NCBI RefSeq assembly: GCF_001864895.1
Contig: NZ_MJGO01000038.1
Location: forward strand, 1,773-65,772
DNA: 64,000 bases
Source of the DNA: Curtobacterium sp. MCBA15_009
GTDB lineage: Bacteria; Actinomycetota; Actinomycetes; Actinomycetales; Microbacteriaceae
Direction: 5' to 3'
The position numbers were made by a program, and so were the translations under genes. Positions 1-64,000 of the stretch are shown one piece after another (the first letter of the stretch is position 1; every line of letters starts with the position of its first letter). Under the pieces are notes generated by a model. It did no database searches. It was not told the DNA's origin and worked only from the letters and a program-made list of their open reading frames with translations.

Positions 1-306
1 TCCTACCGTGGTGGCTCGTCCGATCGCCCGCGTCGTGACGGTGACCGTCCGTCGTACGGCGGTGGCTCGTCCGACCGCCCGCGTCGTGACGGTGACCGTC
101 CGTCCTACCGTGGTGGCTCGTCTGACCGTCCGTCTCGTGACGGTGACCGTCCGTCGTACCGCGGGGGGTCCTCTGATCGTCCGCGTCGTGACGGTGACCG
201 GCCGTCCTACGGCGGTGGCTCATCCGACCGTCCGCGTCGTGACGGTGACCGTCCGTCCTACGGCGGTGGCTCGTCCGACCGCCCGCGCCGCGACGGCGGT
301 GAGGAT
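1..306 (+). repeat. Six tandem 51-bp coding repeats
   Basis: Units begin at 1, 52, 103, 154, 205 and 256. Each is 51 bp (17 codons), so the frame is kept whatever the copy number. Copies differ mainly at the third residue (Arg or Gly) and at synonymous positions. The last copy decays after about base 300. The array is cut by the window start, so more copies may lie upstream. Confidence 0.9.
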
Positions 307-1281
307 CGTCGCCGCTTCGGCGACGGCACCCGCCATGCCGGTGCCCGCTTCGGCGAGGCTGCGCGGGACGACTGGGAGGACCGCGACCCGTACGGCACGA
401 AGTCGATCCGCCCGCGCCACGACGACCCGGAGATCCCCGAGGAGATCCAGGCGCGCGACCTCGACCCGGCAGCCCGCATGGAGCTGAAGACCCTGAGCAA
501 GGACAACGCGGACTGGGTCGCCCGCCACCTCGTGGCCGCGGCGATGTTCGTCGACGACGACCCCGAGACGGCGAACCAGCACGCCTTGAGCGCAGCGCGC
601 CGTGCCGGCCGTGTCGGTGTGGTCCGTGAGACCGCAGCGATCACCGCGTACCGCTTGGGCGACTTCGCCACGGCGCTCCGCGAGCTCCGGACGTACCGAC
701 GGATCTCGGGCCGCAACGACCAGCTGCCGATGATGGTGGACTGCGAGCGCGGCCTCGGGCGTCCGGAACGTGCGCTCGAGCTCGGTCGGTCCGTCGAACG
801 GTCGGCGCTCGAGACGCCGGTGCAGGTCGAACTCGCGATCGCGATGTCCGGCGCCCGGTTGGACCTCGGGAATCCCACAGCCGCCCTCGGCGAGCTGGAG
901 ATTCCACAGCTCGACCCGTCGACGGCCTACACCTGGTCGCCGGCGCTCTACAGTGCTTACGCGGCCACGCTCGAGGAGCTCGGTCGCCAGGACGAGGCCG
1001 ACGAATGGTGGGCGCGGGTCGATCGCGCCGCCCAGGCCCTGTCCGAGATCGCCGACGAGAACGCATGGGAGACTGTTGATGTGGTCGAGGAAACGATCGA
1101 GGTCGAAGAACCCAGGGACGACGGGCCCGGAGCCGACGCTGAGCGCGTCGACGAGCCCACAGCCGGTGTCAGCGGCCTCGACGACACCGACCAGCTCGAC
1201 GACGTCGACGACCCCGACGACGACCTCGGCGAGATCGACGACGACAACCCCCGCGACGTCGACGGCTCCGCAGCCGGCTGA
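1..1281 (+). CDS. TPR-like protein with basic RGG-like repeat head, 5' truncated
   Basis: The reading frame is open from base 1, so the true start lies before the window. The visible N-terminal part is six copies of a 17-residue unit of the type SYRGGSSDRPRRDGDRP. It is rich in Arg, Gly, Ser and Asp and is probably disordered. From about base 478 (MELKTLSKDN) the protein becomes helical and alanine-rich, with paired helices resembling tetratricopeptide repeats. The last 60 residues are very acidic, with D/E runs around DDVDDPDDDLGEIDDD. A basic RGG-like arm suggests RNA or nucleic-acid contact; this is inference. It lies directly upstream of a HAD phosphatase, the small acidic protein and tlyA on the same strand. 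Function is unknown. Confidence 0.8.
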   Translation, partial: SYRGGSSDRPRRDGDRPSYGGGSSDRPRRDGDRPSYRGGSSDRPSRDGDRPSYRGGSSDRPRRDGDRPSYGGGSSDRPRRDGDRPSYGGGSSDRPRRDGGEDRRRFGDGTRHAGARFGEAARDDWEDRDPYGTKSIRPRHDDPEIPEEIQARDLDPAARMELKTLSKDNADWVARHLVAAAMFVDDDPETANQHALSAARRAGRVGVVRETAAITAYRLGDFATALRELRTYRRISGRNDQLPMMVDCERGLGRPERALELGRSVERSALETPVQVELAIAMSGARLDLGNPTAALGELEIPQLDPSTAYTWSPALYSAYAATLEELGRQDEADEWWARVDRAAQALSEIADENAWETVDVVEETIEVEEPRDDGPGADAERVDEPTAGVSGLDDTDQLDDVDDPDDDLGEIDDDNPRDVDGSAAG

Positions 1282-1306
1282 CACCCCGAGGCCGCCGACG
1301 GACGGT

Positions 1307-2284
1307 GTGGACGTCGTCCTCACCGACCTCGACGGTGTCGTGTACCGCGGGCGGAACGCGATCCCGCACGCGGTCGAGGCCCTGACCCGCGCGTCGTTGA
1401 CCGCTCGCGTCGGGTACATCACGAACAACGCCTCGCGGCGACCCGTCGACGTCGCGGAGCACCTGGAGCGCTACGGGCTCGAGGTGTCCGAGGACGACGT
1501 CGTCACGTCGTCGCAGGCGGGGGTCCAGCTGCTGTCGACGCTCGTACCGGCCGGGGCGACCGTGCTCGTCACGGGCGGCATCGGTCTGTCGAGCATCGTC
1601 GAGGCGGCCGGGTTCACCGTGACATCGAGCGCCGAGGACGCCCCTGCGGCCGTCATCCAGGGCTTCTCGCCGGACCTCGGCTGGAAGGAACTGGCCGAGG
1701 CGTCCTTCGCCCTCGCCGACCCGGACGTGCCGTGGGTCGCGACGAACATGGACTGGTCGATCCCGGTCGAGCGCGGCATCGCGCCGGGCAACGGCACGCT
1801 CGTGTCCGCCGTGCACCAGGCCGTGGGGCGGATGCCCGTCGTGGCCGGCAAGCCGGAGCGCCCGATCTTCGACGCCGCCGTGCAGCGCTTCGGCAGCGGC
1901 CGGACGATCTTCATCGGCGACCGCCTGGACACCGACATCAAGGGCGCGAACGACGCGGGGATCCCCAGCGTCCTCGTGCTCACGGGCATCGACCAGGCCA
2001 AGCAGGTGCTCGCGGCCGACCAGCGGTCGCGTCCGACGTTCGTCCTGCAGGACCTGAGGGGTCTGTCGGCGCCGTACCCGGTGACCGTCCGCCGCGAGGA
2101 CGAGGACGGCACGCGGTACGTGACGATGGGCAGTGCCACCGTGGCCATGCGTGGGCACGTGGTGCGGGTCCTCGACGCGGGGACGGCGATCGACCGGCTC
2201 CGCGCCGGGGCGACCCTGATCTGGGAGTCGGGCCTGGCGATCTACGGCCTCGACGTCGACCCGCAGCTGTACGGCGGCGAGTAG
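1307..2284 (+). CDS. HAD-superfamily sugar phosphatase (NagD/Pgp-like)
   Basis: About 325 residues. The N-terminus carries the HAD nucleophile motif (LTDLDGVVYRG). A Thr/Asn motif YITNNAS follows, then a cap region, AGKPERPIF as the lysine motif and FIGDRLDTDIKGA as the terminal acidic motif. These fit the NagD/4-nitrophenylphosphatase type of HAD enzyme that removes phosphate from small sugar or metabolic phosphates in the cytoplasm. The start is uncertain. GTG 1307 gives a natural N-terminus just before the catalytic Asp. ATG 1079 is in frame behind a GGGAG, but would overlap the previous gene by 200 bases with a low-complexity Thr/Ser extension. The gene runs into the next CDS one base later, so co-transcription is likely. 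Confidence 0.85.
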   Translation: MDVVLTDLDGVVYRGRNAIPHAVEALTRASLTARVGYITNNASRRPVDVAEHLERYGLEVSEDDVVTSSQAGVQLLSTLVPAGATVLVTGGIGLSSIVEAAGFTVTSSAEDAPAAVIQGFSPDLGWKELAEASFALADPDVPWVATNMDWSIPVERGIAPGNGTLVSAVHQAVGRMPVVAGKPERPIFDAAVQRFGSGRTIFIGDRLDTDIKGANDAGIPSVLVLTGIDQAKQVLAADQRSRPTFVLQDLRGLSAPYPVTVRREDEDGTRYVTMGSATVAMRGHVVRVLDAGTAIDRLRAGATLIWESGLAIYGLDVDPQLYGGE

Positions 2285-2285
2285 C

Positions 2286-2483
2286 GTGTCGGACGTGCCG
2301 AACCCCGAGCAGTCGTCCGCAGTCGAGGACGTCGAGCACGTCGAGCAGGACGAGCAGGACGACTTCGCCGCTCGGACCGCGACGGCCGAGTCGCTGCCGC
2401 TCGAGCAGCGCGCCGACGCGTTCTCGGCCCTGCACGACGAACTCCGGACCCGGCTCGAGACCGGTGGCACCGCGCGTGCCTGA
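2286..2483 (+). CDS. Small acidic conserved-position protein
   Basis: A 65-residue protein starting at GTG 2286, one base after the phosphatase stop. Its end overlaps the tlyA start by eight bases. The first 30 residues are acidic (VEDVEHVEQDEQDD) and the rest is a predicted helix (QRADAFSALHDELRTRLE). There are no membrane segments or known motifs. Tight spacing on both sides suggests translational coupling within the HAD-tlyA-nadK operon. Function is unknown. Confidence 0.6.
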   Translation: MSDVPNPEQSSAVEDVEHVEQDEQDDFAARTATAESLPLEQRADAFSALHDELRTRLETGGTARA

Positions 2484-3309
2484 GCCGGACGGCGCCGTAC
2501 CCGACGCGACCCCGGTCCGCCTCGACGCACTGCTCGCGATGCGCGGGCTCGCCCGCAGTCGCACGGCTGCGACGAAGCTCGTCCAGGACGGCCGTGTCAC
2601 GGTCGACGGCCACCCCGTCGTGAAGGCCTCGACCCCGGTGACGCCGGACGCCGAACTGGTCGTCGACGTCGTGGACGAGTGGGTGTCCCGTGCGGCGCGC
2701 AAGCTCGTCGGCGCGCTCGACGCCTTCGTGGTCGACCCGTCGGGTCGTGTGGTGCTCGACGTCGGGGCGAGCACGGGCGGCTTCACCCAGGTGCTCCTGG
2801 CACGAGGGGCCCGTCGGGTCATCGCGCTCGACGTCGGGCACGGGCAGCTGCACCCCTCGGTGGCGCTCGACGAGCGGGTCGTCGTCGTCGAGGGCACGAA
2901 CGCCCGGAACCTCACCGCGGCGGACTACACCGCGCTCGACGCCACGGCGCCCGAGACCTCGCTGGTCGTCGGCGACCTCTCCTTCATCTCGCTCCGGCTC
3001 GTGCTGCCCGCACTCGTCGAGGCGGTCCCGGCGGACGAGTTCGTCCTGCTCGTGAAGCCGCAGTTCGAGGTCGGACGCACCGGTGTGCGCGAAGGCATCG
3101 TGCACGACCCCGGCCTGCGGCACGACGCGCTGATGAACGTGCTCTGGGCGGCGTGGGACCTCGGCCTCGGCACCTCCGGTCTGGCGGCGTCGCCCATCAT
3201 CGGGACGCACGGCAACCACGAGTACCTCGCGCACTTCCAGCGCGGTGTCGGGGGCAATCCGACAGAATGGATCCTCCGAGCGACCGAACTGACAGAGGGG
3301 ACCGCATGA
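2476..3309 (+). CDS. tlyA: TlyA family rRNA (cytidine-2'-O)-methyltransferase
   Basis: A 277-residue protein starting at GTG 2476; GTG 2464 is an alternative. An N-terminal S4 RNA-binding domain (RLDALLAMRGLARSRTAATK...) is followed by a Rossmann methyltransferase fold with the SAM motif VVLDVGASTGGFTQVLLA and the downstream GDLSFISLRL. TlyA proteins methylate 2'-OH groups of cytidines in 16S and/or 23S rRNA using SAM. In mycobacteria their loss gives capreomycin resistance. The stop codon overlaps the start of nadK as ATGA, so the two are translationally coupled. Length and domain order are normal for the family. Confidence 0.93.
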   Translation: MPEPDGAVPDATPVRLDALLAMRGLARSRTAATKLVQDGRVTVDGHPVVKASTPVTPDAELVVDVVDEWVSRAARKLVGALDAFVVDPSGRVVLDVGASTGGFTQVLLARGARRVIALDVGHGQLHPSVALDERVVVVEGTNARNLTAADYTALDATAPETSLVVGDLSFISLRLVLPALVEAVPADEFVLLVKPQFEVGRTGVREGIVHDPGLRHDALMNVLWAAWDLGLGTSGLAASPIIGTHGNHEYLAHFQRGVGGNPTEWILRATELTEGTA

Positions 3310-4238
3310 CCGAGGACCGGCACATCCTGCTCGTGAGCCACACGGGCCGCCGTGACTCGATCGACGCTGCCGTCGAGGTCTGCGACCTCCTGCACGCGGC
3401 CGGCCTCAACCCCGTCATGCCCTTCGACGAGTACGCCGACATCCGGCGTGCCGAGGCCTCGGTCGGACAGGTCGACATCCTCGGCGTCGACGTGCAGGCG
3501 GACCAGCTCGAGATCGTCATCGTGCTCGGCGGCGACGGCACGATCCTGCGCGCTGCGGAACTCGTGCGCGACACCCGCCCGCCCCTCGTCGGGGTGAACC
3601 TCGGCCACGTCGGCTTCCTGGCCGAGAGCGAGCGGGACGCCCTCGCCGAGACCGTCGAACGCGCGCTCTCCGGTGAGTACCACGTCGAGGAGCGCGTCAC
3701 GCTCCAGGTCGACGTCGTCGTCGGCAACCAGGTCGTCTACTCGAGCTGGGCCCTCAACGAGGCCACCATCGAGAAGGCGTCGCGTGAGCGCATGCTCGAG
3801 GTCGTCACCGAGGTCGACGGTCGTCCCCTGTCCTCGTTCGGCTGCGACGGTGTGGTGGTCTCCACGCCGACCGGCTCGACGGCGTACTCGTTCTCCGGCG
3901 GCGGCCCGATCGTCTGGCCGGACGTCGACGCCCTGCTCATGGTGCCCCTCAGCGCGCACGCCCTGTTCGCCCGACCCATCGTGGTCGGCCCTGACTGCAC
4001 GCTCGCCATCGAGGTGCTCCGGCGCACCAGCGGCGTCGGTGTCCTCTGGTGCGACGGGCGCCGCACGCACGACCTGCCCCCGGGCGCGCGGGTCGAGGTC
4101 CGACGGTCCCCGGACCCCGTCCGGGTCGCCCGACTGAAGGACGCCCCGTTCACCGACCGCCTGGTCGCCAAGTTCCAGCTGCCGGTCGCCGGGTGGCGCG
4201 GGCCGCAGTCCGACGACGAGGACGGTGACCTCCTGTGA
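3306..4238 (+). CDS. nadK: NAD kinase
   Basis: A 310-residue protein from ATG 3306 (ATGA overlap with tlyA). The diagnostic GGDGT motif is in IVLGGDGTILRAAEL, with GVNLGHVGFLAE and the conserved NEATIEK, STPTGSTAYSFSGGGP and DGR segments of the family. It phosphorylates NAD+ to NADP+ in the cytoplasm, supplying the NADP pool. The tlyA-nadK-recN order is common in actinobacteria. The C-terminus is a short acidic tail. Confidence 0.95.
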   Translation: MTEDRHILLVSHTGRRDSIDAAVEVCDLLHAAGLNPVMPFDEYADIRRAEASVGQVDILGVDVQADQLEIVIVLGGDGTILRAAELVRDTRPPLVGVNLGHVGFLAESERDALAETVERALSGEYHVEERVTLQVDVVVGNQVVYSSWALNEATIEKASRERMLEVVTEVDGRPLSSFGCDGVVVSTPTGSTAYSFSGGGPIVWPDVDALLMVPLSAHALFARPIVVGPDCTLAIEVLRRTSGVGVLWCDGRRTHDLPPGARVEVRRSPDPVRVARLKDAPFTDRLVAKFQLPVAGWRGPQSDDEDGDLL

Positions 4239-4290
4239 CCCGTGTGGGACGCCCTGTCACCGCATCCGCGACGACCGACCAGGAGGACCG

Positions 4291-5985
4291 ATGATCGAGG
4301 AGATCGCGATCCGCGACCTCGGGGTCATCGGTGAGACGACGCTCGAACTCGGTCCCGGGTTCACGGTCGTCACCGGTGAGACCGGCGCCGGCAAGACCAT
4401 GATCGTCACGGCGCTCGGGCTGCTGCTCGGTTCCCGCGCCGATGCCGCGTCCGTGCGGCGCGGTGCGTCGAGCGCGATCGTCGAGGGCCGGTGGAACGTC
4501 CCCGACCACGCCGCCGTCGCCGAGCGTGTCGAGGACGCCGGCGGCGCGGTCGAGGACGGCGAGCTCATCCTCACCCGCACGGTGTCGGCCGAGGGCCGCA
4601 GCCGGGCGACGGTCGGAGGCCGGAGTGCTCCCGTCGCGGTGCTCGGTGAGCTCGCCGACCAGCTCGTGACCGTGCACGGCCAGTCCGATCAGATCCGGCT
4701 GACCTCCGCCACCGCGCAGCGTGCGGCGCTCGACGGCTTCGGGGGTGCCTCCCTCGAGAAGGCCCTGCGGCGCTACGTCGTCGCCTACGACGCCTGGCAG
4801 GCGCACGCCGCCGAGCTCGAGACCCTGACGCGTGACCGCGACGACCGGGTGGCCGAGGCCGAGCGCATCCGTGCCGCCTCGGACGAGATCGAGGCGGTCG
4901 ACCCCCAACCCGGCGAGGACGTCGAGCTCGGCGAACGTGCCGACCGACTCGGGAACCTCGAGGAGCTCCGCCTGTCCGCGGCCCTCGCGCACGAGGCCCT
5001 GTCGAGCGAGTCACTCGACGGCGTCTCGGACGTCATCGGCCTGGTCGAGTCCGCACGACGGGCGGTGGAGCGCGTGGTCGCATCGGACGCCGCGCTGCAG
5101 CCCGTGCTCGAGCAGCTGACCGAACTCGGCATCCAGGCGTCGGAGACCTCTGCGAGCATCTCGAGCTACCTCGGGTCGCTGGAACCGGACGCCGGACACG
5201 ACCTCGAGGTCATCAACGAGCGGCGGGCGCTGCTCGCCGGGCTCACCCGCAAGTACGGCGAGACCATCGACGACGTCATCGCGTACGGACAACGGGCGAG
5301 CGACCGACTGCTCGAGCTCGACGGCGACGACGACCGCATCGCGGCACTGCAGGGTGCGGTGGAGCAGGACGAGCAGGCCCTCGCCGATGCTGCCGGCGCG
5401 CTCACCACGGCGCGCACGAAGGCCGCCACGGACCTGGCGAAGCGGGTCACGACCGAGCTGAAGACGCTGGCCATGGCAGGGGCGACGCTGGTCGTCGAGG
5501 TCACCGACGCCGGCGAGTACCGGCGCCACGGCCGCGACCAGGTGTCGATCCTGCTCCAGCCGCACTCCGGCACCGACCCGCGGCCGATCGGCAAGGGGGC
5601 CTCCGGTGGGGAGCTGTCGCGGGTGATGCTCGCGATCGAGGTCGTCATGGCCGGCAGCACGACGGTGCCGACGTTCGTCTTCGACGAGGTCGACGCCGGA
5701 GTCGGTGGAGCGGCGGCGATCGAGATCGGACGACGGCTGGCGAAGCTCGCCGAGCGCACCCAGGTCATCGTCGTCACGCACCTGGCCCAGGTCGCGGCGT
5801 TCGCGAACAACCACCTCAACGTCGTGAAGGACGCCAGCGGTGCGGTGACGTCGTCGAGCGTGCGGCGGCTCGAGGGCGAGGACCGGCTGCAGGAGATGGC
5901 CCGGTTGCTCTCGGGTCTCGGAGACAGCGCGAGCGGCATCGAGCACGCACGCGAACTGCTCGACGTGGCCGGTCAGCGCGCCTGA
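4291..5985 (+). CDS. recN: DNA repair protein RecN
   Basis: A 564-residue SMC-like ATPase. The start ATG 4291 is set by an AGGAGG ribosome binding site at 4281-4286. Walker A is near the N-terminus (GETGAGKTM). A long coiled coil occupies the middle, and the C-terminal ABC signature region (GKGASGGELSRVMLAIE) and Walker B (FVFDEVDAGVGG) complete the head. RecN acts early in recombinational repair of double-strand breaks, holding DNA ends and helping RecA. It lies 52 bases after nadK and is probably in the same transcript. Confidence 0.95.
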   Translation: MIEEIAIRDLGVIGETTLELGPGFTVVTGETGAGKTMIVTALGLLLGSRADAASVRRGASSAIVEGRWNVPDHAAVAERVEDAGGAVEDGELILTRTVSAEGRSRATVGGRSAPVAVLGELADQLVTVHGQSDQIRLTSATAQRAALDGFGGASLEKALRRYVVAYDAWQAHAAELETLTRDRDDRVAEAERIRAASDEIEAVDPQPGEDVELGERADRLGNLEELRLSAALAHEALSSESLDGVSDVIGLVESARRAVERVVASDAALQPVLEQLTELGIQASETSASISSYLGSLEPDAGHDLEVINERRALLAGLTRKYGETIDDVIAYGQRASDRLLELDGDDDRIAALQGAVEQDEQALADAAGALTTARTKAATDLAKRVTTELKTLAMAGATLVVEVTDAGEYRRHGRDQVSILLQPHSGTDPRPIGKGASGGELSRVMLAIEVVMAGSTTVPTFVFDEVDAGVGGAAAIEIGRRLAKLAERTQVIVVTHLAQVAAFANNHLNVVKDASGAVTSSSVRRLEGEDRLQEMARLLSGLGDSASGIEHARELLDVAGQRA

Positions 5986-6241
5986 CCGGCACGGGACCGG
6001 CCTGGAGGCGCGGGTCGAGCCCGACTCGCACGTCCTGATCGCTTCCGGGCGAGCCCACCGACCATCGCGCGCGCTCGCCCCGTGGAGCGGCGGCGGTCAC
6101 CCTCGGTCGTGCCAGCTGGCCTCGTACGACGGGTGCGCTCGACCCGCGCCGTGCCAGCTCGCTCCGTGCGACGCCGACCCGGCCACCCGTCCGCGCAACG
6201 CCCACTGCGAACGGAGGTCGCGCCTCCCGGCAGTTCTGACG
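5986..6241. other. recN-pyrG spacer with short direct repeats
   Basis: No convincing gene. The core GTGCCAGCTNGC occurs at about 6109 and 6150 within two diverged ~27-bp repeats. The same core forms the centre of the palindrome downstream of pyrG (7986-8025). A lone half-copy of the GGAGGCGC repeat (CTGGAGGCGCGGG) sits near 6003 without a matching arm. Confidence 0.5.
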
Positions 6242-6247
6242 TACGAT
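6242..6247 (+). promoter_or_regulatory. -10-like element of pyrG (leaderless arrangement)
   Basis: TACGAT ends eight bases before the GTG start at 6256 and there is no Shine-Dalgarno sequence between them. A transcript starting at or next to the GTG would be leaderless, which is common in actinobacteria. No clear -35 is present. Confidence 0.5.
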
Positions 6248-6255
6248 GGAATCCC

Positions 6256-7971
6256 GTGGCGGACACTCTCAGCGGCGGTACCAATTCTTCGAACGCGACC
6301 CCGAAGGTGACGAAGCAGATCTTCGTGACCGGCGGGGTCGTCTCGTCTCTCGGCAAGGGCCTGACGGCAGCCAGCCTCGGCAACCTCCTCACTGCGCGCG
6401 GCCTCAAGGTCGTCATGCAGAAGCTCGACCCGTACCTCAACGTGGACCCGGGCACCATGAACCCGTTCCAGCACGGCGAGGTCTTCGTGACCGACGACGG
6501 TGCGGAGACGGACCTCGACATCGGGCACTACGAGCGCTTCCTCGACATCAACCTGTCGCAGTCGGCGAACGTCACGACCGGTCAGGTGTACTCGACGGTG
6601 ATCGCCAAGGAGCGTCGCGGCGAGTACCTCGGCGACACGGTGCAGGTCATCCCGCACATCACCGACGAGATCAAGCGCCGGATGCGTGAGCAGGCGCAGA
6701 ACGACCCGCAGGTCGACGTCATCATCACCGAGGTCGGTGGCACCGTCGGAGACATCGAGTCGCAGCCCTTCATCGAGTCCGCCCGCCAGGTGCGGCACGA
6801 GCTCGGCCGCAACAACGTGTTCTTCGTGCACGTCTCGCTGGTGCCGTTCATGAACGCCTCGGGCGAGCAGAAGACGAAGCCGACGCAGCACTCCGTCGCG
6901 GCGCTCCGCTCGATCGGCATCCAGCCGGACGCGCTGGTCCTGCGCAGCGACCGCCCGGTGTCGGACTCGAACAAGCGCAAGATCGCGCTGATGTGCGACG
7001 TCGACGAGGACGCCGTGGTGAACGCGGTGGACGTCCCCTCGATCTACGACCTGCCGACGCTGCTGAACAACCAGGGCCTCGACCAGGTCATCGTCGACGC
7101 GCTCGGGCTCGACGCCGGTCCGGTCGACTGGACCGCGTGGACCCCGGTGCTCCGTGCCGTGCACGAGCCGAAGAAGGACGTCACGATCGCCCTGGTCGGC
7201 AAGTACATCGACCTGCCGGACGCCTACCTGTCGGTGACCGAGGCGCTCCGTGCGGGCGGCTTCGCGCACGACGCGAAGGTCACGCTGAAGTGGGTCGTGT
7301 CCGACGACTGCACCACGCCCGAGGGTGCGGCGAAGCAGCTCGGCGACGTCGACGGCATCTGCGTCCCCGGTGGGTTCGGCGTGCGCGGCATCGAGGGCAA
7401 GCTCGGCGCGCTGCAGTTCGCCCGCGAGCAGGGCATCCCGACGCTCGGGCTGTGCCTCGGCCTGCAGTGCATGGTCATCGAGTACGCCCGGCACGAGGCC
7501 GGCCTGACCGACGCATCGAGCACCGAGTTCGACCCGGAGACCTCGACCCCGGTCATCGCGACGATGGCTGAGCAGGTCGACATCATCGCGGGCGGCGACA
7601 TGGGCGGCACGATGCGCCTCGGCCTCTACCCGGCATCGTTCACCGAAGGCTCGCTCGCGGCGGAGCTGTACGGTGCGCCGGAGGCCTCCGAGCGGCACCG
7701 CCACCGCTACGAGGTGAGCAACAAGTACCGCGACCAGATCGCCGCGGCCGGCCTCGTGTTCTCGGGGACGTCGCCGGACGGCACCCTGGTCGAGTACGTC
7801 GAGCTCCCGCGCGACGTGCACCCGTTCTACATCGCGACGCAGGCGCACCCGGAGCTCCGCTCGCGCCCGACCGACGCGCACCCGCTGTTCGCGGGGCTCG
7901 TCGCGGCCGCGATCGAGCGCCACGAGGCGTCCAGCCTGTTCGACCCGCAGACCGAGGAGCAGGTCGCGTAA
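6256..7971 (+). CDS. pyrG: CTP synthase (glutamine-hydrolysing)
   Basis: A 571-residue enzyme. The N-terminal amidoligase domain starts with [22 protein letters not shown] and includes [27 protein letters not shown]. The C-terminal class I glutamine amidotransferase domain has PGGFGVRG, the nucleophile cysteine in LGLCLGLQ and the terminal HPE ([11 protein letters not shown]). It makes CTP from UTP, ATP and glutamine. GTG 6256 is chosen because a TACGAT lies eight bases before it and the N-terminal extension is short. A perfect 40-bp palindrome downstream probably ends the transcript. Confidence 0.97.
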
Positions 7972-7985
7972 CGCGAGTGGTCTCG

Positions 7986-8025
7986 GACGGGAGGCGCGGT
8001 GCCAGCTGGCACCGCGCCTCCCGTC
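7986..8025 (+). terminator. Perfect 40-bp palindrome after pyrG (GGAGGCGC family)
   Basis: Both 20-base halves are exact reverse complements (GACGGGAGGCGCGGTGCCAG and its complement). There is no U-tract, as is usual for high-GC actinobacterial terminators. It lies 15 bases after the pyrG stop. Confidence 0.7.
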
Positions 8026-8040
8026 GGTCGCGACCACGGC

Positions 8041-8099
8041 ACCTGGTTCCGGACACGGAACCGCGGAACGACGCGGTGCTGTGTCCGGAACCTGGTTCC
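8041..8099. repeat. Dispersed palindromic repeat, GTTCCGGACAC family, copy 1
   Basis: The outer arms GGTTCCGGACAC and GTGTCCGGAACC enclose a ~25-base centre ending CGCGGTGCT. A closely related copy lies at 17881-17940; arms and centre are mostly identical between the two. It sits between pyrG and the NUDIX gene, immediately after the pyrG terminator. Confidence 0.75.
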
Positions 8100-8126
8100 G
8101 CGAGGGGCGCGTGCTTGGATGGTTGC

Positions 8127-8702
8127 GTGACTGACGCACCGATCGCTGACGAGCCGGCCTCCTTCGAGGTCACCGAATCCTCCGTCGTGTACGAGGGTGC
8201 CGTGTGGGACGTCCGGCGTGACGCGATCGCGTACCACGACGACTCGATGGTGCGGGAGTACATCGACCACACCGGTGCCGTCGCGGTATACGCCGAGGAC
8301 GACGAAGGGCGCGTGCTCGTCATCCAGCAGTACCGTCACCCCGTGCGGGTACGGGACTGGGAGCTGCCCGCCGGGCTGCTCGACATGGAGGGCGAGGAGC
8401 ACCTGACCGCCGCGCAGCGCGAGCTGGCGGAGGAAGCCGACCTCGAGGCGGACGAGTGGGAGCCGCTGGTCCGGTACAACACCTCGTCGGGCGGCAGCAA
8501 CGAGTTCCTGCAGGTGTACCGCGCGCGCGGTGTCCGGCTCACGGCGACCGCCTTCGAGCGCGAGGCCGAGGAGGCCGACATCGTGAAGCGGTGGGTGCCG
8601 CGGGCCGAGCTCGTGGCGGCGATCCTCGACGGTCGGCTGCACAACTCCGGGCTGGTCGTGGCCGTGCTGGCGGTGGACGCGCTCGAACGGCGCGCCGGAT
8701 GA
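8127..8702 (+). CDS. NUDIX hydrolase, ADP-ribose pyrophosphatase-like
   Basis: A 191-residue protein from GTG 8127. The Nudix box follows the ELPAGLLD lead-in typical of ADP-ribose pyrophosphatases and contains the catalytic helix [12 protein letters not shown]. The usual Gly after EE is Ala-Asp here. Upstream, [11 protein letters not shown] and [10 protein letters not shown] match the N-terminal half of this subfamily, which cleaves ADP-ribose to AMP and ribose 5-phosphate. The pyrG-NUDIX-xerD order is conserved in actinobacteria. Its stop overlaps the next start as ATGA. Confidence 0.88.
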
Positions 8703-9280
8703 CCCTCGCTGCGCTGGTCGACCAGGGGCGGTGGACGAACGAGCCGGCTGCGGTGACGCTCGACGGCGAGGTCCTGCGCGTGACCGCCGTCGAGGGCAGC
8801 GACGCCTGGCGGACCACCTCGTACGGGTTCGTGCACGACTCCGAGCACGCGCTGCTGCAGGCGGTCGACGGCCCGTTCTCGGCCGAGGCGTCGTTCGTCC
8901 TCGACTACACGGAGCAGTTCGACCAGGCGGGGCTGTTCCTGCGGGTCGACGGACAGCGCTGGATCAAGGCCGGGGTCGAGGTCTCGGACGGGACGCCGCA
9001 GCTCGGTGCCGTCGTCACGCGGGGGACCTCGGACTGGTCGGTGGCCCCGGTGCCGGAGTGGGTCGGACGGACCGTGACGGTGCGGGTCAGCCGCGACGGC
9101 GACGCCGTGACCGTGCGGGCCTGGGCGGCGGGGGAGTCTGCGCGGCTGGTCCGGGTCGCGTACCTCGACCCGGGGGCCGACGTGACGGTGGGCCTGCTCT
9201 GCGCGGCGCCGACGCGTGCCGGCCTGACCGTGACGTTCACCGGGTTCCGGGTGGGCGCACCCGACGCAGCGCTGCATTGA
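8699..9280 (+). CDS. DUF1349 (concanavalin-like fold) protein
   Basis: A 193-residue protein starting at ATG 8699 within the NUDIX stop. The beta-rich sequence, with [35 protein letters not shown] and VTRGTSDWS, is typical of DUF1349 proteins, which adopt a lectin/glucanase-like beta sandwich. There is no signal peptide, so it is cytoplasmic. Its stop overlaps the xerD start (ATTGA). It is inserted between the NUDIX and xerD genes, which are adjacent in many relatives. Biochemical role is unknown; carbohydrate binding is only a fold-based guess. Confidence 0.8.
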
Positions 9281-10284
9281 CCGCCGGGGCATCAGCGGGG
9301 GCGACGCCCCTCGACCGCGCCGTGGAGACGTACCTGCGGCACGTCGCCATCGAACGGGGACTCTCACAGCACACCCTGTCGGCGTACCGGCGGGACCTCG
9401 AGGTGTTCGCCTCGTGGCTGGCGACCGCCCCGGTCGTGGCGTCCGACGGGGCGGACCGGGCCGGCGGAGCCTCCGTGGTCGAGGACGTCGCCCGGCTGGC
9501 GCGCGCGGACGTCTCGGCGTTCGTGACGCACCTGGCGACCCGACCGTCGGGGCCGCTCGCACCGCGGTCGATCGCCCGCATGCTCAGCTCGGTGCGGTCG
9601 TTCACGGCGTTCGCCGCGGGGGAGGGCTGGCTGCCGCTCGACCCCGGCACCGCGGTCCGACCGCCGAAGGCCCCGATGCGCCTGCCGAAGGCGATCTCGG
9701 TCGAGGACATGGAACGGCTGCTCGGCGCCGTCTCGGCGGACGCCGACGACCCGGTGCAACTGCGGGACAAGGCACTGCTCGAGCTGCTCTACGCCACCGG
9801 CGCGCGCATCTCCGAAGCGGTGGGGCTGTCCGTCGACGACGTCACGACCCTGTCGGACGCCGGTGGCGAGCTCTCCGTGGTCAAGGTCACCGGCAAGGGC
9901 AACAAGCAGCGCGTCGTGCCGCTCGGCAGCTTCGCCCGGGCGGCGGTCGACGCCTACCTGGTGCGGGCGCGACCGGTGTTCGCGGCACGCGGTGCCTCGA
10001 CACCGGCGCTGTTCCTCGGCGCGCGCGGCGCCCGGCTGTCGCGGCAGAGCGCCTGGCTCGTGATCCAGGCGGCCGCTGCCGCGGCGGACCTCGAGGCGCA
10101 CGTGTCCCCGCACACCTTCCGGCACTCGTTCGCGACGCACCTGCTCGAGGGCGGTGCTGACGTGCGCGTCGTGCAGGAACTGCTCGGCCACGCGAGCGTC
10201 GCGACGACGCAGATCTACACGATGGTCACCGCCGACATGCTGCGGGACGTGTACCAGACGGCGCACCCGCGGGCGCGGCGGTAG
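9277..10284 (+). CDS. xerD: Tyrosine recombinase XerD
   Basis: A 335-residue tyrosine recombinase. The N-terminal SAM-like core-binding domain ([23 protein letters not shown]) is followed by a catalytic domain. Visible active-site residues are Arg in [12 protein letters not shown], Lys in VTGKGNKQR, HxxR in [15 protein letters not shown], His in [11 protein letters not shown] and Tyr in IYTMV. With XerC it resolves chromosome dimers at dif. Start TTG 9277 overlaps the previous stop (coupled); GTG 9322 is a shorter alternative. Position downstream of pyrG and NUDIX supports XerD rather than a phage integrase. Confidence 0.93.
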
Positions 10285-10324
10285 GGGGCGGTCGGTCTGG
10301 GGCGTCCGGCCGGTCGTTCGCTCG

Positions 10325-10375
10325 GTGAGCAGGAATGGTCGGGTTCGCGTGGCGGACGCGACCATTCCTGCTCAC
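10325..10375 (+). terminator. Hairpin after xerD
   Basis: A perfect 17-bp stem (GTGAGCAGGAATGGTCG and its complement) encloses a 17-base loop. It lies between the xerD stop and the convergent DUF2510 gene and can serve either strand. Confidence 0.8.
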
Positions 10376-10403
10376 GAAGTCGCTCGGTGGCGGTACCCGC
10401 GGG

Positions 10404-10847
10404 TCAGAAGAGGTGCAGCTGCGTCGAGGCCGCGACCGCTGCGGTGGCCACGGCGACGACGACGGCGCTCGCCGCGATGCTCCTGGCCAGCACCCGCCAG
10501 GGGCCGGTCGCGCCGGGGCGCACGATCCCGACGACACCGGACACGAGTGCGAGCACACTGCTCACACCGATCGGGTTCACGCGGACGGACAGCAGGGCGA
10601 AGAACACCGCGACGATCGTGAACACGCAGAAGCGGCGGTCCTGCACGCCGGACGCCCACGCACGGACCCCGAACGACCCCGTGTGCACCGAGAACGACGG
10701 CCCGGCCGCGGCGACGACGACCGGAGCGACGGGCTCCGGCTGGTTCGGCAGCACCCGCGTGGCGTCACCCCAGGCGTGACCGTCCCACCAACGCAGGCGG
10801 CTGGCGTCCTGCGGGTCCGGGAACCAGCCTGCGGCCGGAAGGGTCAC
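10404..10847 (-). CDS. DUF2510 membrane protein
   Basis: A 147-residue protein. The N-terminal GWFPDPQDASRLRWWDGHAWGD is a DUF2510 motif. This short tryptophan-rich module is found at the ends of actinobacterial membrane proteins. Two predicted transmembrane segments follow (CVFTIVAVFFALLSV with the next segment to about residue 105, and ASAVVVAVATAAVAAS near the C-terminus). No catalytic motif is present. It is convergent with xerD and divergent from the ASCH gene. Confidence 0.8.
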   Translation of the reverse strand: MTLPAAGWFPDPQDASRLRWWDGHAWGDATRVLPNQPEPVAPVVVAAAGPSFSVHTGSFGVRAWASGVQDRRFCVFTIVAVFFALLSVRVNPIGVSSVLALVSGVVGIVRPGATGPWRVLARSIAASAVVVAVATAAVAASTQLHLF

Positions 10848-10972
10848 GGGTCCTCCTCGTGGTGCGGGGGAAGTCGATGCCCCACGAGGCTACGAGGACG
10901 AGCGCGCGCTCCCCAGTCCCAGCGCGGGTGTCAGCACAACGGAGGACAGACCGGCTGCACTACCGTCGGGGG

Positions 10973-11446
10973 ATGACCACGACACCGCTCGACGAGTTCT
11001 GGGCCCGCCGAGGTGACGAGGTGCCGGGCCTGCCGAGCACCGTTCCCGAGTCCTGGGCGTTCGGGGCGACGCCGGAGCAGGCCGACGACCTGCTCGCACT
11101 GGTGCTCGACGGCACGAAGGACGGCACGGCGTCGTCGCTCTGGGACTACGAGGCCGCCGACGAGGCGCTGCCGGCGGTCGGGGACCTCGCCGTCGTCCTC
11201 GACGGCGCCGGCGCCCCGCGCGCGGTCATCGAGGTCAGCGACGTGCGGGTGGTCCCGTTCGACGAGGTCGACGAGGACCACGCCCGCGCCGAGGGCGAAG
11301 GAGACCGCACACTGGGGTGGTGGCGGCGGGAGCACGAGGCCTACTGGCGAGCGCACTCCGAGAACCCGCGCGGCTTCGAGCCGGACATGCCGGTCGTGTG
11401 CGAACGGTTCCGGCTCGTGTGGCCGACGGCGACGCGCACCGCCTGA
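10973..11446 (+). CDS. ASCH domain protein
   Basis: A 157-residue protein with DEFWARRG near the N-terminus and SWAFGATPEQADDLLALVLDG, LWDYEA, GDLAVVLDGAGAPRAVIE, FDEVDEDHARAEGEGD and WRREHEAYW. This is the actinobacterial ASCH pattern, a PUA-like RNA-binding fold. The ATG at 10973 has a TACCGT hexamer ending six bases upstream and no separated ribosome binding site, so the mRNA is probably leaderless. Role is unknown; ASCH proteins are thought to bind RNA or modified nucleosides. Confidence 0.85.
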   Translation: MTTTPLDEFWARRGDEVPGLPSTVPESWAFGATPEQADDLLALVLDGTKDGTASSLWDYEAADEALPAVGDLAVVLDGAGAPRAVIEVSDVRVVPFDEVDEDHARAEGEGDRTLGWWRREHEAYWRAHSENPRGFEPDMPVVCERFRLVWPTATRTA

Positions 11447-11459
11447 CGCCCCGAGGCCG

Positions 11460-12491
11460 TCAGGCGGGGACGGGCGCCGCGTCCACCTCGTTCATGACGT
11501 CCTTCACCGCGGCGAGCAGCCGGGCGTTGAAGTCGACGCCGAGCTGGTTCGGCACCGTGACGAGGACGGTGTCCGCCTCGCGGACCGCCCGGTCCGCGGC
11601 GAGCTCGGCGACGAGCTGCTCGGGCTCGCCGATGTAGGAGCGACCGAAGCGTGCGAGCCCGCCGTCGAGGTGCCCGACCTGGTCCTGCCCCTCGACCTGC
11701 GCGCGGACGCCGAAGTAGTGCCGCGACTCGTCGTCGGTGATCGGGATGATGCTGCGCGACACGGAGACCCGCGGCGTGCGCTCCCACCCCATGTCCGCCC
11801 AGGTGCTGCGGAAGCGGGCGATCTGCTCGGCCTGCAGCTCGTCGAACGGTACGCCGGTGTCCTCGGTCAGCAGGGTCGAGGACATCAGGTTCATGCCCTG
11901 CTCGGCCGTCCACTCGGCCGTCGCGCGGGTGCCGGCGCCCCACCAGATGCGGTCGCCGAGCGAGTCGGAGAGCGGGGAGATCGGCAGCGACCCGGCCATG
12001 CCGGTCATCTGCGGGTTAGCGTTCGCCATCGGCTCGCCGGCGATCGCACGTCGGAAGACGTTCGTGTGCGACCGGGCGAGGTCGCCGCCGTTCGTGTCCG
12101 ACGCGTCCGGCACGTACCCGAACTGCTCGTAGCCGGCGAGGGCGGTCTCGGGTGACCCCCGGGAGACGCCGAGCTGCAGGCGTCCGCCGGAGATGAGGTC
12201 GGTGGCCGCGGCTTCCTCCGCCATGTACAGCGGGTTCTCGTACCGCATGTCGATGACGCCGGTGCCGATCTCGATGCGGCTCGTCCTCGCGGCGATGGCG
12301 GACAGGAGCGGGAACGGCGCCGCCTGCTGCGGTGCGAAGTGGTGCACGCGGAAGTACGCGCCGTCGACGCCGGACTCCTCGGCGGCGACCGCGAGGTCGA
12401 TCGCCTGCACGAGGGCCTCGCGGCCGCTGCGCACCCTGGAACCCGGGACGTCGCGCCAGTGGCCGAACGACAGGAACCCGATCTTCGTCAT
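11460..12491 (-). CDS. LLM class flavin-dependent oxidoreductase (1)
   Basis: A 343-residue luciferase-like TIM-barrel protein. It has the family features GVDGAYFRVHHFAP, SRIEIGTGVIDMRYENPLYMAEEAA, GGRLQLGVSRGSPETA and IWWGAGTRATAEWTAEQGMNLMSS. Such enzymes use reduced flavin (FMNH2 or F420H2) for monooxygenation or reduction; the substrate cannot be read from sequence. A second, distant paralogue is at 22920-23930. It is convergent with the ASCH gene, their stops 13 bases apart. The start is CAT at 12489-12491. Confidence 0.88.
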   Translation of the reverse strand: MTKIGFLSFGHWRDVPGSRVRSGREALVQAIDLAVAAEESGVDGAYFRVHHFAPQQAAPFPLLSAIAARTSRIEIGTGVIDMRYENPLYMAEEAAATDLISGGRLQLGVSRGSPETALAGYEQFGYVPDASDTNGGDLARSHTNVFRRAIAGEPMANANPQMTGMAGSLPISPLSDSLGDRIWWGAGTRATAEWTAEQGMNLMSSTLLTEDTGVPFDELQAEQIARFRSTWADMGWERTPRVSVSRSIIPITDDESRHYFGVRAQVEGQDQVGHLDGGLARFGRSYIGEPEQLVAELAADRAVREADTVLVTVPNQLGVDFNARLLAAVKDVMNEVDAAPVPA

Positions 12492-12575
12492 GTCGATGCG
12501 AACGCATCCGAGATGCGGACCATTCCGCAGCCGCGTCGCCAGCCGGCCGACCCGCCGGCGACTACGGTGTGCGAC

Positions 12576-12908
12576 ATGGAGGACCCCCGCGCCGCCCTGA
12601 CCGCCGAGCGCTCCCGGAACGAGCGCCTGCTCGCCGACGTCGAGCGGAGCATGCGGGACGTCAGCGACGCCCGGCAGGACGCGAACTCCGACGACGAGCA
12701 CGACCCCGAGGGCGCGACGCTCGCGTGGGAGCGCGGGTCGCTCGGCGCCGTGCGCGACGACGCCCGTGAACGCATCCGCCTCGTGGACGCCGCGCTCGCC
12801 CGTCTCGAAGCAGGGACCTACGGCCGGTGCGCCGTCGGCGGGGAACCGATCCCCGAGGCCCGTCTGGCGGCCGTGCCGTGGGCGGCGACCTGCGTCGCGC
12901 ACGCGTGA
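12576..12908 (+). CDS. DksA/TraR-family zinc-finger-like protein
   Basis: A 110-residue protein. An N-terminal helical part (ERSRNERLLADVERSMRDVSDARQD) precedes the DksA/TraR C-terminal motif RLEAGTYGRCAVGGEPIPEARL...TCVAHA. In the canonical motif four cysteines bind zinc; here positions two and four are Gly and His, leaving C-x2-G and C-x2-H. Zinc binding may be weakened or lost. A TACGGT hexamer lies seven bases before ATG 12576, suggesting a leaderless mRNA. Role in transcription control is by family only. Confidence 0.8.
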   Translation: MEDPRAALTAERSRNERLLADVERSMRDVSDARQDANSDDEHDPEGATLAWERGSLGAVRDDARERIRLVDAALARLEAGTYGRCAVGGEPIPEARLAAVPWAATCVAHA

Positions 12909-12934
12909 CGACGACCCGGTAGCGGCGACCACCT

Positions 12935-12982
12935 GCCGGCCGGGAGGCGCGCGGCGGCCCCGCCCCGTGCCTCCCGGCCGGC
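12935..12982 (+). terminator. Hairpin after dksA-like gene (GGAGGCGC family)
   Basis: The stem GCCGGCCGGGAGGC pairs with GCCTCCCGGCCGGC around a ~20-base GC-rich loop. It lies 27 bases after the stop of the DksA-like gene. Confidence 0.7.
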
Positions 12983-13041
12983 GCACCATCCGTCCACCGC
13001 GCGCGCCGCTGATTCCCAGCCGCGCGCCCTACCGTTTCCGC

Positions 13042-13485
13042 ATGGACGCCGACCCCAACGCCGGACCTGCCGAGGCGCAGGGCGACGGTGCGCAGCGCCA
13101 GCGGTTCCAGTGGTTCCACGACATGCGGACCTGGATCCACGCGCGGCCGCACGTGCACCTGTTCTACAAGGTGCTGGTCGGCATCGTCGGCGGGCTCGTG
13201 GTGATCATCGGGCTCGTCCTCGTGCCGCTGCCCGGCCCGGGTTGGCTCGTGGTCTTCATCGGGCTGACGATCCTGGCGAGCGAGTTCCACTTCTTCCACC
13301 GGATCATCACGTGGCTCCGCACCCAGCTGCACCGGTTCTGGGACTGGGCGAAGCGGCACGGACCGAAGCGGCTGCGGGACGCGGCCGACCGCGGCAAGGC
13401 GGACGTCGATGCCGCGCACACCGGTGCCGCGCGCACCGTGGGCGTGCCGCGTCGGGGCGCGAAGCCGGCCCGTCCCGGGCACTGA
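13042..13485 (+). CDS. PGPGW/TIGR02611-type membrane protein
   Basis: A 147-residue protein with two transmembrane helices flanking the signature VPLPGPGWLVVFIGLTILASEF (PGPGW motif). The N-terminus and the C-terminal basic tail (RRGAKPARPGH) are probably cytoplasmic. The TIGR02611 family is widespread in actinobacteria and has no known function. TACCGT ends six bases before ATG 13042, so the message is probably leaderless. Confidence 0.85.
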   Translation: MDADPNAGPAEAQGDGAQRQRFQWFHDMRTWIHARPHVHLFYKVLVGIVGGLVVIIGLVLVPLPGPGWLVVFIGLTILASEFHFFHRIITWLRTQLHRFWDWAKRHGPKRLRDAADRGKADVDAAHTGAARTVGVPRRGAKPARPGH

Positions 13486-13529
13486 CACCCGGCGCGACGT
13501 ACGGCCGCTACTCGGCCGCTACCAGGCCG

Positions 13530-14804
13530 CTACTCGGCGGCGACCCGCACGGACCCGGTCGCGGTGCGTTCGACGGCCTCGGCTGCCTGTTCCTCGACCG
13601 CGGCGGTGTCCTTCGACACGAGTTGCAGCACGAGGGCGACGACCGCGGCGAGCACGATGAAACCGCCGTACCCGGCGATCACCGGGACGAGGCCGACGGC
13701 GGGCTCGAGCAGGCCGCCGATGACGGCCGGCACGCCGAACGCCAGGTAGCTCACGACGTAGATGGTGGAGAGCAGTCCGGCGCGGTGGGTCGTCGCTGCG
13801 GTGGCGAGCAGCATCCGCAGCGGTGCCTGGAACCCGGCGCCGAAGCCGACGCCGGCGATGGCGCTGCCGACGACGAGCCCCGGCAGGGAGTGCGCTGCGA
13901 CGAACGCGACGGTGACGACCGGACCGAGGACCAGGGCGACGAGGCCGAGGAGCACCGCGCGTCGGGTGTCCATCCGCTGGATCGCGAGCCCGGTGAGGGC
14001 ACCGGTGCCGGTGACGACGGCGATGAGCGCGCCGGCGGCGAAGTGGTTCGTGATGCCGAACACCGCGCCGAGTGCGGAGGGGACGAGCGACAGGAACATG
14101 CCGCCGAGTGCCCAGCTCGCGACGAGCGATCCGGCGACGCCGCGGAACAGCCGGCGGGACGACCGCGGCACGCTGATCGTCGGGCGGAGGGAGCGCAGGG
14201 CCCCCGGGCGGCGCTCGACGCGTTCGGGGACGACGACGAGGGCGACGACGAGCAGGACCAGGAGCGCGCCGAACACCAGGTAGACGAGCTGCTCCGGCGC
14301 GGGGCCCCACTCGACCAGGGCGCCGCTCGCCATCGCTCCGGTGGCCAGGGCGACGGGCGGGACGACGCCGTTGAGCACGCCGGCCAGGGCGGGGTGCCGC
14401 TCGAGCGAGTTGTCGATGAGGGCGGCGCCGAGCGCGCCGATGAGCAGCCCGACGGAGACGCCCTGCACGATGCGGTCGACGACCAGGGCGAGGACGCCGT
14501 CGGCGACGGCGAAGAGCCCGAGCGACAGTGCGACGCCGAGGCCGCCGACGACGAGCACCGGCTTCCGGCCGACGTGGTCGGACAGGCGGCCGGCGACGAG
14601 CAGGCTCGCGAGCAGCCCGGCGACGTAGACGGCGAAGACACCGGTGAGCATGAGCGGCGTCAGGTGCCACTCGGCGGCGTAGACGGGGTAGATCGGCGAC
14701 GGGACGGCCGACGAGGCGACCGACGCCAGGAGCATGGCGGCCAGGATCCAGAACCCGGCGACCGATCGAGCTGACTGCTGCTGCACGAGCATCCCTTCGT
14801 CCAC
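13530..14804 (-). CDS. MFS transporter next to ArsR regulator
   Basis: A 424-residue protein with about twelve hydrophobic segments. The MFS motif A-like loop RLSDHVGRKPVL lies between the second and third helices. It is probably a drug/H+ antiporter; the substrate is not readable. GTG 14804 is used; ATG 14792 is a possible shorter start. It is divergent from an ArsR-type repressor across an 80-base gap holding two palindromic operators, which strongly suggests repression by that regulator. It ends convergently with the PGPGW gene. Confidence 0.85.
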   Translation of the reverse strand: MDEGMLVQQQSARSVAGFWILAAMLLASVASSAVPSPIYPVYAAEWHLTPLMLTGVFAVYVAGLLASLLVAGRLSDHVGRKPVLVVGGLGVALSLGLFAVADGVLALVVDRIVQGVSVGLLIGALGAALIDNSLERHPALAGVLNGVVPPVALATGAMASGALVEWGPAPEQLVYLVFGALLVLLVVALVVVPERVERRPGALRSLRPTISVPRSSRRLFRGVAGSLVASWALGGMFLSLVPSALGAVFGITNHFAAGALIAVVTGTGALTGLAIQRMDTRRAVLLGLVALVLGPVVTVAFVAAHSLPGLVVGSAIAGVGFGAGFQAPLRMLLATAATTHRAGLLSTIYVVSYLAFGVPAVIGGLLEPAVGLVPVIAGYGGFIVLAAVVALVLQLVSKDTAAVEEQAAEAVERTATGSVRVAAE

Positions 14805-14809
14805 GTGTT

Positions 14810-14857
14810 GTACGACTGCATTCGTACCGCAGGTGAACTGTACGACGCAAGTCGTAC
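14810..14857. promoter_or_regulatory. Twin palindromic operator between MFS pump and ArsR gene
   Basis: Two 18-bp inverted repeats, GTACGACTGCATTCGTAC (14810-14827) and GTACGACGCAAGTCGTAC (14840-14857), start 30 bases apart, about three helical turns. They fill the divergent promoter region and have the form expected for sites of the adjacent ArsR-type regulator. Confidence 0.75.
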
Positions 14858-14887
14858 TGCGAGGTGGTCGGTGGTAGCGTCCCGTCC

Positions 14888-15253
14888 ATGCCCGCGCACG
14901 TCGACGCCCCCGAGCGACTGCCCCAACCGTCCGTGGCCGAGCTGGACCTGCCGGTCGTGATGGACGCCCTGAGCGACCCGATCCGGCTCGCCATCCTGCA
15001 CCGCTACCTGGTGGACGCCGCAGGCGGCGTGCGCAGCTGCGGGTGGGTCGGCGTCGACCGACCGAAGTCCACGCTCACCCACCACTTCCGCGTCCTGCGC
15101 GAGGCCGGGCTGCTCGAACAGCACCAGGACGGGCTCACCCGCTCCAGCCGGGTGCGTGCCGAGGACGTGCAGGCACGGTTCCCCGGGCTGCTCGACCTGG
15201 TGTCCGCGTGGGACGTGCCCGACGCCCTGATGCGCGACGGGATCGAGTCGTGA
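14888..15253 (+). CDS. ArsR-family helix-turn-helix regulator
   Basis: A 121-residue winged-helix protein. VMDALSDPIRLAILHRYL and STLTHHFRVLREAGLLEQHQDG are the ArsR-type recognition region. The single cysteine (RSCGW) does not form a classical CxCxxC metal site, so the inducer may be a non-metal. TAGCGT lies seven bases before ATG 14888. It probably represses the divergent MFS gene and itself through the twin palindromes. It overlaps the next gene by GTGA, so the methyltransferase would be co-regulated. Confidence 0.85.
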   Translation: MPAHVDAPERLPQPSVAELDLPVVMDALSDPIRLAILHRYLVDAAGGVRSCGWVGVDRPKSTLTHHFRVLREAGLLEQHQDGLTRSSRVRAEDVQARFPGLLDLVSAWDVPDALMRDGIES

Positions 15254-16875
15254 GCCGGACCGTGCACGCCCTGCCCGAGGTCGGCGCCGCGCCGCACGTG
15301 ACGTCGGCGCTCGCCGCGGACCTCGACGCCGCCGGCTTCACCGTCGAGCGGGTCGACTCGCTGTGGGGTGCCGAGGCCGCCGCGTCGCTGCACCGCGGCT
15401 CACGGGTGGCCGCCCTCCGGGCCCTCGCGGCGCGGCCGTCGTCACCGCTCGGCACGCTCGCGACCCTGTTCGTGCTCGGCCTGCCGGTCCCGCACGAGGA
15501 CGCCGCGGCGGCGTTCCCGACCGCCGGCCTCGACGCCGTGGTCGCCGCCGGCCTGCTCCGGGTCGATGGCATCGACGAAGCCGACGAAGCCGACGAAGCC
15601 GACGGCGGCGACGGACCCGACGGCACCGCCGACGCCGACGGCACCGAGGTCGTGCCGACCGTCGACCTGCGCCCCTACGCCTTCGTCGACGACCTCGGTG
15701 CCGGCAGCTGGTGGATCGTCTCCGACCTCGGCGAGCTCGCGCTCGGCCACGCGATCAGCGAGGAGCACGTGCTCGGCATCGGCGGGGCGACCACCACGCT
15801 GAGCGGTCTGCAGGTCCCGGTGCCCGTCCGCACGGTGCTCGACCTCGGCACCGGGTGTGGCATCCAGGCGATGCACGCCCGACGCTTCGCCGACCGGGTG
15901 GTCGCCACGGACATATCCCGCCGCGCCCTCGACATCGCCCGCTTCAACGCGCAGCTCAACGGGATCGACGGGATCGACTTCCGGTACGGCTCGCTCTTCG
16001 AGCCCGTCGCGGGGGAGCGGTTCGACCGCATCGTCTCGAACCCGCCGTTCGTCATCACGCCCCGCCGACCGGGCGTCCCCTCGTACGAGTACCGCGACGG
16101 CGGCATGGTCGGCGACGCCCTGGTCGAGACCGTGCTCCGCGGCCTGGCCGACCACCTGGAGCCCGGCGGGACCGCGCAGCTGCTCGGCAACTGGGAGTAC
16201 CATTGGGGCGTCGATGGCCTCGACCGCGTGCGCGGCTGGTTCGCGGACACCGACCTCGACGCGTGGGTCGTCGAGCGCGAGCGCCAGGACCCGACGTCCT
16301 ACGCCGAGACCTGGATCCGCGACGGCGGCACGAAGCCCGGCACGACCGAGTTCGACACGCTGGTGGGCGCCTGGCTCGACGACTTCGCGGAGCGCCGCGT
16401 CACCGGCGTCGGCTTCGGGTACGTCGTGGTGCGTCGACCCCTGCCGGGAGGCCCGCCCTGCCTCCGCCGGTTCGAGCGCGTCCCCGAGGCGCTCGGCTCC
16501 AATCCCGCCGGGCTCGGTGCCACGGTGGCGCGCGTCCTCGACGCGGCCGCCTGGCTCGCCGGGCACGACGACGCCGCGCTCGCCGCCACGCACCTGTCGG
16601 TCGCCGGCGACGTGACCGAGGAGCGCTACTACTGGCCGGGCAACGACGACCCGACGGTGATGACGCTCGTGCAGGGCGGGGGACTCGGCCGCCGGGTCGA
16701 CGCGGACACCGCGCTCGCCGCGTTCGTCGGCGCCTGTGACGGCGACCTGTCCGTGGCCGCGATCATCGGCGCGCTCTCGCAGATCACCGGGGTGGACGAG
16801 CAGGCGCTCGCCGCCGACCTGCTGCCGGCGGCGCGCGACCTGGTGCTCGACGGGCTGCTCGTCCCCGCTGCCTGA
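15250..16875 (+). CDS. Fused class I methyltransferase (DUF7059-MTase-DUF7782 type)
   Basis: A 541-residue protein. An N-terminal helical domain (about 1-130) ends in a low-complexity linker with triplicated DEA and D/G-rich residues. A SAM-binding methyltransferase domain follows, with VLDLGTGCGIQAMHA and the NPPF motif (IVSNPPFVIT), the mark of methylases acting on amino groups such as rRNA bases or glutamine. The C-terminal ~170 residues form an additional domain. This architecture is common in actinobacteria as a putative rRNA or release-factor methylase; the target is unproven. GTG 15250 overlaps the ArsR stop. Confidence 0.83.
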   Translation: MSRTVHALPEVGAAPHVTSALAADLDAAGFTVERVDSLWGAEAAASLHRGSRVAALRALAARPSSPLGTLATLFVLGLPVPHEDAAAAFPTAGLDAVVAAGLLRVDGIDEADEADEADGGDGPDGTADADGTEVVPTVDLRPYAFVDDLGAGSWWIVSDLGELALGHAISEEHVLGIGGATTTLSGLQVPVPVRTVLDLGTGCGIQAMHARRFADRVVATDISRRALDIARFNAQLNGIDGIDFRYGSLFEPVAGERFDRIVSNPPFVITPRRPGVPSYEYRDGGMVGDALVETVLRGLADHLEPGGTAQLLGNWEYHWGVDGLDRVRGWFADTDLDAWVVERERQDPTSYAETWIRDGGTKPGTTEFDTLVGAWLDDFAERRVTGVGFGYVVVRRPLPGGPPCLRRFERVPEALGSNPAGLGATVARVLDAAAWLAGHDDAALAATHLSVAGDVTEERYYWPGNDDPTVMTLVQGGGLGRRVDADTALAAFVGACDGDLSVAAIIGALSQITGVDEQALAADLLPAARDLVLDGLLVPAA

Positions 16876-16908
16876 GCCCAAACGGGGACCGAGCGACCCC
16901 GCTCGCGC

Positions 16909-17772
16909 TCAGGCGCGGTGGTCGCGCCAGCTGTGCTCCGGCGCGTAGCCGAGCAGTTCGCGGGCCTTCTCCGACGACAGCAGTGAGCTGACCCCGTCGA
17001 TGTCCGCGCGGCGCTCGATGTCCGGCACGAAGCGCTCGACGAGCTCGATGGTCGGCGTGTCCATCACGGTGTCCGGGCTCGCGATGACGAACGCCTCGAA
17101 CCCGGTGAGGTCGGCCTCGAGGGACTTCCGGACTGCCTGGGCACCGTCGCGCGAGTCGATGTACGACCACAGGTTGAAGGTCTTCGCCTCCGGGGTGGCG
17201 TCCCACGGGAAGGCCGGGTAGTCGGTCTCGTCCATGACGTTCGAGAACCGCAGCCCGATCATCTTCAGCTCCGGGTCCCAGCGGGTGAAGTGGCGCGCCA
17301 TCTCCTCCTCCACGGCCTTGCCGAGCGAGTACGACGACTGCGGGCGGACCGCGAACTCCTCGTCGACGGGCAGGTAGGGCGGGTGGTGCTCGCCCATCGG
17401 GATCCCGAGCAGGGTCTCGCTCGACGCCCACACCACGTTCTTGATCCCGGCCGCTCGGGCCGCGTGGAAGACGTTGATCGACGACGTGACGTTGTTCGTG
17501 ATGAGCGCCACGTCGGGGACCTGTCCGGGGGCCGGCACGGCCGCGAGGTGGACGACGGCGTCCACGTGGTCGTAGCGGTCGTCGATGCCCATGAAGGCGT
17601 TCAGCACCTGCCCGTGGTCGGTCAGGTCGATCCGCAGGAAGGGCACCCGCTCGGGCTTGTCCGGCGCTGGCACGCGGTCGAGCAGGACCACGTCGTACCC
17701 GTGCGCGTCGAGGTCGCGCACCACCGCCCGCCCGAGCTTGCCACTGCCACCGGTCACCAACACACGCGTCAT
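16909..17772 (-). CDS. NAD(P)-dependent epimerase/oxidoreductase (extended SDR)
   Basis: A 287-residue extended short-chain dehydrogenase. The N-terminal nucleotide-binding motif is LVTGGSGKLGRAVVRDL. VVHLAAVPAPG, the catalytic Ser region (VVWASSETLLG) and the YxxxK-type site (SSYSLGKAVEEEMA) follow. It resembles UDP-glucose 4-epimerase-like oxidoreductases, but the substrate is not determined. It is transcribed leftward from 17772, convergent with the methyltransferase; a GTTCCGGACAC repeat copy lies upstream. Confidence 0.85.
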   Translation of the reverse strand: MTRVLVTGGSGKLGRAVVRDLDAHGYDVVLLDRVPAPDKPERVPFLRIDLTDHGQVLNAFMGIDDRYDHVDAVVHLAAVPAPGQVPDVALITNNVTSSINVFHAARAAGIKNVVWASSETLLGIPMGEHHPPYLPVDEEFAVRPQSSYSLGKAVEEEMARHFTRWDPELKMIGLRFSNVMDETDYPAFPWDATPEAKTFNLWSYIDSRDGAQAVRKSLEADLTGFEAFVIASPDTVMDTPTIELVERFVPDIERRADIDGVSSLLSSEKARELLGYAPEHSWRDHRA

Positions 17773-17880
17773 CGCGTCTCTCCACATCGTCGTCGGGGTG
17801 CACCCCGGAGGGTCCGCTCCATCCTGCCCCGGGCGGCCGGGGTCGGGCCAGGCCCTGTCCGTACCCCGCTCCGCCGTGCG

Positions 17881-17940
17881 AACCAGGTTCCGGACACGAC
17901 ACCACGGGATCGCGCGGTGCTGTGTCCGGAACCTGGTTCC
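17881..17940. repeat. Dispersed palindromic repeat, GTTCCGGACAC family, copy 2
   Basis: AACCAGGTTCCGGACAC and its complement on the other side enclose a centre closely similar to copy 1 at 8041-8099. It lies between two leftward genes (SDR and TetR). Confidence 0.75.
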
Positions 17941-17981
17941 GGGCGGGGAGCGGCCCGGGCGGGGAGCGACCGGGGGCAGCG

Positions 17982-18572
17982 TCAGACGGCCGGCGCCGCC
18001 TGGGCGATCGCGAGCCGGGTGACGAGTTCGACGTGCCGGGCCATGTCGCGCGAGGGGTCGAACAGCCACTGGATCTGCATGCCGTCGGAGACCGCGAGCA
18101 GGACGCTGGTCAGTTCCTCGGCGTCGACGTCGGTGCGGAGCCGGCCGTCCTGCTGCATCGCCCGGAAGTCCGCGGACAGGTCGCGGCGGGTGCGGTCGTA
18201 GCGCTCCTGGAAGTACGCGTGCGCGGGGTGGTCCGGGTCGGTCGCCGCGGCCGCGGACAGGTTGACGAACATCTGCACGAGGCCGGGCACCGAGACGTTG
18301 TGCCGCACGATGGCGGCGAGCAGCTCGCCCGGGTCGGCGGCGTCCCAGTCGGTGGCGGCGTCGGAGTCGTCGCGGCGGCGGAGGACCTCGACCCAGAGGT
18401 CGTCCTTCGAGTCGAAGTAGTGCAGCAGGCCGGCCTGGGTCAGACCGACGGCGTCGGCGATGTCCTTGATGCTCGTCCGGCGGAACCCCTGTGAGGCGAC
18501 GAGTTCGAGGGCGACCGTCAGGATCTCCTCGCGCTTTGCGATCCCCTTCGCGTACGAACCCCGTTGTGCCAT
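17982..18572 (-). CDS. TetR-family regulator of the beta-glucoside locus
   Basis: A 196-residue protein. The N-terminal helix-turn-helix (REEILTVALELVASQGFRRTSIKDIADAVGLTQAGLLHYFDSKDDL) is typical of TetR/AcrR regulators; the C-terminal domain has no recognisable ligand motif. It is divergent from an MFS transporter and a GH3 glycosidase, so it probably represses them and is released by a sugar or glycoside. The shared spacer has an AAAACC/GGTTTT inverted repeat. Confidence 0.87.
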   Translation of the reverse strand: MAQRGSYAKGIAKREEILTVALELVASQGFRRTSIKDIADAVGLTQAGLLHYFDSKDDLWVEVLRRRDDSDAATDWDAADPGELLAAIVRHNVSVPGLVQMFVNLSAAAATDPDHPAHAYFQERYDRTRRDLSADFRAMQQDGRLRTDVDAEELTSVLLAVSDGMQIQWLFDPSRDMARHVELVTRLAIAQAAPAV

Positions 18573-18603
18573 GGCAGGACTGTACCGTCAGGGTCGGCAG
18601 CAG

Positions 18604-18626
18604 AAAACCTACTACTGCTTGGTTTT
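18604..18626. promoter_or_regulatory. Candidate operator between TetR and MFS genes
   Basis: Arms AAAACC and GGTTTT are separated by 11 bases, an unusually AT-rich element in this spacer. It is a plausible TetR site, but weaker than a long palindrome. Confidence 0.4.
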
Positions 18627-18703
18627 GGTGGTACCGTGGCCCCCAGCCGCCGACGGAGGCGAGCGAGTCACCGACGACGGTGGCGCACCCCATGGAGGTT
18701 GCA

Positions 18704-19972
18704 GTGGCCAACGACGCCCTGTCCGTTTCCGACACCCCGACCGCGGTCGCCCCGACCCAGGGCCGCGGTGCGCCCCTCATGTACTCGCTCGGCATGCCGA
18801 TCGCGATGTTCGGGCTCTTCATCGCCCTGCTGCCGCCGGTGCTCGTCGCGATGGCGCTCAAGGTCGCCGAGATCGCGCCGGACAACCAGGCCGGCGTGCT
18901 CGGCCTGGCGCTCGGCATCGGCGCGTTCGCCGCGATGGTCGCCAACCCGCTGGCGGGTCGCTTCAGCGACCGGACGGCCGGGAGGCTCGGCATGCGTCGT
19001 CCGTGGATCATCGGTGGCACCGTGGTCGGCTTCGCGGCCCTCGTGGTCGTCGCGACGACGTCCTCCGTGGTCGTGCTGGTGATCGGCTGGGGTGTCGCGC
19101 AGATCGCCTACAACGCGACGATCGCGGCGCTCACCGCCGTGCTGCCCGACCACGTCACGCGCTCGCAGCGCGGCCGGGTCGCGGCGCTCCTCGGACTCGC
19201 GCAGAACCTGGCGCTCGTCGGCGGCACCTTCCTGGTGCAGCTCTTCTCGACCTCGGCCACGCAGATGATCGTGCCGGGGGCGATCGGCTCCGCGGTCGTC
19301 GTCCTCTACGCGCTGGTGTTCCGCGACCGCGTGCTCGCGCAGCGCCCGACCTCGAAGCTCGGCATCGGGCAGCTCTTCGGCTCGTTCGTGTTCAACCCCG
19401 TGAAGCACCCCGACCTCGGCTGGGCGTGGCTCACCCGCTTCATGATGGTCGCCGCCCAGTACACCGCGGTGAGCTACCTGACCTACTTCCTGCGCGACGA
19501 CATCGGCGTCGACGAGTCGAACCTGGCGAACGCCGTGTTCCAGGGCACGCTGTGGAATGTCGTCGGCATCGTGCTGACCTCGCTCGTGGCCGGCTGGCTG
19601 TCGGACAAGCTCGGGCGTCGCAAGCTCTTCGTCGCGGTCGCCGGCGTCGTCGGCGTCGTCGGGCTCGTCATCATCGCGCTCGCGCCGTCCCTGGGCACGG
19701 TCCTGGTCGGCGAGTTCGTGATGGGTGCCGGCATGGGTGTCTTCTACGCGGTCGACCTGGCGCTCATCACCGACGTGCTGCCGTCGGACCAGGACAACGC
19801 GAAGGACCTCGGCGTCGTGAACATCGCCCAGGCGCTGCCGCAGTCCCTCGTGCCCGCCGCCGCTCCCGGCGTCATCGCCCTGACCGGCGGGTACAGCGGC
19901 TTCTTCATCACCGGCGCCGTCGTCGGACTGCTCGGCATCGCCTCGGTGTCCCGCATCCGCGGCGTGCGCTGA
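18704..19972 (+). CDS. MFS transporter, probable glycoside importer
   Basis: A 422-residue protein with about twelve membrane segments. The GTG 18704 start is set by GGAGG five bases upstream; ATG 18692 would place that site inside the gene. The loop RFSDRTAGRLGMRRPWI is a sugar-type (GPH/SLC45-like) MFS feature, and WLSDKLGRRKLF repeats the motif in the second half. The following GH3 beta-glucosidase starts 37 bases later and the divergent TetR is probably their regulator. Together they suggest uptake and intracellular hydrolysis of beta-glucosides or oligosaccharides. Confidence 0.83.
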   Translation: MANDALSVSDTPTAVAPTQGRGAPLMYSLGMPIAMFGLFIALLPPVLVAMALKVAEIAPDNQAGVLGLALGIGAFAAMVANPLAGRFSDRTAGRLGMRRPWIIGGTVVGFAALVVVATTSSVVVLVIGWGVAQIAYNATIAALTAVLPDHVTRSQRGRVAALLGLAQNLALVGGTFLVQLFSTSATQMIVPGAIGSAVVVLYALVFRDRVLAQRPTSKLGIGQLFGSFVFNPVKHPDLGWAWLTRFMMVAAQYTAVSYLTYFLRDDIGVDESNLANAVFQGTLWNVVGIVLTSLVAGWLSDKLGRRKLFVAVAGVVGVVGLVIIALAPSLGTVLVGEFVMGAGMGVFYAVDLALITDVLPSDQDNAKDLGVVNIAQALPQSLVPAAAPGVIALTGGYSGFFITGAVVGLLGIASVSRIRGVR

Positions 19973-20009
19973 CCCCCTGCCCCGGCTCTGAACGAAAGGA
20001 CCGATCACC

Positions 20010-22484
20010 GTGACTGATCTGCAGACCGCGAGCTCCGCCTCCCGTCCGCTGGCGGAGCGCATCGACGCGCTCGTCGACCAGCTGACCACCGAGGAGAAGG
20101 TGCAGCTGCTGACCGGACGTGACTTCTGGACGACCTGGCCGATCGAGAAGATCGGGCTGCGCCGCATCCTCATGTCCGACGGGCCCTCCGGGGTCCGCGG
20201 CGAGGTGTGGGACGAGCGCGACCCGTCCCTCAACCTGCCCTCGGCCACCGCGCTGAGCGCGTCGTGGGACGCAGGCGTCGCGAAGCGCTACGGCGCGGCC
20301 GCCGCCGTCGAGGCCCGGCGCAAGGGCGTCGACGTCGTGCTCGGCCCGACCATCAACCTGCACCGGTCGCCGCTCGGCGGCCGCCACTTCGAGGCGTTCA
20401 GCGAGGACCCGGTGCTGACCGGCGACCTCGCCGCGGCGTACGTGGCGGGCGTGCAGGAGAACGGCGTCGCCGCGACGCCGAAGCACTACATCGCGAACGA
20501 CTACGAGACGGACCGCTTCACCGCCTCGACCGAGGTCTCGGACCGGGCGCTCCGCGAGCTGTACCTGCTCGCGTTCGAGAAGGCCGTCACCGAGGCGCAC
20601 GCCTGGGCGATCATGTCGTCGTACAACTCGGTCAACGGTGTCACGGCGTCCGAGCACGAGCTGCTCGAGACGCCGCTCAACGCGGAGTGGGGCTTCGACG
20701 GCATCGTCGTGTCCGACTGGACCGGGGTGCGCTCGGTCGACTCGGCGAAGGCGTCGCAGGACGTCGCGATGCCCGGACCGAACCCGTGGTGGAGCGAGGG
20801 GCCGCTGCTCGCCGCGGTCGAGTCGGGCGAGGTGCCGATGGACGCGATCGACCGCAAGGTCCGGCGCATCCTGACGCTGGCCGCCCGGGTCGGCGCGCTC
20901 GAGGGCTTCGAGCCCGTCGCCGCGACGCCCGTGCACGTCGAGGACGGCCCCGCGTTCGTCCGCGAGGCCGAGGCCGAGGGCACCGTGCTCGTCCGCAACA
21001 CCGGCGTGCTGCCGCTCGACGCCCCCGCGGTGTCGCGCATCGCCGTCATCGGCCACAACGCCGACCAGGCCCGCACGCAGGGCGGCGGCTCGGCGACGGT
21101 CGTGCCGTCCTCGGTCGTGTCGCCGCTCGACGGCATCCGGGCCGCGTTCCCGGGCGCGACGGTCGAGCACGCCATCGGCGCGGTCGTGCAGGAGGGCATC
21201 GCGGAGTTCCCGCTCGACACCATCACCAACCCGGCGACCGGGGAGCCCGGCGCGCGTGTCGCGTTCGTGCGCGACGGGGCCGAGCTGTACGTCGAGGACC
21301 GCCGGGCCACCGCGCTCTTCTGGTTCGGCGGCGACGCCCCCACCCGCGAGGCGGACCGGCTCGACATCACCACGACCTACACCGCGCCGTCCACCGGAAC
21401 GGTCCGGATCGGCATCGGCGCCGCTGGCCGCTCGCGCATGTGGATCGACGACGAGCTCGTGCTCGACGAGGACGTGCCGTACGAGGGCGACCAGCTCGGC
21501 GCGGCGTTCCTCAACCCACCGGCACGGTCGGTGCCGGTGTCGGTGACCGCCGGGCAACAGGTCGCGATCCGCATCGAGTACGACGTGGTGCAGGACGAGA
21601 CCCTCGGCGGGGTGCTCGCCTACCAGTTCGGCACCGAGCCGAGCGACGAGGACCCGTCGGTGCTCATCGACGCCGCGGTGGCCATCGCGGAGGACGCGGA
21701 CGTCGCGGTCGTCGTGGTCGGCACGAACTCGAAGGTCGAGTCCGAGGGCTACGACCGGTCGTCGCTCGCCCTGCCCGGGCACCAGGACGACCTGGTGCGC
21801 GCGGTCGCCGCCGCCAACCCGAACACGGTCGTCGTCGTCAACGCGGGGTCCCCGGTCGAGATGCCCTGGCGGGACGACGTCGCCGCGGTGCTGCTCACCT
21901 GGTTCGGCGGTCAGGAGTACGGCAACGCGGTGGCCGACGTGCTCACCGGCGCGCAGGAGCCCGGCGGGCGCCTGCCCACGACCTGGCCGGCCGCGATGGC
22001 CGACGTGCCGGTGCTCGACGTCACCCCGGTCGACGGCCTGGTGCGCTACGACGAGGGCGTGCACATCGGGTACCGCGCCTGGCTCCGCGCGGGCACCGAG
22101 CCGGCGTACCCGTTCGGCCACGGCCTCGGGTACACCACCTGGACGATCGAGGGCGTGGCGGCGACGCCCACCGTCGGCGAGGGCGGGACGGCCGTCGTGA
22201 CGGCCACCGTGGCGAACACCGGCGACCGGGCCGGCAAGCACGTCGTGCAGGTCTACGCCTCGCGCGGGGCCTCGGCTGTCGACCGGCCGGTGCGGTGGCT
22301 CGTCGGGTTCGCCCCGGTGCGCCTCGACGCCGGGGAGTCGACCGAGGTGTCGATCGAGGTCCCGGCGCGGGCGTTCGCGCACTGGCAGGACGGTGCCTGG
22401 CGGTACGAGCCCGGCGCCTTCACACTGCACGTCGGCGCCTCGGTGACCGACGAGTCCGGGACGGCGGCCCTCGAACTGGAGTGA
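20010..22484 (+). CDS. GH3 family beta-glucosidase with PA14-like insert
   Basis: An 824-residue cytoplasmic enzyme; no signal peptide. Ribosome binding site AAAGGA is upstream of GTG 20010. Residues 1-300 form the GH3 barrel: SDGPSGVRGE, LGPTINLHRSPLGGRHFEAFSEDP, KHYIANDYET, and the nucleophile Asp in IVVSDWTG. The second GH3 domain follows, interrupted by a PA14-like beta-sandwich (about 410-540). The C-terminal ~100 residues are a fibronectin III-like domain. It removes terminal beta-linked glucose (or related) residues, with substrate probably brought in by the preceding MFS protein. Confidence 0.93.
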   Translation: MTDLQTASSASRPLAERIDALVDQLTTEEKVQLLTGRDFWTTWPIEKIGLRRILMSDGPSGVRGEVWDERDPSLNLPSATALSASWDAGVAKRYGAAAAVEARRKGVDVVLGPTINLHRSPLGGRHFEAFSEDPVLTGDLAAAYVAGVQENGVAATPKHYIANDYETDRFTASTEVSDRALRELYLLAFEKAVTEAHAWAIMSSYNSVNGVTASEHELLETPLNAEWGFDGIVVSDWTGVRSVDSAKASQDVAMPGPNPWWSEGPLLAAVESGEVPMDAIDRKVRRILTLAARVGALEGFEPVAATPVHVEDGPAFVREAEAEGTVLVRNTGVLPLDAPAVSRIAVIGHNADQARTQGGGSATVVPSSVVSPLDGIRAAFPGATVEHAIGAVVQEGIAEFPLDTITNPATGEPGARVAFVRDGAELYVEDRRATALFWFGGDAPTREADRLDITTTYTAPSTGTVRIGIGAAGRSRMWIDDELVLDEDVPYEGDQLGAAFLNPPARSVPVSVTAGQQVAIRIEYDVVQDETLGGVLAYQFGTEPSDEDPSVLIDAAVAIAEDADVAVVVVGTNSKVESEGYDRSSLALPGHQDDLVRAVAAANPNTVVVVNAGSPVEMPWRDDVAAVLLTWFGGQEYGNAVADVLTGAQEPGGRLPTTWPAAMADVPVLDVTPVDGLVRYDEGVHIGYRAWLRAGTEPAYPFGHGLGYTTWTIEGVAATPTVGEGGTAVVTATVANTGDRAGKHVVQVYASRGASAVDRPVRWLVGFAPVRLDAGESTEVSIEVPARAFAHWQDGAWRYEPGAFTLHVGASVTDESGTAALELE

Positions 22485-22530
22485 GCCGGACGTCCGATTT
22501 CCGTGCGGCACTCGGCTTGTCCGAGTAGCA

Positions 22531-22690
22531 TCGTTGTGCGCCAGTCGGCTGGTTACCGGCGGCGTGCGCACCGTTCACGGGGTCGCCGGACGCGCGACTC
22601 GGTCTCCTGATCCGGCCGACGGAGCCCTGGCACCCCGGTGCGTCTCGAATGCGTCCCCGCGTCCGCGCGGGGGCGCATTCCTCGTCGGAG
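22531..22690 (+). ncRNA. Candidate structured small RNA between convergent genes
   Basis: After a TAGCAT hexamer at 22526-22531 the sequence folds into successive helices. GTGCGC/GCGCAC (22536-22541 with 22566-22571) encloses a CCAG-TCGG-CTGG hairpin; GTCGC/GCGAC and GCAC-CCCG-GTGC follow. Last comes a 14-bp terminator-type hairpin at 22647-22680 with a single G-T mismatch. No start codon with a plausible reading frame is present. It is not recognisable as 4.5S, tmRNA, RNase P or a known riboswitch. It could instead be a long 3' UTR of the GH3 gene. Confidence 0.35.
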
Positions 22691-22824
22691 CGGGGATCGG
22701 CGCCGAGCCGGGTCGCGGGCACTTCGTACGGACCCGACAAATCCCATGACGATCGGTCAGGTTTTTCCGTCCGCAGGGCGCAGACCGGTGTGACAAACCA
22801 CTTGCCGGGTGGAACGATGGTCCC

Positions 22825-22855
22825 ACCATCCCGTGCGGATCAGGGACGGGATGGT
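22825..22855 (-). terminator. Hairpin downstream of LLM gene 2
   Basis: A 10-bp stem, ACCATCCCGT/ACGGGATGGT, with an 11-base loop, 65 bases past the stop of the leftward LLM gene. A weaker stem (22874-22897) lies closer to that stop. Confidence 0.45.
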
Positions 22856-22919
22856 CATCCGGCAGGGCTCTCGGGACTCACCACCCCGATGTGAGCCCCG
22901 CCGGATGCTCCGCAGGGCG

Positions 22920-23930
22920 TCAGGCCCGCAGCGCCGGCGCGATCTCCTCCGCCACGATGCGCAGGATCCGTTCGTGCGACGCCGCGTCGCCGTTCGCCGG
23001 CAGGGTGACCACGAGCTCGTCGGCAGCGGTCACGGCCGGGTCGGCGAGCAGGGCGTCGACGATGGCGGCCGGTTCGCCGGACAGCACCGAGCTGAAGCGG
23101 AAGGGCGGGCCGGACGACGGACGGCCCTCGTCGTCCATGCCGGCGGCGTACCCGGTCAGGAACTCCTCGTGCACGGCACGGTCGTGCTCGTCGAGCAGCG
23201 GGACGACGATGCGCCCGACGGCGACCTTCGGGGTGCGCTCCGGGTGCAGCGCGGCGAAGCGCTCCCGGTACGCGGCGACCTGGTCGGCCTGCGCCTCGGC
23301 GAACGGAGCGCCGGTGTCCTCGGTGTTCAGCGTCGAGCAGTGCAGCAGCAGGCCCTTCTCCGCCGTGCGGACCGCCGTGGCCATGCTGCCGCCGCCCCAC
23401 CAGACGCGCTCGCGCAGGCCGGCGCTCAGCGGCTGCAGCGTCAGGTCCGCCCTGGCCGGGATGCTCTCGTAGCCCTTGCCGGCGCTGCCGAGTGGCTCGC
23501 CCTGCAGGACCTCGAGCAGGCGGCCAGCGCGGGCCTCGGCCTCGTCGCGGAACGACCGGTCGACGCTGCCGAACACCGGGTCGAGGATCGGGCCGTACCC
23601 GGCGATGCCCGTGCTGATGCCGAGCTGCACGCGACCGCCGCTCAACAGGTCGACGGTGCTGGCGTCCTCGGCGAGCCGGACCGGGTCCTCGTAGCGCATG
23701 CCGAGCACCGCGGTGCCGAACCCGATCGTGCTCGTGCGCTGTGCGGCGGCCGCGAAGAACGTCATCGGGCTGGTGAGGAACGGCTCGAAGTGCCGACCGC
23801 GCACCCAGCCGGTGCCGTAGCCGAACCGCTCGGCGGTCTCGAACAGGCGGAGGCCGTCCTCCAGGGCGGCCGCGGCACCGTCGGTGCCGCCGTGGTTCGG
23901 GACGAAGGAGAGGAAGCCGAGTTCGCGCAT
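22920..23930 (-). CDS. LLM class flavin-dependent oxidoreductase (2)
   Basis: A 336-residue bacterial luciferase-like protein. It has GYGTGWVRGRHFEPFLTSP, TIGFGTAVLGMRYEDPVRLAEDA, GGRVQLGISTG and VWWGGGSMATAVRTAEKGLLLHCS. It shares the plan of the paralogue at 11460-12491, but sequence identity is modest and the two are unlinked. The substrate is unknown. It starts at ATG 23930 and is divergent from the Ski2-like helicase, with a GGAGGCGC palindrome between them. Confidence 0.87.
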   Translation of the reverse strand: MRELGFLSFVPNHGGTDGAAAALEDGLRLFETAERFGYGTGWVRGRHFEPFLTSPMTFFAAAAQRTSTIGFGTAVLGMRYEDPVRLAEDASTVDLLSGGRVQLGISTGIAGYGPILDPVFGSVDRSFRDEAEARAGRLLEVLQGEPLGSAGKGYESIPARADLTLQPLSAGLRERVWWGGGSMATAVRTAEKGLLLHCSTLNTEDTGAPFAEAQADQVAAYRERFAALHPERTPKVAVGRIVVPLLDEHDRAVHEEFLTGYAAGMDDEGRPSSGPPFRFSSVLSGEPAAIVDALLADPAVTAADELVVTLPANGDAASHERILRIVAEEIAPALRA

Positions 23931-23986
23931 GTCGTGAGTCTATGCGCACGTATGGAGCGCGTCCCTGGTCCGGCACCTGTCGGGTC

Positions 23987-24020
23987 GGGAGGCGCGTGGC
24001 GGCCCGGTGCCGCGCCTCCC
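23987..24020. repeat. GGAGGCGC-family palindrome in a divergent promoter region
   Basis: GGGAGGCGCG pairs with CGCGCCTCCC around a 14-base loop. Both flanking genes are transcribed away from it, so it cannot end a coding transcript here. Confidence 0.7.
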
Positions 24021-24115
24021 GTCCGCCGTCTGCGCTGTGCCGTCCGCGCTGTGCCGTCTGCACCCCGCTGCCCGTTCCCGCCCTCCGCGACGGCGGTACC
24101 TGGGAGGATGGGCGC

Positions 24116-26692
24116 ATGACCGACGTCACCACCCAGGCCCCGCTCGTCGCCGCGATCCCGGCGGCGGTGGACGGCGCGGTCGACCCCGACGCCGTCTACG
24201 AGGCGTTCGCCGCCTGGGCCGCCGAGGGCAGCCGCCCGCTCTACCCGGCGCAGGACGAAGCCGTCATCGAGCTCGTGTCCGGTGCCAACGTCGTCCTCAG
24301 CACCCCGACCGGCACCGGGAAGTCCCTCGTCGCCGCCGGCGCGCACTTCGCCGCCCTCGCCGAGGGGAAGCGCAGCTACTACACGGCCCCGATCAAGGCG
24401 CTCGTGTCGGAGAAGTTCTTCCAGCTCGTCGACCTGTTCGGCGCGCAGAACGTCGGCATGGTGACCGGGGACTCGAGCGTCAACGCCGACGCTCCGATCG
24501 TCTGCTGCACCGCCGAGATCCTGGCGAACCTGGCGCTGCGCCAGGGCCCGGACGCCGACGTCGACGTCGTGGTGATGGACGAGTTCCACTTCTACGGCGA
24601 CGCCGACCGCGGGTGGGCGTGGCAGGTGCCGCTCCTCGTGCTCGAGCGCGCGCAGTTCCTGCTCATGTCGGCGACCCTCGGCGACGTCACCACCATCGCC
24701 GACGACCTGTCCCGCCGGACCGGTCGACCCACCGCCCGGGTGACCGGCGTCTCGCGGCCCGTGCCGCTCGAGTACGAGTACGTGATGACGCCCGTGCAGG
24801 AGACGGTGGAACGGCTGCTGGAGGAGGGCAAGGCGCCGATCTACATCGTGCACTTCGCCCAGGCAGCGGCCCTGGAACGCGCGCAGTCGCTGCTGTCCGC
24901 CCGGGTCGCCTCGCGTGAGCGACGGGACGAGATCGCGGCCGCCGTCGCGGGCTTCCGGTTCAGTGCAGGCTTCGGCCAGACGCTGTCCAAGCTCATCCGT
25001 GCCGGCATCGGCGTGCACCACGCCGGCATGCTGCCGAAGTACCGGCGCTTGGTCGAGCAGCTCGCGCAGCGCGGCCTCCTGCCCGTCATCTGCGGCACCG
25101 ACACCCTGGGCGTCGGCATCAACGTGCCGATCCGCGCCGTGCTGTTCACCGGCCTGACGAAGTTCGACGGCACGAAGATGCGCCAGCTGTCCGCCCGCGA
25201 GTTCCACCAGATCGCCGGTCGGGCCGGCCGCGCCGGCTACGACACCGAGGGCGACGTCGTCGCCGAGGCGCCCGAGCACGACATCGAGAACGCCCGCGCG
25301 GTCGCGAAGGCCGGCGACGACCCCAAGAAGAAGAACAAGATCAAACGGAAGAAGGCCCCGGAGGGCTTCGTCTCGTGGGGGCAGCCGTCGTTCGAACGGC
25401 TCATCGGCGCCGAACCCGAGCCGATGGTCTCGCGGATGCGGATCACCCACGCGATGGTGCTGTCCGTCGTCGCGCGCGGCGGGGACGCCTTCGAGGACGT
25501 CCGGTCGCTCGTGTTCGACAACCACGAACCGCGTGCGCGCCAGCTCGCGATGGCCCGGCGGGCACTCGTCATCGCGCGGACGCTCATCAACGCACGGGTG
25601 ATCGAGAAGGTCGACGGGGCCTACCGCCTCACCGTCGACATCGCGCCGAACTTCGCGCTCAACCAGCCGCTGTCCCCGTTCGCGCTCGCAGCCTTCGAAC
25701 TGCTCGACCCCGAGTCGCCCACCTACGCGCTCGACATGGTCTCCGTCGTCGAGGCCACCCTCGACGACCCGCGCGCCATCCTGTCCCAGCAGCAGTTCAA
25801 GGAGCGCGGCGAAGCCGTCGCCCGCATGAAGCAGGAGGGCATCGAGTACGACGAGCGGATGGAGCTGCTCGAGGAGGTCACGTGGCCTCGCCCGCTGTCC
25901 GAGCTGTTGGAAGCGGCGTACGAGGCGTACGCGGCCGAGCAGCCGTGGGTGCTCGACTTCGCGCTCTCGCCCAAGGCCGTCGTCCGCGACATGTACGAAC
26001 GCGCGATGACCTTCGGCGACTTCGTGCGCTTCTACCAGCTCACCCGGTCCGAGGGGCTCGTGCTCCGCTACCTGTCCGACGCCTACCGCACCATGCGGCA
26101 GACCATCGCCGACGAGCAACGGACCCAGGAGCTCGACGACCTGATCGAGTGGCTCGGCGAGGTCGTCAAGCAGACCGACTCCTCGCTCGTCGACGAGTGG
26201 GAGGCGCTCGTCAACGGCGACGTCCTGCTCGCGGCCGAGGAGCACGACGAGATCACGCCGCCACAGCCCGCCCGCCTCACCGGCAACCCGCGGGCGTTCC
26301 GCGTGCTCGTGCGCAACGCCCTGTTCCAGCGGGTGCTGCTCGCCGCCGCCGACGACGTCGACGGGCTCGGCGCGCTCGACGCGGCCGCCGGCTTCGACGC
26401 CGACGCCTGGGACGCGGTGCTCGAGGAGTACTACGAGACGCACGACGAGGTCCGCACCGACGCCGACGCCCGCTCGATGCAGTACCTGGTGCTCGACGAG
26501 AACGCGGCGGCCGGGTCGGGTGGCGCCCGTGTCTGGCGGGCCCGCCAGATCTTCGCCGACCCGTCCGGCGACAAGGACTTCGGGTTCTCGGCCACCATCG
26601 ACCTCGACGCGTCCGACGAGGTCGGCGAGGCGGTCGTGCGGGTCACCGAGATCGGGCGTTTCGACGGCTGGGCCGAGGTGGACGTCGACTGA
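24116..26692 (+). CDS. Ski2-like DExH helicase with C-terminal DUF3516
   Basis: An 858-residue helicase. Walker A is in LSTPTGTGKSLVAAGA, motif Ib in TAPIKALVSEKFF, motif II is DEFH (VVMDEFHFYGD), motif III is MSATLGD, and motifs V/VI include VICGTDTLGVGINVPIRAV and QIAGRAGRAGYD. A basic KKKNKIKRKK loop follows the helicase core. The remaining ~400 residues match the DUF3516 region of actinobacterial DEAD/DEAH proteins. The likely role is RNA or DNA unwinding; the exact substrate is unknown. TGATG junction with the following GNAT gene implies coupling. Confidence 0.9.
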   Translation: MTDVTTQAPLVAAIPAAVDGAVDPDAVYEAFAAWAAEGSRPLYPAQDEAVIELVSGANVVLSTPTGTGKSLVAAGAHFAALAEGKRSYYTAPIKALVSEKFFQLVDLFGAQNVGMVTGDSSVNADAPIVCCTAEILANLALRQGPDADVDVVVMDEFHFYGDADRGWAWQVPLLVLERAQFLLMSATLGDVTTIADDLSRRTGRPTARVTGVSRPVPLEYEYVMTPVQETVERLLEEGKAPIYIVHFAQAAALERAQSLLSARVASRERRDEIAAAVAGFRFSAGFGQTLSKLIRAGIGVHHAGMLPKYRRLVEQLAQRGLLPVICGTDTLGVGINVPIRAVLFTGLTKFDGTKMRQLSAREFHQIAGRAGRAGYDTEGDVVAEAPEHDIENARAVAKAGDDPKKKNKIKRKKAPEGFVSWGQPSFERLIGAEPEPMVSRMRITHAMVLSVVARGGDAFEDVRSLVFDNHEPRARQLAMARRALVIARTLINARVIEKVDGAYRLTVDIAPNFALNQPLSPFALAAFELLDPESPTYALDMVSVVEATLDDPRAILSQQQFKERGEAVARMKQEGIEYDERMELLEEVTWPRPLSELLEAAYEAYAAEQPWVLDFALSPKAVVRDMYERAMTFGDFVRFYQLTRSEGLVLRYLSDAYRTMRQTIADEQRTQELDDLIEWLGEVVKQTDSSLVDEWEALVNGDVLLAAEEHDEITPPQPARLTGNPRAFRVLVRNALFQRVLLAAADDVDGLGALDAAAGFDADAWDAVLEEYYETHDEVRTDADARSMQYLVLDENAAAGSGGARVWRARQIFADPSGDKDFGFSATIDLDASDEVGEAVVRVTEIGRFDGWAEVDVD

Positions 26693-27192
26693 TGCCGCTG
26701 ACGGTGCGCGATCTCGGCCCCGACGACGTCGCGGCGCTGCAGGGCCTGCTCGAGTCCGTGCCGGACTACGCCGCGCGCATCACCGGCTACCCGCCCGGCC
26801 CCTCGGACGGCCTGAGCGCGCTCGTCTCGGTGCCCGACGGGTTCGATCCCGCGGGGAAGTCCGGCACCGGACTCTGGGACGGGCCGGAGTTGGTCGCCTT
26901 CGCGGACGTCCTGCGCGGGTACCCGTCCGACGCCGTGGCGTTCATCGGGCTGCTCGTGGTGCGGGGCGACCGCGGTCGGCGCGGGCTCGGTCGGGCGATG
27001 CACGACGCCGTCGTCGACCAGCTCCGGGCGACCCCGGGCACCGAGCGGCTGCGGCTCGGGATCGTCGCGACGAACGCACCCGTCGCCGAGCCGTTCTGGC
27101 GGGCCCTCGGGTACGAACCGACGGGGGAGCGGAAGCCCTACCGGTACGACCACCTCACCAGCACGGTCGCGCTGTGGGAACGGCGACTCTGA
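26692..27192 (+). CDS. GNAT family N-acetyltransferase
   Basis: A 166-residue protein starting in the helicase stop (TGATG). The acetyl-CoA site is visible as IGLLVVRGDRGRRGLGRAMHDAVVDQL (GxGxG/A-type loop), followed by LRLGIVATNAPVAEPFWRALGYEPTGE and the conserved RYDH end. It transfers an acetyl group to an unknown amine or small molecule. Co-expression with the helicase is implied by the overlap. Confidence 0.88.
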   Translation: MPLTVRDLGPDDVAALQGLLESVPDYAARITGYPPGPSDGLSALVSVPDGFDPAGKSGTGLWDGPELVAFADVLRGYPSDAVAFIGLLVVRGDRGRRGLGRAMHDAVVDQLRATPGTERLRLGIVATNAPVAEPFWRALGYEPTGERKPYRYDHLTSTVALWERRL

Positions 27193-27259
27193 CGAGCGGG
27201 TACGTTCGGCGCCAGCCCTGTGCCGATCGGCTCGGGGTCACGAACGAGAGGACCCCATC

Positions 27260-27511
27260 GTGCGCATCGGATCGAGCATCGCCCTGATCGTCATCGGCGC
27301 CATCGTGGCGTTCGCCGTGGACGTGCAGCTCGCCGGGATCGACCTCCGGCTCATCGGTTACATCCTCATGGCGGCCGGTGTCGTCCTGCTCATCATCAGT
27401 CTGGCCGTCGCCTTCGGTGGCCGACGGACCACGACCACCACGCGCTCCGGCGTCGACCCGGCGTCGGGGGAGCAGATCACCCAGCAGGAACGGCGCGACG
27501 GGACGTACTGA
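27260..27511 (+). CDS. DUF6458-type small membrane protein
   Basis: An 83-residue protein with two transmembrane helices (IALIVIGAIVAFAVDV and LIGYILMAAGVVLLIISLAVAF) and a basic, Thr-rich cytoplasmic tail. The pattern matches the actinobacterial DUF6458 family. GTG 27260 follows a GAGAGGA ribosome binding site. Convergent with rnhA, stops six bases apart. Function is unknown. Confidence 0.8.
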   Translation: MRIGSSIALIVIGAIVAFAVDVQLAGIDLRLIGYILMAAGVVLLIISLAVAFGGRRTTTTTRSGVDPASGEQITQQERRDGTY

Positions 27512-27517
27512 GCGCGG

Positions 27518-28039
27518 CTAGAACAGCGTCGCCGGCGGGGTCGCCTCGGGCAGCGGTGACGGCTCGCTGACCTCGGCACCCGGCCAGCCCGGACCCTCGG
27601 GCACCTCGGTGCCGTTCTGGTAGGCAGTGGCCGCGCCACGGGCGCGCACGTCCGCCGCCTCGTTCATCTCGTGCCCGACGTGGCCGCGGACCCACTCGAA
27701 CGTGACCTTGCGGCCCTGCAGCTCGGCGTCGAGCTCCTTGATGATCTCGACGTTGAGCACCGGCTTGCCGTCGGCCTTCCGCCAGCCCTTGCGCTTCCAC
27801 CCGGCGAGCCACTCCGTGCACGCCTTGATGGCGTACTGGCTGTCGCACAGGATGTGCAGCGGCTCGCCCGCGTCCTTCGTCGCCCGGAGCAGCTGCAGGA
27901 CGGCGGTGAGCTCGCCGATGTTGTTCGTCGCGCGCGGCCACCCGCCCGCAGCCCACCGGTCGTCGTCGACGTACCAGGCCCAGCCGGCGGGGCCGGGGTT
28001 GCCGAGGGCTGAGCCGTCTGCTGCGGCGACGATCGTCAC
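27518..28039 (-). CDS. rnhA: Ribonuclease HI
   Basis: A 173-residue protein with the RNase H fold. The catalytic acidic residues are visible in AAADGSALGNPGPAGWAWY, NNIGELTAVLQLL, LCDSQYAIKACTEW and GHVGHEMNEAADVRARGA. It cleaves RNA in RNA-DNA hybrids. A C-terminal ~30-residue Pro/Glu-rich tail is an addition. Start GTG at 28039. Confidence 0.9.
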   Translation of the reverse strand: MTIVAAADGSALGNPGPAGWAWYVDDDRWAAGGWPRATNNIGELTAVLQLLRATKDAGEPLHILCDSQYAIKACTEWLAGWKRKGWRKADGKPVLNVEIIKELDAELQGRKVTFEWVRGHVGHEMNEAADVRARGAATAYQNGTEVPEGPGWPGAEVSEPSPLPEATPPATLF

Positions 28040-28140
28040 GAGGGGACCTCCTGGTCGGTGCTGGTGCCCGTCGAGCGTAACGGACGCCCGGCTGCCCCCT
28101 GCCCGTCCGAGCTGCCCCGCCCCGGCGCCTGGCCGCTGCC

Positions 28141-28767
28141 TCAGCGGTCGACGGCCTGCTCCAGGGCGAAGGCGAGCCCGTCGCCGTCGGTGACGTCGTA
28201 GAAGGCGAAGTCACGCCGCATCCCGAGGATCCCGTCGAGTCCCGTGTTCGCGTACTGGCGGACGGCGCTGCTGCCACCGAGGAAGAGCGTGTCGAGGTCG
28301 CCGGTCTCGTTCCACTCGATCGACAGGTGGTCGCCGGAGTCGTCGACCATGCGGTCCGTGCGTCGGACGTCGACGTCGCGGGTGTGCCGCCCGTCGGTGA
28401 CGAGGGCGCGGCGATCCGTCACGGCGTACACCTCGGTGCGCTTGCGGTGCCGCTTCACCAGGAAGCGTCCGACCATGCCGTGCGCTCCGATGAGCAGGAA
28501 CACGAGCAGCACGACCGCGGCGGGCAGAGGGATCCCCTCGACGGCCCCACGGACGAGCACGGCGACCACGAAGCCCGTGAACAGGATGCTCAACGGGACG
28601 AGCCAGCGGTCGTGGGAGCCGAACATCTTCCGGGGATCGCTGTACCCGACCCAGAGCAGCTGCTCGTCGGGCGCCAGCAGCGGCTCGACGAGAGCACGTC
28701 GGTCGTCGTCGGACCGCGGTCGCGCCCGTCGTGCCCGTCGTGTCCGCTCGGCGGTCGGTTCACCCAC
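28141..28767 (-). CDS. PH-like membrane protein (1)
   Basis: A 208-residue protein. A basic N-terminus (RRARRARPRSDDDRR) precedes LLAPDEQLLWVGYSDPRKMFGSHDRWLVP. Two transmembrane helices follow, then a beta-rich domain starting KRTEVYAVTDRRALVTDGRHTRDV, characteristic of bacterial PH-like (DUF304-type) domains. A clear paralogue lies at 31390-31977 with the same HRKRTxVYAVTDRRALV core. Function is unknown. Confidence 0.8.
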   Translation of the reverse strand: MGEPTAERTRRARRARPRSDDDRRALVEPLLAPDEQLLWVGYSDPRKMFGSHDRWLVPLSILFTGFVVAVLVRGAVEGIPLPAAVVLLVFLLIGAHGMVGRFLVKRHRKRTEVYAVTDRRALVTDGRHTRDVDVRRTDRMVDDSGDHLSIEWNETGDLDTLFLGGSSAVRQYANTGLDGILGMRRDFAFYDVTDGDGLAFALEQAVDR

Positions 28768-28785
28768 GACGGCGAGCGTAGCGGC

Positions 28786-28827
28786 CGGGCGGCCGGGCGG
28801 CCGGTCGGCCGGTCGGCCGGTCGGGGC
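28786..28827. repeat. Short 8-bp tandem repeats
   Basis: Units of the form CGGCCGGG and CGGCCGGT repeat about five times between the PH-protein start and the MATE stop. This is a simple sequence of the slippage type. Confidence 0.7.
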
Positions 28828-28837
28828 GACCTGGTCG

Positions 28838-30262
28838 TCAGCCGGCGGCCTCGAGCGTGGCCTCAGCCCGCTCCGGGCTGCCCGCGGCGAGCCCCTCGTC
28901 GATCCGGCGGCGCGACGCCGTCCAGATGACGAGTCCGGCGAGGAACACCAGCACCTCGGTGACGGTCAGCGCCCAGATGATGCCCGCGAGGCCGAACCAC
29001 AGGTTGCCGAGCAGCACGATCGGGATGAACAGCACGCCCTGCGCGAGGGACATCGCGATCGCCGGCGTGACCAGTCCGGCGGCCTGGAACAGGGACGTGA
29101 ACAGGCCGGTGAAGCCGTTCACCACGGTCGCGACGAGCTGGGCGACCAGGATCGTCAGACCGATCGCGAGCACGGAGTGGTCGGACGAGAAGATCGTGAA
29201 GACCTGCTCGCGGAACACGAACACCGTCCCCGAGAAGACCAGCACGATGGCTCCGACGGTCAGTGCCGACGCTCGCAGTGCGGCGTGCAGCCGGGCACGG
29301 TCGCCCTTGCCGTAGGCGTAGGCCAGCAACGGCAGCACCCCGATGGTGACGCCCATCACGAGGAACTCGGGCACCTGTGCGATCCGCACGGCCGCCCCCA
29401 TGGCGGCGAGCGGGTCGTCGCCGTACCGGGCCGCGAGGTTGTTGAGCACCAGGGTCGTGACGATGAGGAACCCGGCCTGCAGCAGTTCGCTCACCCCGAT
29501 GCCGAACACGGGTCCGAGCACCGACCGCCGGAGCGTGAACCACCGGAGCGACAGCGACACGTTCTCGCTGTGCCGCCCGAGCCAGCGCACCCAGTAGACG
29601 ATGCTCACGACGTTGGCGAGTCCGACGGCGAGGGCTGCTCCGGCGACGCCCCAGTGCAGCACCAGGATGAAGAGCACGTCGAAGACCAGGTTCCCGATCG
29701 TCGACAGGACCAGGCCGACCATGGCCTGCCGGGCGGCGCCCTCGGCGCGGACCATCTGCTCGAGGCAGAAGGCGGCAGCGAGCACCGGCACGAACGCCAG
29801 CATCACGGCGACGTAGGCACTGGTCGCGGGCACCGCGGCGGCGTCCGCCCCGAGCACGCCGACGAGCGGCCGGAGCAGGAGCAGCCCCGCGCCGCCGAGG
29901 ACGACGCCGGTGATGACGGAACCCCACACCGCGAAGGACGCGACGTGCTTGATCTCACCCGCCTTCGCCGGGTCGTTCTCGGACGCGCCGAGCAACCGGG
30001 ACATCAGCGAGCTGCCGCCGACGCCGAAGACGCCGCCGATCGCCATGATGAGGCCGAGCAGCGGGGTGCCGAACGTGATCGCGGCGAGGAGCGACGTGTC
30101 GTGCTGCGAGCCGATGAAGCCCGCGTTGATGACGTTGTACAGGGCGCTGACGACCATCGCCGCGGCCATCGGGACGCAGAGGTGGACGAGTGCCCTGGCG
30201 ATCGGGGCGGTGGAGAGGTACCAGCGGTTGGTGGCCGCTGCGGTCGTGGTGTCGGTGCTCAT
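28838..30262 (-). CDS. MATE family efflux transporter
   Basis: A 474-residue protein with twelve predicted membrane helices in two similar halves. The N-terminal STAPIARALVHLCVPMAAAMVVSALYNVINAGFIG and GGVFGVGGSSLMSRLLGA are typical of MepA/NorM-type MATE proteins, which export cationic drugs with Na+ or H+ coupling. ATG 30262 has a GAAGGGG site upstream. It is preceded by a MarR gene in the same direction (102-base gap), suggesting local MarR control. Confidence 0.92.
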   Translation of the reverse strand: MSTDTTTAAATNRWYLSTAPIARALVHLCVPMAAAMVVSALYNVINAGFIGSQHDTSLLAAITFGTPLLGLIMAIGGVFGVGGSSLMSRLLGASENDPAKAGEIKHVASFAVWGSVITGVVLGGAGLLLLRPLVGVLGADAAAVPATSAYVAVMLAFVPVLAAAFCLEQMVRAEGAARQAMVGLVLSTIGNLVFDVLFILVLHWGVAGAALAVGLANVVSIVYWVRWLGRHSENVSLSLRWFTLRRSVLGPVFGIGVSELLQAGFLIVTTLVLNNLAARYGDDPLAAMGAAVRIAQVPEFLVMGVTIGVLPLLAYAYGKGDRARLHAALRASALTVGAIVLVFSGTVFVFREQVFTIFSSDHSVLAIGLTILVAQLVATVVNGFTGLFTSLFQAAGLVTPAIAMSLAQGVLFIPIVLLGNLWFGLAGIIWALTVTEVLVFLAGLVIWTASRRRIDEGLAAGSPERAEATLEAAG

Positions 30263-30363
30263 GTGTCGGCCCCTTCCGGGCAGGACGGATCGCGCGTCCG
30301 GCGGTGGCCGTCGCGTGCGTGTGGGTGGTGCCTCCGGCGGACGGCCGGGAGGCACGGGTGCGG

Positions 30364-30801
30364 TTACCGGGTCGGTTCCGGCAGCTCTGCGGTCACCTTG
30401 AGCAGGAGTTCGCGGAGCGTGGCGCGCTCAGCTGGGCTGAGCGGCGCGAGCAGGGTGTCGTCGAGGGCGAGCATCGCGTCCTCGAAGCCGGCGATGAGCT
30501 CGACACCGGCGGGTGTGGCGTGGACGAGCTTCGTGCGGCCGTTCGCGGCGTCGGGCCGTCGTTCGACCAGACCACGCTTCTCGAGTCCCTGCAGCAGGCT
30601 CGAGACGCTGGCCGGTGTGGTGCGGGTCATCGTGGCGATGTCCCGTTGGATGGCACCGGGGTTCTGCTGCAGGTACCCCAGCACGAAGCTCTGCTCGTGC
30701 GTGAGGTCGCGTTCACGGACCCAGTCGTCCGCGGCCTTGCGTTGCGCCCAGCCGATCCACCGCATGAGCTGGAGCGGGGTGTCGAAGTGGGGTGCCTGCA
30801 T
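30364..30801 (-). CDS. MarR-family regulator
   Basis: A 145-residue winged-helix protein. LTHEQSFVLGYLQQNPGAIQRDIATMTRTTPASVSSLLQGLEKRGLVERRPDAANGRTKLVHATPAG covers the recognition helix and wing of MarR regulators. It is upstream of the MATE transporter on the same strand and probably represses itself and that gene. The promoter region reads TTGACT-17-TAGAGT with ATG seven bases after the -10, so the message is likely leaderless. Confidence 0.9.
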   Translation of the reverse strand: MQAPHFDTPLQLMRWIGWAQRKAADDWVRERDLTHEQSFVLGYLQQNPGAIQRDIATMTRTTPASVSSLLQGLEKRGLVERRPDAANGRTKLVHATPAGVELIAGFEDAMLALDDTLLAPLSPAERATLRELLLKVTAELPEPTR

Positions 30802-30808
30802 GATCAGA

Positions 30809-30837
30809 ACTCTAACCGTTCGATCTCAAACAGTCAA
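30809..30837 (-). promoter_or_regulatory. marR promoter (-35/-10), leaderless
   Basis: On the minus strand TTGACT and TAGAGT are separated by 17 bases, close to the sigma-70-type consensus. The -10 ends seven bases before ATG 30801. Confidence 0.6.
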
Positions 30838-31016
30838 CGCGCGGCGGTGGTGGGGCGATCGTCGACTGGCCGGGGGCGGAGATCCGGCTCGCCGGGAGGA
30901 ACGGCGTCGGCGCGGGCGCTGAGGAGCACGACGATCGCGACGCCGATGACGACGCAGGAGACGGGCGTGATCGTGTCGGCCCCTGCGCGAGCACCGTGGT
31001 CCTGGAGGGCATCGTC
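30834..31016 (-). pseudogene. Possible C-terminal remnant of a membrane transporter
   Basis: The minus-strand frame ending at TGA 30834-30836 reads a hydrophobic helix, TITPVSCVVIGVAIVVLLSA, followed by a Pro/Arg-rich tail, as seen at the end of MFS or EamA transporters. No in-frame ATG or GTG was found, and the stop overlaps the marR -35 element. It may be the decayed end of a lost gene; evidence is weak. Confidence 0.22.
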
Positions 31017-31054
31017 GGACCGGCACTCGGGAGGCGCGGACTACCGTGCGGGCC

Positions 31055-31393
31055 ATGAGCGACAGCATCCCGCAGGCCCCCGGCCCCGACTCCTCCGACG
31101 ACCGTGCACGCAGCGACGCCCTCCGCGACGCCGCCCACCACGAGGGCGAGGGCGGCGTCGACGCGAGCGAACAGCGCGCCACCGACACGGCGTACAGCCC
31201 CTCGAGCGAGCGGGAGACCGTCGCCGCGCAGGACGACCAGCGCTCGGACGCCGAGCTCGAGGCCGACGGCATCGACACGTCCAAGGTCATCGCGGCACCG
31301 GGAACGGGCGGCGCGGACGACGCCGGCGACGTCGAACCCGCGCCGGGTGACCTGCACCTGCCGTGGCAGTCGGAGGAAGACCGCCGCGGCTAG
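31055..31393 (+). CDS. Disordered acidic hypothetical protein
   Basis: A 112-residue protein rich in Asp, Glu, Ala, Ser and Gly with no hydrophobic segment and few aromatics. It is predicted to be disordered. The end (GDLHLPWQSEEDRRG) holds its only tryptophan. TACCGT ends seven bases before ATG 31055 and there is no Shine-Dalgarno site, suggesting leaderless translation. The stop overlaps the convergent PH-protein stop by four bases. Function is unknown. Confidence 0.6.
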   Translation: MSDSIPQAPGPDSSDDRARSDALRDAAHHEGEGGVDASEQRATDTAYSPSSERETVAAQDDQRSDAELEADGIDTSKVIAAPGTGGADDAGDVEPAPGDLHLPWQSEEDRRG

Positions 31394-31977
31394 CGCGACG
31401 TCCGGTCGAGCGCGCGCACGAGCCCCTCGCCGTCGCTGACGTCCCAGAACGCCATCGGCTGGGGGCCGAAGAGGCCGTCGAGGCCGGTGTTGCCGTAGAC
31501 CCTGGCGTTCATGCCGTTCGCGGCGAAGATCGAGCCGCCGCCGTCCGACCCCCACTCCACGGTGCAGTGGCTCCGGTCGCGGGTCCAGCTGAGGGTCCGG
31601 TCCGTGCGCCCGATCGGCACATCGCGGGTCCCGCTCGGAGTGATCACCAGTGCCCGACGGTCGGTGACGGCGTACACGGTCGTGCGTTTGCGGTGCTGCT
31701 TGACGATGAACCGACCGACCGTGATGTGCAGGCCGATCAGCACGAACACGGTCCCGAACAGCAGGAAGAACGGCGGCGCTCCACTGGTCACGGCCGAGGC
31801 CATCCAGAACACCACGAACCCGAGCCAGAGCAGGCTGAACGGGACGAGGAAGCCGTCCCGCCCCGAGAAGCGCTTCGCGGGGTCGCTCGTGCCGGCCCAG
31901 TACAGCTGCTCGTCCGGACCGAGGTGGGCACGAGCCGTGGACTGCGGGTCGCCTGCTCCGCCGGACCCCTTCGTCAC
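31390..31977 (-). CDS. PH-like membrane protein (2), paralogue
   Basis: A 195-residue protein with LGPDEQLYWAGTSDPAKRFSGRDGFLVP, two transmembrane helices and the PH-like core QHRKRTTVYAVTDRRALVI. It parallels the protein at 28141-28767 along its whole length, including VYGNTGLDGLFG near the C-terminus against QYANTGLDGILG. The GTG 31977 start overlaps the stop of the aldo/keto reductase (GTGA), so they form an operon. Confidence 0.8.
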   Translation of the reverse strand: MTKGSGGAGDPQSTARAHLGPDEQLYWAGTSDPAKRFSGRDGFLVPFSLLWLGFVVFWMASAVTSGAPPFFLLFGTVFVLIGLHITVGRFIVKQHRKRTTVYAVTDRRALVITPSGTRDVPIGRTDRTLSWTRDRSHCTVEWGSDGGGSIFAANGMNARVYGNTGLDGLFGPQPMAFWDVSDGEGLVRALDRTSR

Positions 31978-32792
31978 GAGACGGCGTCCGGGTGGGAGCC
32001 GGTGCGCTGCCCGGACTCGAGCGTGGCGATGGCTGCGAGCTCCTCGTCGGTCAGCACGAAGCCGTCGACGTCCAGGTTCGACCGGATGCGCGACGGTGTC
32101 ACCGACTTCGGCAGCACCACGACGCCCTGCTGCACGTTCCACCGCACGAGCACCTGCGCCACGCTGACCCCGTGCGCGTCCGCGATGCCGGTGAGCACCG
32201 GCTCGTCGATGAGCCGCCCGCGCCCGAGCGGCGACCAGGCGCCGGTGGCGATGCCGTGCTGCTGGTGGAAGGCGATGAGCTCCCGCTGCGGCAGCCACGG
32301 GTGCCGCTCGACCTGGTTGAGCGCCGGGACCTCACCGGTCTCGTCGACGAGCCGCTGCAGGTGCTCCACCTGGAAGTTCGACACCCCGACGCTCCGCGCG
32401 CGGCCGGACTCGCGCAGTTCGACCAGGGTGCGCCAGGTCTCGACGTAGCGGTCCCTCGCCGCGGCCGGCCAGTGGATGAGGTAGAGGTCGACCGTGTCCA
32501 GGCCGAGCCGCGCGACGCTGTCGTCGAAGGCCCGCAGCGTCGCGTCGCGACCCTGGTGGTCGTTCCACACCTTGGTCGTCACGAAGACGTCGTCGCGGTC
32601 CAGCGAGGAGGCCCGGATCGCCTTGCCGACGCCGACCTCGTTGCCGTACATCTCGGCCGTGTCGACGTGTCGGTAGCCGGCGTCGAGGGCGGTGCCGACG
32701 GCCGACTCGGCCTCGGTGTCGTCGACCTTGTAGACGCCGAAGCCGATCGCGGGGATCGATGCCCCGTCGCGGAGGGGGATGGAGGTGACCAT
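31974..32792 (-). CDS. Aldo/keto reductase
   Basis: A 272-residue NADPH-dependent TIM-barrel reductase. The family signatures are GYRHVDTAEMYGNEVGVGKAI, the catalytic Asp/Tyr/Lys/His (D-x4-Y, VTTKVWNDHQ and LIHWP), SVGVSNFQVEHLQRL and VLPKSVTPSRIRSN (cofactor loop). It resembles 2,5-diketo-D-gluconic acid reductases and reduces small carbonyl compounds. It is coupled to the downstream PH-like gene by overlap. Confidence 0.92.
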   Translation of the reverse strand: MVTSIPLRDGASIPAIGFGVYKVDDTEAESAVGTALDAGYRHVDTAEMYGNEVGVGKAIRASSLDRDDVFVTTKVWNDHQGRDATLRAFDDSVARLGLDTVDLYLIHWPAAARDRYVETWRTLVELRESGRARSVGVSNFQVEHLQRLVDETGEVPALNQVERHPWLPQRELIAFHQQHGIATGAWSPLGRGRLIDEPVLTGIADAHGVSVAQVLVRWNVQQGVVVLPKSVTPSRIRSNLDVDGFVLTDEELAAIATLESGQRTGSHPDAVS

Positions 32793-33046
32793 GCACCCAT
32801 CCTGCCGGTGCTCGCCGGGGGTGTGCCGGGCCTCCCGGCCGTCCGTGGAGGACGCGGGCCGATCGGCGGGCTGTGGAGGGGAGGTCGGGCGACCGGCGCG
32901 ACATGGTCGCTGTCGTACGACGACGATGGTGTCGCGAGCCGCCTGCCGGACCTGGGGAGGGACGTTGGGCCACGGCGGGGCGACCGGGTCGCTGTCGCGC
33001 GACGTCGACGCGGCAGCGCGGCGCCGCGGACGGGCCGGCGGGCGAA
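32793..33046. other. Spacer upstream of aldo/keto reductase with paired short palindromes
   Basis: No gene seen. Two similar ~28-bp segments at about 32898 and 32980 both contain GGTCGCTGTCG followed by a palindromic core (TCGTACGA in the first, TCGCGCGA in the second), 82 bases apart. They could be operator sites for the leftward operon, but no regulator is adjacent. Confidence 0.35.
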
Positions 33047-34252
33047 TCAGGTCGGCAGGACGACCGGTTCGGTGTCGGGCAGGGGGCTCGCGTCGCGGCC
33101 GCGCAGGTCGGGCAGCCAGCTGCGCATCGCCAGGGGGAGCAGCACGCCGACCCCGGCCATCACGGCGCCCACGGTGAAGCCGCCGATCGGGCCGTTGCTG
33201 TCGATGAGGAAGCCGGCGACGGCCGATCCGCCGGCGGCGCCGATGAGCTGGCCGGTGCCCATCCAGCCGTAGGCCTCGGCGGTGTCGGAGAACTTGACGG
33301 TCGCCGAGACCGACCCGAACATGACCGCGAGGGCTGGGGCGATGCCCGCACCGGCGATGACCAGTGCGAGGCAGAGCCACCAGAAGCCCGTGCCGCCGAG
33401 GGCCAGGGTGAGGCCGACGAAGACGACGGCCATGCGCGTCCACAGGGTGTTGCGGGAGATCGGGCGGTGGCCGAACGCCAGGCCGCCGAGCAGGGATCCG
33501 ACCGCGAAGACGGCGAGGACGATGCCCGCGTTCGGGCTGCCCTCGCCGAAGACGCTGGTGACGCTGGCCTCGACCGCGGAGCAGGCGCCGATGAGCAGCA
33601 GGCCAGTCAGCGTCGCCACCACGACCGAGGGGCGGCGGAGCACGACGCCGAACGCGCGCTTCGAGCGGGGGATGCGCACGCGACCGAGCTCGGGGGAGGC
33701 GATGAACCACACGCCGCCGATCACCAGGAAGACCATGGCGACGACGATCGCCTGCACGGTGCCGACCTGCGTCGCGACGAAGGTGGTGATGACCGGGCCG
33801 GCGACCCAGATGAGCTCCTGGGCGCTGGCGTCGAGCGAGAACAGCGGGGTGAGCTGCGACGACGTCACCATCTTCGGGTAGATGGTGCGCACCGCGGGCT
33901 GCACGGGCGGGACGGCGAGGCCGCCGAGGAACCCGACCACGACGTAGGCCCAGAGCGGCATGGTGGAGAAGGCGATCACGACCATGCTCGCGAGCGCGAC
34001 GATGCTCGTCAGGACGAGGACGGGGCGCATGCCCCAGCTGCCCATCCAGCGGCTCGTCAGCGGACCCGCGATCGCCTGCCCGATGCTCGTCGTCGCGAGC
34101 ACGAGGCCGGCGGCGCCGTAGGAGCCGAAGACGTGCTCCACGTGCAGCAGGTAGGCCAGCGACAGCATCCCGAAGGGGAAGCGCGCGGTGAGCTGTGCAG
34201 CGATGACACGACCCACGCCGGGGGTCTTGAGGAGGGGGCCGTACGTACTCAC
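33047..34252 (-). CDS. MFS transporter
   Basis: A 401-residue protein with twelve predicted helices. Features are SIGQAIAGPLTSRWMGSWGMRPVLVL (motif A region) and the second-half loop FGHRPISRNTLWTRM. The GTG 34252 start is preferred because TACACT lies six bases before it on the minus strand, giving a leaderless arrangement. ATG 34318 would add a Pro-rich extension running through that hexamer. The substrate is unknown; sequence style suggests drug or metabolite efflux. Confidence 0.83.
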   Translation of the reverse strand: MSTYGPLLKTPGVGRVIAAQLTARFPFGMLSLAYLLHVEHVFGSYGAAGLVLATTSIGQAIAGPLTSRWMGSWGMRPVLVLTSIVALASMVVIAFSTMPLWAYVVVGFLGGLAVPPVQPAVRTIYPKMVTSSQLTPLFSLDASAQELIWVAGPVITTFVATQVGTVQAIVVAMVFLVIGGVWFIASPELGRVRIPRSKRAFGVVLRRPSVVVATLTGLLLIGACSAVEASVTSVFGEGSPNAGIVLAVFAVGSLLGGLAFGHRPISRNTLWTRMAVVFVGLTLALGGTGFWWLCLALVIAGAGIAPALAVMFGSVSATVKFSDTAEAYGWMGTGQLIGAAGGSAVAGFLIDSNGPIGGFTVGAVMAGVGVLLPLAMRSWLPDLRGRDASPLPDTEPVVLPT

Positions 34253-34363
34253 GACACGAGTGTACGGACTGGACGGAACGGGCTGTCCCCCGTCCTGGGG
34301 AGGGGGGTGTCGCATCGAATCTCGCTCCTCGAAGACACGCCGACCGCTCATCCGATTCCGCCG

Positions 34364-34482
34364 TTCTCCACACGGGTGTACAACCATGCTCCTCGCCCTG
34401 TGGGGAGTGTCTGTGGCGAGTGGCAGAGTGGCGGAAAACCGGGCCTCGGGAATCCACAGACTGTGGACGGCGTTGTGGAGAA
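34364..34482 (+). promoter_or_regulatory. Cluster of DnaA-box-like sites upstream of nrdH
   Basis: Five TCCACA-type elements occur within about 120 bp: TTCTCCACA (34364-34372), CTGTGGGGA (34398-34406), AATCCACAG (34451-34459), CTGTGGACG (34461-34469) and TTGTGGAGAA (34473-34482). The actinobacterial DnaA box is TTGTCCACA; each copy has one to three differences. DnaA regulates nrd genes in E. coli, so a similar input here is plausible but unproven. Confidence 0.45.
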
Positions 34483-34515
34483 CTACAGGCGTGTAACACT
34501 TCCTCTTGTGGTCGC

Positions 34516-34554
34516 TTGACTCCGCGAGCACAAGATGTAGTAGCGATGTAGTAA
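34516..34554 (+). promoter_or_regulatory. nrd promoter with NrdR-box-like repeats
   Basis: TTGACT at 34516-34521 can act as -35, with TAGTAG or the following TAGTAA near the -10. Overlapping it are GCACAAGATGTAGTA (34528-34542), which resembles the actinobacterial NrdR box, and a second partial copy GATGTAGTAA (34545-34554). NrdR represses ribonucleotide reductase operons through paired boxes of this type. Confidence 0.5.
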
Positions 34555-34618
34555 CGTCGTCCGCAGCACAACACACGAACTTCGGACCTGGAATCAGGCC
34601 CAGAAACCAGGGGAGAAC

Positions 34619-34852
34619 ATGGCCGTCACCGTCTACACCAAGCCGTCCTGCGTCCAGTGCACCGCGACGTACCGCGCCCTCGACAACAAGGGCATCGAGT
34701 ACGAAGTGCACGACGTCTCCACCGACGAGGCCGCCCTCGAGCACGTCAAGAGCCTCGGCTACATGCAGGCCCCCGTCGTCGTCACGGACGACGACCACTG
34801 GTCGGGCTTCCGCCCCGACAAGATCGCAACGCTCAGCGCCGAACTGGCGTGA
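34619..34852 (+). CDS. nrdH: Glutaredoxin-like protein NrdH
   Basis: A 77-residue redoxin with the C-V-Q-C active site near the N-terminus ([19 protein letters not shown]) and the NrdH-type end [12 protein letters not shown]. It reduces the class Ib ribonucleotide reductase NrdE, itself being reduced by thioredoxin reductase. It is the first gene of nrdHIEF. A GGGGAG ribosome binding site precedes ATG 34619. Confidence 0.95.
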
Positions 34853-34857
34853 TCTTC

Positions 34858-34900
34858 TAGGTGTGTTCCCCGGCCCCGAAGGGGCCGGGGAACACACCTA
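34858..34900 (+). terminator. Long hairpin between nrdH and nrdI
   Basis: A perfect 20-bp stem (TAGGTGTGTTCCCCGGCCCC and its complement) with a GAA loop. It starts six bases after the nrdH stop and lies inside the nrd operon, so it may attenuate or stabilise: nrdH would be made in excess of nrdIEF. Confidence 0.75.
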
Positions 34901-35329
34901 CTGCGCGATCTGCTGTCCGCACCTTCTCCAAGAGGAGCGCACCATGAGCCGATTGGTCTACTTCTCGAGCGTGTCCGGCTACACCGCACGCTTCGTCGAG
35001 AAGCTCGGCCGCGACGCGGACCGGATCCCCCTCTACCCGAGTGAACCGTTCCTGCACGTCGACGAGCCCTACGTCCTGGTCCTGCCCACCTACGGTGGCG
35101 GCAACGGCGAGGGCGCGGTCCCCAAGCAGGTCATCAAGTTCCTCAACGACGCCCACAACCGCTCGCTCATCCGCGGCGTGGTCGTCGGCGGCAACACGAA
35201 CTTCGGCGAGGCGTACGGCCTGGCAGGGGACGTCGTCGCACGGAAGTGCAACGTCCCCCTTCTCTATCGATTCGAACTCTTCGGGACCCCTGACGACGTG
35301 TCGGCGGTCAACTCAGGATTGGATGCATT

Positions 35330-38579
<3,250 letters not shown>

Positions 38580-38596
38580 GTCTGGTCTGTCTCTTG

Positions 38597-38633
38597 CGAA
38601 TATCCCGCCGGCCTGAGTCCGGCGGGATATTCG
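38597..38633 (+). terminator. Terminator after nrdF
   Basis: CGAATATCCCGCCGG pairs with CCGGCGGGATATTCG around a short loop, 17 bases after the nrdF stop. It also marks the boundary between core DNA and the AT-richer defence locus. Confidence 0.8.
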
Positions 38634-38775
38634 CGTCACGAGCACAGCGCGTCTCTGGCAACGCTTCCGCTTCAAAAGACAGCGTATACGTACCGTAGTG
38701 GCGTACCATTCAGTACATTTCGAACAACCCGAAAGCTGACGTTAGAGGTGATGTTAGGGGGCTTGCATTTGCGCC

Positions 38776-40653
38776 TCAAAACGTGATTACGTTCTCGGGT
38801 CTAAATAGACCTAGCTTGCGAACTTGGGATACAGCTTCCATAGCACTTGGGGTGAAGAGGGCGACAGCCAGCGAGCGCTCGGCTCGTGAGCAGACTACAT
38901 AAAGCAGCCGCCGCGTTCTGTCCAAAGTTGATTCACGACCATTCGAGATGTGGTCTAGGTCCGTGGCGGAAAGCTCGCGGAGTTCGAACAGCTTCTCGTA
39001 GGAAAAACTATTCCCGACAGCCGCGTCATCCTCAAGTAGCACCAGCACCCGTTCAAACTCCGCCCCCTTGACCCCTTGGTGCGTAGCGAAGACGGAGTGC
39101 TCGTCGAGGTAACTCTGGTAAGCCAGCAATTCACGTGCGGGGCAGTCAAAGAAGCGGGCAAGCACGCCGTGCTCAACTGAGTCCCCGACACTCTCGTGAG
39201 TTGCTGCATAATTGAGCAGTTGCTCGTACGGCGAGAAGTTGTCGTCCAGAGCCCAAAGGCCCGATGATAACGCGTGGGACAAAAGGGTTCGGACGGTCGC
39301 GTCGCTATCCGGCCTCATGAGATTGCTGATTTCCTCGGTTGCAGCCGACAGGGACGAAAGACGGGACGCGAGCGCGGGCGTGCGTTCTAGGTCCAACGGG
39401 CTATTCGCCCGTACCAATTCCATCTGGGCGTAACTGTCCCCTCTCCGGACTGCCAAAGCCAAGGGAGTAAGGTAGGACACAAAGGGCTGGATTGACCACG
39501 CGGTTCCTTCGGAGATCCCCTCCTTCAGTCTGTCAGTGCTCCTGTCATGGTGAGAGGCGAATATCTGCTCGAACCCAAGACGGCGAGCCGCTAGACGATG
39601 CTCGATAACGAGTACCCTCGGGGCGCTCGGGCTCCCGTCCTCAACACGCCAATTGGAATCCGTCGTCGAGTTGGCCATAATTGCGCGGACTTCCTGCAGC
39701 TGGGAGTCGCGATCACCTGTGCTTGCGAGGACAAACAGTTTCGCATCGCCTAAGAGTGTTTTGCCTGTGACTGCGTCCCGCCGACCGCCTGTTTGTTTGA
39801 GTGAGCCAGGCACTCCACCCCGAATGTTATTGATCACCTCGAGGATCATCGAAGGGCAACGGAAGTTCTCGGGCTTATCGATCTGAGCCCAGTCGGGCTC
39901 GATCGGTATTGACCCAATGCCCGTCGAGTAAATTTGCTGCATTTCGTCACCAAGGAACCCGATCGATATCGCGCAAGTTGGGTCGGCCGCGATGGCCTTC
40001 AAAGCGGCTACGACCGAGGGGAAGGTGTCCTGGCTCTCATCGACGAAGACGAACGGATATTGGTGTGCTAGTAGTCGGCGGAGAAGAGATTTCTCCATAA
40101 GCAATTCCGGCACCATTTTGATGACATCATCGTGGCCGAGCACTCCTCGCGCGTAGCGGCTCCCAATGCCGTATGTGAAGGTCGTTTCCGGAGTCAGGGC
40201 AGCGCGGTCGGCTTCAAGGCGAGCTATTAGAGCGTCGTTCTTTGTGATGGTAGAGCCGCGGGTGCCCTTTTTACTGTTGTGCTCGAGAAGTGCTGCAATC
40301 TTTCCTTCGATCCTTCTATCCACCCACAACGCAATGTCACGCCTGAAAGGGCGGACAACAGTCCACAAGAAGCTGTGAATGGTTGACACGTGAAAGACTG
40401 GGTCAAGGTCGACTTCGCCATGAATCTCTTCGGCGGCGACTTCGGTGTAGGTGATGCACGCGACCTTTTGTCCTTGACGGCGTAGTTGCGATCCTTTCGC
40501 GTCTCGCAAGTGAGCGAGCGCCTTGACGAGAGAAGTAGTCTTCCCTGATCCTGCTCCTGCGTTCACGACGAAGCATGGCGGAGTGTCGCCTTCAAGGAGT
40601 TCACGAAGCCGCAGATCCGCAGGAGTGTCGGGACTGTCGATACGACGACTCAT
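38776..40653 (-). CDS. gajB: UvrD-like helicase of a Gabija-type defence pair (GajB-like)
   Basis: A 625-residue superfamily 1 helicase. Walker A is residues 32-40 (AGAGSGKTT), motif II is FVFVDESQD, and the C-terminal motifs are ATHQGVKGAEFERVLVL and RRLLYVVCSRAERSL. The ATG at 40653 overlaps the stop of the upstream nuclease (ATGA). In Gabija, GajB senses nucleotides or DNA ends and activates the GajA nuclease against phage. It is longer than the Bacillus cereus GajB (about 494 residues). Base composition is visibly AT-richer than the flanking nrd and metabolic genes, a sign of transfer. Other UvrD-OLD pairs exist, so Gabija is the best but not the only call. Confidence 0.78.
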   Translation of the reverse strand: MSRRIDSPDTPADLRLRELLEGDTPPCFVVNAGAGSGKTTSLVKALAHLRDAKGSQLRRQGQKVACITYTEVAAEEIHGEVDLDPVFHVSTIHSFLWTVVRPFRRDIALWVDRRIEGKIAALLEHNSKKGTRGSTITKNDALIARLEADRAALTPETTFTYGIGSRYARGVLGHDDVIKMVPELLMEKSLLRRLLAHQYPFVFVDESQDTFPSVVAALKAIAADPTCAISIGFLGDEMQQIYSTGIGSIPIEPDWAQIDKPENFRCPSMILEVINNIRGGVPGSLKQTGGRRDAVTGKTLLGDAKLFVLASTGDRDSQLQEVRAIMANSTTDSNWRVEDGSPSAPRVLVIEHRLAARRLGFEQIFASHHDRSTDRLKEGISEGTAWSIQPFVSYLTPLALAVRRGDSYAQMELVRANSPLDLERTPALASRLSSLSAATEEISNLMRPDSDATVRTLLSHALSSGLWALDDNFSPYEQLLNYAATHESVGDSVEHGVLARFFDCPARELLAYQSYLDEHSVFATHQGVKGAEFERVLVLLEDDAAVGNSFSYEKLFELRELSATDLDHISNGRESTLDRTRRLLYVVCSRAERSLAVALFTPSAMEAVSQVRKLGLFRPENVITF

Positions 40654-42785
40654 TTCGTTGTTCCACCTGTCTTCACCGGCGCGAGAAGAGTAGACAACCA
40701 GTCGAGCCCGTCCACGATGTACTGCGGAGCCTTCCATTGCCCCGCAGAAATCATCAGTGCTAAAGCGAGTTCGGTCTTCTTGAAGTTTGCACGTTTGACT
40801 TGCTTGTGTATGTCTTCGACTATGTCGTCGATTGTTGAACTAGCCGGTTCGAACTTCTTAGACACGAGGGCGAGGTCATCTCGCTGATCTTCCGATAGGA
40901 CCCACTCGAGATTTTCAAACGCGAAAGTCTCTTCAAACGTTCTCCCGGAGACAATTTGACAGTTGCCGTCCCACGATACACAGCTACTAGTTTGATACGC
41001 TATACGCACAGGCGCGGGACTTTCGCCTCCCGTGCCGAAGACTTTCTTATGTTCGGGCAAGGCGAGTAGATCCGCTATCGCCTCGATTCGTGGGTGCCAA
41101 GAGCGAAGTGAGGGATTAGCGGTGACTGCGTATTCTGCATCAGCTCGGCATGCCTTGCGGCCATTCGAAGCCGCTGTCAGGTGGGGTGCTCCCTTTGCAG
41201 CGTTTGCCGCTTTCGTCGCAGGGGCAACGCTGTCAAGATCTGTTATGACCAGGGCTGGGACACCAAGGAGTTTGAGCAACGGTGCGAGTTTGTGAGCGAA
41301 TGCTCCGCCGACCTCCAATATAGTCAGGTAGCTGGAAGTGAGCTTCGGCGAGTGTTCTTCTATAATAGATGGTAGCAGCAAGCGTTCGACGTTTCCTTCG
41401 ACCAGAATCGCGGCGTCTGCAAAGAAGAGATCGCAATGTGTTAGCTTCATATACTTATGAAGGAACGTCTTTGCGTCGGCGTCGAGTGCTTCTAATCTCG
41501 AGACATCTCGGACTTCTGATTCGTGCCGACCCTGTAAGAGTTGCTTGCGACGAAAATATCGAATGGGGGTGAACTGGCTTTCGTTGATGATTTGCGCCGA
41601 GTGGGTAGTTACGATCAGCTGGGTAGTCATCCCGCTCGCATCCGAGATGATCTCTCGGATTTTTGCGATGAAGACCTGCTGAAGTTGAGCATGTAGGTGC
41701 GCCTCTGGTTCTTCGATAACGACGAGATGCACCGGGGTGCGGTGTTCCTGCGTCGTCCATCGTTGGTGGAAATCTAAAACCTGAATCACCATGTAAATGA
41801 GGTTTTTGAAGCCCAGTCCGTTATACTTCTCAGGAAGGTGGGTTCCTACGAGATCTCCTTCGGCACGCGGGAGTGAGTATTCGACGCTGGCGTCCTGTGC
41901 CATAATTTGCTTGGGATTGAAGTGAGATCGAATCACGAGATCGGGATTCTCTATGCCGGGGTAGCCCAAGGTGTTGAGGTTTTCGAGCGTCGAGGCGAAG
42001 ACTTGTTCGAGGTGCTTGTTGAAGCTTTCTTCGGACGCGTGTAAAGCCTGAAGGACGCTCGTATCTGTCTTAAATTGATCAAGATTGCGCTGATAGAACT
42101 TGCTGAGGCTGCGCGATAGGTCTTGTGTGCGAGCGCCAACTTCTGTATCCGACAGGAAGCGTTGAGCGTCGAGGAAATTGAGAGTCATCAGACCGTCAAG
42201 TACGGCTGCGGCCTCTCCCTTCGCGTGGAGCATGGGGTGCTCACGTAGTTCATCCGGCCCAGCCTTCTCGAGGACGTAATAATTCAGGTTGTACTCGGCC
42301 TGCAGCCGATCTTTCAAGTAATCTTCGAGGGATGTCGGCCAAGGATGGTAGGAATCAATGGCGTCGGTGGCGGCATTCTCTTTCGCCGCTCGGTAATCAT
42401 CGAACAACCGGTTCGAATCACTCGGTTCAAATCGTAGGCGGATACCTACCGGCTGCCCGTTCCAGTCGAGGCTTGGTAGAATGTCGACGACTCGGTAGAC
42501 CTCTTCGTCCTCCACGTTGAACCAGAGGTCTAGGGTTATCTTTGGAAGTTCCGGGCGCTCGCCATGTTTGTGGTCGTAGTTCCGGAGGGTCTCAAGGCAT
42601 TCCGCGCTGAAGTCGTAGATCGCGACGTCCTTGGCTCTGCCGGTAACGAGGAGGCGTAGAACCGCGGCAGCGGAGGTCTTGCCGCTGTTGTTGGCTCCAA
42701 CAAATATGGTGGTTTGTTCTTCCAGATCTATCTCGACTGCTTTCAAGCGGCGAAAGTTGTTCACGGCCATGTTCGTCAAGTGCAT
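40650..42785 (-). CDS. gajA: OLD-family ATPase/TOPRIM nuclease (GajA-like)
   Basis: A 711-residue protein. The N-terminal ABC-type ATPase has Walker A at residues 30-37 (GANNSGKT) and Walker B in HLVVIEEPEAHLHAQLQQVF, followed by TTHSAQIINES. The C-terminal TOPRIM nuclease has ILVEGNVERLLLPSI (catalytic Glu) and VITDLDS (acidic pair). ATP-gated OLD nucleases paired with a UvrD helicase define Gabija. It is longer than the archetype (about 578 residues) because of an enlarged middle and C-terminal region. ATG 42785 is chosen behind a GGGGA. Coupled to gajB by ATGA, in archetypal gene order. Confidence 0.8.
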   Translation of the reverse strand: MHLTNMAVNNFRRLKAVEIDLEEQTTIFVGANNSGKTSAAAVLRLLVTGRAKDVAIYDFSAECLETLRNYDHKHGERPELPKITLDLWFNVEDEEVYRVVDILPSLDWNGQPVGIRLRFEPSDSNRLFDDYRAAKENAATDAIDSYHPWPTSLEDYLKDRLQAEYNLNYYVLEKAGPDELREHPMLHAKGEAAAVLDGLMTLNFLDAQRFLSDTEVGARTQDLSRSLSKFYQRNLDQFKTDTSVLQALHASEESFNKHLEQVFASTLENLNTLGYPGIENPDLVIRSHFNPKQIMAQDASVEYSLPRAEGDLVGTHLPEKYNGLGFKNLIYMVIQVLDFHQRWTTQEHRTPVHLVVIEEPEAHLHAQLQQVFIAKIREIISDASGMTTQLIVTTHSAQIINESQFTPIRYFRRKQLLQGRHESEVRDVSRLEALDADAKTFLHKYMKLTHCDLFFADAAILVEGNVERLLLPSIIEEHSPKLTSSYLTILEVGGAFAHKLAPLLKLLGVPALVITDLDSVAPATKAANAAKGAPHLTAASNGRKACRADAEYAVTANPSLRSWHPRIEAIADLLALPEHKKVFGTGGESPAPVRIAYQTSSCVSWDGNCQIVSGRTFEETFAFENLEWVLSEDQRDDLALVSKKFEPASSTIDDIVEDIHKQVKRANFKKTELALALMISAGQWKAPQYIVDGLDWLSTLLAPVKTGGTTK

Positions 42786-43550
42786 TGGTCCCCGTTGATC
42801 GCTTGGTTTGCTGACGCGCTCATCGCTGCTGCCTGTGATTCCAGAGGCGCAGTGAAGGTGAGCCTTGTTCGGGAGCTTAGACCAGGTCGTTGGCGCGCTG
42901 GTGTTGTAAATGGGCTCCACGCGCGTTAGGACTGAGTCTGAGCGCTGTCGTTGCTCTCCGGGACACGTCCGGCGCCTCGGCTCCGTCGTGTTCGATCCCA
43001 GATTTCCGGTTGGCTAGAGACCACCAAGGTTGAGCCCGATCAGTCCCGCAACGCGAGAGCGTGGCGGTGATACGACCCGGGGGACTGGATCCAAACGCGT
43101 TTCACCTCTCGTTGATGAACGTGGAGTTGAGTGTTGACGCTGCCGCGACAGGCCGTGCTTGCAAATGTGTTTGATAGCGACTCGATCGCGCGTTTGCCCC
43201 TGCGCAGGACCTCATAGGCAGTACAGGGACTAAAGGCAGAGTGGGTCCGCCTCGACGGGGTTGGACTGGCGAGGCTTGCTCGTATGCGTTCCTGGATGCC
43301 GATGGCACTATCGATTTTTGAGGCGGGCGGCAACCGCACTCGTAGTTGGGCCGGACCCGGGCTGCCTCCCGCGCACGCATGGGATGTTCGGCCTGACAGC
43401 TCCTCGCTTCGGCGGGAGGGTTCCTGTCCTCTACTGGCTGCTGTCTCCGTACTCGAGTCCTTGCAGCTTGTCATCGGGGCGGCCGGTGGATCGGAAGGTG
43501 ACCCCAGTGCCAGAACACCCTCCCGGCGGACCGCATCCGCGCTCCAGAGT
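42786..43550. other. AT-richer scar region right of the defence pair
   Basis: About 765 bases with no convincing gene. The composition changes gradually from AT-rich to GC-rich. The longest open frame (43040-43474, minus strand) has no recognisable domain and odd residue composition, so it is not called. No integrase, tRNA or clear direct-repeat attachment site was seen. It probably holds eroded DNA from insertion or loss events. Confidence 0.4.
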
Positions 43551-43758
43551 GGCGGCGACGCCCCAGTCCTGCACCTCGTCGTGGAAGACGGTGAAGGCGG
43601 GCTCGTCGAACTGGATGACGTCGACGCCGGCAGCTTCGAGCTCCCGGGCTTCTTCGTTCAGGATCGTGGCGAACTCCCACGCCAGCTTCTCGCGGCTCTT
43701 GTAGTGCTGGTCGGAGAGGGTGTCGATCATCGTCATCGGGCCGGGAAGCGCCCACTTA
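43551..43758 (-). pseudogene. Internal fragment of mesD
   Basis: About 207 bp almost identical to 61735-61941 inside the intact mesD; only about three differences are visible. It encodes the segment from IKWALPGPMTMIDTL to FHDEVQDWGVAA without start or stop. The sequence diverges sharply on the right (after CCCACTT) and more gradually on the left. The near-identity implies recent duplication, recombination or replacement by a close relative's DNA. Confidence 0.85.
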
Positions 43759-43801
43759 ATGGACGAGGCGGAGTAGGGCGAGACCGGACGAGCCGGCCGG
43801 C

Positions 43802-44548
43802 TCAGGCGATGCTGCTGCCCCCGTCGACGAGGAGCTCGCTGCCGGTCATCCCCGAACTCTGGTCGGACACGAGGAACAGCACCGTGGCGGCGACCTCCTC
43901 CGGGCGCAATAGCCGGCCGAACGGCATACCGCTCGCCATCTGCTCGAGCATCGCCCCCGGGTTGCCCGGAGCGAGGCCGGCGAGACCCGGGGTCTCCGTG
44001 GGCCCGGGGACGACCGTGTTGATCCGGACGCCGCGCGGCGCGAGCTCCGCCGCCCACGTGTGGGTGAGGGCGGCGATCGCGGCCTTCGACGCCCCGTACA
44101 GGCCGAACGACGGCTCGGTGCCGGATGCTGCCGTCGATCCGGTGACGACGACGGCGGACCCCTCGCGCAGGAACGGCAAGGCGCCCTGGACGGTCAGGGT
44201 GGTCCCGCGGACGTTGGTGCCGAACGTCGTCTCGAAGTCCTCGGGGGTGACGGCGTCGAGGGGCTTGAACTCACCGCCACCGGCGTTGGCGTGTACGGCG
44301 TCCAGGCCGTGACCGCGCTCGGCGACCGCGGCGAAGACCGTCGCGATGTCGTCCGACTGGGCGGCGTCCGCACGGATCGGCGTCACCGCGTCGCCGAGCT
44401 CGTCGCGCACGGCGTCGAGCGCCTCCTGCCGTCGCCCGGTGACGAAGACGTGCGCCCCCTCGTCGACGAAGCGGCGCACGACCGCGAGTCCGATGCCCGA
44501 GGTTCCGCCCGTGACGAGTGCGGTCTTGTCCTGCAGTGCTCCGACCAT
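43802..44548 (-). CDS. SDR family oxidoreductase
   Basis: A 248-residue classical short-chain dehydrogenase/reductase. TGGTSGIGLAVVRRF binds NAD(P), NAGGG follows, and the catalytic Ser-Tyr-Lys is visible as VVVTGSTAASG and YGASKAAI. The end (GSELLVDGGSSIA) is typical. ATG 44548 is set by AGGAGG. It is divergent from a TetR gene across a spacer with a perfect 16-bp palindrome, so it is probably derepressed by that regulator's ligand. The substrate is unknown. Confidence 0.92.
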   Translation of the reverse strand: MVGALQDKTALVTGGTSGIGLAVVRRFVDEGAHVFVTGRRQEALDAVRDELGDAVTPIRADAAQSDDIATVFAAVAERGHGLDAVHANAGGGEFKPLDAVTPEDFETTFGTNVRGTTLTVQGALPFLREGSAVVVTGSTAASGTEPSFGLYGASKAAIAALTHTWAAELAPRGVRINTVVPGPTETPGLAGLAPGNPGAMLEQMASGMPFGRLLRPEEVAATVLFLVSDQSSGMTGSELLVDGGSSIA

Positions 44549-44569
44549 GATGTCCTCCTGGAGTTGTTG

Positions 44570-44617
44570 TTGACTGCTTGGTCCAGAACAGTACGTCGTG
44601 CTTGACTGATCAGTCAA
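44570..44617. promoter_or_regulatory. Operator region of the SDR/TetR pair
   Basis: TTGACTGATCAGTCAA at 44602-44617 is a perfect 16-bp palindrome, and TTGACTGCTTGGTCCA at 44570-44585 is a diverged second copy, 32 bases apart. Placed between divergent SDR and TetR genes, they are the obvious binding sites for the TetR regulator. Confidence 0.75.
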
Positions 44618-44639
44618 CAACGACCTCCGAGGAGTCCAC

Positions 44640-45269
44640 ATGCCCCGACCGCGCAAGTTCGACGAGGCCGACGTCGTCGAGCGCGCCCGGCGCACGTTCG
44701 CGGAGTCCGGGTTCGACGGCACGTCCCTCGACGACCTGCTCGCGGCGACCGGCCTCGGTCGGCAGAGCCTCTACAACACGTTCGGCGGCAAGAAGGAACT
44801 CTTCATGCGCGCCTTCCTCAGCGACACCGCCGAGGCCGTCGAGGTCGTGCAGGCGGTCCTGCGGAGTGCGGAGTCACCGATCGCGCGGATCCGGACGCAG
44901 TTGGTGTCCGTGGCTGTGGAGCACGGTGCAGCGCAGGGGGCACCCTCGCTGCTGCTCCGCGCGGCGGTGGAGCTGTCGGCCCGTGATCCGGAGGTCGCCG
45001 CGACCGTCACGGAGACCTTCGACACCATCCGCGCCGGCTACACGGCCTGCATCGTCGACGCGCAGGCGGCCGGCGAGGTCGAGGCCGATGCCGACGCGGA
45101 GGCGCTCGGCACCTACTTCTGCGCGGTGATCGAGGGGATGGGGGCGATCGGGCGCGTCGGGACCTCGCGAGCGGCGCTCCTGCAAGTCGGGATCGCGAGC
45201 CTCGCGGCCCTACCGATCACGCCGCTCGGCAAGGAGCGCCTCGGGACCGCGGACGGTCCCTGGGACTGA
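44640..45269 (+). CDS. TetR-family regulator
   Basis: A 209-residue regulator. The N-terminal helix-turn-helix (VVERARRTFAESGFDGTSLDDLLAATGLGRQSLYNTFGGKKELF) is of the kind found in many quinone- or electrophile-sensing TetR proteins. The C-terminal ligand domain is alanine-rich and contains two cysteines (TACIVD and TYFCAV). It faces an SDR gene and a palindromic operator, so local repression is likely. Confidence 0.9.
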   Translation: MPRPRKFDEADVVERARRTFAESGFDGTSLDDLLAATGLGRQSLYNTFGGKKELFMRAFLSDTAEAVEVVQAVLRSAESPIARIRTQLVSVAVEHGAAQGAPSLLLRAAVELSARDPEVAATVTETFDTIRAGYTACIVDAQAAGEVEADADAEALGTYFCAVIEGMGAIGRVGTSRAALLQVGIASLAALPITPLGKERLGTADGPWD

Positions 45270-45327
45270 ACGTCGGCGCACGTCAGGGTGACGCCGCGGC
45301 GACGTGACCGGCGGGGCGGGGTGCCGC

Positions 45328-45356
45328 CGCGCCTCCTGTCCGGGTCTGGAGGCGCG
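45328..45356. repeat. GGAGGCGC-family palindrome, reversed polarity
   Basis: CGCGCCTCC (45328-45336) pairs with GGAGGCGCG (45348-45356) across an 11-base loop. Here the CCTCC arm comes first on the + strand, opposite to the other copies. It lies between two convergent genes and could terminate both. Confidence 0.65.
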
Positions 45357-45393
45357 CATCCAGCGGGCGCGACGGCGCGGGTTTGAGAAGCGC

Positions 45394-45518
45394 TCACCCA
45401 GGTGGCGTCGTCCGCGCACCCTCGGTGTGGTCTGCGCCCGCCGGGCCGGTGTCGACCTGGTCGAGGTCCTCGTTCGGGTCGCCCACCCCACGGCCGCTCC
45501 GCCGGTTGCAGACAACCC
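45394..45518 (-). pseudogene. C-terminal remnant of a PRC-barrel gene
   Basis: The minus strand reads GDPNEDLDQVDTGPAGADHTEGARTTPPG and stops at 45394-45396. This parallels GDAHENLDQAGTGPAGADDTEGAGTTPPA at the end of the intact PRC-barrel gene (54162-54587). Upstream, NGLSATGG matches FGLSPAGK but in another frame, so a frameshift separates the two parts. The rest of the gene is missing. Confidence 0.75.
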
Positions 45519-45533
45519 GTTCCGCCGTGCGTG

Positions 45534-46220
45534 TCAGCGCGTCGGGTCGGGTCGGTAGTGCCGCAGCCACTGCTCCGTCTGTGCGACGTGGCTCGCCGCC
45601 GCCGTGGCTGCCGCGACCGGATCGCGCTGCCGGATGGCCCGTGCGATGGCCCGGTGCGCCTGGTCGCTGGTGTGCTTGATGGTCCGTCCGTCCGGCATGT
45701 CGAACATCTGGTACGCGCGACTGCGGCTCCGGAAGACACCGAGCAGCGCGACCATGGTCGGGTTGCTTCCGGCTCGGGCGATCGCCTCGTGGAAGTCGGA
45801 GTCGAGCTGCGCGGACTCCTCGACGTCCGTGGTGGCCTCGAGCGCGTCGAGCACGCCGTCGAGCTCGTCGAGCAGGTCGGTGCTGGCGCGCGCGGCGGCC
45901 TGCGCCGCGGCGTGGCTCTCGAGCACCCGGCGCAACTCGTACACGTCGAGGAGTCCGGACAGCGGCAGCAGGCCGACGGTGAGGGCGAGGCTGCCGATGA
46001 TGTCCTCAGGGCGGAGCGCCGACACGTAGACGCCGGATCCGTGGCGCGACTCGACGGCTCCGAGGGCGGAGAGCATGCGGACGGCCTCGCGCAACGACCC
46101 ACGCGAGACCCCGAGCTCCTGGCAGAGGTCCGCCTCGGGCGGGAACCGCTGCCCAGCGCCGAGGCGCCCCGAGCTGATCATGTGACGCAGGCCGTGGAAG
46201 GCATCGTCGACCGCGGACAT
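45534..46220 (-). CDS. FadR-subfamily GntR regulator
   Basis: A 228-residue protein. The GntR winged helix (RLGAGQRFPPEADLCQELGVSRGSLREAVRMLSALGAVESRHGSGVYV) is followed by an all-helical FCD domain with the metal-binding pattern D-x3-H (LDSDFHEAI) and later His residues. Such regulators usually respond to organic acids or sugar acids. It is divergent from the PLP enzyme and ABC importer operon; GTCATCTGATGAC sites lie between. It probably controls that operon. Confidence 0.9.
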   Translation of the reverse strand: MSAVDDAFHGLRHMISSGRLGAGQRFPPEADLCQELGVSRGSLREAVRMLSALGAVESRHGSGVYVSALRPEDIIGSLALTVGLLPLSGLLDVYELRRVLESHAAAQAAARASTDLLDELDGVLDALEATTDVEESAQLDSDFHEAIARAGSNPTMVALLGVFRSRSRAYQMFDMPDGRTIKHTSDQAHRAIARAIRQRDPVAAATAAASHVAQTEQWLRHYRPDPTR

Positions 46221-46287
46221 CGTGCCCCTCTCGTCGGGGCGAGCCTACCGGCACGAAGACGGGCCATCAACGCGCTTCGACAGACGA

Positions 46288-46373
46288 CTCATCTGATGTC
46301 CTTGCAGGTGATCGGGCTGTTGACACGTTCGTAACGCAGTCGAAACCGGAGTCATCTGATGACTTCCTAGTGT
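46288..46373 (+). promoter_or_regulatory. FadR/GntR operators and start-site region of the PLP-ABC operon
   Basis: GTCATCTGATGAC (46351-46363) is a perfect palindrome and CTCATCTGATGTC (46288-46300) a near copy 63 bases upstream. TAGTGT (46368-46373) ends seven bases before ATG 46381, so the operator would overlap the promoter and the message would be leaderless. The 13-bp form with central CATCTGATG fits GntR/FadR sites. Confidence 0.7.
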
Positions 46374-46380
46374 TGCCGGC

Positions 46381-47625
46381 ATGGCATTCGCGACGACCAC
46401 CGACGCCGCTCGAACCGACCCCGCGGTCGGCCCCGAGCCGCTGACGCTCCACGACGGGCGGCCGGCGGCTGCTGCGTTCACGCTCGACCCGCACCTCGGC
46501 CACCTCAACCACGGCTCGTTCGGCGCTGTGCCCCGCGCCACGCAGGCCGAGCAGCAGCGCCTCCGTGACGTGATGGAAGCAGCCCCGGTCGCGTGGTTCC
46601 CGCCGTTGCCCGGGCTCGTCGCGCAGGCGCGCGGCAGCGTCGCCGAGTTCCTCGGCACCGACGTCCGGGACACCGCGTTCGTCGCGAACGCGAGTGCCGG
46701 CGCGAGCGTCGTCTACTCGAGCCTGCCGGTGGGCCGCCGGGTCGAGATCCTCGTCACCGACCACGGCTACGGAGCGGTCACGATGGGTGCCGAGCGACTC
46801 GCCCGGCGCTGGAACGGCCGCGTCCGCACCGTCTCGGTCCCGCTCGACGCCGACCACGACACGGCAGCCGGGATCATCACGGACAGCATCACCGACGCGA
46901 CGTCCCTCGTCGTCATCGACCAGGTGACGTCCCCCACGGCGCGGCGCCTGCCGGTCGGAGCGGTGGCACGGCACGCCGCGCAGCTCGGAGTGCCCGTCCT
47001 CGTCGACGGTGCGCACGCGCCCGGACTGCTCGCTGATCCGCTCGCCGACCTCGAGTGCGACTTCTGGGTCGGCAACCTGCACAAGTTCACCTGTGCACCC
47101 CGCGGGACCGGCGTCCTGGTCGCCCGCGGCCCGCTCGTCCAGGAGCTCAACCCGTCGATCGACTCCTGGGGTGCGACCGACCCCTTCCCGGAGCGCTTCG
47201 ACACCCAGGGCACCCTCGACCTCACCGGTTGGCTCGCGGCGTCGACGTCGCTCGACCTGATCGGCGACACGTGGGGGTGGGACACGGCTCGCCGGTACAT
47301 GTCCGACCTGGCCGACCACGCCGTCGACGTCGTGGCGGGAGCCTTCTCGGCGATCACCGGCGAGGACCACCGCGTCGACGTCGGCATGCCCGTCGGCGCG
47401 CTCCGCCTCGTGCGACTGCCCGGGGCGCTCGCCGCCGGACACGGCGAGGGCAACGCGCTCCGCGACCGCGTCCTGGACGAGCTCGGCGTCGAGTGCGCGT
47501 TCACGGCCTTCGCGGGCGTGGGCTACCTGCGGCTGTCGACCCACGTCTACAACACCGCTGCCGACTACGAGTCGTTCGCCGAACGCTGCGTGCCCGTCCT
47601 CGCGGACTGGGCCCGCACCGCCTGA
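46381..47625 (+). CDS. PLP-dependent class V aminotransferase-like enzyme
   Basis: A 414-residue fold type I PLP enzyme. GHLNHGSFGAVPRATQAEQ is the opening of the isopenicillin N epimerase / cysteine desulfurase-like branch. VLVDGAHAPG holds the cofactor Asp-Ala-His, and the Schiff-base lysine is in NLHKFTCAPRGTG. The reaction cannot be fixed from sequence. Leading a sugar-type ABC operon under a FadR-like regulator, it may process an amino compound that is imported. Confidence 0.85.
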   Translation: MAFATTTDAARTDPAVGPEPLTLHDGRPAAAAFTLDPHLGHLNHGSFGAVPRATQAEQQRLRDVMEAAPVAWFPPLPGLVAQARGSVAEFLGTDVRDTAFVANASAGASVVYSSLPVGRRVEILVTDHGYGAVTMGAERLARRWNGRVRTVSVPLDADHDTAAGIITDSITDATSLVVIDQVTSPTARRLPVGAVARHAAQLGVPVLVDGAHAPGLLADPLADLECDFWVGNLHKFTCAPRGTGVLVARGPLVQELNPSIDSWGATDPFPERFDTQGTLDLTGWLAASTSLDLIGDTWGWDTARRYMSDLADHAVDVVAGAFSAITGEDHRVDVGMPVGALRLVRLPGALAAGHGEGNALRDRVLDELGVECAFTAFAGVGYLRLSTHVYNTAADYESFAERCVPVLADWARTA

Positions 47626-47691
47626 GGACCTCCGACCGCTCCACCCGTCCGACCCTGACGACACGTGCTCCACCTGACACGAAGGACAACC

Positions 47692-48990
47692 GTGAAAAGC
47701 ACCAAGATGATCGCGGCGCTCAGCCTGGGCCTCGCCACCGCGCTGCTGGCAGGAGGCTGCTCCGCCCCGAGCAGCAGCGACGGCACCGTCACCCTGCAGA
47801 TGGTCGAGAGCCTGACGAACCCGACGCGCACGACGCTCCTCAAGGAGCTCCTCGCCGACTTCGAGGACGAGAACCCCGACATCCGGGTCGAGCTCATCTC
47901 GCCGCCGACCGACCAGGCCGACCAGAAGATCCAGCAGATGCTGCAGTCCGGCAACGGTGTCGACGTGCTCGAGGTCCGCGACACGACGGTCGGACCCTTC
48001 AGCGCGAACGGCTGGATCAGCGACATGTCGACCGAACTCGACGACTGGTCCGGCTGGGACGACCTGACCGAGAACGCCGTCGACTACGCCAAGAACGACG
48101 ACGGCACCGTCTACTACATCCCCTACGGCTTCTACGGATTGAGCCTCTTCTACCGCACGGACCTCACGAAGGACGCCGGGTTCGACGCCCCGCCCGCCTC
48201 GTGGGACGACCTGCTCGAGCAGGCCACGGCGGTGCAGGAGTCGGGCGACGGCGACTACGGCTACGCCTTCCGCGGTGGCATGAACGGCAACTCCAACCTC
48301 GTCACCGCCATCGAGGCCTACGTGGCCGACGACCTCGACACCGAGAACGCGTTCCGACTGGAGAACGGCGACACGATCTTCTCGGCGCCGGAAGCCCAGG
48401 ACGCCGCCGACATGTACTTCGACCTCTTCGAGAAGGCCTCGCCGCCGTCGAGCGTCGCATGGGGCTACCCGGAGATGGTCGAGGGGTTCTCGAACGGCTC
48501 GACCGCGTTCCTCCTGCAGGACCCCGAGGTCATCAGCGCGATCGGGACCTCGACGGCCATCGAGGCCGACCAGTGGACCACGGCACCCCTGCTGACCGGG
48601 CCGACCGGGAAAGCCGCCCAGACCGTCGCCACGTCGGGCTGGGGCACCGCTGAGTCGAGTGAGCACAAGGCCGAGGCGGCGAAGCTGATCGAGTTCCTGT
48701 CGTCGGGCGACGCCTCCACGCGCTTCACCAAGGAGAACAGCCTCGTCCCGATCCTCACCAGCGCCACCGAGGACCCGTTCTACAGCGAGGGCGCCTGGGC
48801 GAGCTACGTCACGATGACCGACGCACCGGAGACCTACATCCCCGTCGTGCAGCCGCGCACCGTCGCCTGGTGGACCGAGTGGACCCAGAAGGCCGACTCT
48901 GAGCTGCAGCGGGTCCTCGTCGGCGACATGACGAGCAAGCAACTGCTCGCCAGCTGGGACGAGTACTGGACCGAGAAGGACGCGAAGTGA
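47692..48990 (+). CDS. ABC transporter substrate-binding lipoprotein (CUT1 type)
   Basis: A 432-residue family 1 extracellular solute-binding protein. The lipobox LLAGGCSAP, near residue 20, sets lipid attachment at Cys. GTG 47692 follows a GAAGGA site. The mature part has LLADFEDENPDIRVELI, YYIPYGFYGLSLFYRTDLTKDAGF and the typical ENSLVPILTSA end. Binds a carbohydrate or related solute outside the membrane and delivers it to the two downstream permeases. The stop overlaps the first permease start. Confidence 0.92.
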   Translation: MKSTKMIAALSLGLATALLAGGCSAPSSSDGTVTLQMVESLTNPTRTTLLKELLADFEDENPDIRVELISPPTDQADQKIQQMLQSGNGVDVLEVRDTTVGPFSANGWISDMSTELDDWSGWDDLTENAVDYAKNDDGTVYYIPYGFYGLSLFYRTDLTKDAGFDAPPASWDDLLEQATAVQESGDGDYGYAFRGGMNGNSNLVTAIEAYVADDLDTENAFRLENGDTIFSAPEAQDAADMYFDLFEKASPPSSVAWGYPEMVEGFSNGSTAFLLQDPEVISAIGTSTAIEADQWTTAPLLTGPTGKAAQTVATSGWGTAESSEHKAEAAKLIEFLSSGDASTRFTKENSLVPILTSATEDPFYSEGAWASYVTMTDAPETYIPVVQPRTVAWWTEWTQKADSELQRVLVGDMTSKQLLASWDEYWTEKDAK

Positions 48991-50006
48991 CGGTCCAGGA
49001 CGCGTCCACCGCGCCGTCCGCCGTGTCGCGGGCCAGCGCCGGTGTCGCTCCTCCGGCCCCGGGCGGTCGAAGCGGCGGCAACGACCCGAGGAGGCGCGGC
49101 TCCTCACCCACGGGTCGCCGCACCTTCACGAAGCGGAAGGGACTCAGTCTCCTCGGGTTCATGGCACCCGCACTCGTCTTCGTGGCGGTGTTCGTCTACT
49201 ACCCGTTGTTCGCGGGCGGCCAGATGGCGTTCCGCAACTGGAACCTCAACAACCTCAGCGACACGTCGTGGGTGGGACTCGGCAACTTCCACGACATCCT
49301 CACCGACCCCGTCTTCTACACGGTGCTCCGGAACTCGGTCGTCTGGGTCGTCGCCTCGCTCGTGCCGCAGTTCGTGATCGGGTTCGCCCTCGCCCTGTGG
49401 CTGCAACGCAGGTTCCGGTTCCGCGGGTTGTACCAGGCGCTCGTGTTCTTCCCGTGGGCGGTGTCCGGGTTCCTCATCGGGATCCTGTTCCGCTGGATGT
49501 TCAACAGCGAGTTCGGCGTCGTGAACGACCTGCTCGCCAAGGTCGGACTGATCGACGAGCCGATCAACTGGCTCGCCGACCCGGCGACCGCCATGGTCGC
49601 CGTGCTCATCGCGAACATCTGGTACGGCGTCACGTTCTTCGCGATCATGATCCTCGCGGCGCTGCAGTCGGTGCCCGACGAGATGCTCGAAGCCGCCGCG
49701 CTCGACGGGGCCGGCAAGGTCCGCACGCTCTTCTCGATCGTGATCCCGTACATCCGCGTCACGCTCGCGCTCACGGTGCTCCTGCGGGTCATCTGGATCT
49801 TCAACTTCCCCGACATCATCTACGGCATGACGGGCGGCGGCCCCGCCGACCGCACCCACATCATCACCACGTGGATGATCCAGACCACCCAGCGCGGCGA
49901 CTACGGCCGGGCCTCGGCGCTCGGGCTCATCGTCATCGCCGTGCTGCTCGTGTTCTCCGTGTTCTACCTGCTCGCGATGCGGGAGAAGGGACCCAAGACC
50001 CGATGA
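48987..50006 (+). CDS. ABC sugar permease, MalF-like
   Basis: A 339-residue inner-membrane permease with six predicted helices after a long Pro/Gly/Arg-rich cytoplasmic N-terminus. The EAA loop, contacted by the ATPase, is EMLEAAALDGAGKVRTLFSIVIP. GTG 48987 overlaps the binding-protein stop (GTGA) and its own stop overlaps the next permease. No ATP-binding subunit is encoded here, so a shared MsiK-type ATPase elsewhere is implied. Confidence 0.92.
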   Translation: MTVQDASTAPSAVSRASAGVAPPAPGGRSGGNDPRRRGSSPTGRRTFTKRKGLSLLGFMAPALVFVAVFVYYPLFAGGQMAFRNWNLNNLSDTSWVGLGNFHDILTDPVFYTVLRNSVVWVVASLVPQFVIGFALALWLQRRFRFRGLYQALVFFPWAVSGFLIGILFRWMFNSEFGVVNDLLAKVGLIDEPINWLADPATAMVAVLIANIWYGVTFFAIMILAALQSVPDEMLEAAALDGAGKVRTLFSIVIPYIRVTLALTVLLRVIWIFNFPDIIYGMTGGGPADRTHIITTWMIQTTQRGDYGRASALGLIVIAVLLVFSVFYLLAMREKGPKTR

Positions 50007-50839
50007 TCGACCACGAGACCCGCTCAGCCCGGTTCGTCCGTTTCGGATTCCTCGGGCTGTGGCTCCTCATCACGCTCTTCCCGCTGTACTGGATCACCAT
50101 CACGTCCCTGAAGGCGCCCGGCTCGATCTTCAGCCGGCCGCTCACGTACTGGCCGACGGAGTTCTCGCTGCAGAACTACATCGGGTTGTTCGCCAAGTCG
50201 CAGTTCGGCGTCTACGTGGTCAACAGCCTGGTCGTCAGCCTGGCGGCCGCGGTCACGGCGACGGTGATCTCGTTGCTGTCCGGCTACGTGCTCTCCCGCT
50301 TCGAGTTCCGGACGAAGGGCGCGCTGTTGACGGCGTTCTTCGTGACCCAGATGATCCCGTCGTTCATCGCGCTGGGGCCGTTGTACCTGCTCATGACGCG
50401 CCTCGAGCTGGTCGACAACCGGGTCGGGCTCGTCCTCATCTACATCGCCGTGTGCATCCCGTTCAGCACGGTCATGCTCCGCGGGTTCTTCGCGAACGTC
50501 CCCGCCGCACTCGAGGAAGCGGCCATGATCGACGGCTGCTCGCGGTTCGGCGCGCTCTTCCGCGTGATCGTGCCCGTGATGAAGCCGGGGATCGTCGCGG
50601 CCTTCATCTTCAACTTCGTCAACTGCTGGAACGAGCTGTTCCTGTCGACGACCCTGATGAACAGCGACGCGAACAAGACCCTGCCGACCGCGATCAACGG
50701 CTTCATCAGCAGCTTCAACATCGACTGGGGACCCATGTCGGCGGCCGCGGTCCTGACCGTCATCCCGACCATGGTGCTGTTCGCGTTCGCGAGTCGGTGG
50801 ATCGTGCAGGGGCTCACGGCGGGCGCGGTCAAGGGCTGA
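50003..50839 (+). CDS. ABC sugar permease, MalG-like
   Basis: A 278-residue permease with six helices and the EAA loop LEEAAMIDGCSRFGALFRVIVP. ATG 50003 overlaps the upstream stop (ATGA). It forms the channel with the preceding MalF-like subunit. It is the last gene of the operon. Confidence 0.92.
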   Translation: MIDHETRSARFVRFGFLGLWLLITLFPLYWITITSLKAPGSIFSRPLTYWPTEFSLQNYIGLFAKSQFGVYVVNSLVVSLAAAVTATVISLLSGYVLSRFEFRTKGALLTAFFVTQMIPSFIALGPLYLLMTRLELVDNRVGLVLIYIAVCIPFSTVMLRGFFANVPAALEEAAMIDGCSRFGALFRVIVPVMKPGIVAAFIFNFVNCWNELFLSTTLMNSDANKTLPTAINGFISSFNIDWGPMSAAAVLTVIPTMVLFAFASRWIVQGLTAGAVKG

Positions 50840-51030
50840 CGCGGCGGGGCTCCTCGCCCTGTCGTCCAGTCCGAGGTGTTCCGTCCAGACGGAGCGGTTC
50901 GGGTAGCCCGGACGCACGGCGGCTGTTCGCCCTGCTTGGCCCCCACACGGGAGGAAGCGCAACCCGAGTTCCCCTCGGTACGGTGAGCGCAACCGTGACC
51001 GCATCGGTCGCATCCACCCGAAGGATCCCC

Positions 51031-54021
51031 GTGCTCTCACGCTCCGCGCGGCCTCGTCGCCGCGCCCGGCTCTCGGCAGCGGCGCTCGCCGCAGCCCTCG
51101 TCGGCTCGCTCACCTTGATCGCTGCCCCCGCTGCGCAGGCGGCCCCGGCCACCGGCACGATCGACCGCGCGACGGAGAAGCAGTGGTCCGGGCTCAGTTT
51201 CCCGGCCGGTTCCGGCCAGGTCTACGTCCCCAGCCGGAGCGGTCAGCTCACCGGCGCCGACATCAACTGGTGGCCGTACGGCGCGACCAACGGGACCGGC
51301 CCCGTCTCGGTGTACGCGGGCTCATCGCCGACGGGCACGGCGCTCGCCACCGGGACCATCTCGCAAGCGGGGGGCTGGCAGACGGTCTCCTTCGTGACGC
51401 CACCGACCGTCACGGCCGGCTCGACCTACTTCTTCGCGCTTCCCAAGGGCTCGGCCTGGACCAGCAACGCTCCGGCCCCTGGAGAGGGGCTGATCGTCGG
51501 CGGCCGCAGCTCCGTCGGCTTCGAGTCCTTCAACTACCGCACCTACGTCTTGACGATCCCGGCGCCCGGGAGCCTCACCGCGACCGCCGATGACGGTACG
51601 GCGGCGCTCTCGTGGACCGCGCCGACACCGCCAGCGGACACCACCGTCACCGGGTACGAGACCGAGTACGCCGTCCACGGTTCCGGCTCGTGGAGCGCGC
51701 CCGCCGCGACGACGGCGACGACCGCGACGGTCACCGGCCTGACGAACGGCACCTCGTACGACTTCCGGGTCCGGGCGACCACCGACCGCGGCCCCGGGCT
51801 GTGGAGCACCACTGCGACCGCGACGCCCATGGGCGACTTCGCGGGCGGCTCTCTGACGGTCGACGACGCGAAACCGGCGGTCGGCAAGAGCGTGACCGCG
51901 AGCTCGGACGGCTGGGTCCCGGCCCCGAGCCTCACCTGGTCGTGGACCGTCGACGGCGCTCCGGTGAGCACCGCGGCGACGTACACGCCGACCCCGGACG
52001 ACCTCGGCAAGGCCGTGCAGGTCACCGTGACCGCGAACGCCGTCGGGCGTCACACCGCCACGAAGACCTCAGACCTCGGCGCCGTCGACTCCGGCACGAT
52101 CGCTCCCGGCACCGTCCGGATCGCCGATGCCCGAGACGCCACGGTCGGCTCGTCCGCGAAGGCCGGCACGGTCCTCACCGCATCGCTCCCCGCGGTGGTC
52201 CCCACGGACGCCGCGGTGCGCTACCAGTGGTACCGCGACAGCACGGACGTCCAGATCCCCGGCGCGACCGCCGAGCAGTACACGGTCACCGGCCGTGACG
52301 CGGTCGGTGGGCACTCGGTCTTCGTCATCGCCTCCGTCACCTCGCGCGGGTACACCGCGACGACCGCGACCTCGGCGGCGATCGCCGCCGCCTCCGGCAC
52401 GCAGACCGGCACCGTCACGACCAGCGCTGCCACGGTCGCCGAGCCGATCACGGCGACGACCAGCGGATGGACGCCGACCGGCGCCACGGTCGCGCTGCAG
52501 TGGTTCGACGGCGACCGGGCGATCGCCGGCGCGACCTCGGCGAGCTACACGCCGGCGGCCGCGCAGGCCGGTCACTCCCTGCACGTCGTCGCGACCGGCA
52601 CCGCGGAGGGCTACGACCGGTACTCCGTCGCCAGCACCCCGGCGGTGGTGGGCGAGGGGCGCCAGCACGGAACCGTCGGCATCGACGGCGACCCTGCGGT
52701 CGGTACCGCCCTCACCGTCACGGACACCGGCTGGCTCGACGGCACGTCCTTCGACCGACGCTGGACGCGCGACGGTGTCGCCATCGACGGAGCGACGGGT
52801 GCCACTTACACGCCCTCGGCCGACGACGTCGACGCCGTGATCGGCGTCACGGTGACCGGGCACCTCGACGGCTACACCGACCGCACGGTCGAGGCCACCA
52901 CCGACATCACCGTGGTCGCCGGCACGCAGCACGCCTCGGCCGCGATCGACGCCACCGGCACCGCGCAGGTCGGTGCCGAGCTCACCGCGCGCAGCACCGG
53001 CTGGGTCGAGGGCACCGAGCTCTCGTACCGCTGGCTCCGTGACGCCGCCGCCGTCGACGGTGCGACCAGCCGGACCTACACGCTCGCCGAGGCCGACCTC
53101 GGTCACGTCGTCAGCGTCGAGGTCACCGGCACCCTCGCCGGGTGGAAGCCCTTCACCGTGACGTCCGACGGCACCGTACCGGTCGTCGGGGTGCCCGGGA
53201 CGGCCACGCCGGAGAGCCCCCTGCCGACGCGGGTCGTCGCCGGCGAGCCGTTCCGCTACCACGTCGACATCGCGGGGTCCCCGGCCCCGACCGTCACCTT
53301 CGACGGCGACCTGCCCGCAGGGCTCACCTTCGACCCGACGACCGGAGACATCACCGGTGTCCCGACGAAGGCCGGACTCTCGGTCATCCGGATCACCGCC
53401 ACCAACGGTGTCGGGTTCCCGGCGGTCTCCACCGTCACGATCACCGTCGCTCCCGGAGCGCTCGACGCGCTCACGCTGACCACGAGTGGCACGGGTACGA
53501 CCAACGGCACGGTGACGGCGGAACAGGGCTCGACGATCCGGGTCGACGCGATCGGTGCCGACTCCTTCGGCAACGAGCTCCCGACGCCCGGCGACGTGAC
53601 GCTCACCAGCAGCGTGGCCTCGGACGAGATCGACGGTGCGACCGTGACGTTCCACCACGCCTCGCCGCACGTCATCACGGCGACGGTGGGAACGGTCAGT
53701 GCGTCGATGCTCATCGAGGTCAGCCCGACCGCGGTCGTCGCGCCGCCGACGACGGAACCGACGAACCCGACCAACCCGACGGAACCGACGACCCCGACGC
53801 AGCCGACGAGCCCGACGATCCCTTCTGTGGAGCCCACGACGGGCACCGTCGTCGACCCGATCGCCGACACCGATGATCCGGCCAGCCCGGCGCCGGACGC
53901 GGAAGAACTGGCGTACACCGGCGCCGACGGCACCGGCCCCGCGGCTGTCGCGGCGCTCCTCGCCGTGGTCCTCGGCCTGTGCCTCCGCATCGGCGTCCGC
54001 AGGAGCCGCCAGCGGTCCTGA
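51031..54021 (+). CDS. LAxTG-anchored surface protein with Ig-like repeats
   Basis: A 996-residue cell-wall protein. GTG 51031 follows AAGGA. The signal peptide (basic RSARPRRRARLS, then hydrophobic to AAPAAQAA) is cut near residue 40. A beta-rich DUF4082-like domain (FPAGSGQVYVPSRSGQLTGADINWWPYG) is followed by a fibronectin III domain (about 175-270). Five or more diverged Ig-like units of about 85 residues come next, each with a W...R/D-G-x-x-I-x-G-A core, and then a putative Ig domain. A Thr-Pro spacer precedes the LAYTGAD sorting signal, a hydrophobic helix and RRSRQRS. LAxTG is recognised by class E sortase in actinobacteria. The role is probably adhesion or matrix binding. Confidence 0.9.
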   Translation: MLSRSARPRRRARLSAAALAAALVGSLTLIAAPAAQAAPATGTIDRATEKQWSGLSFPAGSGQVYVPSRSGQLTGADINWWPYGATNGTGPVSVYAGSSPTGTALATGTISQAGGWQTVSFVTPPTVTAGSTYFFALPKGSAWTSNAPAPGEGLIVGGRSSVGFESFNYRTYVLTIPAPGSLTATADDGTAALSWTAPTPPADTTVTGYETEYAVHGSGSWSAPAATTATTATVTGLTNGTSYDFRVRATTDRGPGLWSTTATATPMGDFAGGSLTVDDAKPAVGKSVTASSDGWVPAPSLTWSWTVDGAPVSTAATYTPTPDDLGKAVQVTVTANAVGRHTATKTSDLGAVDSGTIAPGTVRIADARDATVGSSAKAGTVLTASLPAVVPTDAAVRYQWYRDSTDVQIPGATAEQYTVTGRDAVGGHSVFVIASVTSRGYTATTATSAAIAAASGTQTGTVTTSAATVAEPITATTSGWTPTGATVALQWFDGDRAIAGATSASYTPAAAQAGHSLHVVATGTAEGYDRYSVASTPAVVGEGRQHGTVGIDGDPAVGTALTVTDTGWLDGTSFDRRWTRDGVAIDGATGATYTPSADDVDAVIGVTVTGHLDGYTDRTVEATTDITVVAGTQHASAAIDATGTAQVGAELTARSTGWVEGTELSYRWLRDAAAVDGATSRTYTLAEADLGHVVSVEVTGTLAGWKPFTVTSDGTVPVVGVPGTATPESPLPTRVVAGEPFRYHVDIAGSPAPTVTFDGDLPAGLTFDPTTGDITGVPTKAGLSVIRITATNGVGFPAVSTVTITVAPGALDALTLTTSGTGTTNGTVTAEQGSTIRVDAIGADSFGNELPTPGDVTLTSSVASDEIDGATVTFHHASPHVITATVGTVSASMLIEVSPTAVVAPPTTEPTNPTNPTEPTTPTQPTSPTIPSVEPTTGTVVDPIADTDDPASPAPDAEELAYTGADGTGPAAVAALLAVVLGLCLRIGVRRSRQRS

Positions 54022-54036
54022 CCGGACCACGCAACG

Positions 54037-54077
54037 GACTGGAGGCGGAGCTCACCTGGTGAGCACCGCCTCCAGTC
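54037..54077 (+). terminator. Terminator after surface protein (GGAGGCGC-related)
   Basis: GACTGGAGGCGG pairs with CCGCCTCCAGTC, with an inner GCTCA/TGAGC stem around the loop. It lies 15 bases after the stop. Confidence 0.75.
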
Positions 54078-54161
54078 CGTCGGGCCAGCGGGTGGACGCG
54101 CGCGGTCCTGCGGCACGTCTGCCGAGAGGGCGGGACGGCAGCGTCGTCGCGTCAGAGCTGG

Positions 54162-54587
54162 TCACGCCGGCGGAGTCGTTCCCGCGCCCTCGGTGTCGTC
54201 TGCGCCAGCCGGGCCGGTGCCGGCCTGGTCGAGGTTCTCGTGCGCGTCGCCCATGTCGCCGGTGGCCTTGCCGGCGGGGGACAGCCCGAAGTGCTCGCGG
54301 ACGGCGTTCGCCTCGGTGACGGACAAGGTCTGTCCGACTCCGAGGGACGGCGCGCCCTTGATCTCGCTCTTCGTGTAGCCGACGTGCAGGTCCGTGCCGT
54401 CGAAGGTGGCGTCCTCGACCGGGACGAGCGCGTGGTGACTGCCGAGCAGCCCGGTCGCGACGCTGACGAACTCGGCGCTACCGTCCTCGTCGGAGGGGAA
54501 CACCTGCGCGACCTTGCCGACCGATGCGCCGTTCCGGTCTCGGACGGGCGCGTTCTCGACGTCGTGGATCTCGTTCTTGGTGATCAT
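54162..54587 (-). CDS. PRC-barrel domain protein
   Basis: A 141-residue protein. The N-terminal half is a PRC-barrel with VRDRNGASVGKVAQVFPSDEDGSAEFVSVATGLLGSHHALVPVEDA; the rest includes TKSEIKGAP and a disordered acidic end. PRC-barrel proteins of this type are often stress related, possibly acting as RNA or protein adaptors; here the role is unknown. ATG 54587 is used; the longer TTG 54599 has no better site. A decayed C-terminal copy is at 45394-45518. Confidence 0.83.
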   Translation of the reverse strand: MITKNEIHDVENAPVRDRNGASVGKVAQVFPSDEDGSAEFVSVATGLLGSHHALVPVEDATFDGTDLHVGYTKSEIKGAPSLGVGQTLSVTEANAVREHFGLSPAGKATGDMGDAHENLDQAGTGPAGADDTEGAGTTPPA

Positions 54588-54663
54588 GTGAGTAGTCAAC
54601 GCTCTAGGCCTGACCCGTCCGTGTCAGAAATCGTGAGGCGAGCCCGAGGGCTTCACGGGGCAC

Positions 54664-55653
54664 TCAGCGCGAGGCGGTCTCCGAGAACGCTCCGCCCCAG
54701 AAGTTGTGACCGCCGAACACGACCTTCACTGGGACGGCCTGTGTCCGGTCGGTGACGTACCGGTAGACGCCACCGGGACGTGCGAGCCACAGCACCTGAG
54801 CGGGTGTTGCGGATGTCGCCGCCGTGCGGAGTTCCACCAGGTACTGCCCGGAGGGGAGCTGGAACTGTGCCAATTGTTCGTTGTCGAGCAGGGTGGAGAA
54901 CCTGGTGGAGAACGACGCTCCGGTCGTCGCGTTCGTCACCGTGACGCCCGCGCCACTGAGCTGCGCCGATGAGTCGCGGGAAGCCGAGGCGGCGTAGACG
55001 GTCAGGTCGTAGTCGCTGTGTGCATAGTGCCGTGACAACGTCACCTGCGAAGCCGGGAGCATGCCGCGCTGCTGGTACACCCGTGTCTTCCAGACAGCGG
55101 GCGACGCGGTCCCGCTGGCGAACGCCTCGATGCGGTACTTCCCGGTGCTGAGTCCGACGAACTGGTACTTGCCAGCGCTGTCCGAGGTCGTCCGGAACAC
55201 CTGCGAAGTGTCCTCGTTCCATGCGTACATGAGGCGTCCGGAGGCGGCTCCGGTCGGGCCGACCACCTCGCCCTGGACGGTGGCGCCGATCACGAGCGGC
55301 AGAGTGACCGCAACCGTCGAACCACTGCGGACCTCGATGTCCGAGCGGAGCCCGGGGGTGTAGGTCTCGGCACCGTGCGGCGGGAGCTGTCGTGTCGCCA
55401 CCGTGACGGTGTCCGGCGTGGGGATGCCGGTGAACGTCGCGGTGCCGTCATCGTCAGTGGTGGCGTTCCCGATGACGGCGTCTGTGCCGATCGCTGCGAG
55501 TTCGACGTCCGCCAGCCGGATCGCGGTGCCGTCCGGCGTTGTGAGCTGCACGGTGATCGTTCCCGATCCGGCCGCGGTCGCTGGCGGCGCGAGACCGATC
55601 AGCGCTCCGACGGCCAGTGCAACGACCAGTGTCGTCCCCGTGATCAGTCGCAT
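54664..55653 (-). CDS. Secreted protein with carboxypeptidase-regulatory-like domains
   Basis: A 329-residue protein. The signal peptide MRLITGTTLVVALAVGALIGLAPPATAA ends near residue 28. The mature part is all-beta with two Cna-B/carboxypeptidase-regulatory-like modules (ITVQLTTPDGTAIRLADVELAAIGTD and GATVQGEVVGPTG...SAGKYQFVGLSTGKYRIEAF) and a third beta module. There is no sorting signal or lipobox, so it is probably released. The GC content begins to fall from here toward the sdp region. Function is unknown; adhesion is a guess. Confidence 0.78.
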   Translation of the reverse strand: MRLITGTTLVVALAVGALIGLAPPATAAGSGTITVQLTTPDGTAIRLADVELAAIGTDAVIGNATTDDDGTATFTGIPTPDTVTVATRQLPPHGAETYTPGLRSDIEVRSGSTVAVTLPLVIGATVQGEVVGPTGAASGRLMYAWNEDTSQVFRTTSDSAGKYQFVGLSTGKYRIEAFASGTASPAVWKTRVYQQRGMLPASQVTLSRHYAHSDYDLTVYAASASRDSSAQLSGAGVTVTNATTGASFSTRFSTLLDNEQLAQFQLPSGQYLVELRTAATSATPAQVLWLARPGGVYRYVTDRTQAVPVKVVFGGHNFWGGAFSETASR

Positions 55654-55866
55654 CGCGTTCCCCGATCTTCCGCCAGTGGTGCGTTGGCTGGGACTGTACG
55701 CGGCTGGCGGACTGTGGGGACTGCGCATCGCATCGAGCGGTCATGGGGATGCGGACTCCCGCCGACCGTCGCGCTCATCAGTGACGAACGGCGTCAGGAA
55801 GTGCCCAGGTCGGTTCAGCCGGCGAACCGGCAATCCGGAACACTGCCGCTCAGAGTCGGGCGGTTC

Positions 55867-56763
55867 CTAGGTTCTTTGGCCGAACGCACTGCGTTGTCGG
55901 CGCCGAGCGACTCCCAGCCAAACGAGCATCGCCGCGATGACGATCCATCCCGTCACTGAGAGGGGGCCGACCAGGCGCGGGTCGAAGGGCGTGAAGAGTG
56001 CTGATTGGTAGGTGGTGAAGACGTTGAGCCCTGCATGGGCGAGGACGCACGGGAGCAGTGATCGGCTGCGCAGCCGCAACCAACCGATGAGTACTCCAAC
56101 ACCTGTGCACGCCACCGCCATCATGCAGACGCCGAGCAGATCGGGCTGGTCGTAGTTGAGGCCGAGCAGGATCGCAGGCGTGTGCCAGACGCCCCAGATG
56201 AGTCCGCTGAGCGGGAGCGCCCACCGTGGCGCGAGCTCCACGAGACGTGGCAGGAGCCAGCCGCGCCAACCGACCTCTTCTCCTGCCACCGCGACGCTCG
56301 TCACGGCGAGGCCGATGGGGAGGTTCACGAGCTGGAGGGCGGCGAGAGTGGCCATCGGTAGCGGCGGCTCCTCGCCGGTGAGTTGCACGAACAGGGTCTT
56401 GAGCGGGGATCGTTCCGGGTCCAGTTCGAGCCACCCGAACGACAGGCCAAGCCCCCAGCTCCCCACCACAAGAGTCGCCGCTGCCATCGTCGCCCAGATC
56501 CCAGTCCGCCAACCACGCCGCGTGAAGAAGGCGTCGAGGCCGACGCCGCGGAGGATCGAGCGGCCGCGGCGCCGCTCCAGTGCGACAGCGACGAGCAGTG
56601 CGCTCGCCGCGGGGGTGAACATCATCGCAACTGTGGCGACATAGGTCCCAAGGCTGCCTACCGGATCCGTGAGATCAGCGCTGGACACGAGCGCCGGTGT
56701 GAGGAGAGCCCAGGCGCCGCCGTACGCCAGCGCGATGAACATGACGATTCGTGCAACTTGCAA
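55867..56763 (-). CDS. CPBP intramembrane metalloprotease, candidate immunity protein
   Basis: A 298-residue protein with about eight hydrophobic segments. The CPBP (Abi) motifs are GEEVGWRGWLLPRL (EExxxR) and LIWGVWHTPAI (H motif 2). TTG 56763 is favoured by GGAGG eight bases upstream; ATG 56742 is the alternative. It faces the sdp-like toxin operon across 54 bases. CPBP proteins provide self-immunity in several bacteriocin loci, so immunity or toxin processing is a reasonable inference here, but not shown. Confidence 0.82.
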   Translation of the reverse strand: MQVARIVMFIALAYGGAWALLTPALVSSADLTDPVGSLGTYVATVAMMFTPAASALLVAVALERRRGRSILRGVGLDAFFTRRGWRTGIWATMAAATLVVGSWGLGLSFGWLELDPERSPLKTLFVQLTGEEPPLPMATLAALQLVNLPIGLAVTSVAVAGEEVGWRGWLLPRLVELAPRWALPLSGLIWGVWHTPAILLGLNYDQPDLLGVCMMAVACTGVGVLIGWLRLRSRSLLPCVLAHAGLNVFTTYQSALFTPFDPRLVGPLSVTGWIVIAAMLVWLGVARRRQRSAFGQRT

Positions 56764-56781
56764 TTCAGCCGCCTCCGATGT

Positions 56782-56811
56782 TTGACATGTTGGACAGCTT
56801 ATTGGAATACT
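56782..56811 (+). promoter_or_regulatory. Strong promoter of the sdp-like operon
   Basis: TTGACA (56782-56787) and AATACT (56806-56811) are separated by 18 bases, very close to the housekeeping consensus. The ATG at 56818 lies six bases after the -10, so the mRNA is probably leaderless. Confidence 0.65.
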
Positions 56812-56817
56812 GCTCGC

Positions 56818-57414
56818 ATGATCGCATCGTCAAAGAAGGAGATTCGAACAACGATTGGGCTGGCAGTCGCTGCGCTGTGCGCAGCAACACTGGTCGGCGT
56901 CCAGAGCGGCCCGGCCACTGCCGAACCGCTGCTTCATGAAGCGTCAGAGGCAGTTGACCACTCCGCCACCGTCTACGGAGACGTCGAAGTCATCGCGGCG
57001 CTCGTTGCTGGTCAGGGGCGGCTGGTCAAAGACCATCCTGTGCTCGCCGGATACCTGCCCAGCGGGAGCAACCCGCTCACGGCGCCAGAACTTGCTCAGC
57101 TGAAAGAAGCATTCACCGCCGCAGATCCGGAGTTCCATTCCTCCGTGACGATCCCGTTCCAGTCGGGTGATCCATTCAAGGTGGAGTCGGCCCTGAACAC
57201 GTTCCGAGCTGCCCTCGAGGAGATGCAAGGAACAGCCATCACCAACACTTCCGATGGGAAGTGCCTTGTCGTCGCGGCCGCAGCGGTCCTCGCGGTCGGG
57301 GCCGTCGCTGTTGCCGTTTACTACAAGACGTACCTGTGGCCCAAGACTGCTGCCGAGGGGGCAGAGGCAACCCGGGCGTTTGCCGCGATCGTCGCGTCCG
57401 AAGTGAGCTCGTGA
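56818..57414 (+). CDS. SdpC-like toxin precursor (first)
   Basis: A 198-residue secreted precursor. The signal peptide (IRTTIGLAVAALCAATLVGV) ends near residue 35. The pro-region has GQGRLVKDHPVLAGYLP and FQSGDPFKVESALNTF, matching the GQG...DP...GDP pattern of Bacillus SdpC. Residues about 147-175 (GKC, then a long hydrophobic helix, then YYKTYLWPK) correspond to the mature toxin region. Bacillus SDP is a 42-residue, disulfide-closed membrane-killing peptide; here only one cysteine (C149) is in that region. It is followed by sdpA-like and sdpB-like genes with overlaps. Base composition is below that of the flanks. Confidence 0.82.
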   Translation: MIASSKKEIRTTIGLAVAALCAATLVGVQSGPATAEPLLHEASEAVDHSATVYGDVEVIAALVAGQGRLVKDHPVLAGYLPSGSNPLTAPELAQLKEAFTAADPEFHSSVTIPFQSGDPFKVESALNTFRAALEEMQGTAITNTSDGKCLVVAAAAVLAVGAVAVAVYYKTYLWPKTAAEGAEATRAFAAIVASEVSS

Positions 57415-57965
57415 CCCGCACCCTTCGTGCATACGGAGTGTTCATCGGAGCCCTCGGGATCCTCTTGGCCTGGTTGGTGACGACCTTGCTTCTGTCATTG
57501 GCGCCCAACGCTCTGACGTCAAGGACCGCTGCGGGAACGGCCGCGCGCGACTTCGTCGCGGCGGTCGCTCCTCAGCGGTGGGAGTTCTTCACCGCATCGC
57601 TGCAGAAGTCTGCCCTCACTGCGTATTCCTCGGCCTCGTCATCGTCGCTACTCGATTTGCCGCAGACCCGCGCTCGCAACCTCTTCGGTATGTCACGAAC
57701 TCAACGTGCGCAGGGACCGGAGATCGCTCTGATCTCGGCCGACGTGAAGTGGGTCAAGTGCTCGAATCGCTGGCAGCCCGAAACCTGCGTCAAGCAAGCT
57801 CAGCGCGGGGTCCAGCAAGTAGTTGCAAACTCCGCAGCACACCGAACCCTCTGTGGGCCGATGGTGCTCGCGCAAGTAAAGCCGACTCCGTTCGAATTCA
57901 GGGGGTTTGGGTACGAATCCACGTACATCGTCCGCACCGCGTCAGTGAGCGTCAGATGCAACTGA
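57411..57965 (+). CDS. SdpA-like antimicrobial peptide maturation protein
   Basis: A 184-residue membrane-anchored protein. One N-terminal helix (YGVFIGALGILLAWLVTTLLLSLA) is followed by an extracytoplasmic domain with LDLPQTRARNLFGMSRTQRAQGPEI and four cysteines (KWVKC, ETCVK, TLCGP, VRCN). Its length, single N-terminal helix and place directly after an SdpC-like gene fit the SdpA family, which with SdpB is required to make active SDP toxin in Bacillus. GTG 57411 overlaps the toxin stop. Confidence 0.78.
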   Translation: MTRTLRAYGVFIGALGILLAWLVTTLLLSLAPNALTSRTAAGTAARDFVAAVAPQRWEFFTASLQKSALTAYSSASSSSLLDLPQTRARNLFGMSRTQRAQGPEIALISADVKWVKCSNRWQPETCVKQAQRGVQQVVANSAAHRTLCGPMVLAQVKPTPFEFRGFGYESTYIVRTASVSVRCN

Positions 57966-58915
57966 TAATCGGAGAGCTTCGGGTGCTTGCGCTGCAGCGG
58001 GCGTTGTCGATGTTCGAGATTCGCGGATCCCAGCTCTGGGCAGGCCGCTCTCTGATTGCCGGGGCGGAGTTGCTCACTCTGCTTCTGACGCCCTACTCGG
58101 CGCTCATGCAATCCGTGGCCGGTGCAGCTCCTGCGCCGCACTGCGCTGGGGTCCGCGCAATCGGAGCCTACTGCCTGATGAAGGATTCGCCGCATTGGGT
58201 GCCGACGATGACACTCGTCAGCATTCTCCTATGCGTTCTCGCTGGCGTCTTGCCCGCAATCGTCGGCTGGCTGCATGTCTGGGCCGCCTTCTCGATCGCG
58301 AGCGCCATCGCTTCGCCCGACGGCGGGGACCAAGCAGCGGTTGTGTTCCTGATCCTTGTCGCTGTCGTCAACATCGCGGACGACCGCCGATACGGATTTG
58401 ATCGCCGTCGGCGTCGACTTTCTGCTCCACGGCTTCAGATTGCTCTCGCAGGGCTCTTCGCAATCCGCATCCAAGTGGCAATGATCTACTTTGACAGCGG
58501 GATCGGAAAGGTGTTCGCGAACGACTGGGTCACTGGCGCTGCTGAGTACTACGTCATTCGAGACCTCTATTTCGGCGCATCGGGGCCAGTCGCATCGGTT
58601 ATGAGGGCCCTTACCTCGAACACGTTGGTCGTCGTTTCGTTGACCTGGGGTGCAATAGTGCTTGAAGTGGCGATAGCCGTGCTGATCCTCTGCGGGCCTC
58701 ATTCACGCAAGTTTGCGCTGATTGCTTGCTCCATCCTGCACACTGCGATCATCATCACTATCGGCCTCTGGAGTTTCGGACTCACGATGATCGGTGGAGT
58801 GGCGATCGCTGCAATCGCGACGAGCAGGCGTGATCCGCGGAGTCATCCAATCCCTCCCACGATGGATCCTCGAAGACTGATCTCGGTCGTCGAAGACGAT
58901 GTAACGGTCATCTGA
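57956..58915 (+). CDS. SdpB-like HTTM membrane protein
   Basis: A 319-residue polytopic membrane protein, close to the 323 residues of Bacillus SdpB. About seven helices include LQIALAGLFAIRIQVAMIYFDSGIGKVFANDWVTGAAEYYVI, the characteristic HTTM/SdpB segment. HTTM proteins resemble the membrane part of vitamin K-dependent gamma-carboxylase. In the Bacillus system SdpB is essential for toxin maturation; its chemistry is unclear. ATG 57956 overlaps the sdpA-like stop, giving an unbroken coupled order toxin-sdpA-sdpB. Confidence 0.8.
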   Translation: MQLIIGELRVLALQRALSMFEIRGSQLWAGRSLIAGAELLTLLLTPYSALMQSVAGAAPAPHCAGVRAIGAYCLMKDSPHWVPTMTLVSILLCVLAGVLPAIVGWLHVWAAFSIASAIASPDGGDQAAVVFLILVAVVNIADDRRYGFDRRRRRLSAPRLQIALAGLFAIRIQVAMIYFDSGIGKVFANDWVTGAAEYYVIRDLYFGASGPVASVMRALTSNTLVVVSLTWGAIVLEVAIAVLILCGPHSRKFALIACSILHTAIIITIGLWSFGLTMIGGVAIAAIATSRRDPRSHPIPPTMDPRRLISVVEDDVTVI

Positions 58916-58945
58916 CTAAATGGTCAGAGAGAAAAGGAGAAAACG

Positions 58946-59488
58946 ATGAAAAAGACTCTGCTCATGACCGCGTTGGTCGCGGCTGCGGCGCTTCCCGCCA
59001 CGACACTGACACCGCCGGCGCAGGCGGAGGCCGCCACAATCGCTCGCCCGTCGACGCCGACGTTCAGCGACGAAGCGGTCATTGAGTTCTTTGCCACGGG
59101 TCGAGGCCCGCTAGCGAGTATGCGGGCGGATCTGGCCGGGTTCGTCCCTGCAGGGACCCCCGCGCTGACGTCGGACGAGCTCACAGAGCTGACCGAGGAG
59201 TATCGCGCCGCCGATGCGGACTTCCACGCGGATGTTACGGAAGCAGTTCAGAGTGGCGACCCGTTCCGCACTCTCGGCGGCCTGCGTGCACTGCAACGCA
59301 TCTCGAAGAAGATCGCGGCTGAGCACGGCGTCGAAGCGGGGACGGGTAGCGGCAAATGTGCAACCGTCCTCGTCGTCGCGCTCGCGTTCTGGGTGGTTCT
59401 CGCCGTCGTGCCACTCAGCGTGGACGCGCCGCAGGACGACATGACGAACGAGAAGCTGGCCGCTGATCTGGCCGCTGCCTTCGCGTGA
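58946..59488 (+). CDS. SdpC-like toxin precursor (second)
   Basis: A 180-residue secreted precursor from ATG 58946, 30 bases after the sdpB-like stop and with a strong AAAAGGAG site. The signal peptide (KKTLLMTALVAAAALPATTL...AQA) ends near residue 27. The pro-region mirrors the first toxin: FATGRGPLASMRADLAGFVP, DADFHADVTEAVQSGDPF. Then GKC (C138), a hydrophobic helix (ATVLVVALAFWVVLAVVPLSV) and an acidic tail follow. The two precursors differ in the toxin helix and tail, so the locus probably makes two related peptides. A hairpin terminates the operon. Confidence 0.82.
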   Translation: MKKTLLMTALVAAAALPATTLTPPAQAEAATIARPSTPTFSDEAVIEFFATGRGPLASMRADLAGFVPAGTPALTSDELTELTEEYRAADADFHADVTEAVQSGDPFRTLGGLRALQRISKKIAAEHGVEAGTGSGKCATVLVVALAFWVVLAVVPLSVDAPQDDMTNEKLAADLAAAFA

Positions 59489-59495
59489 GCAGCCG

Positions 59496-59529
59496 CGCGG
59501 GGCGGTCCGCCGCCGGCCCGCCCCGCGCG
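59496..59529 (+). terminator. Terminator of the sdp-like operon
   Basis: GCGCGGGGCGG (59496-59506) pairs with CCGCCCCGCGC (59519-59529) just after the second toxin stop. Confidence 0.75.
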
Positions 59530-59605
59530 CACCAGCTGCGTCGGGAAGGCCCCTTCACGGCGGTCCGCTCATCCACCGCAAGTTCGACACGAATGGAGGA
59601 CGACG

Positions 59606-60142
59606 GTGAGCAGTGAGATGGGTCCCGCGCTGGCTAGGCGGAGGCCGCCCAGGCATGCCTGGATACTCCGGCGGCCGCGGCGACTGCTGGTGGCAGGAAT
59701 CGTCTTCGCCACTCTCGCCGCCGGGGTGCTGTTCGTCGTGGTGCTCGTTGCGACCGTGGCAGAAGAACCGGGTGCGCTGGTCGGTTTGATCGCCGCCGCT
59801 CCCTTCGCACTCGGTGCAGCGCTGCTCTTGCCTGCCGCGGTCACCGTAATCGTCGGCTCAGACGCTCTGACGGTACGTTCGTTTCCGTTCCGTGCGAGAC
59901 GGATTCGATTCGACGAGATCGTCGAGATCCGTGTTGATCCGAAGTCATGGCCGATGGCGCCTCGCATCGGCATCGTTGCTCGCGGCCCCGGTTACACCAC
60001 CTTCTTTCTCGGGCACGGCCCCGCGGTTGTCGTGACGACGCAGGACCACTACGTGGCGTTTCAAACCGGCGATCCAGACGCCACTGCCGCGGCGATCGAA
60101 GACGCTCGCAGCTTCGCACTGGAGCACCCCGAGGCGCACTAG
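59606..60142 (+). CDS. Membrane protein with PH-like domain
   Basis: A 178-residue protein from GTG 59606 with a GGAGG site. A basic N-terminus (RRRPPRHAWILRRPRRL) is followed by two helices (LVAGIVFATLAAGVLFVVVLVATV and ALVGLIAAAPFALGAALLLPAAV). A soluble C-terminal domain reads GSDALTVRSFPFRARRIRFDEIVEIRVDPKSW, in the manner of bacterial PH/DUF3093 domains. It follows the sdp-like operon on the same strand but after a terminator. A second immunity factor is possible but unsupported by homology. Confidence 0.65.
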   Translation: MSSEMGPALARRRPPRHAWILRRPRRLLVAGIVFATLAAGVLFVVVLVATVAEEPGALVGLIAAAPFALGAALLLPAAVTVIVGSDALTVRSFPFRARRIRFDEIVEIRVDPKSWPMAPRIGIVARGPGYTTFFLGHGPAVVVTTQDHYVAFQTGDPDATAAAIEDARSFALEHPEAH

Positions 60143-60256
60143 CAATAGCTTCTGCGAGTGAGCACGTGCGAACGTCCGACGGGCGAAGCAATGGCCCGTT
60201 CAGAGTTCTTTTCGTGAAGGCCCGCATCTGGGCCGGTTTCCAGAGAGCGACACGCG

Positions 60257-61106
60257 ATGCGGAACCCGCTTGAGAGCTCCGGACACTGGCGCGCGAGTCT
60301 TCGCGCAGGCGACGGCTGGCGTACCTTCCGTGAGCCCCACTGGCCGTACGCCACCGCTTCGATGCTCGAGTGGGGGAGCATCACAAAAAGGACTCGTGGG
60401 CACGACGGCTTGGCTCACACTCGAGGTCAAGCGGCCGGTTGCGCACTACCTCCCCGCTGTGCCCGACGCCGAGATGACCGTTGCTGACCTGGTTCACCAC
60501 ACCTCGGGTTTGCCTCGGCTGCCGGCCACTATGCGCGACCGACAGTTCGGCGACCCGTACCGAGTGTCTGTCGGGGTTCCTCTGGAGCTGACGGCTGCGA
60601 CACTGGCCACGCCCCGAGGCCAGTTCGTAAACTCGAACCTGGGGTACGCCCTCCTCGGCGCAGTGCTCGACGAGGTGCACGGCGACTGGTTCGCCGCTGT
60701 ACGCCAGCACGTGCTGGAGCCGGCGGGGATCAGCTCGGCGGGCCTCGCGCCAGCTCAGGCAGGTCGCGTGGTGCCGAAGCTCTTCGGTCGCGCGATCAAG
60801 CCGTGGGCGCTCGGGGAGTCGTCGTTCGCGGCGGCTGGCGGCGTCTGGTCCACGTTCGAGGATCTCTAGCGCTACGCCAACTGGGCGCTCGAGCCCGGAG
60901 CTGGGCACTCCCGCACGGTGAGCTGGCAGCGGGAAGGGGCATCGACTTGGATCAACGGAGAGGTGCGAGCGGCAGGAGCGGTCATCGCCAACGTGGCAGG
61001 AGTCACCGCCGCGGTCCACACGCTCGCGAAGGCTCCGCATGCAGCTGACGCGATCGCCACGGTGCTCATCGAGCAGGAGGTGCGGTCGACATGCGACGGT
61101 TCATGA
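60257..61106 (+). pseudogene. Broken serine hydrolase (beta-lactamase-like)
   Basis: Two frames together read a class C beta-lactamase-type hydrolase. The SxxK motif is in MLEWGSITK (frame starting 60257). After the A-run at about 60385-60390 the reading continues one frame over as GLVGTTAWLTLEVKRPVAHYLPAVPDAEMTVADLVHHTSGLP, SNLGYALLGAVL and AAAGGVWSTFEDL. A TAG at 60867-60869 interrupts, and RYANW...VTAAVHTLAKAPHAADAIATVLIEQ continues to 61106. One frameshift plus one stop, with the 5' part missing, mark it as inactive. Confidence 0.8.
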
Positions 61107-61223
61107 CCAAGCCGACGCAGGCGGTGCAGGTTGCCGGCAGTACCAACCCGACCCATCAGCCGGACGGATGCCGCACCTCCAGGCCGGTCCGAGACCCGCG
61201 CACGCGGCGGACGCAACACGAAA

Positions 61224-61255
61224 GGCGGCTCTCCTCCTTCCGGAAGAGAGCCGCC
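61224..61255 (-). terminator. Rho-independent terminator of mesX-mesD
   Basis: GGCGGCTCTC pairs with GAGAGCCGCC around a 12-base loop. Read on the minus strand the hairpin is followed by TTTCGT, a short U-tract, 18 bases past the mesD stop. Confidence 0.8.
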
Positions 61256-61272
61256 GCGGTGTCTCGCAGTGG

Positions 61273-62322
61273 TCAGCGCGCCGACGGAACGGCCGAGCCG
61301 ACGAGCTCAGCCCGCACGATGTCCGTACCAGCGGACAGCGCGCTGAGCTTGCCGAGCGCCGCCCCCCTGGCCAGCGGAGCCATCCCGCAGTTCGAGCTCG
61401 GGATCAGCTTGTCCGCATCGACGAACTCGAGGGCCCGACGCAGGACCTCTGCGACCTCGTCCGGCGTCTCGACGGTCTCGGTGGCGACGTCGACCGCGCC
61501 GAGCATGACCTTCTTGCCGCGGATGAGCTCGACGAGCTCGAGGGGTACGTGCGAGTGGATGCACTCGAGCGAGACGATGTCGATCGACGACTGCTGCAGG
61601 AGCGGGAACGACTGCTCGTACTGCCGCCACTCGGCGCCGAGGGTCTCCTTCCACTTGTTGTTCGCCTCGATGCCGTAGCCGTAACAGATGTGCACGGCGG
61701 TCTCGGCGCGCAGGCCCTCGGTGGCGCGTTCGAGGGCGGCGACGCCCCAGTCCTGTACCTCGTCGTGGAAGACGGTGAAGGCGGGCTCGTCGAACTGGAT
61801 GACGTCGACGCCGGCAGCTTCGAGCTCCCGGGCTTCTTGGTTCAGGATCGTGGCGAACTCCCACGCCAGCTTCTCGCGGCTCTTGTAGTGCTGGTCGGAG
61901 AGGGTGTCGATCATCGTCATCGGGCCGGGGAGCGCCCACTTGATCGGTCGGTCGGTCTGTGCGCGGAGGAACCGGGCGTCGTCGACGAAGACCGGGGCGG
62001 GGCGGCTCACGGCGCCGACGACTGTGGGGACGGCAGCGTCGTACCGGTCGCGGATCCGGACGGTCTCCTTGCGCTCCTGGTCGATGCCGTCCAGGTGCTC
62101 GATGAACGTGGTGACGAAGTGCTGGCGGGTTTGCTCGCCGTCGCTGACGATGTCGATGCCGCGGCGTTCCTGCTCGTGGACGGCGGAGCGCAGGGCGTCC
62201 TGCTTGCCCTCGACCAGGGCGGCACCGTCGAGCTGCCAGGGGGACCAGAGTCGCTCGGGCTCGGCGAGCCAGGACGGCTTCGGCAGGCTGCCGACGATCG
62301 AGGTGGGGAGGAGAGAGCTCAT
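61273..62322 (-). CDS. mesD: Folate-independent methionine synthase MesD (MetE catalytic-domain only)
   Basis: A 349-residue protein equal to the C-terminal half of MetE. The zinc ligands appear as VHICYGYG (His, Cys), SLECIHSH (Glu) and SSNCGMAPL (Cys). The folate-binding N-terminal half of MetE is absent. Core MetE proteins next to a DUF1852 partner are the MesD type, which methylate homocysteine from a methyl donor other than 5-methyl-THF and need oxygen. It starts at ATG 62322, 20 bases after mesX. An internal fragment is duplicated at 43551-43758. Confidence 0.9.
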   Translation of the reverse strand: MSSLLPTSIVGSLPKPSWLAEPERLWSPWQLDGAALVEGKQDALRSAVHEQERRGIDIVSDGEQTRQHFVTTFIEHLDGIDQERKETVRIRDRYDAAVPTVVGAVSRPAPVFVDDARFLRAQTDRPIKWALPGPMTMIDTLSDQHYKSREKLAWEFATILNQEARELEAAGVDVIQFDEPAFTVFHDEVQDWGVAALERATEGLRAETAVHICYGYGIEANNKWKETLGAEWRQYEQSFPLLQQSSIDIVSLECIHSHVPLELVELIRGKKVMLGAVDVATETVETPDEVAEVLRRALEFVDADKLIPSSNCGMAPLARGAALGKLSALSAGTDIVRAELVGSAVPSAR

Positions 62323-62342
62323 GGAAGTGGCGGTCCAGACGG

Positions 62343-63302
62343 TCAGCGGGCGGGGACGGGTTCGGCGGCGAAACGGGACAGGAGCGCACCGTGCGGCGTC
62401 ACGAGGTGTTCTTCGGTCCACCGGCCCTGGGTGACGCCGAGGCGACTGCGCTCCTCGCGGTCGTAGGTGACCGGGGTGGGCGTGAAGTCGGTGTGGTCGA
62501 GCGTCGGGCGGTAGGTGCTGCCGGCCGGTGTGTTCGCGGCGTAGACCTCCGGGCGGTAGATCTTCTGGAACGTCTCCATGGTGGCGATCGTGCCGATGAG
62601 CTGGAGGTCCGTGTGGTCGCCGGTCAGGTCGCCGCGCGTGTAGAACGCGAGCGGGGCCGCGGCGCCGGCGGGCTGGAAGTACCGGACCCGCATGCCCATC
62701 CTGCCGAAGTAGTCGTCGGTGAGCGAGGAGTGCTCGTGCTCGTACTCGGCACCGAGCACCGGGTGGACGTACCCGTTCCGGCGGTACGTCTGGCTCGTCG
62801 AGACGCTGATGCAGACGACGGGCTCCGTGTCGAACTCGGCGTGGAACGCGGACGACTCCAGGAAGCGTTGGAAGAGCGCCCCGTGCAGCTGGCCGAAGTC
62901 GGACGGCAGGGTCGGCGACGACGGCAGCAGCACCGAGAAGTCGTAGTCGCGCAGGTACGACGAGAAGTTGTTGCCGAGGATCCCGCGGTGGTGCTCGCCG
63001 GTGTGCTGGTCGACGATCGTCACGTCGAGCATCTCGAGCAGCGGGAACTCCGCGTCCGACCCACCGTCCGAGAACTCCAGCGCGACCGAGACGATGTCGA
63101 GCTGCAGACGGTAGCGGTCACGCGCCCCGGCGAGGTCGTTCGCGCGCCCGTCGATCATCGCCAGTGCTGCACGCAGGTTCTCCTGCCGGCGCTCGCCGCG
63201 CGCCAGGTTCGCGAAGTTCGTGGTCAGCCGGGAGCTGTCCGCGGGGGAGTAGTCCTCGTCGAACCGGGTCCGGGTGATGCTGAAGGTGGGGTCGTTCGCC
63301 AT
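62343..63302 (-). CDS. mesX: DUF1852 protein MesX, partner of MesD
   Basis: A 319-residue soluble protein beginning MANDPTFSITRTRFDEDYSPADSSRLTTNFANLARG, the DUF1852 signature. NFSSYLRDYDFSVLLPS, FGRMGMRVRYFQPAG and the C-terminal QGRWTEEHLVTPHGALLSRF are also typical. In the MesD/MesX system it is required for MesD activity and probably helps make or deliver the methyl group. It starts at ATG 63302 and is divergent from a LysR regulator. Confidence 0.9.
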   Translation of the reverse strand: MANDPTFSITRTRFDEDYSPADSSRLTTNFANLARGERRQENLRAALAMIDGRANDLAGARDRYRLQLDIVSVALEFSDGGSDAEFPLLEMLDVTIVDQHTGEHHRGILGNNFSSYLRDYDFSVLLPSSPTLPSDFGQLHGALFQRFLESSAFHAEFDTEPVVCISVSTSQTYRRNGYVHPVLGAEYEHEHSSLTDDYFGRMGMRVRYFQPAGAAAPLAFYTRGDLTGDHTDLQLIGTIATMETFQKIYRPEVYAANTPAGSTYRPTLDHTDFTPTPVTYDREERSRLGVTQGRWTEEHLVTPHGALLSRFAAEPVPAR

Positions 63303-63387
63303 GGTCGGCAATCTGTTCGTCGAGCGCCCGTGGACGCTGGGTGAAGGGGGTACGTCGATCATGGTGCGAGCGGTGAGCCATCAGGTA

Positions 63388-63417
63388 ATACCGAGACGCT
63401 ATGCGGTCGTATAGCCT
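63388..63417. promoter_or_regulatory. LysR-type box and leaderless -10 between mesX and lysR
   Basis: ATACCG...CGGTCGTAT (63388-63412) is an inverted repeat with an ATAC-N17-GTAT outer part and an ACCG-N10-CGGT inner part. TATAGC/TAGCCT (63410-63417) lies six bases before ATG 63424. Confidence 0.55.
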
Positions 63418-63423
63418 GCGCCT

Positions 63424-64000
63424 ATGGCCCGTGTCTCGAACGACATCACCCTGCAGCAGCTCCGGTACTTCATCGAGGTCGCGACCGAGGGCTCGATCAG
63501 CGCAGCCGCCGACCTGCTCTACGTGTCCCAACCGACGATGTCCGCGGCGATGAAGGACCTCGAGACGCGGATCGGACGCCCGCTCTTCACCCGGTCGGCC
63601 AGGGGCGTCGTGCTCACCGTCGACGGCGTCGAGTTCCTCGGGTACGCCCGGCAGGTCGTCGAGCAGGTCTCCCTGCTCGAGCAGCGCTACGTCGGGCGGC
63701 AGGCGTCGCGCCGGCTGCTCGGGGTGTCCGCGCAGCACTACTCGTTCGCCGTTGAGGCCTTCGTCCGGATGGTCGACGCGGCGGCCGCCGACGAGTACGA
63801 GTTCTCGCTCCGCGAGACACGCACCTGGGACATCATCGAGGACGTCCGGACACTGCGCAGCGAGGTGGGCATCCTCTACCGCAACGACTTCAACACGCAG
63901 GTGCTCGGCAAGCTGCTGCGCGACGCCGGGGTCGTGTTCACCCCGCTGTTCGTCGCCCAGCCCCACATCTTCGTCGCCAAGCGGAACCCGCTCGCGGCAC
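63424..64000 (+). CDS. LysR-family regulator, 3' truncated by window end
   Basis: The first ~192 residues of a LysR regulator. ITLQQLRYFIEVATEGSISAAADLLYVSQPTMSAAMKDLETRIGRPLFTRSARGVVLTVDGVEFL is the winged helix-turn-helix; the substrate-binding domain begins after residue 90. It is divergent from mesX-mesD, so it probably controls methionine synthesis from this locus in response to a sulfur or methyl metabolite, by analogy with MetR and CysB. Confidence 0.92.
   Translation, partial: MARVSNDITLQQLRYFIEVATEGSISAAADLLYVSQPTMSAAMKDLETRIGRPLFTRSARGVVLTVDGVEFLGYARQVVEQVSLLEQRYVGRQASRRLLGVSAQHYSFAVEAFVRMVDAAAADEYEFSLRETRTWDIIEDVRTLRSEVGILYRNDFNTQVLGKLLRDAGVVFTPLFVAQPHIFVAKRNPLAA

What the first reader, a model, noticed from the sequence alone, without database searches (positions are those of the whole stretch)
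38776..42785. Gabija-like defence pair with enlarged subunits next to nrdF
An OLD-type ATPase/TOPRIM nuclease and a UvrD-like helicase overlap as ATGA in archetypal gajA-gajB order. Both are clearly longer (711 and 625 residues) than the characterised Bacillus proteins. Base composition is strikingly AT-richer than all neighbours. This may be a distinct subtype with an extra module.
Basis: partly seen in the sequence, partly recalled or inferred. Interest (0 to 1): 0.62.

Follow-up and report, generated by a model that had tools for sequence, protein, structure and literature searches.

The report
Ordinary long-form Gabija anti-phage pair
Two overlapping genes, probably acquired from outside, encode a nuclease and a helicase of the known Gabija anti-phage system, in a larger-bodied version that is found in many bacterial phyla, so the find is a new member of a known kind and not a new type.

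Summary
On the minus strand a 711-residue OLD-type ATPase/TOPRIM gene (42785-40650) overlaps by ATGA a 625-residue UvrD-like helicase gene (40653-38776). Both are longer than B. cereus GajA/GajB (578/494) and AT-rich (GC 53% and 57%, window 69%). Gabija is supported: PADLOC GajA and GajB profiles match almost end to end (E 5e-227, 3e-202), active-site and helicase motifs are intact, and the predicted GajA fold matches solved B. cereus GajA with 492 aligned residues between 1 and 700. 'Distinct subtype with an extra module' is not supported as something new. The size is normal for its branch: of 80 relatives kept from a scan of species genomes, 78 have the helicase at once downstream, and 75 measurable GajA proteins have a median of 754 residues (9 shorter than 711). 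The surplus lies inside the ATPase lobe and after the TOPRIM core; no separate domain was recognised, though part of the lobe is poorly modelled. How the long form relates to the short B. cereus form is unresolved. More noteworthy is the site: downstream of nrdF all 21 genus members compared, one of the same species included, carry other DNA, in several cases genes with conflict-linked domains.

The parts
40650..42785 (-). gajA-like gene, 711 aa: ABC-type ATPase domain (about 1-400) plus OLD-like TOPRIM (454-518) and C-terminal part
   Evidence: PADLOC GajA PDLC00093 E 5.3e-227; Pfam AAA_15 E 6.8e-46 and OLD-like_TOPRIM E 2.9e-18; K36, H395, E463, G494, D516, D518, E618, K670 invariant in 44 of 44 aligned sequences; fold match to B. 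cereus GajA
38776..40653 (-). gajB-like gene, 625 aa: UvrD-like superfamily 1 helicase
   Evidence: PADLOC GajB PDLC00143 E 3e-202; Pfam UvrD-helicase E 2.1e-17; K38, D205-E206-x-Q208-D209, R265, K529-G530, R590 invariant in 40 of 40; fold matches UvrD and, more weakly, B. cereus GajB
40650..40653 (-). ATGA stop/start overlap of gajA and gajB
   Evidence: sequence; by script-chosen starts 33 of 78 relatives have the same 4-base overlap and 58 of 78 overlap by some amount
38596..38634 (.). perfect 16-bp inverted repeat with 7-base loop between the convergent nrdF and gajB ends; possible terminator without a T run
   Evidence: read in the sequence and located; the terminator scan, which asks for a T run, does not list it; several relatives have a different GC-rich hairpin there
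38594..43780 (.). variable segment holding gajAB; other DNA in its place in 21 of 21 genus members compared
43551..43760 (-). 210-bp fragment of a methionine-synthase (Meth_synt_2) gene, 98% identical to part of the longer copy at 61735-61944; scar at the distal edge of the variable segment
37578..38579 (+). nrdF (ribonucleotide reductase small subunit), conserved proximal flank
   Evidence: named nrdF in plasmid records with 83-86% identical proteins

Best explanation
The pair is a Gabija (class 2 OLD) anti-phage system of the long-form branch, acquired by horizontal transfer into a variable site downstream of nrdF. Seen here: the gene pair, its profile identity, intact ATPase, TOPRIM and helicase motifs, the predicted folds, foreign composition, absence from a same-species genome. 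Inferred from work on other Gabija systems: GajA multimerises through its ATPase lobe, GajB docks on it, the ATPase lobe holds the nuclease in check while nucleotides or normal end-processing are present, and on infection GajA nicks or cuts linear phage DNA with help from GajB. This host has no RecB match above the family cut-off, but two successive frames that each carry a UvrD-type helicase and a PDDEXK nuclease match, the layout of AdnAB. If the end-protection model found for P. aeruginosa Gabija applies here, phage DNA kept free of AdnAB-like processing would be the trigger.
For: PADLOC GajA E 5.3e-227 over 1-705 and GajB E 3e-202 over 1-624. Pfam AAA_15, OLD-like_TOPRIM, UvrD. E463, D516, D518 correspond to E379, D432, D434 of B. 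cereus GajA, and G493-G494 to G409-G410 (site from passages of PMC10781630; numbering from the alignment; conservation). K36 and H395 correspond to K35 and H320, mutated in PMC8136825 (passages). GajA model (pLDDT 83.1): 8x5i_D GajA Z 20.8, 492 aligned, rmsd 5.6, 16% identity, between residues 1 and 700. Helicase frame at once downstream in 78 of 80 relatives; in the other two the GajA frame is cut short (482 and 627 aa) and the contig ends 189 and 259 bases later. Foreign composition and absence from same-species G450. Host end-processing genes.
Against: No functional data for this pair, and none for a close relative in the paper listings I saw. Identity to B. cereus GajA is low: phmmer E 3.4e-11, best stretch 347-520. 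By Z the GajA match is tied with SMC heads (20.5, about 300 residues of ATPase domain), and retron Eco8 OLD nuclease also matches along the whole chain (9lpa_B Z 18.6, 471 aligned, 1-703), so the fold shows an OLD nuclease more than Gabija as such. The GajB model matches UvrD better (Z 27.3) than B. cereus GajB (Z 18.0, 329 aligned, rmsd 7.8). In the PDB sequence search the GajB profile hits PcrA, Rep and UvrD before GajB and the GajA profile hits TsOLD 6p74 slightly before GajA. Published Gabija mechanisms disagree (nucleotide depletion against end-sensing without abortion). Neither AdnAB-like frame reaches an NCBIfam cut-off.
Confidence: 0.88

Rival explanations
1. The long-form OLD+UvrD pair was assembled independently of B. 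cereus-type Gabija from an OLD nuclease and a UvrD-like helicase, and works by related but separate rules; profile libraries lump the two.
For: Long branches separate the long and short forms in both proteins; single-gene OLD rows attach between the two forms in the unrooted trees; the GajB profile is nearer to PcrA/Rep/UvrD than to B. cereus GajB in the PDB; profile-profile alignment of the two GajB families covers 296 columns, residues 17-355 of 625.
Against: Class 2 against class 1 is not rejected (p-AU 0.475 without the wrongly labelled row L168; with it relabelled the split is already in the best tree at support 61.7). Neither GajB form nests inside the UvrD/RecB/AddA set. The GajA families align from residue 1 through the TOPRIM DxD. 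Same gene order and tight coupling. Without a root none of these trees decides.
Confidence: 0.13
2. Not defence: a housekeeping or mobile-element DNA-repair pair (RecF/RecN-like ATPase plus UvrD-like helicase).
For: Weak RecF, RecN and Rep matches.
Against: These scores are far below their cut-offs. Only 2 of 66 genus genomes, the window's own included, carry a full-length homologue, and the same-species genome has none. Foreign composition; relatives on plasmids and in a filamentous phage; a gene annotated Shedu close by in one relative.
Confidence: 0.05
3. A genuinely enlarged Gabija variant with an additional functional module.
For: The Walker A to EEPE segment is 322 residues against 245-263 in eight short-form proteins, and 195 follow the DxD against 117-192. 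In the profile alignment most of the first surplus falls at residues 73-206 (134 against 88 residues), where the model has two helices and two strands. Residues 211-330 are poorly modelled (block pLDDT 43-69), so a module there is not excluded.
Against: The window protein is at the short end of its branch (median 754, 9 of 75 shorter than 711). No Pfam domain other than ATPase and TOPRIM families was hit. The chain aligns to GajA between 1 and 700. The single-gene OLD of phage KS5 also has 308 residues in the first segment.
Confidence: 0.07

Closest known systems
Gabija long-form branch (PADLOC GajA PDLC00093/PDLC00095 with GajB PDLC00143/PDLC00111)
   Same: Profile length, near end-to-end match, gene order, tight coupling, motifs
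   Different: Nothing of note; the window GajA is on the short side and at most 46-49% identical to the nearest relatives found
Gabija of Bacillus cereus VD045 (GajA 578 aa, GajB 494 aa)
   Same: ABC ATPase plus TOPRIM with E/GG/DxD, UvrD-like helicase, GajA fold
   Different: Long-form GajA has a longer ATPase lobe and C-terminal part; GajB spacing is closer to full-size UvrD-like helicases; DESQD instead of the DEYQD of the short-form alignment; 16-18% identity in structure alignments
Gabija of Pseudomonas aeruginosa PA14 (PMC12407980: abstract, sections 5, 12, 35 and passages seen)
   Same: GajB described with a DESQ motif, as in the long form; both genes needed for defence
   Different: Sequence not compared here; its host uses RecBCD, this host appears to have an AdnAB-like pair
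Class 1 OLD nucleases (for example the OLD of phage KS5)
   Same: ATPase plus TOPRIM architecture
   Different: Single gene without helicase partner; here a helicase gene overlaps

Membership tests
Gabija (class 2 OLD) | gajA directly followed by a UvrD-like gajB on the same strand | tested here: met
   ATGA overlap; PADLOC matches
Gabija (class 2 OLD) | N-terminal ABC-type ATPase with Walker A, EEPE and THS motifs | tested here: met
   Pfam AAA_15 1-400; K36, E358-E361, H395-S396 invariant in 44 of 44
Gabija (class 2 OLD) | TOPRIM active site: glutamate, glycine, DxD | tested here: met
   E463, G494, D516, D518 invariant in 44 of 44; G493, the counterpart of G409, is present in the window but varies in the branch (S in L007); B. 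cereus site
Gabija (class 2 OLD) | GajB with superfamily 1A helicase motifs | tested here: met
   K38, D205-E206-x-Q208-D209, R265, K529-G530, R590 invariant in 40 of 40
Gabija (class 2 OLD) | Fold of GajA along the chain | tested here: met
   8x5i_D Z 20.8, 492 aligned, between 1 and 700; tied by Z with SMC heads over the ATPase part, and retron Eco8 OLD also matches along the chain, so not exclusive
Gabija (class 2 OLD) | Common descent with B. cereus-type Gabija to the exclusion of class 1 OLD | tested here: inconclusive
   not rejected (p-AU 0.475), long branches, three class 1 rows, no root
Gabija (class 2 OLD) | 4:4 GajA-GajB complex, DNA cleavage, phage resistance | not testable with these tools
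   needs experiment
Class 1 OLD | single gene without helicase partner | tested here: not met
   overlapping helicase gene
PARIS (AriA/AriB, class 4 OLD) | ATPase and TOPRIM in separate genes (fusions are reported, passage) | tested here: not met
   one chain holds both; AriA profile E 4.6e-52 covers 1-400 only, far weaker than GajA; a helicase follows instead
Retron OLD (class 3) | reverse transcriptase and non-coding RNA next to the OLD gene | tested here: not met
   neighbouring genes are gajB and nrdF on one side and, past a stretch without evident genes, an SDR gene on the other; Eco8 effector model 57.9 bits against a cut-off of 250; RNA families were not searched

The most novel reading that the evidence does not exclude
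Long-form and short-form 'Gabija' are two separately assembled OLD+UvrD defence pairs that profile libraries lump together, so the solved B. cereus structure and nucleotide-sensing model may not apply to the long-form systems.
Probability: 0.13. Interest if true: 0.5.

Novelty: new member of a known kind. Interest (0 to 1): 0.17.

Why it matters
As a single find it adds one more Gabija locus. Two by-products have some use. Among the PDB sequence matches returned no full-length solved GajA or GajB is closer to the long form than the B. cereus ones, so conclusions from the B. cereus complex should be tested there. And the stretch downstream of nrdF in this actinobacterial genus is a place to look for further, possibly unknown, defence genes.

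Tried and rejected
Extra module: not supported after landmark spacing, Pfam and the fold match along the chain, with the limit that residues 211-330 are poorly modelled. My landmark patterns for GajB caught only 14 of 78 long forms, so GajB spacing was taken from the invariant columns. Missing TOPRIM acids: rejected. PARIS and retron OLD: rejected.

Mistake found on checking: I had labelled row L168 (Mycobacterium genome) class 1 without looking at its neighbour; a scan shows a UvrD match just downstream, so it belongs with class 2. The AU value (p 0.258, four 'class 1' rows) is therefore replaced (three rows; p 0.475 without L168). L155 and L166 have no helicase frame in the stretch held, and L167's genome has no UvrD match near it. 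Because of the poorly modelled stretch I raised the odds of the extra-module rival from 0.05 to 0.07.

Third gene: 42786-43780 holds only short frames without coding-like composition and the methionine-synthase fragment; three actinobacterial relatives (L056, L071, L077) show no shared upstream gene by eye. Promoter- and terminator-like sites were no more than in shuffled sequence. Integrases were not searched for as such; none of six neighbouring frames scanned is one, and there is no tRNA.

NCBIfam gave no family over its cut-off for the pair. The first genome-contig scan with the single protein found nothing; the alignment scan worked. No tool named the genus; plasmid searches with window DNA and NrdF did not settle it; Curtobacterium is only my recollection-based guess. 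Paper searches for Gabija with subtype, OLD phylogeny, class 2 OLD, Actinobacteria/Streptomyces, Curtobacterium/Microbacteriaceae, and for nrdF with defence islands (capped listings seen) showed no title or abstract on a long-form branch or on this site; the library holds only part of the literature. TsOLD (6p74) is not among the 50 rows of the fold list; that is no evidence of difference.

Rows left out before counts: GajA lengths use 75 of 80 loci (L086, L107, L109, L112, L135 dropped); the GajA tree uses 78 of the 80; A3 uses 43 and A4 39 of the 80 loci; the helicase tree uses 28 of 78 GajB. Trees used the quick method.
Full report
What is there. Two genes overlap by ATGA on the minus strand between nrdF and a short-chain dehydrogenase gene: 42785-40650, 711 aa, and 40653-38776, 625 aa. 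The first matches PADLOC GajA models nearly end to end (PDLC00093, E 5.3e-227, residues 1-705; PDLC00095, E 5.9e-227) and Pfam AAA_15 plus OLD-like_TOPRIM; the second matches PADLOC GajB (PDLC00143, E 3e-202, residues 1-624) and Pfam UvrD-helicase. No NCBIfam model reached its cut-off. GC is 53.1% and 56.7% against 69.1% for the window, and third-position GC is 0.60-0.63 against 0.97 in nrdF.

Is the size unusual? Against B. cereus (578 and 494 aa), yes. In 78 of 80 a helicase frame related to the window GajB lies at once downstream. In the other two (L086, L112) the GajA frame is itself cut short, at 482 and 627 aa, and the contig ends 189 and 259 bases later. By starts that my script chose, 58 of the 78 couplings overlap, 33 of them by exactly four bases; 19 are 0 to 30 bases apart; one measures 185 because the GajB frame of L115 is interrupted near its start. 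GajA length could be measured with landmarks in 75 of 80: median 754, range 665-817, nine shorter than 711. Organisms named in the titles include Actinomycetota, Pseudomonadota, Bacillota, Bacteroidota, Verrucomicrobiota, Planctomycetota and others. The branch is widespread but not frequent in the window's own phylum: the PADLOC model PDLC00093 rings at E 1e-20 in 4 of 396 genomes, the window's own included, and the window protein in 5 of 396 genomes of the order, the other four at 26-34% identity. In plasmids, 460 records match, 100 of them over at least 80% of the query, all under 60% identity.

Where the additional residues lie. From Walker A lysine to EEPE the window has 322 residues, eight short-form proteins 245-263, the long branch a median of 352. 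From EEPE to the TOPRIM glutamate: 105 against 88-94. From that glutamate to DxD: 53 in both. After DxD: 195 against 117-192. So the nuclease core is the same size and the surplus is in the ATPase lobe and the C-terminal part. In the profile alignment of long and short GajA most of the first surplus falls at residues 73-206 of the window (134 against 88); the model shows two helices and two strands there (124-140, 153-164, 165-174, 180-184) with good confidence, whereas 211-330 is poorly modelled (block pLDDT 43-69). I could not fold these parts alone, so a small domain there is not excluded. The single-gene OLD of phage KS5 also has 308 residues in the first stretch, so length there is not special to this pair. 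In GajB the spacing K38-D205-K529-R590 is 167, 324, 61 residues; in the short form (L147: K27-D168-K436-R467) it is 141, 268, 31. Eight UvrD/PcrA/Rep-type proteins have about 186-193, 334-372 and 45-46 between similar landmarks (landmarks a few residues off). The long GajB is thus nearer to the layout of a full-size UvrD-like helicase than the short form is.

Active sites. In 44 of 44 aligned GajA sequences K36, E358-E361, H395, E463, G494, D516, D518, E618 and K670 do not vary. PMC10781630 (passages) gives E379, G409, D432 and D434 as the B. cereus TOPRIM site. By the alignment printed, G409-G410 there is G493-G494 here; the second glycine is the invariant one in my alignments. PMC8136825 (passages) reports that E379A, D511A and K541A abolish cleavage; I did not establish which window residues match D511 and K541 (E618 and K670 are candidates). 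GajB keeps its helicase motifs in 40 of 40. The helicase Walker B is DESQD here and DEYQD in the short-form alignment; PA14 Gabija is described as DESQ (PMC12407980 section 5), a hint, not a test, that PA14 Gabija is nearer to the long form.

Fold. The GajA model (44 sequences, mean pLDDT 83.1, pTM 0.82; under 50 at 211-221, 236-248, 291-295, 531-537, 708-711) has solved GajA at the head of the list: 8x5i_D Z 20.8, rmsd 5.6, 492 aligned, 16% identity, between 1 and 700. By Z this is tied with SMC heads (20.5 and below) which cover about 300 residues of the ATPase part; retron Eco8 OLD nuclease also matches along the chain (9lpa_B Z 18.6, 471 aligned, 1-703). The GajB model (pLDDT 92.8) finds UvrD first (4c2t_B Z 27.3, 373 aligned) and B. 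cereus GajB later (8sm3_B Z 18.0, 329 aligned, rmsd 7.8; three partial chains at rmsd 2.6-2.8 over 193-196 residues).

Phylogeny. In a tree of 98 GajA-type rows the window joins Nocardioides, Streptomyces and Mycobacterium proteins (SH-aLRT 97) within the long form; in the 47-row tree the fork that holds the window is open. GajB shows the same four-row group (95). The eight short-form rows stand apart on long branches. Single-gene OLD rows attach between the two forms, on long branches. One row that I had called class 1 (L168) proved to have a UvrD match just downstream; it had fallen with the short forms. With it corrected, class 2 against the three class 1 rows is one split of the best tree at support 61.7, and without L168 holding class 2 together costs 0.58 log units, p-AU 0.475. 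Such a split says nothing of the root, so it neither shows nor rejects a single origin. In the helicase tree neither GajB form lies inside the UvrD/RecB/AddA set, with the same limit. The review PMC10568477 (passages) equates GajA with class 2 OLD; by that definition the pair is Gabija.

Site and spread. Within the genus 4 of 66 genomes have a match at E 1e-10: the window's own, one with a 49% identical protein (G470), and two weak partial matches of 27-31% identity. G470's pair lies in its own low-GC stretch on another contig than its nrdF (draft assembly). The one same-species genome, G450, has no match. Of 22 same-genus genomes with NrdF, 20 were fetched downstream of nrdF (L055 ends after 4,750 bases), plus G450. 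In 21 of 21, DNA similarity to the window stops between 38579 and 38626, and none of these genomes has a GajA match at E 1e-10 anywhere. G407 has the same flanks, resuming at 43781, with a different 6.2 kb between; G450 resumes at 44696 after a different 3.8 kb, mostly 56-58% GC.

Cargo of the site. I chose by eye 15 frames from 11 of these genomes and scanned them against PADLOC: 7 have a match at E 1e-3 and 8 none. The best are to RmrA (E 1.6e-16, 58 bits) and, by the ATPase end of the protein, to Ppl (E 2e-33); none is an end-to-end match to a named system. Ten of the 15 were scanned with Pfam: eight have a domain that I link, from general knowledge, to biological conflict or DNA targeting (Peptidase_M78 with HTH, TIR_2, MethyltransfD12, AAA_21, PIN_12, SocA_Panacea, GT4-conflict, SIR2_2) and two have no hit. 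Both G450 frames have none in either library. This is not a rate. In 11 of the 20 fetched genomes the methionine-synthase block (window 61 kb onwards) lies within 15 kb of nrdF. The window has a 210-bp piece of that gene at 43551-43760, 98% identical to part of its longer copy, at the outer edge of the segment: a sign of past rearrangement. No tRNA is in the window and none of six neighbouring frames scanned is an integrase; exchange by recombination between flanks is my inference.

How it probably works. Shown here are the genes, motifs, folds and distribution. The rest is inferred from other Gabija systems: a GajA tetramer with GajB docked (PMC10781630), nuclease restraint by nucleotides (PMC8136825), or attack on linear DNA that lacks host end-processing (PMC12407980). 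These models conflict in part: the last reports no abortive infection. In this genome the recB model finds nothing over its cut-off. Two successive frames on contig 41 each carry UvrD-helicase and PDDEXK_1 matches over the Pfam cut-offs, the layout of AdnAB; no NCBIfam model reaches its cut-off on them and I had no AdnAB model to test. If end-sensing applies, that pair would be the counterpart of RecBCD; PMC12407980 itself mentions AddAB and AdnAB as analogous systems.

Verdict. A correct and well-placed observation of a known system. The proposed novelty (a distinct subtype with an extra module) does not hold beyond 'member of the widespread long-form branch'. Interest is low; the variable site and the open relation of long to short form are the points worth carrying on.

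Noticed in passing
window 38594-43780; L036-L055, L210: Stretch downstream of nrdF is different in all 21 genus members compared; in several the inserted DNA carries conflict-linked domains (TIR, SIR2, PIN, GT4-conflict, methyltransferase).
   Followed up: partly
L210 (G450) 16834-18474 and 15443-16378: Low-GC stretch with two frames (546 and 311 aa) in the place of gajAB in a same-species genome, no Pfam or PADLOC match at E 0.01.
   Followed up: partly
L036 8130-10538 and L053 1250-3700: Proteins of 802 and 816 aa, 35% identical over 770 residues, at the same site in two genus members; neither has a PADLOC match and the first has no Pfam match (the second was not scanned with Pfam): candidate unknown defence gene.
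   Followed up: partly
window 43551-43760 and 61735-61944: 210-bp direct repeat, 98% identical: fragment of a Meth_synt_2 gene next to the gajAB segment and the longer copy 18 kb away.
   Followed up: partly
window 57578-58915: Another low-GC gene (GC 0.60, third position 0.64) with an HTTM domain match.
   Followed up: partly
L008 (Sinorhizobium meliloti plasmid pC): Long-form Gabija about 0.9 kb from a gene annotated as Shedu immune nuclease.
   Followed up: no
L012 (Pseudomonas phage PfAC02b): A filamentous phage record carries a Gabija pair (annotated as such), which branches near the base of the long form.
   Followed up: partly
L169, L191 (G419, genome of the Pectobacterium locus L078): A second, divergent OLD+UvrD pair in a genome that already has a long-form pair; it places near the junction of the forms on long branches.
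   Followed up: partly
L168 (G424, genome of the Mycobacterium locus L071): A second OLD gene with a UvrD match just downstream in a genome that already has a long-form pair; it falls with the short forms on a very long branch.
   Followed up: partly
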